Source of the DNA: a virus
DNA: 20,076 nt
IMG/VR virus record: IMGVR_UViG_3300035670_001497
Location: 1 to 20,076 of that record
Strand: one strand, 5' to 3'
Part shown: positions 1 to 20,076 of the stretch, one piece after another
Layout of the letters: the number at the start of each line of letters is the position of its first letter
Numbering within the stretch: the first letter of the stretch is position 1
Program-made: the position numbers and the translations under genes
Notes under the pieces: generated by a model
Databases searched by the model: none
What the model saw: only the letters and a program-made list of their open reading frames with translations
What the model was told of the DNA's origin: nothing

Positions 1-1100
1 AATCCATCATGAATGTATTTGTTGGTACTTAATTGACCATCGGCGTTTCTAAAATAACCGCCGTATTTTGTTGTTGCCCCAAGAATAAGATTTACTACAG
101 CAACATTTGGATTAAATTCTCCAGTGCCTGGTATTATTTCTGGATGTGTTGCGTCTATAAATTTTATTTGAGATGGGGGAAAATTTGTGTTGTAGGCTAT
201 TCCATATTCTTTTACGTTGCACGAAATGATAGCACCATTAGCATCAACTTCAGATACTCTAATGATTGCACCTTCACCAAAAGAGTCTTGAATTTTTAGT
301 GTATCACCAATTTTATATCCTCTACCCTGCTTAATTACTTTTATTTTGCTAACAAGAGGGCTGGCAACACCAGTGATAGTGACAGTATTGTTTCCGTCCA
401 CAAAACTACAAACAATAGTTTCGCCAGGCTCAAACGATCCTGTTATGCTTGCGGTGTTTAAAACTAGTTCGTATGCACCGGTCGACAAAAATGATATTCC
501 ATAAAACCTTTCAACAAAAGCAACCGTGTTTGTTTTTGTTCCTCGAATTTTTTGTGCTCTAATGTTTTTAATATCACCAACAACATTTGTTAATCGCAAA
601 GTTTGATTTTGAATCCATTTTCCATCAGATGTTCGTAAAATGTCTACTTTGGGATAATATAGATATGAATTTGAGTTAAACAGAATTCTAAAAAGAAACT
701 TAAAAGATTTTTCAGTTCCTTTTGCTCCGTAAAATTGTTTGATGTTTTTTAAAACAATCGACGGGTCGGCCTCAAGATTTCTTGGTAAAATTGATAAAAA
801 CTCATTAAATAGATGCTCTTCGTATTCCTCTTCAACCGTATCAATATCTTGATTTTCTAATAATCGTCTTGCCTCATGTAATGGCTGCCCTCTTGAGTCC
901 AACCAAGAGTAATATGCTTCCATAAATTGTATAAATGCTGGATGATCTTCCGATACAAATTCTGGAAATTGCGATTTAACAAATACTGCAACTCCTGGCA
1001 AATCGTTTGTGTTTGATATTGAATTTCCAACACCAACCGGAGATGTCAATGGTATAATATCTTTCTGTGGTCGTTGTATAGATGGTGCAGCAATTATCAT
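1..1100 (-). CDS. Virion/baseplate structural protein, partial (3' end beyond left edge)
   Basis: An open frame runs from an ATG off the left edge, giving 366 visible residues. The ATG overlaps the stop of the gp6-like gene (ATGA), so the two are probably translationally coupled. Residues about 40-160 are helical and contain FPEFV, EAYYSWLD and GTEKSFKFLFRILF, a signature I associate with structural proteins encoded next to gp6 in marine T4-like phages. Residues about 250-305 contain a G-R-G-Y-K-I-G-D followed by G-E-G-A and a second G-containing turn, a beta motif common in phage tail proteins. It probably belongs to the baseplate wedge or tail periphery. A T4 gp7-like role is possible, but I cannot show homology. 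The C-terminus is not in the window. Confidence 0.8.
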   Translation of the reverse strand, partial: MIIAAPSIQRPQKDIIPLTSPVGVGNSISNTNDLPGVAVFVKSQFPEFVSEDHPAFIQFMEAYYSWLDSRGQPLHEARRLLENQDIDTVEEEYEEHLFNEFLSILPRNLEADPSIVLKNIKQFYGAKGTEKSFKFLFRILFNSNSYLYYPKVDILRTSDGKWIQNQTLRLTNVVGDIKNIRAQKIRGTKTNTVAFVERFYGISFLSTGAYELVLNTASITGSFEPGETIVCSFVDGNNTVTITGVASPLVSKIKVIKQGRGYKIGDTLKIQDSFGEGAIIRVSEVDANGAIISCNVKEYGIAYNTNFPPSQIKFIDATHPEIIPGTGEFNPNVAVVNLILGATTKYGGYFRNADGQLSTNKYIHDG

Positions 1101-2905
1101 GACAATCTAACTTTATTCAAATTCACAGTCTCTACAAAAATATCTTCATCTTCGAGTCTTAGTATTTGATTTCTAAAAGCAATCACGTCGTTATTTTTAG
1201 GTAATATAAAAACATCGATGTATATTTGATTGTTAGGTATTCTATCAACCATTATGTTTTGAATGTTGATTTTTCCTGTTGTGTAGTCAACTGTTCCTGC
1301 TGAACTGTTTACAACAATTCTTCTGCCATTTAAGATGTAGTACAAAAATAGTTTTCCTTTTCCATCATCAGCCAACCTAACAGTTGTTCCTTTGTAAACA
1401 AACTCTGTGCTGTTGATTGCAGAGTTGTCGTTGGTTGCATCACCTTTATCAATAGGATTGTTGAGTGCAATTTCTTGACTGAATGTTGTGTAAAATGGGG
1501 GTATAATTCTATACTTGACTGTGATGTTGGTTGTGTTGCTTTCTATAGAAGGATCTAATCCATCTATTTGCCTAACAAGTTTTGATTGTCTGAAATCCGA
1601 ATCAAAACCAGATAAATTAAGAGTTCTAAAGCGTTTAATGCCATCAACAACAAGATTTTTAATATCACCATCTTGTTTGTTTGTTTTGTCTGCAAAGAAA
1701 GATACTTTGCTTGATACTGTTATATACAAATAATCTGGCTCTAATATCTCAACATCTAGCGCAAGAATACTTCTAGGCTTAATAAAATTTTCAATCAATC
1801 TAGTTTTGTCATCTGTATTAAATGCATATCCAGATTTAGGTTTAATAGAACAAAATACTTTACCATACACGGGAGGATCTGCCTCATCACCACCCCACAC
1901 TCGAATATGTTCTATTGATGGTATATCACGCTTCAATAATGTTTCATAGTCTAATTTTGTTACCACTCGATTTTGTGATGTGTATGCTCTTGGTGCAACC
2001 AGCTTTATAGACTCTAAAGATTCCTGCTCAACAAAACCAGATGCTGGAGATGTGCACACTAAAGTTGCTGTTGCACCACCTGTTACATTAATTGAACGAG
2101 TTGATACAAAATTTCGTGCACCTTCCGGCTCTTTTCCTGCCGAGACCAGATAGTCCAGTTTAACTATGTTGCCATTCTCTAGTGCTTTTCCTAAAATGCC
2201 ATCACCAAATACAACCTCATATAAACCATCTTCATATGGTTGAATAAAATATATTGGCGTTGTCGGAGACAAAAGATTCACATCATCAGCAAGAGTAAAC
2301 ACTTGTTCCAGTGAATTAGAGGCCGAGGTAATAACAGTTATTACCAAAGACGACAAATCAACCATTTGATTGGGAATTACATATCTTTGTTTAATTGGCA
2401 AGTTGTTGTCTACAGTATATGTGTGAACTAATCTTGTTCCTTGTATCAACGAAACATTTCTAGCAACATATTTTCCTGCCGAATTAATTTCTATGAATAA
2501 TGGGCTTTCCAATACAAAATCAAATCGTTTGTTATTTACATAAGATGCAAAGGCATTATCTCGTGTTAGGTACAGTCGGCTTTGGGCAACAGATGGTGTG
2601 TTTGGAGTTATTGTTATGTCAACTATTGCTTTATGACTTTTTACGCTATATGGTACATATCCTAAATGTTTTGCTCGTGATGTCACAGATTCACGCAACG
2701 AGGCGCTATCTAAAAACATTTCACTAGCCAACATGTTTAGGTAAAATCCATTGTATGTTGTGTTGTATGCAAGAACGTCCAAAAGAACGGACAACGAAGT
2801 GCCGTCAAAGTTGTAGTCCTTAAATTGATCTTGGGACTTTAAAAAATCTTTAAGATTGTTTTTTACAGTATCAAAGTCCAATGAGTTCAATTTTATGTGT
2901 GACAT
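1097..2905 (-). CDS. 6: Baseplate wedge protein, T4 gp6-like
   Basis: The product is 602 residues; T4 gp6 is about 660. The N-terminus (residues 10-85) has the helical signature of gp6 in cyanophage-type T4-like phages, including FDGTSLSVLLDVLAYNTTYN and SRAKHLGYVPYS. The middle (about 260-380) looks like a baseplate-J type fold, with GGATATL, a proline/arginine VAPRAYTSQNRVVTKLDYE stretch and IEHIRVWGG. In T4, gp6 dimers form the ring that joins the wedges of the baseplate. The start ATG shares one base with the stop of the gp25-like gene (TAATG), and its own stop overlaps the next ATG. The three genes are therefore one translationally coupled late unit. Gene symbol follows the T4 nomenclature. 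Confidence 0.93.
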   Translation of the reverse strand: MSHIKLNSLDFDTVKNNLKDFLKSQDQFKDYNFDGTSLSVLLDVLAYNTTYNGFYLNMLASEMFLDSASLRESVTSRAKHLGYVPYSVKSHKAIVDITITPNTPSVAQSRLYLTRDNAFASYVNNKRFDFVLESPLFIEINSAGKYVARNVSLIQGTRLVHTYTVDNNLPIKQRYVIPNQMVDLSSLVITVITSASNSLEQVFTLADDVNLLSPTTPIYFIQPYEDGLYEVVFGDGILGKALENGNIVKLDYLVSAGKEPEGARNFVSTRSINVTGGATATLVCTSPASGFVEQESLESIKLVAPRAYTSQNRVVTKLDYETLLKRDIPSIEHIRVWGGDEADPPVYGKVFCSIKPKSGYAFNTDDKTRLIENFIKPRSILALDVEILEPDYLYITVSSKVSFFADKTNKQDGDIKNLVVDGIKRFRTLNLSGFDSDFRQSKLVRQIDGLDPSIESNTTNITVKYRIIPPFYTTFSQEIALNNPIDKGDATNDNSAINSTEFVYKGTTVRLADDGKGKLFLYYILNGRRIVVNSSAGTVDYTTGKINIQNIMVDRIPNNQIYIDVFILPKNNDVIAFRNQILRLEDEDIFVETVNLNKVRLS

Positions 2906-3297
2906 TATCGAAGCCTTTCTAAGAAAAAGTCTACCGTTGTAACATCAGATAATTGATCGATTGCAAAAAGCAACACAACACTGTATCCATTCTCATCTGG
3001 CGCAACATTAACGGAAAGTGAAATAATTTTTACTCTTGGTTCATATGCAACAATAGTATCTTTAATTGCAAGCTCTATTGAGTGTTGTGTTAGTGGCGTA
3101 ATTGGCTCAAACAAAAGTTGCTTTAAGTTTGCTCCCATGTTTGGTTGAAACAACCTTTCATATTGTCCGGTCAGCATTAAATTACGAATGGATCTTTTTA
3201 CAGCATCCGCATCCTTCAACAACACTATATCTCCAGATATAGGATGTGGAACAAAATCAAAATCCAAATCTGTTATTTTTCTGACAGTATCTACCAT
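2905..3297 (-). CDS. 25: Baseplate wedge protein, gp25/GPW family
   Basis: This gene encodes 130 residues from the ATG; an in-frame TTG two codons upstream would give 132, the length of T4 gp25. It shows the GPW_gp25 pattern: an N-terminal TDLDFDFVPHPISGDI, then a helix with VKRSIRNLMLTGQYERLFQP, NMGANLKQLLFEP, and a C-terminal strand pair around PRVKIISLSV. In T4, gp25 nucleates sheath assembly in the wedge; despite the historical 'lysozyme' label it is structural. No clear Shine-Dalgarno is present. The upstream region has a late-promoter-like element about 30 bases before the start. It sits between gp5-like and gp6-like genes, as expected for a baseplate cluster. Confidence 0.92.
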   Translation of the reverse strand: MVDTVRKITDLDFDFVPHPISGDIVLLKDADAVKRSIRNLMLTGQYERLFQPNMGANLKQLLFEPITPLTQHSIELAIKDTIVAYEPRVKIISLSVNVAPDENGYSVVLLFAIDQLSDVTTVDFFLERLR

Positions 3298-3327
3298 GGA
3301 CAATCAGGCAAGTATAAACATACAAGA

Positions 3328-3335
3328 TATTTATT
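3328..3335 (-). promoter_or_regulatory. T4-like late promoter candidate before gp25
   Basis: Minus-strand AATAAATA matches the T4 late element TATAAATA at 7 of 8 positions and lies about 30 bases upstream of the gp25 ATG, in the only gap between the gp5-like and gp25 genes. Together with the perfect copy upstream of gp5 it supports late transcription by a sigma55-type factor. No such factor is seen in this window. Confidence 0.5.
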
Positions 3336-3373
3336 GCTCTTTATTTAAGGGCTTTGCTTGAAATTGGTATCTG

Positions 3374-6166
3374 CTATGCTTTTTTGGATCGAGTCTTTTT
3401 ATCTTGAACAGATACGGTAGTTGGGGCGTTATCATAAGTTTTGCTATTAACTCCTCGTGTGCTATTGATTGATGCTCGTCTAGTTGTTATTTCAGCATCC
3501 CTATCTGCTTGTGATATTTGTCCAGGTGCCTCTGTTGATGTGGCAGTCACAGCAGTGGTTCCAACTTTTGATTCTACTTTTGGATCATACGCTGCATTAA
3601 ATTGGTGTCGTGAAGCGGCATTTACAATAAAATGTGATGCCTTTTCTACAGAGCCATTTTTAATAACAAGAAACATATTTTTTGGATATTGTGCACCAGG
3701 CTTGCCCCATCTGCAAAGATGTCGTCCATCACCCTCAAATGTGGTGTATGTTACTGGTTTATCAAGCAGTTTTCCTCTAACAAATACAGGCCGTGTTTCA
3801 ATCCACTCTGTTGTTGTTCCGCTAATTTGTAGATACTTAACTTTAATTGCTTCTGTTTCTCCAGTATCAACGGCTTCATACAATTCATGATTAGAACCAG
3901 AATGTGAAAGTGTACATAAGTTTCCGTTGCTTTCTGATGTTGGCTTATACACATCGCCTATAGCACCAGTTGGAAACAAATATCCAAATTTTGGTGATGC
4001 ACTGCCTGCTTCTTCGCTGCCGGCTTCTGGACCAGGTTTTGTAACATCAAAATCTTCTATGATTCTATCAAACATTTGTGCGCCTGTTAAACATTGATGT
4101 CTAACTGCGGAGTCTAATATGATTAACGGAGTCACGGCGCTTGCAACATCAGTTACACCAACAATATCCCATATAAGCTGTTTTGGATATGCTTTGCCAG
4201 GTTTTGGCCAGCGCCACATTCTTCTTCCATCCAAGAACACATCTGCTCTAGGCGCACCAAACATATTTGTTATTTCAGCACCACGAATGTGTTTTGGTCT
4301 AACAACTTCCCATTCAGTTATTTGGCCGTCTGGGTGAGCATACTTAATATACACAGGCTCAAGTTCTCCTGTTGGTATCGCTTCAAATAGCTTATGCTCA
4401 CCCATTCCTTCAGATAGCGTAACAAGATTTTTATCGCTGTCTGATATTGGTTTCCATACTGCTCCTATACCACCTTCAGGAATCAAGAAGCCATATTTTA
4501 AAGAAGCATCTTCTGTTGTTTCTTTGTACCAATCTTCGTTATCAGCTTTGTTTTTTTCTACAAGAGATGGTATAGGAATGCCAGGATAAAAATCATGAAT
4601 GGCAGGAATGGCGGCAACCGCAAGATGTGACACCAAAAACAGACTGTTTATCTCAAATGACACCATATTAACTGTTGTAAAACCACCGCCGAATCCTTGC
4701 ATAGTAATATCTGGTGCACACAGGTCTATGCCAACTTTTGATTTTATTTGTACCTTTTCGTCAGATTCGATGACTATTGTTTTGGCAGCCTTAATGTGCA
4801 ACTCACCATCTTTAACACAAAGATAAGCGCCGGCGCCAACGTGAGTCATAGAAATATCTTCTATGAGAGAATATGTTCCTCCCTTAATTCTACTGTATGC
4901 ATCTTTATCAACATTTGTTGTTAAATTTTCACCAACTTGTTGCATCAAGTTTGCGCCACTGTTTAATATGATGCCAGTTGTGCCTTTAATCTTTACTGCT
5001 TCCATTGCTGAAGCGTTTATGTTTTTGGCAGATGATAAGAAATAATCCTCTATAACAAAATTGTAATCGGACTTCTTTACCTTTGTAACTTGTGTTCCGT
5101 CTGGATGTATTTCTCTAAATGTGCCCGAACGATGATACCAATGCAATCTTTCTGCACCAGGAGTATCATCAACTTCAATAAAGTGGCCAGATTCAGACTC
5201 GTACACATGGTTAAATGGATACTTGGCATCATATGGTGTTTCTGGCTCTTCAAATGCCGCAGGCTCAACCGTGGTATCAAGACCAACACCGGACGAGTCG
5301 TAACCTGCTGCCTCACCAGTTTCTAACATTCCTTTTTTAAGACCAACTATTGTTTGATCAATATTTTCATTTCGTGACAGTCTTGATGTTACAGGCTCCA
5401 TTAATCTATCCTGTAACGGATATGGCGACAGTGTTGGTGGGTTTATTTCTTCTTTGTCTTTTGGTGTACCATCAGGATTAAACAATTTTAAAATCGAATC
5501 AAGCACAATACCGATTGTTGCTAGTATGCCAGATCCACCACCAAAAACAGTTCGTCTAAAAAGACTGATGTTTGATTGTATGATTAAGCCAGCATCACTG
5601 ACATCATACGAACCGTCTTTGTTTAAATCATATTTGCAATTTTCTGGATCAAAAGTTTTTGCCAATTCACCAAAGACACTTGTGTTGCCAGGAACTTTTT
5701 CCTCATCATAAAATCGACCCTTCTTTTCTGCTTCACCAGAAGTGTCTTGAGAATCTTCTGATTCTCCACCAGAGGCCTGTGCTGATAAATCGGGAGGTCT
5801 AGGATGAGAGTCTGGAGAAATGTCCTCGGGTTTAGTTGGATCTCCAAACCCTAAATTAAGATCGGCAGGCTTTTCATCAATACCTGGAATGTAACCACAT
5901 ACTATTGGGCGCTGAGCCTCAGGACCGTCCATGAAAAAGCCCCACACCCAATCACCCTCTTTTAATCCAACTGGGTTTCTGCCATTATCAAAAGGTATAC
6001 TAACTGCTGCCCAGGGAAGTTCTTCGGGAGGAATTTTTTGTTTATCTTCTGAGTGCCAACCAAAGATTCGGACTTTAACACGACCAAGCATGATAGGATC
6101 TTTACGATCTTCTACCACACCTTTCCACCAAATAAATTGATCTTTACCTAAGAATCTTGAGTCCAT
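3374..6166 (-). CDS. 5: Baseplate central spike/hub, T4 gp5-like, with EF-hand loop and duplicated C-terminal module
   Basis: The product is 930 residues, much longer than T4 gp5 (575). Residues 1-100 form the gp5 N-terminal OB-fold, with a WWKGVVEDRKDP start, LGRVKVRIFGWH and GDWVWGFFMDGPEAQRPIVCG. Residues about 105-160 are an acidic, low-complexity linker. Residues 180-191 (DLNKDGSYDVSD) form a complete EF-hand/dockerin-type calcium loop. I see no lysozyme domain where T4 gp5 has one. Residues about 310-500 (GHFIEVDD, HWYHRSGTFREIHPDGT, then alternating short strands) resemble the gp5/VgrG beta-helix spike. Residues 557-692 and 727-855 are two diverged copies of one module. The C-terminus is basic (TRSKKA). 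It is expected to pierce the outer membrane at the tail tip. The start follows a perfect late-promoter element, and no clear Shine-Dalgarno is visible. Confidence 0.9.
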   Translation of the reverse strand: MDSRFLGKDQFIWWKGVVEDRKDPIMLGRVKVRIFGWHSEDKQKIPPEELPWAAVSIPFDNGRNPVGLKEGDWVWGFFMDGPEAQRPIVCGYIPGIDEKPADLNLGFGDPTKPEDISPDSHPRPPDLSAQASGGESEDSQDTSGEAEKKGRFYDEEKVPGNTSVFGELAKTFDPENCKYDLNKDGSYDVSDAGLIIQSNISLFRRTVFGGGSGILATIGIVLDSILKLFNPDGTPKDKEEINPPTLSPYPLQDRLMEPVTSRLSRNENIDQTIVGLKKGMLETGEAAGYDSSGVGLDTTVEPAAFEEPETPYDAKYPFNHVYESESGHFIEVDDTPGAERLHWYHRSGTFREIHPDGTQVTKVKKSDYNFVIEDYFLSSAKNINASAMEAVKIKGTTGIILNSGANLMQQVGENLTTNVDKDAYSRIKGGTYSLIEDISMTHVGAGAYLCVKDGELHIKAAKTIVIESDEKVQIKSKVGIDLCAPDITMQGFGGGFTTVNMVSFEINSLFLVSHLAVAAIPAIHDFYPGIPIPSLVEKNKADNEDWYKETTEDASLKYGFLIPEGGIGAVWKPISDSDKNLVTLSEGMGEHKLFEAIPTGELEPVYIKYAHPDGQITEWEVVRPKHIRGAEITNMFGAPRADVFLDGRRMWRWPKPGKAYPKQLIWDIVGVTDVASAVTPLIILDSAVRHQCLTGAQMFDRIIEDFDVTKPGPEAGSEEAGSASPKFGYLFPTGAIGDVYKPTSESNGNLCTLSHSGSNHELYEAVDTGETEAIKVKYLQISGTTTEWIETRPVFVRGKLLDKPVTYTTFEGDGRHLCRWGKPGAQYPKNMFLVIKNGSVEKASHFIVNAASRHQFNAAYDPKVESKVGTTAVTATSTEAPGQISQADRDAEITTRRASINSTRGVNSKTYDNAPTTVSVQDKKTRSKKA
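3602..4498 (-). repeat. Duplicated protein module in the gp5-like C-terminus
   Basis: Two copies (residues about 557-692 and 727-855) share an ordered set of motifs. YGFLIPEGGIGAVWKP aligns with FGYLFPTGAIGDVYKP, HKLFEAIPTGE with HELYEAVDTGE, TEWEVVRPKHIRG with TEWIETRPVFVRG, RWPKPGKAYPK with RWGKPGAQYPK, and SAVRHQ with SASRHQ-like AASRHQ. The copies are joined by a proline/glutamate/glycine linker. The DNA of the copies has diverged, so the duplication is old. Confidence 0.85.
5594..5629 (-). other. EF-hand/dockerin-type calcium loop in the gp5-like protein
   Basis: The twelve residues D-L-N-K-D-G-S-Y-D-V-S-D place Asp, Asn, Asp, Gly, Asp and Asp at loop positions 1, 3, 5, 6, 9 and 12. This is the canonical calcium-coordinating pattern, and it is followed by a hydrophobic helix (AGLIIQ) as in dockerin repeats. 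Only one loop is clear. Confidence 0.75.
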
Positions 6167-6169
6167 AAA

Positions 6170-6206
6170 AGCCGCTAATCACATCTCTTGTGTATTTATA
6201 GCGGCT
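6170..6206. promoter_or_regulatory. Inverted repeat spanning the gp5 leader
   Basis: AGCCGCTA (6170-6177) pairs with TAGCGGCT (6199-6206), an eight-pair stem around 21 bases. It lies directly upstream of the gp5-like ATG and just after the stop of the preceding gene. The late-promoter box lies partly in the far arm, so transcripts from it would carry only one arm, while read-through transcripts would form the hairpin. It may act as a terminator or a translation block for read-through RNA. Confidence 0.55.
6193..6200 (-). promoter_or_regulatory. T4-type late promoter (TATAAATA) before gp5
   Basis: The minus strand carries a perfect TATAAATA followed by C, the T4 late-promoter -10 element, 26 bases before the ATG of the gp5-like gene. 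No -35 is needed for this class. Its position before the first baseplate gene fits a late unit. Confidence 0.7.
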
Positions 6207-6207
6207 C

Positions 6208-6648
6208 CTATGGCATCTCAGATTCTGGAGGTGGATTCAAATCCTCTTCTCTAGTGTGCTCATCACAGGCAGCATAGTACCAAACTGATCCTCGAACACT
6301 TCCAGTTTTACCACACTGCTCACAAGTAACGGCACTCTTTTTTGATGCCTCTTGAATTAAAGATTCTATTGTCTCGTCATAATAAGAAACATAGAACCTT
6401 AATGTTCCATACTTTTCTTTTACTTGAAGTGCCACAATTTGCTCGGCGGCCTCTGGCGACAGTGTATTCAGATGTGCCTGAATTTTTTCACTAAGCTCAA
6501 CAAGCAGGTCTGCCCAACCATCACCACATTCAAACCCAAATGCTATAGGATGAAAAGGTTGTGTGCCAATCTTATCTCGTTCCTCCTCCATAGAATCATA
6601 TAGAGAAGGACATGCCTCAATTATCCTCTGTGTGTTTTCATCGTTCAT
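6208..6648 (-). CDS. Conserved phage zinc-ribbon protein, function unknown
   Basis: The product is 146 residues from the ATG that follows the upstream stop in a TAA-T-ATG junction; a longer frame would overlap the neighbour by about 60 bases and is rejected. The middle carries FGFECGDGWADLLVELSEK and VKEKYGTLRFYVSYYDE. The C-terminal part has C109-x2-C112 and C128-x2-H131, a likely zinc ribbon. I recognise this combination (GWADLL, KEKYGTLRFY, then CEQCG) as a family of phage proteins without assigned function. The end is proline- and glutamate-rich. It is the last gene of the 7611-6208 unit, just before the late region. Confidence 0.8.
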   Translation of the reverse strand: MNDENTQRIIEACPSLYDSMEEERDKIGTQPFHPIAFGFECGDGWADLLVELSEKIQAHLNTLSPEAAEQIVALQVKEKYGTLRFYVSYYDETIESLIQEASKKSAVTCEQCGKTGSVRGSVWYYAACDEHTREEDLNPPPESEMP

Positions 6649-6649
6649 A

Positions 6650-6952
6650 TTACATACAGTCCTGCATATCCATGTTTTCCATTGTTTTGGAGTCTTGAGA
6701 TTCCATAACAAAAAACATTTTTTGATAAAGCTCTCTAATTGCCTTGGCTCGCTTTGCCATATCTAGTAGCTTACTTTCTTTCTTATTTCTAAAAGCTCGA
6801 ATGATGTCATCTTCATCAATCATGAAGCCAATCTTCATTTGTACATAATCCAAAGCCTTTCGATTTCCGGTACGCATCATTTCGTGTAAATCAGTTGCGT
6901 CAGGAAACAAACTCTTTGCCTCTTTCATTAATGCCATGTTAAACTTAATCAT
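6650..6952 (-). CDS. Hypothetical phage protein, 100 aa
   Basis: It starts at an ATG with a strong Shine-Dalgarno (AGGAGA, five bases before). The protein is mainly helical and basic in the middle (RNKKESKLLDMAKRAKAIREL) with a methionine-rich tail (MENMDMQDCM). No motif is recognised. It ends one base before the start of the zinc-ribbon gene, suggesting coupled translation, and follows the MGCDIH gene by 14 bases. Confidence 0.75.
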   Translation of the reverse strand: MIKFNMALMKEAKSLFPDATDLHEMMRTGNRKALDYVQMKIGFMIDEDDIIRAFRNKKESKLLDMAKRAKAIRELYQKMFFVMESQDSKTMENMDMQDCM

Positions 6953-6966
6953 AATAATCTCCTATA

Positions 6967-7611
6967 TTAAGAGTCAAACCAACAAACAAGCCTAGTTTTT
7001 ACTTCATATTCACCGCCTTCTCCGGAACAAGACTCCAGTGCCATCATGGTCTTAATTGTTGCATAAAGAGCCAACGAATCATGTTCAGGAAAAGAATACT
7101 GCATTAAAGTTCTTGGGTTTTTTGATTCAATAAATTCAGCCAAAGACTTTCTTTTTTTGCCAGAAAGTTCAGACTCATACATTACAGTATCTAACAAATA
7201 CTTTTTTCTAATATCCATTAATTCAGCCAAACACAGGTATGTTGCTGAATGAAGATCAGGATCTGTAATCATTGTTTTTTCAGCATCAACATATTTTGCT
7301 CCACGATCAGCAACCATCCTTTCTGCCTCTTGTCGTGATACATACCTATCGGAATATCTAAAATGGTTATGATTATTTCCTTCACAATCACACACATTTA
7401 AATAATAGTGATAGCAACAAGTGTAGGACATTTGTGGCGATGTTGGAATACCTTTAGGCATCATGTTTGAGTGATTAAGAGATCTAACACCAGCAAACAA
7501 ACCAAACAGCCTGTAATCCCTACCAAAGCTAATATTTTCGGCAAAACAGTTAGCGAATGGTTCACCGGCGGTATTGTACATCTCAATATATGCATGAATG
7601 TCACAACCCAT
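6967..7611 (-). CDS. Conserved phage protein of the MGCDIH type, function unknown
   Basis: The 214-residue product begins MGCDIHAYIE and continues with RDYRLFGLFAGVRS and a P-K-G-I-P segment. I know this arrangement (MGCDIH...R-Y-LF-LAGVR...G-P) as a widespread, uncharacterised family in tailed phages and some bacteria. The conserved C-D-x-H at the start and a Cys/His-rich stretch (YTCCYHYYLNVCDCEGNNHNH) could bind metal, but no catalytic role is shown. The C-terminal half is helical. It is first in its unit: a good promoter lies about 30 bases upstream, while the Shine-Dalgarno (GGAT) is weak. Confidence 0.82.
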   Translation of the reverse strand: MGCDIHAYIEMYNTAGEPFANCFAENISFGRDYRLFGLFAGVRSLNHSNMMPKGIPTSPQMSYTCCYHYYLNVCDCEGNNHNHFRYSDRYVSRQEAERMVADRGAKYVDAEKTMITDPDLHSATYLCLAELMDIRKKYLLDTVMYESELSGKKRKSLAEFIESKNPRTLMQYSFPEHDSLALYATIKTMMALESCSGEGGEYEVKTRLVCWFDS

Positions 7612-7646
7612 AGTAAATCCATTAAAAGACTTTAATCTATACTCTA

Positions 7647-7675
7647 AGTATATCAGTCTCGGAATTCAAAGTCAA
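7647..7675 (-). promoter_or_regulatory. Sigma70-like promoter for the 7611-6208 unit
   Basis: Minus-strand TTGACT (7675-7670) and TATACT (7652-7647) are separated by 17 bases. Five of six bases match the consensus in each box. The -35 lies in the last codons of the upstream gene and transcription would start about 30 bases before the MGCDIH gene. Confidence 0.65.
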
Positions 7676-7886
7676 GACGAATCGAGGTGATCTTGTTTCT
7701 TTTGGATGAATCCATTTTTTGGAGATCGTCTGACATTTTGCAAAGAATCAAATTGGTAAACTTTGACACATCTTTTGGTAATATCCAAAGTCCAAGCCAA
7801 AATCTTATATTGCCTATCATCGTATTTAATCCACGAAAAATGTGACGAGATAGTATTATTAAATCATTCTCGTCTAATTTTTTCAT
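7653..7886 (-). CDS. Hypothetical protein, 77 aa
   Basis: I chose the ATG that lies one base after the upstream stop (TAA-A-ATG); GAGGAT lies about eleven bases before it. A TTG further upstream would extend it to 96 residues but overlaps the neighbour. The protein has a tryptophan-containing hydrophobic stretch (NIRFWLGLWILP) that could associate with a membrane, flanked by basic helices. No family is recognised. It is the last gene of the 8684-7653 unit, and its end contains the next promoter. Confidence 0.68.
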   Translation of the reverse strand: MKKLDENDLIILSRHIFRGLNTMIGNIRFWLGLWILPKDVSKFTNLILCKMSDDLQKMDSSKRNKITSIRLDFEFRD

Positions 7887-7887
7887 T

Positions 7888-8097
7888 TTAAATGTATCCT
7901 CTGTTGTAAGCTCTTCTGTTTTTTTCCTCTTGAGCAACCTCAAGTAATGCAGAAAACTGCAACGCCGATTGAAGATCCTCTCGGTGCAGGTATCGAATGT
8001 GTTCGTCCAGCAACCATATTTCTCGTGTTAATTCTTCGTCCGTTAAACACGCAACACTCTTTCGATATGTTTTTTCTGTTGATCTATCTATATTCAT
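7888..8097 (-). CDS. Hypothetical protein, 69 aa
   Basis: The start is decided by a near-perfect Shine-Dalgarno, AAGGAGGT, with about seven bases before the ATG. A GTG two codons upstream is too close to it. The protein is a short, charged, helical polypeptide (MNIDRSTEKTYRK, LTDEELTREIWLLDEHIRYL), possibly dimeric. No family is recognised. Its Shine-Dalgarno is embedded in the Glu-Gly-Gly codons of the overlapping 59-residue gene upstream. Confidence 0.75.
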   Translation of the reverse strand: MNIDRSTEKTYRKSVACLTDEELTREIWLLDEHIRYLHREDLQSALQFSALLEVAQEEKNRRAYNRGYI

Positions 8098-8263
8098 TTT
8101 CACAACCTCCTTCTAGTTCCATAGACAAACAATCAAGAAAAAAGGAAAGTCGATCAAGATCTTTTTTGGGCAATACCATAGAAACCTGTTTGTTGTCAGA
8201 AAAACATATGGTAATTTCTACCAGATGGGATGATACCACTTTATAGTCTATACTGGATATCAT
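8084..8263 (-). CDS. Small hypothetical protein, 59 aa
   Basis: A 59-codon frame starts with ATG one base after the stop of the upstream gene (TAG-T-ATG), the same junction seen elsewhere in this genome. It fills what would otherwise be a gap of about 160 bases. It overlaps the next gene by 14 bases, and its codons for E-G-G carry that gene's Shine-Dalgarno. The protein has a beta-like first half (VVSSHLVEITICFSDNKQV) and a helical second half (PKKDLDRLSFFLDCLSMELE). No family is recognised. The packing is the main argument that it is real. Confidence 0.7.
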   Translation of the reverse strand: MISSIDYKVVSSHLVEITICFSDNKQVSMVLPKKDLDRLSFFLDCLSMELEGGCENEYR

Positions 8264-8264
8264 A

Positions 8265-8684
8265 CTATCCCATGGTCAATTTTACCCAATAGTTTGAACG
8301 AACACACAACCAAAATAGTGCGGTACCTTGAATATAAAATTGTCCTGGATTACCAGGTGCCGTAACGCTTGCGGGTTGAGCCGTAACTTCTGATAAACTA
8401 AAACCCGAATTAGAACCTAAACTTTCTACAATATCTTCCATGGCAGCAATCATGTCAACAATCGCCTGATAATTCATGGGCTGTGTTGTTGGCACCGGCA
8501 TGTTTTGTCTTATGGCAGCAGCATCCTGGTCTGTTAAAACACCCTTTGCTTTCCATTGACTAATTACACTTTCTGTTAAATTGCTAGAGTTTGTTTGAGC
8601 CGTAGCCGAGGCTGTTGCTAAAGTCTGCAATTCACCTTTAACAATCGCTGCTTTTGTCAGAAAAGTGGCTTTAGGGTCAGTCAT
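8265..8684 (-). CDS. Hypothetical protein with phage-fibre-like C-terminal motif, 139 aa
   Basis: The first hundred residues are Ala/Thr/Gln-rich and helical (LQTLATASATAQTNSSNL, TDQDAAAIRQNM). The last 35 (SVTAPGNPGQ, then an aromatic LFWLCVRSNYWVKL) resemble the short terminal domain of many phage fibre and neck proteins, usually of the form PGxxGQ...LYVCVxTNTWxR. It could therefore be a virion-attached protein, although it sits outside the baseplate cluster. No Shine-Dalgarno is visible, and a promoter's -10 box lies six bases before the ATG. Confidence 0.75.
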   Translation of the reverse strand: MTDPKATFLTKAAIVKGELQTLATASATAQTNSSNLTESVISQWKAKGVLTDQDAAAIRQNMPVPTTQPMNYQAIVDMIAAMEDIVESLGSNSGFSLSEVTAQPASVTAPGNPGQFYIQGTALFWLCVRSNYWVKLTMG

Positions 8685-8690
8685 ACAGAT

Positions 8691-8718
8691 ACAATATCAT
8701 GTTGCTATTAATTGTCAA
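8691..8718 (-). promoter_or_regulatory. Sigma70-like promoter directly before an ATG (leaderless candidate)
   Basis: Minus-strand TTGACA (8718-8713) and TATTGT (8696-8691) are 16 bases apart. The ATG of the 139-residue gene begins six bases after the -10 box, so transcription would start at or next to the A of ATG. The -35 overlaps the last codons of the upstream gene. Confidence 0.5.
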
Positions 8719-8935
8719 ACTTTTTAATACAAATTCCACTAAGAATGTTTACTTTGGCATTTATGGCTCTGCTCAATACACTTTCGGCAGTATCTTTTGT
8801 TCCAGTTCTTGTGCCAAAATTTAATGCAGTTCTGAGTTTAACTAGGTCGTGGATTTCACTTACTAAAGTCCAAATATCCGAATCGATTAGTCGCTCGTCT
8901 GCTCCTGTTTGCTCGGTTTTCTTTTCCTTTGTCAT
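8708..8935 (-). CDS. Hypothetical protein, 75 aa
   Basis: It starts one base after the upstream stop (TAA-T-ATG) with AGGAG six bases before the ATG. The N-terminus is charged (MTKEKKTEQTGADERLIDSD), followed by helices (IWTLVSEIHDLVKLRTALNF) and an alanine/asparagine helix. No family is recognised. It is coupled to the YIYWPNR-type gene upstream. Confidence 0.72.
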   Translation of the reverse strand: MTKEKKTEQTGADERLIDSDIWTLVSEIHDLVKLRTALNFGTRTGTKDTAESVLSRAINAKVNILSGICIKKFDN

Positions 8936-8936
8936 A

Positions 8937-9221
8937 TTAGCTCCTAGTAAGTTTTAATATCTTTTCAATTTGTGATTCGATTGGTGCTTTTCTGTTTGGC
9001 CAATAAATGTATTCTTTGTCTGAGGTCTTAATCAACTTAACCAGAAACGGCACAATTAACTTTTCAAGCTCTCGCAATTTTGCTTTGTATGCTTCAACTG
9101 TTTGTTCACTTTCGTTAATAACAGAATTGTATTCTTCTTCACTGACGGCAGAAAAACCAAAGTCATCTTCTGCGCCAAGATATTCACTAAGAACTGCTTT
9201 TAAATCAAATTCATCTGACAT
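8937..9221 (-). CDS. Conserved T4-like phage protein with YIYWPNR motif, 94 aa
   Basis: An acidic N-terminus with FGFSAVSEEEY is followed by a helix (LRELEKLIVPFLVKLIKT) and the sequence KEYIYWPNR, then a final helix. I associate FGF-x-A-x-x-E-E and YI-x-WPNR with a small uncharacterised family common in cyanophage and other marine T4-like genomes, which supports the phage type. Its function is unknown. AGGAAA serves as Shine-Dalgarno and includes the end of the upstream stop codon. Confidence 0.8.
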   Translation of the reverse strand: MSDEFDLKAVLSEYLGAEDDFGFSAVSEEEYNSVINESEQTVEAYKAKLRELEKLIVPFLVKLIKTSDKEYIYWPNRKAPIESQIEKILKLTRS

Positions 9222-9230
9222 AACATTTTC

Positions 9231-9416
9231 CTACAACTCAAATGTAAATAGGTGAATACCATGCGAGCTAATGTCTATTGGCTTAACCTTTGGATCTTTT
9301 TCATATAGCTCAATGATAATAAAACCGTTTCCGTTTCTACCGTCTTCCAAACCTCCACCTAGACCAAATGCAATAAACATCGCACATAGTGTGTAGCTAA
9401 TAATTTTATTTACCAT
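9231..9416 (-). CDS. Small secreted or membrane-anchored protein, 61 aa
   Basis: Residues 1-20 (MVNKIISYTLCAMFIAFGLG) are a basic start plus a hydrophobic segment, like a signal peptide or N-terminal anchor. The rest is polar with alternating beta-like segments (GNGFIIIELYEKDP, HGIHLFTFEL). It overlaps the upstream coiled-coil gene by eleven bases and has only a weak AAGG before the ATG. It could be an exported or inner-membrane phage protein. No family is recognised. Confidence 0.65.
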   Translation of the reverse strand: MVNKIISYTLCAMFIAFGLGGGLEDGRNGNGFIIIELYEKDPKVKPIDISSHGIHLFTFEL

Positions 9417-9774
9417 GTTTTTCTGCCTTTCTTACTGGATCAAATGGTGTGTTAAATTTATCCAACTGTGCATGTAGTGCCCGAAATTTTGCAAGCTCAA
9501 CTGCCCGATGGACTTCTGCGCCTATTAAATTTTGCCTAAGGTTATTTAATTGCTCCCGCAAATGCTGTAAATCTGCTCGTGTTAGTGTAGTTTCGATGCC
9601 TGCATTTTCCATTCGTGAACAAACAGCTTCTCTATTTCTAATACCAGTTTTTAGCTTAACAATTTCCTTAATTAATGACTTTCTTGATTGTGTATTTTCT
9701 TGAAGTGCCTGTCCAATTTGAGTAATGGCTTTTCGCACATTCTCAACTATCTCTCTATGTGGTCTGATTTTCAT
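9406..9774 (-). CDS. Predicted coiled-coil protein, 122 aa
   Basis: Almost the whole length has heptad-like spacing of Leu/Ile/Val with many charged residues (residues about 10-50 and 65-105), so a long coiled coil or helical hairpin is likely. A strong GGAGGC precedes the ATG, coded within the last codons of the upstream gene, and the ATG overlaps that gene's stop (ATGA). No family is recognised. Confidence 0.75.
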   Translation of the reverse strand: MKIRPHREIVENVRKAITQIGQALQENTQSRKSLIKEIVKLKTGIRNREAVCSRMENAGIETTLTRADLQHLREQLNNLRQNLIGAEVHRAVELAKFRALHAQLDKFNTPFDPVRKAEKHGK

Positions 9775-10142
9775 ATCTTGCCTCCTGTTGTGTGATGAGA
9801 AAGACCCATTTGGACTCTATGAATACAGTGTGTGTTTTGCGGATTTTGAGATTTACAGGTAGGACAAATTGTTTCGCTTGTGGTCTTATCAGCATAGGTA
9901 TAAACTGGATGTGCTGGATAACCAAGCAAGTGGTTGCCATGATTGTTTGCGTGATAGTGATATGGGTCGTATGAATAACACTGCTGGCGCTTCTCTTCAA
10001 GCAAAACTAATAGTAGTTGAAAAATTCCTCGTGAAAGATTGGCATCACTAAAACTTAGGTCGTCGCTTTTTGGCAAAGACTCACACTTTTTTAGTATCCA
10101 GGATTCTATTCTGTTAATTTCTTCTATTGATAATTTTGACAT
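9771..10142 (-). CDS. Hypothetical protein with CxxC and His-rich region, 123 aa
   Basis: The ATG three codons after a GTG was chosen. The N-terminal half is helical (SIEEINRIESWILKKC, GIFQLLLVLLEEKRQQ). Residues 58-71 are rich in His/Tyr (YDPYHYHANNHGNH). C93-x2-C96, C106 and H108 could form a zinc site. No family is recognised. There is no Shine-Dalgarno, but TATAGT lies seven bases before the ATG, directly after the tRNA gene. The message may start there, or it may be cut from the tRNA transcript by RNase P/3' processing. Confidence 0.7.
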   Translation of the reverse strand: MSKLSIEEINRIESWILKKCESLPKSDDLSFSDANLSRGIFQLLLVLLEEKRQQCYSYDPYHYHANNHGNHLLGYPAHPVYTYADKTTSETICPTCKSQNPQNTHCIHRVQMGLSHHTTGGKI

Positions 10143-10149
10143 ACAACAC

Positions 10150-10155
10150 ACTATA
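10150..10155 (-). promoter_or_regulatory. Possible -10 box seven bases before the ATG
   Basis: Minus-strand TATAGT matches the -10 consensus at five of six bases, but no good -35 is seen 16-18 bases upstream, where the tRNA 3' half lies. The call is weak. Confidence 0.3.
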
Positions 10156-10159
10156 AACT

Positions 10160-10235
10160 TGGAGCCATCTGTAGGATTCGAACCAACGACCTACGGTTTA
10201 CAAAACCGTTGCTCTACCAACTGAGCTAAGATGGC
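10160..10235 (-). tRNA. tRNA-Thr (anticodon UGU)
   Basis: A complete 76-base cloverleaf with encoded CCA. The acceptor stem is GCCATCT/AGATGGC, the D stem GCTC/GAGC, and the anticodon stem ACGGT/ACCGT around loop TTTGTAA, giving anticodon TGT (reads ACA, threonine). The T loop is TTCGAAT. Oddities: a T-T mismatch at the middle of the T stem and U at the discriminator position, where bacterial tRNA-Thr usually has A. The gene overlaps the end of the upstream protein gene by ten bases. ACA is common in the A+T-rich late genes here, so it may serve late translation. Confidence 0.95.
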
Positions 10236-10678
10236 GCTCGCATTATTTTATCCAAACACTCTAACATCCACCAATGCCAGGTATCAACTTCATAATTATG
10301 CTGCACTCCTGAACCATTTGCAACAAAAACTTTCTGCTCAATGTCTTTATACGGATTCAGTTTAAGATCCAATGTTTTATTAAAATGCTGTTGTATTAGT
10401 CCTGCAACTTTTCTGGCTGCTTGTTCATATGAGTCTTTAGGAAACGCTTCACGATTGTATTTTAAACCAGATGAGCGAATAGAAAATACGACCGTTTTGT
10501 TGTCGCTGTCAATAAAGTTTAGGTTAGGCTCTGTTGCCTCAACAAACTTTAATTCCTGTTGATTGGTATTCCATTTTGCAATAGAACCATATTGACCCGT
10601 TAAACTACTCATATCTTCCGGACTTATCCACAGTGAATCAAGTTCGTCAAGAGATTTTGCTACTTTAGGATCTGTCAT
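10226..10678 (-). CDS. Hypothetical protein, 150 aa, overlapping the tRNA
   Basis: It starts at the ATG two bases after the upstream stop; a GTG four codons earlier is less likely. It is an alpha/beta protein of mixed charge with a strand pair (NKTVVFSIRSSGLKYN), a helix (EQAARKVAGLIQQHF) and a tryptophan-containing end (VDTWHWWMLECLDKIM). No family is recognised. Its last three codons, including the TAG, are the first ten bases of the tRNA-Thr acceptor strand, so the ribosome and the tRNA-processing machinery share this sequence. Confidence 0.75.
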   Translation of the reverse strand: MTDPKVAKSLDELDSLWISPEDMSSLTGQYGSIAKWNTNQQELKFVEATEPNLNFIDSDNKTVVFSIRSSGLKYNREAFPKDSYEQAARKVAGLIQQHFNKTLDLKLNPYKDIEQKVFVANGSGVQHNYEVDTWHWWMLECLDKIMRAPS

Positions 10679-10680
10679 AA

Positions 10681-11259
10681 TTACGTCCACATAAAACCAC
10701 GATACTTAATTACTTTGTTTAACATCTCAGTATCCTCTTTCTCATACTGTTGTTCAATTTTAACTGTGCGTTTTATTAATTTGTCTGCAACTTTATCGTG
10801 TGATTCCCAATTAAGCGCACCAGGATTATTGTTTGCATACTCTGTAAGCCCTGAAGCAACATCAGGATCAACTCTGTTTGGTCTAATGTCTTTCCACCAC
10901 AAATACACTTCACGGATTGCTTTTGGCGCATCACTTGGATTTTTAACAAGATCACAATATGTTTCTTCAAGCATCTTTAGGTGACGCAAACCCAATTCAC
11001 GATTGCGATAGACTTCATCACTTCGGAGAAAAAACGGCAACTTAAAATTAATTCTTTGTCGTAGTGTGTACGGAGAATCTAACTCCATAAATGCACACTC
11101 AATTTCAACAAAGTCAACCACAAGCTGCATAACTGCATACAACAAGATTGTGTCCTTGTCCCAATAGTTGGGTGACAAGTCTCGTATTTTAAGAACGTTG
11201 TATCTTTTAGTGGTGCGAAACGCAACCCAATCTAGTGCCTTGCGGAGTGTGTATATCAT
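10681..11259 (-). CDS. Conserved phage hypothetical protein, 192 aa
   Basis: A helical, charged protein with two notable blocks: WDKDTILLYAVMQLVVDFVE (residues about 33-52) and EVYLWWKDIRPNRVDP (about 117-132). The pattern DxD-x-LL-x2-MQ-L-V-DFVE recalls an uncharacterised phage family in which an acidic helix follows a dense hydrophobic helix. No enzymatic motif is evident. The Shine-Dalgarno is weak (AGGCT). It follows the tiny 29-residue membrane gene by 16 bases. Confidence 0.8.
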   Translation of the reverse strand: MIYTLRKALDWVAFRTTKRYNVLKIRDLSPNYWDKDTILLYAVMQLVVDFVEIECAFMELDSPYTLRQRINFKLPFFLRSDEVYRNRELGLRHLKMLEETYCDLVKNPSDAPKAIREVYLWWKDIRPNRVDPDVASGLTEYANNNPGALNWESHDKVADKLIKRTVKIEQQYEKEDTEMLNKVIKYRGFMWT

Positions 11260-11275
11260 AATTTAGCCTATAAAG

Positions 11276-11365
11276 TTATCGTGCTCCTAGTGATACTAGC
11301 ACAATTACAAGAACGGTTGCAACAAAAGACACAAACATATTACCAGCTTCAATCATCAAGAACAT
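11276..11365 (-). CDS. Tiny single-pass membrane protein, 29 aa
   Basis: A 29-codon frame with an excellent Shine-Dalgarno (GGAGGA, about five bases before the ATG). Residues about 10-26 (NMFVSFVATVLVIVLVSLG) are a single hydrophobic span with a short acidic N-terminus and a terminal arginine, suggesting N-out/C-in insertion by the positive-inside rule. It fills the gap between two accepted genes on the same strand. Phages often encode such peptides, but the function is unknown. Confidence 0.68.
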   Translation of the reverse strand: MFLMIEAGNMFVSFVATVLVIVLVSLGAR

Positions 11366-11401
11366 ATAATCCTCCAAACACAAAAATGGGTATATATGCC
11401 A

Positions 11402-11632
11402 CTATGCTAGTAGGTCATCTTCGCTGCCTGTATCAATCCATGCAGAAAAGTTCAAGCACAAAAACGAGACCTCGATGTTTCTAAAATAGTCGCCCACAAA
11501 AAACACTTCGTCAGCATATGGATTTTTAATGGACACTTTTGGCACTAGCTTCCACTGGAGTGGATTAAAAGTAAGAGTTAATTTGGCTCCACTAAATTTA
11601 GCTGTTAGCTTAATTCTATCAATCATCTTCAT
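11402..11632 (-). CDS. Hypothetical protein, 76 aa
   Basis: The start overlaps the upstream stop (ATGA), with GGAG eight bases before it. The first half is beta-rich and basic (IKLTAKFSGAKLTLTFNP, WKLVPKVSIKNP), the second half more hydrophobic (YFRNIEVSFLCLNFSAWID) with an acidic end. No family is recognised. Confidence 0.7.
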   Translation of the reverse strand: MKMIDRIKLTAKFSGAKLTLTFNPLQWKLVPKVSIKNPYADEVFFVGDYFRNIEVSFLCLNFSAWIDTGSEDDLLA

Positions 11633-11877
11633 ACACTAGTCTCCGCTTTATGTATATCTACCACGCTCATCCAATCTCGCTCATCACACTCATGACCAAG
11701 ATTTCCAAACCGCTCTCTATGCTCTAAAATCTCTCGCACAATCAATTCACGATCTCCCTCGCTAAGAGAGTTCCAAACTCGATGAATTTCTTGCACAACA
11801 GAACCTACAACGTAAGTACGCCTACCAAGAGCATATCGAAACGCACAAATTAAAATAGTATGATCATACTTCATCAT
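11629..11877 (-). CDS. Conserved phage protein (CAFRYALGRRTYV type), 82 aa
   Basis: The ATG two codons after a GTG has AGGGTG at suitable distance and is preferred. The block ILICAFRYALGRRTYVVGSV followed by W-x2-LS and a REI helix is typical of a small phage/plasmid family that I have seen in many tailed phages, with no known function. The end contains HECDERDW, possibly metal-binding. It overlaps the upstream tiny membrane gene by 14 bases. Confidence 0.82.
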   Translation of the reverse strand: MMKYDHTILICAFRYALGRRTYVVGSVVQEIHRVWNSLSEGDRELIVREILEHRERFGNLGHECDERDWMSVVDIHKAETSV

Positions 11878-11956
11878 CGTCACACCCTATTCCAAATAAA
11901 GTGGCAATTATTAGCGCCATAACAAGAAAGTTTAACAACAGCACTTCAGCAAGCAT
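11864..11956 (-). CDS. Tiny single-pass membrane protein with acidic tail, 30 aa
   Basis: A 30-codon frame with GGAG seven bases before the ATG. Residues 5-24 (VLLLNFLVMALIIATLFGIG) form one hydrophobic span, followed by C-D-D-D-E-V. The GIGC before the acidic tail is not a good lipobox. It fills the gap between genes and overlaps the next start, as a coupled gene would. Function unknown. Confidence 0.66.
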   Translation of the reverse strand: MLAEVLLLNFLVMALIIATLFGIGCDDDEV

Positions 11957-11974
11957 AAAACAACTCCATTAATA

Positions 11975-12232
11975 CTAAAAAGTATCGTTGGCAGCCATCT
12001 TATCCAAGATGGGCTTTAAATGGCGAAACACATCTGCTGCCTCACGTTCAGAAAGTTTAAGATGGTTTAGCTGAGCCATAGCACAAAGTCCACTAACAAA
12101 ACCTCTAGTAATAAGTATTTGCTCATAGTGCTTGACGCCACGTTTTTGAATGTTGCGCTCAAGGTGCTCACTAATTACATCAACTGCGTGGTGTGCTCGT
12201 TCACTCAATTTTGGAGTCTGTCGTCGTGCCAT
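11975..12232 (-). CDS. Hypothetical helical protein, 85 aa
   Basis: AAAGGA precedes the ATG by about eight bases and lies over the upstream stop. The protein is basic and helical throughout (MARRQTPKLSERAHHAVDVI, LKLSEREAADVFRHLKPIL), possibly nucleic-acid binding from its positive N-terminus. No family is recognised. Confidence 0.72.
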   Translation of the reverse strand: MARRQTPKLSERAHHAVDVISEHLERNIQKRGVKHYEQILITRGFVSGLCAMAQLNHLKLSEREAADVFRHLKPILDKMAANDTF

Positions 12233-12236
12233 ATGT

Positions 12237-12512
12237 TTAGTCCTTTAGTTCTGTGAGTAGTTGTGTGTTTTCTTCTACAACACTATCAAGCGCATCTTGG
12301 AAACTTTGTCTAGCTTCTGTAAGATACTCGGGTTCTGCAACCCTACTGTACTGTTCTGCTGCATTTAGTATAGCATCTGTAATCGTTGCAACATCTTTCA
12401 AAAACGTAGGGCACACAATTACACTATCTGCTGTGCTTCGTAAGACACCAGCGGACCTTGTGTGTAGCTGTGCAATAGCCACTCTGCTGAATAGTTTAGC
12501 TCTATCGATCAT
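12237..12512 (-). CDS. Hypothetical helical protein, 91 aa
   Basis: The start has AAGG about ten bases upstream. The protein is helical, with the pattern RVAIAQLHTRSAG and a long acidic C-terminal helix (EARQSFQDALDSVVEENTQL). No motif is recognised. It is spaced four bases from its neighbour on each side. Confidence 0.7.
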   Translation of the reverse strand: MIDRAKLFSRVAIAQLHTRSAGVLRSTADSVIVCPTFLKDVATITDAILNAAEQYSRVAEPEYLTEARQSFQDALDSVVEENTQLLTELKD

Positions 12513-12516
12513 ATTG

Positions 12517-12753
12517 TTAAACCTTCTGAATCTTTTCTAAGATGTTTTGTATTGCAAGTGCCACATTTGGGCGCTGCACTACGGCACTAAAGTTCGTGTT
12601 TGCTTGTATAAGGTCAAGTTCTTCCCTAATTATGTTTACAATCCTTTCGTGTGCTGCTTCATAGCCAGCAAGATAGTTTCCACAGTCTTGCTTGCTTACA
12701 AAACCTGCTGTATTGATACAGTGCTCTTCTGCCAGTTCAAGCGGATTTTTCAT
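12517..12753 (-). CDS. Hypothetical protein, 78 aa
   Basis: A strong GGAGG lies six bases before the ATG. The protein is helical with an early cysteine pair (EEHCINTAGFVSKQDC), then YLAGYEAAHERIVNIIREEL, a pattern often seen in phage proteins of unknown role that read G-Y-E-A. It overlaps the end of the upstream zinc-ribbon gene by 17 bases. Confidence 0.72.
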   Translation of the reverse strand: MKNPLELAEEHCINTAGFVSKQDCGNYLAGYEAAHERIVNIIREELDLIQANTNFSAVVQRPNVALAIQNILEKIQKV

Positions 12754-12958
12754 CTGTTACCTCCACAACTTCACTTAAATCTTGTATGTTCTCTATCGTA
12801 CCTCCACGACGGAGATATGATGTACCACCGTCTACAAATATGCTCTCGCACGAACACATTACAAAGTCATGACGGTGCTTGCTTTCAATTATGTCGTTAC
12901 ACTTTAAGCAACGAGCACGATTGGATACGATTACTGTTTTGACTCGATTGTTTATCAT
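12737..12958 (-). CDS. Zinc-ribbon protein (IESKHRHDF / FVDGG type), 73 aa
   Basis: C17-x2-C20 and C35-x-C37 frame the strongly conserved block IIESKHRHDF and FVDGGTSYLRRGG. I recognise this as a widespread phage/bacterial domain of unknown function (I believe Pfam DUF7695, from memory). A zinc ribbon is a safe structural guess; binding partners are unknown. There is no Shine-Dalgarno; the -10 box of a strong promoter lies six bases before the ATG, so the mRNA is probably leaderless. It is the first gene of a ten-plus gene unit. Confidence 0.85.
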   Translation of the reverse strand: MINNRVKTVIVSNRARCLKCNDIIESKHRHDFVMCSCESIFVDGGTSYLRRGGTIENIQDLSEVVEVTDEKSA

Positions 12959-12964
12959 ATATTA

Positions 12965-12993
12965 ATGTTACACTATAGGGTTCTGGATGTCAA
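12965..12993 (-). promoter_or_regulatory. Strong sigma70-like promoter, leaderless candidate
   Basis: Minus-strand TTGACA (12993-12988, perfect -35) and TAACAT (12970-12965) are 17 bases apart. The ATG of the zinc-ribbon gene follows the -10 by six bases. The box TATAGT also occurs between them but at poor spacing. Confidence 0.65.
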
Positions 12994-13002
12994 TCACAAA
13001 AA

Positions 13003-13079
13003 GGAAGGGGGTCGTTTTTGGATGCTGGCGGATTTTGGAGAACATTTTTTGGAATCAGTTTTCAAAATTGGAAGGGGGT
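13003..13079. repeat. Direct repeat GGAAGGGGGT, 67 bases apart
   Basis: GGAAGGGGGT occurs at 13003-13012 and 13070-13079, each followed by a TC/TTG-TTTT-like tract. The first copy lies nine bases upstream of the -35 of the minus-strand promoter, the position of an activator or operator site. Confidence 0.6.
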
Positions 13080-13183
13080 TGCTTTTTATATGTCTGTTTG
13101 GAAGTTACAATTCGATTGATTGTTCATTCCGTTCCAAAATATAAAAACACATTTACGCACACACTGGAATCCCCAAAGTATTT

Positions 13184-13211
13184 AAAAATATAGGCCTCCA
13201 CTAAGTGGTGG
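13184..13211 (-). terminator. Weak terminator-like hairpin after the 92-aa gene
   Basis: Reading leftward, CC-A-CCAC, loop TTA, GTGG-A-GG forms a short interrupted stem over the stop codon, followed within a few bases by a run of five T. The stem is short, so efficiency is doubtful. Confidence 0.35.
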
Positions 13212-13479
13212 TAAACCAGGCCCTAACAAGGTAGTAGGTAACTCCAGGATAATTTACAGGAGTGCTTACTGTATTTTGAATAACAACCCTGGTTGCTTGC
13301 GGTATCTTTATGCGCACTGCTCTAAGAGTTGCTCGGTGTTTTGCTCTATTATATGCTCCTGTGGGTACTAACAGGGAGGTAAAACCTTCGGTTGTGGTTT
13401 CCCAACTGATTTGGCACACCTTTCCAGGATCGGTGGTCTCATTGAATACAAGTTGTTTTAGTGTATCTGTCAGGGACAT
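13201..13479 (-). CDS. Hypothetical beta-rich protein, 92 aa
   Basis: It starts three bases after the upstream stop and has no Shine-Dalgarno, so it probably depends on coupling. The sequence is rich in Thr/Val with alternating strands (CQISWETTTEGFTSLLVP, TRVVIQNTVSTPVNYPGV, YYLVRAWFTTT), which would suit a small capsid or tail surface protein, but this is only a composition argument. No family is recognised. It is the last gene of its unit. Confidence 0.65.
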   Translation of the reverse strand: MSLTDTLKQLVFNETTDPGKVCQISWETTTEGFTSLLVPTGAYNRAKHRATLRAVRIKIPQATRVVIQNTVSTPVNYPGVTYYLVRAWFTTT

Positions 13480-13482
13480 GGG

Positions 13483-13794
13483 CTAGTGCTTTACTAGTAT
13501 GTCTATTGTGCTTGCTATTAGTATCTCGGCCTCTTTGAAGTCTTTCATCTTTAAGGCGTCCTGGAGCTTTCTAAGGTTGTGGTGTATTCGGTCCTTGTTT
13601 TTAGTGTTTAGTTTTGGAATGGTCTTTAGGTCTTTGTGTATTCTATCGATTTCCTCCAGGCGGTCTTCGTTGGAAAGGTACTTTTGTAGGTCTAGTAGCC
13701 GGACTGCTATCTTGCGGGCAGGTATGGAGGCGGATATCTTTCCTTTCTTAGCTCCATGTCGTGATAGGTGATGTCGGTATTGATCCATGTCCAT
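13483..13794 (-). CDS. Basic helical protein, 103 aa
   Basis: The frame is open further upstream through a hairpin, but the two adjacent methionines (MDMDQYRHHLSRHG) after that hairpin are the likely start; the Shine-Dalgarno (GAG) is poor. The protein is strongly basic with repeated Lys/Arg helices (SRHGAKKGKISASIPARKIA, KLNTKNKDRIHHNLRKLQDA), then an amphipathic end. DNA or RNA binding is plausible. No family is recognised. The upstream hairpin may control it. Confidence 0.65.
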   Translation of the reverse strand: MDMDQYRHHLSRHGAKKGKISASIPARKIAVRLLDLQKYLSNEDRLEEIDRIHKDLKTIPKLNTKNKDRIHHNLRKLQDALKMKDFKEAEILIASTIDILVKH

Positions 13795-13821
13795 AGTGTT
13801 GTACTCGTTTAGGTAAGGGTA

Positions 13822-13866
13822 TTTAGTGGACGCACCCAGTGCTGGGTGTTGGGTGCATCCACTAAA
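13822..13866. promoter_or_regulatory. Long interrupted hairpin with alternative pairing
   Basis: TTTAGTGGA-C-GCACCCA pairs with TGGGTGC-A-TCCACTAAA: sixteen pairs with one C-A mismatch and an eleven-base loop. The left arm can instead pair with an inner TGGGTG (13843-13848) as CACCCA-GTGC-TGGGTG. It fills the gap between a stop codon and the next gene's start and lacks a T-run. Confidence 0.75.
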
Positions 13867-13868
13867 GA

Positions 13869-14189
13869 CTAAGCTAGGTTGTGCTGTCGTTTTCCAAACA
13901 CTACGGTCGAGCACTCGGCTATTATGCGTGGCTTAACCTGTGTTATGTATGACACAAAGATCCCTGGCTCAAAGGCTCGCTCCTTTAGGAGTTCAATCTT
14001 AGCGGGATCTGGAATATCCATGGTCAACTCGATTTGATGGTTTAGTTCTACCACTACGCGGCCTGGCTGGTCGCTGATTATGCGGGTAATCATGCCATAC
14101 AGTGGGTAGGAATGGCCAATCTCCACATCACCATGTTTTACTTCACATCCCAACTTGTTAAAAAGATTGTCGGTGTTTTCTATGCTCAT
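13869..14189 (-). CDS. Conserved phage protein (YPLYGMITR / FEPGIFVS type), 106 aa
   Basis: AGGA six bases before the ATG, in a TAA-T-ATG junction. The sequence has EIGHSYPLYGMITRIISDQPG, a strand pair VVVELNHQIELTMDIPDP, and LLKERAFEPGIFVSYIT, ending VVFGKRQ. I recognise similar arrangements in hypothetical proteins of several phages. A beta-barrel (OB- or SH3-like) fold is likely from the strand pattern. Function unknown. Confidence 0.78.
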   Translation of the reverse strand: MSIENTDNLFNKLGCEVKHGDVEIGHSYPLYGMITRIISDQPGRVVVELNHQIELTMDIPDPAKIELLKERAFEPGIFVSYITQVKPRIIAECSTVVFGKRQHNLA

Positions 14190-14190
14190 A

Positions 14191-14370
14191 TTATTCCTTT
14201 GCTCGTATTAAACCTTGGTTAATTAATTCTTGGCAAGTTCTTCCAAAGAACCCCTGGAGCTGCCAGGCCAGGCCGGTGTCTACTAGCACCTGCGCGGCCT
14301 CTAGGTACTCTTCTAGGGTTTCTGGGTCTTGCTCACCCTCGATTATCATGATGGCGGTAAATGTGTCCAT
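14191..14370 (-). CDS. Small conserved phage protein (TGLAWQLQGFFGRT type), 59 aa
   Basis: The start is fixed by AAGGAG five bases before the ATG; longer frames run back over the neighbour. The pattern EGEQDPETLEEYLEAAQ, then LVDTGLAWQLQGFFGRTCQELI and a G-L end is a very common small phage family (I recall Pfam DUF7417, unconfirmed) with no known function. It is helical throughout and follows a small SH3-like gene. Confidence 0.85.
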   Translation of the reverse strand: MDTFTAIMIIEGEQDPETLEEYLEAAQVLVDTGLAWQLQGFFGRTCQELINQGLIRAKE

Positions 14371-14383
14371 GTTACTCCTTAAT

Positions 14384-14581
14384 TTACTTCTTAAAATTTT
14401 GGTCAGGCTGTTGCTGGGCAAGGGATGCTTCGCCCATCTGTACATCACCCACATGGCGGAACCCGTCCCACAATCGGATCGTGTACATATAAAGGTTGTG
14501 TGTTTCCCAATAGTCCTTGGCTATGATTCGGGCTTCGTTGTTTCCGTTACATACCACAATGTCGCCTACGTTGTACTTCAT
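14384..14581 (-). CDS. Small SH3/KOW-like protein, 65 aa
   Basis: The Shine-Dalgarno AAGGAG, six bases before the chosen ATG and joined to the upstream stop (TAAGGAG), selects this start and rules out the earlier in-frame ATG and the 137-codon frame. KYNVGDIVVCNGNNEARIIA, then strands and a G-F-R-H loop, looks like a small beta barrel of SH3/KOW type as found in many phage proteins. The end is Gln-rich (SLAQQQPDQNFKK). Function unknown. Confidence 0.8.
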   Translation of the reverse strand: MKYNVGDIVVCNGNNEARIIAKDYWETHNLYMYTIRLWDGFRHVGDVQMGEASLAQQQPDQNFKK

Positions 14582-14591
14582 ACCCATCTCC

Positions 14592-14831
14592 TTATTCATA
14601 GTCATTAGGATCAAGATTAGCCAAAAGTTCCTCAAAGTACCCAAGCTCCGCAGGAGCTTCATGCACCTCGGCCTCTTGGGCCAGGTATTGTAGCTGCCTT
14701 TCAAGCCACTCAATGTCGTTCCACAACTCATCCGGAATACTCCGCGGCTTGATTCCGTACTCGGACTTGTATACGTTGATATAGGCCTCTTGGGCAAGCT
14801 GAAGTGGTGTAAGGTGGGTACAGTCGCTCAT
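14592..14831 (-). CDS. Conserved phage helical protein, 79 aa
   Basis: The start is set by AGGAG in TAGGAGATATT-ATG, where the TAG is the stop of the preceding gene; a TTG seven codons upstream is rejected. The block LQLAQEAYINVYKSEYGIKPRSI is typical of a phage family where a helix ending YK-x2-YG-x-RPR is conserved. It then has an acidic helical end. Function unknown. Confidence 0.8.
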   Translation of the reverse strand: MSDCTHLTPLQLAQEAYINVYKSEYGIKPRSIPDELWNDIEWLERQLQYLAQEAEVHEAPAELGYFEELLANLDPNDYE

Positions 14832-14839
14832 AATATCTC

Positions 14840-15046
14840 CTAATTCATCCAAAGGCTAGCACACTCAAGTCGGTCAAGCAAAATCCTTTTGGCTTTGTAG
14901 TAAGCCTCGACGGAAACTTCACCGTTCTGCATAGCTTCCTTAGCGTAGCCAATACACTTGAGAACGTTCTCGGCGTTCCATTCAACTCCGCACTTGTCTA
15001 TAAGGTTTGCAAAATGTTCAGCTTGGTCTTGGATTGTTTTGTTCAT
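14840..15046 (-). CDS. Hypothetical protein, 68 aa
   Basis: AGGGA lies about five bases before the ATG. The helical protein contains HFANLIDKCGVEWNAENVLK and a YKAKRILLDRLE end. No family is recognised. It follows the first gene of the unit by twelve bases. Confidence 0.75.
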   Translation of the reverse strand: MNKTIQDQAEHFANLIDKCGVEWNAENVLKCIGYAKEAMQNGEVSVEAYYKAKRILLDRLECASLWMN

Positions 15047-15058
15047 AAAATTCCCTAA

Positions 15059-15247
15059 TTAAGCATGGCTAGGATTGCTACGACGGCTTTCAGCACGATA
15101 GCGATTTTCAATTTCATATCTTACACACTCAACAAACAAATTGGTTATTTGGTACGATGTAAAGAGCTGGAGAACCTTCTCAAGATTCTCGGTGCTCATG
15201 TTTTGGATCTCTTCGATCTGCCATCTTTTAATCGTTTCGTTTATCAT
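15059..15247 (-). CDS. Hypothetical protein, 62 aa, first gene of its unit
   Basis: No Shine-Dalgarno is present, while GATAAT lies six bases before the ATG, so a leaderless mRNA is suspected. An internal ATG sixteen codons later would have only GAGAT. The protein is a charged helix (MINETIKRWQIEEIQNMSTE, LEKVLQLFTSYQITNLFVEC, VRYEIENRYRAESRR). No family is recognised. Confidence 0.7.
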   Translation of the reverse strand: MINETIKRWQIEEIQNMSTENLEKVLQLFTSYQITNLFVECVRYEIENRYRAESRRSNPSHA

Positions 15248-15253
15248 AGGACT

Positions 15254-15282
15254 ATTATCTCAGAATCCAAGCTGGCTCGCAA
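15254..15282 (-). promoter_or_regulatory. Promoter for the 15247-13201 unit, leaderless candidate
   Basis: Minus-strand TTGCGA (15282-15277, four of six) and GATAAT (15259-15254, five of six) are 17 bases apart. The ATG of the 62-residue gene follows the -10 by six bases. Confidence 0.5.
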
Positions 15283-15296
15283 CGACAAAATGGAAT

Positions 15297-15325
15297 GGGA
15301 ACCCCTTTGGAATCAGGGGGTTCCC
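15297..15325. terminator. Hairpin GGGAACCCC / GGGGTTCCC
   Basis: A perfect nine-pair stem around TTTGGAATCAG lies between the end of the RadC gene and the next promoter. On the minus strand ATTTTG follows, a weak T-run, so it may terminate the upstream unit or shield the promoter. It is one of two strong hairpins in this gap. Confidence 0.6.
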
Positions 15326-15346
15326 GTATAAGTTGGATATATCCAG

Positions 15347-15367
15347 GGGTACGAAATTCTCGTACCC
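15347..15367. terminator. Hairpin GGGTACGA / TCGTACCC
   Basis: Perfect eight-pair stem with a five-base loop (AATTC), just downstream of the RadC gene. It lacks a T-run, so an RNA-stability or processing role is as likely as termination. Its core TACGA/TCGTA recurs at 17238-17252 and, in part, at 17484-17500. Confidence 0.65.
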
Positions 15368-15384
15368 TATGTGGAATCAGGGGT

Positions 15385-15840
15385 TTACCCTATTAGGGAG
15401 CGCCCTTGGGTGTTGAGCTGGCCATGTTCGTGCATACTATGATAGGCATCTTGGCCAACGATAACGTGGTCCAGGAGTTTGATTCCCAGATATTTCGATG
15501 CCTCTAGGAGGGTTTTCGTTACGGAAAGATCCTCGCGGCTTGGCTCAACATTACCCGACGGATGATTATGACACAACACAATAGACACAGCTCCGGCCAT
15601 AATAGCTGGCTGGAATACTTCTCGTGGATGTACAGGCGCACTGGTAGCAGTACCAACGGCCACTACGTTATACGCAACGACGGAATGGTTGCCGTCAAGG
15701 CAAAACATGATAAGGTGTTCTTTTCCGTTTTCTTTGATGATTTTCCTGGCAAACTTAGCGATGGCCTCAGGCCCTCGGATGTCGACCGCGGTCTTGTGTT
15801 TTTTTCCGTATCGAACCGAAACCTGTCTAACGTATTTCAT
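15385..15840 (-). CDS. Stand-alone RadC-like JAB/MPN domain protein
   Basis: The 151-residue product contains the RadC C-terminal domain signature: ALxxGAVSIVLC-HNHPSG-NVEPSREDLSVTKTL, then YLGIKLLDHVIVG. The putative metal-binding residues are H91, H93 and D104, with E41 at the place of the catalytic glutamate and S96 in HNHPSG. VGTATSAPVHPREVFQPAIMAGA is also typical. The N-terminal helix-hairpin-helix of full RadC is absent, as in many phage and mobile-element versions. JAB domains are usually isopeptidases or related hydrolases, and RadC's own role in DNA repair is disputed. The start follows AAAGGA; a TTG eight codons earlier is rejected. It is the last gene of the 17160-15385 unit, followed by hairpins. 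Confidence 0.92.
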   Translation of the reverse strand: MKYVRQVSVRYGKKHKTAVDIRGPEAIAKFARKIIKENGKEHLIMFCLDGNHSVVAYNVVAVGTATSAPVHPREVFQPAIMAGAVSIVLCHNHPSGNVEPSREDLSVTKTLLEASKYLGIKLLDHVIVGQDAYHSMHEHGQLNTQGRSLIG

Positions 15841-15842
15841 AA

Positions 15843-16088
15843 CTATTTGTCCTTTAATCCCCAAATTTTTGCTATCTCTGACAGTGGCTGCTCATGTTCA
15901 TAAAGGTAGTCGATGATGCGCTGGAGCATTTCACGCCTTCCCATCAGGAACATCTTGTAACTTTCCGACGAGTTGCCAGGTGCGTCCTCGGCCTGCTGGT
16001 CAATCTGTTGGGAAAGCTCATCAATCTTACCCCAAAGGTTCTCGGCATTCAAATATTTTCTTGACGGATCGTCCCACGGCCGTGACAT
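15843..16088 (-). CDS. Hypothetical protein, 81 aa
   Basis: The second of two adjacent ATGs fits AAGGAG better (five bases rather than two). A charged helical protein with LNAENLWGKIDELSQQIDQQ, RREMLQRIIDYLYEHEQPL and an end IAKIWGLKDK. It shares the TAATG zone with the upstream stop, so translation is probably coupled. No family is recognised. Confidence 0.74.
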   Translation of the reverse strand: MSRPWDDPSRKYLNAENLWGKIDELSQQIDQQAEDAPGNSSESYKMFLMGRREMLQRIIDYLYEHEQPLSEIAKIWGLKDK

Positions 16089-16090
16089 CA

Positions 16091-16306
16091 TTACTCCTTA
16101 TCCAATATGTTCTGCTGGTCCCAAGCTACCTGAGCCTTAAATTCCTCTCGGAGGATTTTAAGGTTGTCGCGGATGTCACCAAGCTCAAGCCATATAGTCC
16201 AGTGCTCAACGGAATCACGGCTAAGGCCGCGCATCTCTTTAAGCAACTCCTGTTTCCTGTCGTGGAGCTGCGTCATATCATTGTGAATATCGGTTGCGGT
16301 TCTCAT
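16091..16306 (-). CDS. Predicted coiled-coil protein, 71 aa
   Basis: TAGGAG, six bases before the ATG, merges the upstream stop with the Shine-Dalgarno. The sequence is almost entirely helical with heptad-like hydrophobics (DMTQLHDRKQELLKEMRGL, WLELGDIRDNLKILREEF). No family is recognised. Confidence 0.75.
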   Translation of the reverse strand: MRTATDIHNDMTQLHDRKQELLKEMRGLSRDSVEHWTIWLELGDIRDNLKILREEFKAQVAWDQQNILDKE

Positions 16307-16315
16307 AATAATCTC

Positions 16316-16504
16316 CTACAGGGCTATAGACTGCTCAAGCTCACACAATCGTTTTCTGGCTTCGGTTAGTTCTGAATATACATCGGATGCCGCGGCAACA
16401 AGGCCAGCACCATACAACGATTCCAACTCAGCTTCAAGTGCCTGGATGGATTCCAGGACGTCTCGGATGTTGTCAATAATTAAGTCGGTACTCCAATGGC
16501 TCAT
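16316..16504 (-). CDS. Predicted coiled-coil protein, 62 aa
   Basis: GAGGT about eight bases before the ATG; the stop of the upstream gene is separated by one base (TAG-T-ATG). Helical heptads run through IIDNIRDVLESIQALEAELESL and LTEARKRLCELEQSIA. It might pair with the neighbouring coiled-coil protein; this is inference from order and sequence type only. Confidence 0.75.
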   Translation of the reverse strand: MSHWSTDLIIDNIRDVLESIQALEAELESLYGAGLVAAASDVYSELTEARKRLCELEQSIAL

Positions 16505-16505
16505 A

Positions 16506-16769
16506 CTACTTTACCTCTTTAATAAAACCAAGTTCAACACCCCAATAGTAGGCCTCGGCATCGAACTTATCATCCCGAACCTCTTCGGCAAGGCCCTCGC
16601 AATCACAATGCTCCTCGAAGGTGGTAAATCCAAAGTGTTTTAATGCGGCCTCGCCGGCATCTTCTGCATCAAATCGACCTTCATCAACCCATCGGTCGTA
16701 GTTGGCCTTGATCCAGGCTTTGACGGTTTTCTTTTGTTCTTCGGTTAGTACCCACTTGATTTCAAACAT
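16506..16769 (-). CDS. Hypothetical acidic protein, 87 aa
   Basis: TAGGAG five bases before the ATG joins the upstream stop to the Shine-Dalgarno. Contents: a helix (TEEQKKTVKAWIKANYDRWV), an acidic DEGRFDAEDAGEAAL, then a C-x-C (EHCDCEGLAEEVRDDKFDAE). A small acidic, possibly metal-binding or DNA-mimic-like protein. No family is recognised. Confidence 0.75.
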   Translation of the reverse strand: MFEIKWVLTEEQKKTVKAWIKANYDRWVDEGRFDAEDAGEAALKHFGFTTFEEHCDCEGLAEEVRDDKFDAEAYYWGVELGFIKEVK

Positions 16770-16777
16770 ATAAGCTC

Positions 16778-17011
16778 CTACTTGGAAAGTTTCTCGATAA
16801 CGGATTGATCAACTCGATTCACAACAACCGTTGAGGGCATCTCCCTCAGGTACAGGCTGATATGCTTTGCGGTCGTGTTACTAAATCGATGATTGGTAAC
16901 AAAAAGGTCATCACCGAATCGAACCGCAACCGGTGTCTCGTATGACACTAAAACCTTTTTGTCGGCTTTTGTGATTTCCTTTAACTGTTTAGCACCGAAC
17001 TTTCTAATCAT
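16778..17011 (-). CDS. Conserved phage protein (VSYETPVAV ... SNTTAKHI type), 77 aa
   Basis: AAGGAG six bases before the ATG fixes the start; the longer frame over the neighbouring tiny membrane gene is rejected. KKVLVSYETPVAVRFGDDLFVTNHRFSNTTAKHISLYLRE is a very recognisable phage family pattern (TPVA, then a short strand, then T-N-x-x-F-S-x-T-T-x-x-H-I). Many phages carry it and no function is known. The C-terminus is a short helix. Confidence 0.85.
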   Translation of the reverse strand: MIRKFGAKQLKEITKADKKVLVSYETPVAVRFGDDLFVTNHRFSNTTAKHISLYLREMPSTVVVNRVDQSVIEKLSK

Positions 17012-17067
17012 GTTGATCTCCTTATTATGGATACAGGTTATCACACCTTCCAAGCTTGGTGCAACTA

Positions 17068-17160
17068 TTATTCCATATTTGCCAGTATAGTCAAGAAAAT
17101 CAAGGGGATAAACAGTAACAGCTTGATCGTGATGTAAATTAGGAAAATCTTCAGTACCAT
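17068..17160 (-). CDS. Tiny hydrophobic membrane protein, 30 aa
   Basis: An ATG lies eight bases after the -10 box of a strong promoter, followed by 30 codons. Residues 5-27 (IFLIYITIKLLLFIPLIFLT) are almost wholly hydrophobic with two lysines near the start, typical of a single-pass membrane peptide. There is no Shine-Dalgarno, so translation would be near-leaderless. It is the first gene in its unit. Confidence is limited because a frame of this size can arise by chance. Confidence 0.5.
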   Translation of the reverse strand: MVLKIFLIYITIKLLLFIPLIFLTILANME

Positions 17161-17168
17161 AGGAGGCC

Positions 17169-17197
17169 AGGATAGCATAGCCTGCCAATCCTGTCAA
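17169..17197 (-). promoter_or_regulatory. Sigma70-like promoter for the 17160-15385 unit
   Basis: Minus-strand TTGACA (17197-17192) and TATCCT (17174-17169) are 17 bases apart. A perfect -35 with a four-of-six -10. Confidence 0.6.
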
Positions 17198-17237
17198 CCC
17201 CCTATAAGTAGCTGAAAATGCGCTATAAACCCCGTAC

Positions 17238-17252
17238 TACGAGTTTTTCGTA
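17238..17252. terminator. Hairpin TACGA / TCGTA after the 48-aa gene
   Basis: Five perfect pairs around GTTTT, extended by GTA/TAC after a mismatch, directly after the stop codon. It lacks a proper T-run on the minus strand. It shares its core with hairpins at 15347 and 17484. Confidence 0.5.
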
Positions 17253-17399
17253 TTACCAGTGCAACCCCCGTCGAACACCCTTGTTCCATATTTCAATACG
17301 GTTGTGCGGCCTGCCACTCTTAATATAGTCTAGGACGTGCCCTAGCTCGGTGAATACATGACCCACGGTTGACTCTGTGATGTATATGATAAAGACCAT
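17253..17399 (-). CDS. Small hypothetical protein, 48 aa
   Basis: AGGAG five bases before the ATG selects this start inside a longer frame. The protein starts hydrophobic (MVFIIYITESTVGHVF), continues TELGHVLDYIKSGRP and ends basic (NKGVRRGLHW). It is probably alpha/beta. No family is recognised. The Shine-Dalgarno lies partly in an inverted repeat, which may limit its translation. It ends in a hairpin and appears to be a one-gene unit at the divide between leftward and rightward genes. Confidence 0.7.
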   Translation of the reverse strand: MVFIIYITESTVGHVFTELGHVLDYIKSGRPHNRIEIWNKGVRRGLHW

Positions 17400-17406
17400 A
17401 CGCTCT

Positions 17407-17423
17407 CCTATAAAAGGTATAGG
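17407..17423. promoter_or_regulatory. Inverted repeat CCTATA / TATAGG over the Shine-Dalgarno
   Basis: Six pairs around AAAGG. The right-hand arm as read on the minus strand contains most of the AGGAG used by the 48-residue gene, so folding would hide the ribosome site. It could equally be a protein operator. Confidence 0.45.
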
Positions 17424-17525
17424 AAGATGTTCTAGCATAAGGGGTACTAGAGTCAACAGAGGACAGCACAACAGAACCCTAAAATACGGATATCTCGTAT
17501 AACAGCTTAGGATCGACGGAGACGA

Positions 17526-17678
17526 ATGGGAGCGTACTCAACTGTGGGTGCCCCTGCAATACCCGACAAAAACCGACAGCGTTCGGTATACGCACCCAGC
17601 CTCGGGAGTAATGAGTGCGGGAGTATTACACATCATGCGACTCAGGAAAAGATGGTAAAAATAGAACATTGTACTTGA
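17526..17678 (+). CDS. Possible small gene, 50 aa
   Basis: A 50-codon plus-strand frame starts with ATG four bases after CGGAG. The product is polar with glycine and serine (MGAYSTVGAPAIPDKNRQRS, SLGSNECGSITHHATQEK). It has no family resemblance and lies over a predicted RNA stem, so it may be chance. It could be the first gene of the rightward unit. Confidence 0.35.
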   Translation: MGAYSTVGAPAIPDKNRQRSVYAPSLGSNECGSITHHATQEKMVKIEHCT

Positions 17679-17754
17679 GTTCCAGCTTTGGATGTACGAA
17701 ACTATTCTTATAGCGAGCAATAAAGCTCGAATGTAATGTGAAGGAAAAATCGTT

Positions 17755-18141
17755 ATGCAAGAGAAAAATGTAGGACAGCCTGAAACACAAAACGCTATCT
17801 TCCCAATTCAGGAAAACAAGCGCCGTGGTCGCCCTAAAAAGCAACACACATACGAAGAGGGTTTTGATGTTGAAGCACCAGTAGGGCGACCGCGCTCTGC
17901 TGCAATACACAGACGCTGGCAGCGTGATATGATTAAGCCTCAGTTTCACCTGAGTCGTAGGGAAGCGTTCGAGGTCTTTTTCAAGTACCTGCGTAGCACT
18001 AAGGGTAAGACAGCTCTTAGAGACATCATAAACCAGGGCTCGCCAGGGATTGGTAAGCTCACTGATGCACAGCTTGGTAAGTATCTTGAGCAAACCAATT
18101 TGCTCTCTCGTTACCCACACGAGGTTGTGATTCAGGGATAA
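17755..18141 (+). CDS. AT-hook DNA-binding protein, 128 aa
   Basis: The N-terminal third contains KRRGRPKK (residues about 22-29), a classical AT-hook that binds the minor groove of A+T-rich DNA, and a second G-R-P at VGRPRS (about 43-48). The rest is helical and basic (SAAIHRRWQRDMIKPQFHLS, REAFEVFFKYLRSTKGKTAL). AAGGA nine bases before the ATG. A 164-codon frame on the other strand is rejected because this frame has a Shine-Dalgarno, motifs and a terminator. It may be an early regulator or genome-organising protein; the rightward direction opposite to nearly all other genes supports a regulatory role. This is inference. Confidence 0.82.
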   Translation: MQEKNVGQPETQNAIFPIQENKRRGRPKKQHTYEEGFDVEAPVGRPRSAAIHRRWQRDMIKPQFHLSRREAFEVFFKYLRSTKGKTALRDIINQGSPGIGKLTDAQLGKYLEQTNLLSRYPHEVVIQG

Positions 18142-18156
18142 TTATGGTAACGTTAA

Positions 18157-18182
18157 GGCGCCCTTCGGGGCGCCATGTTTTA
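18157..18182 (+). terminator. Rho-independent terminator after the AT-hook gene
   Basis: GGCGCCC-TTCG-GGGCGCC is a perfect seven-pair, G+C-rich stem capped by a UUCG tetraloop, followed by ATGTTTTAT. The T-run is short but the hairpin is very stable. Confidence 0.8.
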
Positions 18183-18193
18183 TGTGAGGTTGT

Positions 18194-18481
18194 ATGAAGT
18201 TAAACAAGAAACAAGCTAAGGTTATGGTTGAGAGTCTTGCGGCTGAGTATTTGACACTTGATTTAGAGCGTCAACGGATCGACCGCGAGGCTCGTCAACT
18301 ACGAAAACGATTGGAAGAATTGCGAGAAGGCCTACAAGGAATAATAGGAGTTGCGGAAGAGCTTGATGTTCCATGCGTGGCTCGTATAGGTAATTACTAT
18401 ATCACACAAATAAAGAAACATCGTGATGTGGATGCCTACTCGTATGATTTTATAGAATTCAAAGTGGTAGACATTCAGTGA
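18194..18481 (+). CDS. Predicted coiled-coil protein, 95 aa
   Basis: GAGGT four to five bases before the ATG. Residues 1-55 form a strong, highly charged coiled coil (LDLERQRIDREARQLRKRLE, ELREGLQGIIGVAEELDVP); residues 60-95 look like a small beta domain (CVARIGNYYITQIKKHRD, then FIEFKVVDI). No family is recognised. It follows a terminator by about 12 bases, so it needs read-through or an unseen promoter. Its stop abuts the stop of the convergent next gene with no gap. Confidence 0.75.
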   Translation: MKLNKKQAKVMVESLAAEYLTLDLERQRIDREARQLRKRLEELREGLQGIIGVAEELDVPCVARIGNYYITQIKKHRDVDAYSYDFIEFKVVDIQ

Positions 18482-18709
18482 TTAACACTCTAAGGGAAAG
18501 TCCCTGTGTTGGGCCCAGTAGTGAGATACTAGCTCAACACAGGCTTTCTCGAACGTTAAAAAGAAACCTTCGTACTTGGCCCAAGCGGGTCGCACCATGT
18601 AGCCAGCATTATGTTTACTAGGATAAATTTCACCGATAAGATTGCCCTCAAAGTATATGAGTTTCCTATCTGGGTTAGTTTCAGATTGTCTTATGTAATA
18701 GCTTTGCAT
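18482..18709 (-). CDS. Hypothetical protein, 75 aa
   Basis: I chose the first ATG; a TTG 21 codons upstream would give a Cys-rich extension but lies inside an inverted repeat. The sequence MQSYYIRQSETNPDRK, LIYFEGNLIGEIYPSKHNAG, YMVRPAWAKYEGFFLTFEKA is alpha/beta and resembles small phage proteins with a G-Y-x-V/A-x-x-x-W-x-F/x core. No Shine-Dalgarno is visible; TACAAT lies three bases before the ATG. It converges with the rightward coiled-coil gene. Confidence 0.65.
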   Translation of the reverse strand: MQSYYIRQSETNPDRKLIYFEGNLIGEIYPSKHNAGYMVRPAWAKYEGFFLTFEKACVELVSHYWAQHRDFPLEC

Positions 18710-18723
18710 ATAATTGTAAAAGA

Positions 18724-18786
18724 GGCCCCTGTGGAAAGCTGTCGGTTGACAACAACAGCTCCCCTTATTCAACCGCCTCAGGGGCC
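18724..18786. promoter_or_regulatory. Nested inverted repeats upstream of the 75-aa gene
   Basis: Outer arms GGCCCCTG (18724-18731) and CAGGGGCC (18779-18786) enclose inner arms AGCTGT (18737-18742) and ACAGCT (18755-18760). Perfect eight- and six-pair stems. The region lies in the leader of the 75-residue gene and could form a structured 5' RNA or an operator. Confidence 0.6.
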
Positions 18787-18889
18787 AACGACGGCCGATA
18801 GATTGCGTGGTGTATTTCTCTGTATAAGGAGAAACCTCCCCCTGCCCATTCGGTCAGGCATCCATCACTGCAACTATCCGCGCATTATG
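18773..18889. other. Gap without a recognised gene
   Basis: No supported coding frame on either strand. A small stem TTTCTC/GAGAAA (around an eight-base loop near 18814-18833) may help end the 18890-19153 gene's transcript. Confidence 0.4.
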
Positions 18890-19153
18890 TTACGCAACGC
18901 TTGAAGCACTCGTGGCGCTATCGGCAGCAAGTAATGGCTGCAACGTGTACTGCCCACGGCCTGCTCTGAACATCTTGTTGTTAAAAAGGAAACGCACATC
19001 TGCATTTGACTTACCGATTGAGGCAGCAAAGGCAAGCACCTGCTTTCGTGTTACGATCACACCATGCTTTTCTACAAGACCAGTGACTAGTGCCTGACGG
19101 CCTGCTACATCACGACCCCAAAGTCCATTTCCAGACGTATTAAGAGTTACCAT
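18890..19153 (-). CDS. Small winged-helix-like protein, 87 aa
   Basis: GGAG seven bases before the ATG. The core VEKHGVIVTRKQVLAFAASI, KSNADVRFLFNNKMFRAGRG, QYTL reads like a winged helix: helix, turn, helix (TRKQVLAFAASIGKS), then a two-strand wing (MFRAGRGQYTLQ). The tail is Ala/Ser-rich. It probably binds DNA and could be a transcriptional regulator, but homology to a named regulator is not shown. Confidence 0.72.
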   Translation of the reverse strand: MVTLNTSGNGLWGRDVAGRQALVTGLVEKHGVIVTRKQVLAFAASIGKSNADVRFLFNNKMFRAGRGQYTLQPLLAADSATSASSVA

Positions 19154-19169
19154 ATTATATCTCCATTAG

Positions 19170-19541
19170 TTACACATTAGGCAAATCATTTGCGTATTCA
19201 ACAACAGGCCTAGCTATTGTGACCGCATCTCCCTTGCGAGTAAGTGCTTTAGCAAAGAGTATTGGATCAGGATACCTTTCTGAAGCATCGCCAATACCAG
19301 TTACAGTTACCTTTAGGGAGATTTTGTCTGACTTAGATATGTCACTGAACTTATCAGAGAACGAGGAAAAGTATATGGTGCCGAGGAGGGGATCCTTAAC
19401 CACGAGTTTGTACATCTGACAAACACGGTAAGCATTAACAGGTTTATAGTCGAGCTTTATGGACACGACCTCAGCCTCGGTCAACTGTAGTGTGACCTGT
19501 CTTCCATTCTTGATGCACTCGATTAATTGCGTTCTGTTCAT
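19170..19541 (-). CDS. Hypothetical protein, probably beta-rich, 123 aa
   Basis: The second ATG fits the AGGAT at seven bases; the first (three codons earlier) would be nearly leaderless, so both could be used. Strands alternate: RQVTLQLTEAEVVSIKLDYK, then KDPLLGTIYFSSFSDKFSD, DKISLKVTVTGIGDASERYP, PVVEYANDLP. An OB-like fold is conceivable. No family is recognised. It is the first gene after a strong promoter. Confidence 0.75.
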   Translation of the reverse strand: MNRTQLIECIKNGRQVTLQLTEAEVVSIKLDYKPVNAYRVCQMYKLVVKDPLLGTIYFSSFSDKFSDISKSDKISLKVTVTGIGDASERYPDPILFAKALTRKGDAVTIARPVVEYANDLPNV

Positions 19542-19559
19542 ATCACCCATCCTATAATC

Positions 19560-19588
19560 ACTATATCATCGCTGGTTGTGGCTGTCAA
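19560..19588 (-). promoter_or_regulatory. Strong sigma70-like promoter
   Basis: Minus-strand TTGACA (19588-19583, perfect) and TATAGT (19565-19560, five of six) at 17-base spacing. It drives the 19541 gene and the winged-helix gene. Copies of a T-run plus GGA motif lie upstream of the -35. Confidence 0.72.
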
Positions 19589-19654
19589 CCCAAAACTGGA
19601 GTTACACCATTTTTGGAAATATCTGCACGATTTTTGCACACATCACTTTTTGGA

Positions 19655-19894
19655 TTAACGAATGTATGGTCCCGATACCGAATTGCCATTTGGATTGAGC
19701 TTATAGATAGCTATCTTTCCATTCTTGAGAGTAACAACAATGGTGTTCCCTTGAAGCACGGCGGTAGTAGCCCCGCTACCAAAAGTGGCAACGGGACTGC
19801 CTACATCCATCTTTCTCAACTCAACACGGTTGTTTCGGACAACCACATAGAAGCCTGCATCGCTTTCTTTAAGATACTGTCTAAAAGATTTCAT
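19655..19894 (-). CDS. Hypothetical beta-rich protein, 79 aa
   Basis: The ATG after the GTG fits GAGGT better. The start MKSFRQYLKES is of a kind often seen at the N-terminus of T4-like phage proteins (short basic helix with aromatic residues). It is followed by alternating strands (FYVVVRNNRVELRKMDVG, NTIVVTLKNGKIAIYKLNP) and an end VSGPYIR. No function is assigned. It overlaps the upstream stop region. Confidence 0.75.
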   Translation of the reverse strand: MKSFRQYLKESDAGFYVVVRNNRVELRKMDVGSPVATFGSGATTAVLQGNTIVVTLKNGKIAIYKLNPNGNSVSGPYIR

Positions 19895-19896
19895 CA

Positions 19897-20076
19897 CTAC
19901 CTCACATAAACCGTAAACACTCGGCCTTTCTTCATACCAACTAGGTCAATAGCATCGCCATCATCCCATGCTTTACCAGCAAGGTATCGCTTTACAGGAT
20001 AGATTTTCGATACTTGGAAACGCTCGCCCTTTCTTGATACAAGTGTATCACCCACACGAAACGGACTCTTGCGGTG
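19897..20076 (-). CDS. Hypothetical SH3-like protein, partial (5' end beyond right edge)
   Basis: The last 59 codons of a gene running in from the right, ending TAG just before the next start. VGDTLVSRKGERFQVSKIYP, then KGRVFTVYVR, resembles a small beta barrel (SH3/KOW type). The visible start is unknown; the first in-frame start-like codon inside the window is a GTG at about the seventh residue, without a clear Shine-Dalgarno. Confidence 0.7.
   Translation of the reverse strand, partial: HRKSPFRVGDTLVSRKGERFQVSKIYPVKRYLAGKAWDDGDAIDLVGMKKGRVFTVYVR

Follow-up and report, generated by a model that had tools for sequence, protein, structure and literature searches.

Baseplate genes of the window and layout of the hub

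The window, that is the whole stretch of DNA analysed here, consists of the 20,076 bases of an IMG/VR virus record which is probably a fragment. Its minus strand carries a T4-type baseplate gene row, made up of a hub and three wedge-type proteins:

3374-6166, minus strand: hub, translated ORF of 930 aa
2905-3303, minus strand: baseplate wedge subunit (PHROGs family match)
1097-2905, minus strand: baseplate wedge subunit (PHROGs family match)
3-1100, minus strand, running off the window end: baseplate wedge subunit (PHROGs family match)

In this order, we take the wedge proteins to be gp25, gp6 and gp53-like. The window also contains a tRNA-Thr (anticodon tgt) at 10160-10235 on the minus strand, with a same-anticodon tRNA-Thr at 913-988 of locus L002, and an ORF (15385-15864, minus strand) whose HNHPSG motif is presumably RadC-like. 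None of 17 records matched PF00124 (photosystem genes, a sign of a cyanobacterial host).

Within the hub, the following features were delimited:

3374-6166, minus strand: whole T4 gp5-like baseplate hub/spike (Gp5_OB, phrog_430, T4 gp5 PDB chains)
5831-6049, minus strand: OB domain, Pfam-matched part, residues 40-112 (Gp5_OB)
5522-5719, minus strand: conserved linker module, residues 150-215 (alignments A5-A7)
5594-5629, minus strand: calcium-type loop DLNKDGSYDVSD, residues 180-191 (sequence, 23-row ligand tally)
5558-5602, minus strand: predicted F-helix after the loop, residues 189-203 (AlphaFold models: A6; matching helix in L009/A7)
4730-5290, minus strand: spike/beta-helix region, residues 293-479 (best stretch of phrog_430, T4 gp5 alignment)
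4088-4498, minus strand: clade-specific domain, copy 1, residues 557-693 (no Pfam match)
3599-3991, minus strand: clade-specific domain, copy 2, residues 726-856 (44% identical to copy 1)

The hub matched Gp5_OB (PF06714) at residues 40-112 (E 1.6e-8; 35.3 bits versus a cut-off of 25), a domain also present in all 10 further clade hubs scanned, as well as phrog_430, 'baseplate hub subunit and tail lysozyme' (E 4.9e-77), and the PDB chains of T4 gp5 (E about 4e-26), the beta-helix of which aligned to residues 304-390. It thus resembles the T4 gp5 hub in its OB domain, its spike region and its adjoining baseplate wedge genes, but differs in lacking the lysozyme, in carrying an F-hand in the linker and in having an extra domain past the beta-helix. 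For T4 gp5, the part of the source available gives an OB domain at 1-129, the lysozyme at 174-339 and the beta-helix at 389-575 (PMC4576200). No Pfam hydrolase was detected in the window hub, nor in any of the same 10 further clade hubs. A match to phrog_181, 'endolysin', covers residues 305-365 (E 4.5e-8); since the PHROGs matches fall in the spike region and not in the linker, we read 'tail lysozyme' and 'endolysin' as family labels. The earlier note had located a calcium loop in the linker of a gp5-like spike, at the site of the T4 lysozyme, and the loop does lie between Gp5_OB (40-112) and the beta-helix-aligned stretch (304-390). The module around it is ordered as an LPG-x-N-x-AFG-x-L block (consensus), the calcium loop, the F-helix and F-x-G.

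In four other hubs (L057, L060, L065 and L017), a long insertion, helical by eye, separates the OB domain from the calcium module; Pfam gave no match in this extra linker region.

Conservation of the loop

The translation of 5594-5629 yields a complete DxNxDGxxDxxD loop, just as had been claimed. To tabulate it across relatives, we used 23 loop rows, which include both L057 and L158 (identical loop sequence) and omit the loop-bearing partial hub L161. In these rows, (i) positions 1 and 12 are D throughout (23/23 each), (ii) position 3 is N in 22 and D in one, (iii) position 5 is D in 21 and N in 2, (iv) position 6 is G in 22 and N in one, (v) position 8 is always aromatic (Y in 19, F in 4), and (vi) position 9 is D in 17 and N in 6. 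All 23 rows therefore have D or N at each of the side-chain ligand positions 1, 3, 5, 9 and 12, and positions 7, 10 and 11 are variable. The ligand codons show synonymous variation among the rows. Between the window and L001, dS ranges from 0.8 to 1.3 in larger hub regions and is not computable in the loop, where the two sequences differ by two amino-acid changes, at positions 10 and 11.

In a permutation test on alignment A7 (21 rows), the five ligand columns exceeded module columns drawn at random, five at a time, in conservation (p 1.4e-4); when D and N were pooled as one class, the entropy of the ligand columns fell to zero and p to about 1e-5, both values being obtained from related rows and non-independent columns. 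Outside the loop, P, FG and G are conserved in the module, the upstream P and G being invariant and the F nearly so (21 rows). The strict loop pattern occurred 23 times in 265,314 residues (open segments of at least 80 aa, identical ones counted once). Over 176 loci it was found in 22 distinct sequence contexts, all 22 of which were the hub-linker module, a count that says little about the remaining parts of these genomes, as the loci had been fetched around hubs. The loop is beyond chance.

Predicted structure

The AlphaFold models of the module are both of modest overall confidence. For window residues 150-267 (A6), the mean pLDDT was 62 and the pTM 0.28, with 79 for the block holding most of the loop and a helix at residues 189-203. 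The compact module of L009 (A7, 21 rows) gave a mean pLDDT of 70 and a pTM of 0.42, the loop block reaching 88 and the next block 83. The dockerin-like helix that had been proposed to follow the loop was recovered, beginning at loop position 10 in the window model and likewise in that of L009. In neither model is there an E-helix, as just three helical residues precede the loop, and there is no paired second hand. In dockerins the helix starts inside the end of the loop and an E-helix is missing; the predicted loop and following helix without an E-helix have this dockerin-type F-hand layout. Compared with a canonical EF-hand of the calmodulin type, with which it shares the 12-residue loop and D1, N3, D5, G6 and D9, the hub loop has D instead of E at position 12 and lacks the E-helix and the partner hand.

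Fold searches with Foldseek gave only 5 unrelated matches for the first model (E 6.4 or worse), none of them an EF-hand or dockerin, and 0 matches for the second (L009), so that VIA-align was left with nothing to compare. The flanking linker is variable in length and of low pLDDT. These features would suit an acidic, disordered linker that resembles a calcium loop but has no function. We regard such an explanation as very improbable, because the conserved ligand positions are hardly compatible with it: D or N is retained at them in every one of the 23 rows amid varying neighbours, both permutation results point the same way, and the loop block is the part predicted with pLDDT 79 and 88.

Relation to dockerins

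When profiles of the module were compared with the PDB, the best matches were dockerins (E 1.3e-3 and 4e-4), followed by EF-hand proteins such as secretagogin; the window sequence alone retrieved no dockerin and only secretagogin (E 0.95). At E up to 1, Dockerin_1 matched 17 of the 21 module members (best E 4e-4), and the EF-hand family PF13202 matched 3 of the 21 (best E 0.011). At the level of whole records and with the same limit, Dockerin_1 was matched in 5 of 6 clade-side records, yet 9 of 14 control genomes gave such a match too. The best Dockerin_1 score, that of the L009 module, was 21.0 bits, below the cut-off of 22.9, and covered about half of the 57-position profile; a 48-aa piece of the window scored 13.7 bits, also below this cut-off, the 118-aa and 109-aa window fragments matched no Pfam family, and none of 6 records exceeded the cut-off. 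NCBIfam returned two stray families for the module, with one member each, and PHROGs found nothing on it. In place of the three outcomes that the earlier note had named against itself (no match, a disordered loop and no conservation), we thus obtained a profile match, a predicted loop and conservation in relatives.

Two F-hand repeats make up a dockerin, which pairs with a cohesin. In the window, a single complete loop is present and a tandem second F-hand repeat is absent. As side observations, a partial second loop of the DxDxDG type lies just past the F-helix in L007, L011, L040 and L055, with a thrombospondin-3/dockerin look by eye, and a degenerate EF-like stretch, again judged by eye, is seen further on in L004, L005 and L016. 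The cohesin-like partner that had been suggested was not borne out by the PF00963 search of the window record, which found none, and no match over the cut-off (24.1) was obtained in 16 clade records, some of which are perhaps fragments. One match of 13.6 bits, in L129, was rejected as a partner, being sub-threshold and located at the C-terminal end of a wedge protein. This protein (1402-3177, minus strand) is encoded downstream of the hub, and its C-terminal stretch appears Ig-like by eye.

The module shares with the F-hand of dockerin type I (PF00404) the DxNxDGxxDxxD motif, the D at position 12 and the best Pfam and PDB profile matches. It is distinguished from it by being single-looped, by Y or F at position 8 (23/23), by scores below the cut-off, by the invariant upstream P and G, by its place within a phage spike and by the lack of any cohesin found. 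The dockerin reading of the earlier note hence stands in part: dockerins are the nearest family by profile, and the loop with its F-helix agrees with them, but the sub-cut-off score, the missing tandem repeat and the lack of a cohesin led us to reject dockerin as its family. A loop and helix corresponding to half a dockerin, with a profile score below the cut-off, no tandem repeat and no cohesin above the cut-off in 17 records, would work like half a dockerin without being one. Dockerin-cohesin docking in the spike is unsupported. A broader variant is that the F-hand, in the lysozyme's place, depends on calcium to hold another protein, of the virion or the host; such a partner need not be a cohesin, and the records may be fragments. 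That dockerin is the nearest sequence family (17/21 members at E up to 1) speaks for this docking role, as do the P, FG and G conserved outside the loop, which an interaction surface would need, but the absent tandem repeat and the cohesin results (none in the window record, a single sub-threshold match among the 16 clade records) make us consider it unlikely.

Distribution of the loop among phage hubs

Relatives were collected by IMG/VR scans, with hubs from 89% identity downward. Of 126 sequences, namely the window plus 125 loci, 101 contained a hub; 65 were kept once near-copies had been removed, and L057 and L060, absent from this list, were added later. In a 60-hub tree, for which solely the OB and beta-helix columns were used and the linker was left out, the 18 loop carriers all fell inside one 19-row group with a support of 100/100, and L019 was the only member of this group devoid of the loop. 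Free trees, one of them computed without L059, L113, L117 and L145, need 2 changes to account for loop presence and absence. When 20 carriers were analysed with 56 other hubs, a tree in which the carriers were constrained to one group had a p-AU of 0.806, and its score surpassed that of a short unconstrained search. As this tree is not rejected, a single origin of the loop is possible, though not proven. Of 20 records, most of them picked as carriers, 19 contained exactly one match to the module profile, the exception being the L019 record. In the L019 linker (hub match 3001-4410), a stretch rich in Cys, His and Asp occupies the place of the loop and is possibly another metal site, seen in this single sequence.

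Overall, the loop is confined, among the hubs examined, to one clade of uncultivated T4-like phages. These phages are T4-like, a Gp23 match being found in 4 of 6 records searched, including that of L019. The capsid protein of the L004 record, the only one of the loop clade that was compared, is at best 58.0% identical to those of cultured phages, and that of L019 at best 62.4%. Nothing like the module was found among 50,697 phage records. One search of cultured phages returned 53 records, 52 of which were Vibrio phages matching the flanking hub sequence only; an Erwinia phage match (E 0.9) was discarded as a cultured carrier, since its stretch, when read, contained no such loop. Two further searches of cultured phages gave no match and 4 matches at E 7, respectively, a plasmid search for the module gave none, and genome contigs yielded 3 distant hubs, all without the loop.

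A putative calcium clasp in the spike

We infer that the loop would bind Ca2+. We tentatively propose, giving it nearly even chances, that it forms a putative calcium clasp in the hub linker, which would be empty during cytoplasmic assembly, filled outside the cell, and would then stiffen the spike. An F-hand, half a dockerin repeat, would be fixed between the OB collar and the beta-helix, where T4 has its lysozyme. Calcium is scarce in the cytoplasm of bacteria and more plentiful outside, so that the loops would be empty as the hub is assembled and filled in the free virion. After release, the three loops of each hub trimer would take up calcium, and the filled F-hands would fold the otherwise flexible linkers and clasp them to the spike, giving the free virion a stiff spike; during entry, either force would open the clasp or it would lose its calcium. 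The position of the loop, the conservation of its ligands, its restriction to one clade of the hubs examined and the predicted loop and helix are all consistent with this clasp. The data would fit Mg2+ equally well, and likewise a structural site that does not switch.

A permanent structural site of this kind, with Ca2+ or Mg2+ bound at folding and the linker stabilised without any switch, strikes us as rather doubtful, albeit to be taken seriously. A lone F-hand is usually a weak binder, and its affinity would be expected to be too low for the calcium of the cytoplasm. Yet the same conservation of ligand positions fits a permanent site just as well, and spikes are known to bury metal: in the part of the source available, the internal ion of the T4 gp5 beta-helix is judged to be Mg2+, for which Ca2+ has been partially substituted in the crystal (PMC4576200). 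The loop, however, is of the solvent-open EF/dockerin type and not a buried axial site.

A calcium clasp, if true, would mean that a contractile phage tail has a dockerin-type calcium loop fixed in its central spike, at the position of the tail lysozyme, and points to the linker of gp5 as a slot with exchangeable content. Calcium is a cofactor of many phage infections, and the loop offers a test of whether it acts within the piercing device itself. Among the open-paper matches listed, in a search that left subscription papers uncovered, no earlier account of an EF-hand, calcium or dockerin loop in a phage hub or spike appeared in the text available. A related case is the T6SS effector TseP, which, in the portion of the source available, combines a calcium-type motif (a predicted EF-hand) with delivery by contractile injection but, in contrast to the hub spike, is an enzyme effector; mutations in its EF-hand had no critical effect (PMC11893102).

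A clade-specific domain past the beta-helix

The two copies past the beta-helix of the window hub belong to a domain of about 135 aa. Its occurrence was determined in 80 distinct hubs, drawn from the 134 hub-bearing sequences; L040 was not among the 80, and L056 lacks its 5' end. The domain was present in 21 of the 80 hubs and the loop in 22, all 21 being loop carriers, whereas none of the 58 loop-less hubs had the domain. In the remaining carrier, L145, the hub is split and its second ORF contains the domain. Together with L040, L056 and L161, carriers outside the 80 hubs which also have the domain, this brings the count to all 25 carriers checked. Loop and domain are both absent from L019. 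If loop and domain were each gained once, their co-occurrence represents one event and is no statistical proof of a link. Neither copy of the window matched Pfam at E up to 10 or PHROGs below E 0.39, and copy 1 gave nothing against cultured phages at E up to 1.

A more far-reaching form of the clasp is a calcium-gated injection spike, in which three F-hands per trimer would replace the lysozyme, the new domain past the beta-helix would have arrived together with them, and calcium outside the cell would lock the device until its loss, or force, on entry releases it. We hold this to be improbable; if true, the phage would tell inside from outside by calcium. PAAR proteins cap other spikes, and no PAAR match (PF05488) was found in 20 records, some of them possibly fragments; that the domain past the beta-helix is the spike cap is a guess. 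As for the split hub of L145, its two ORFs (2560-3495 and 3628-4485) are broken within the spike region, by a frameshift, an assembly error or a genuine division of the gene.
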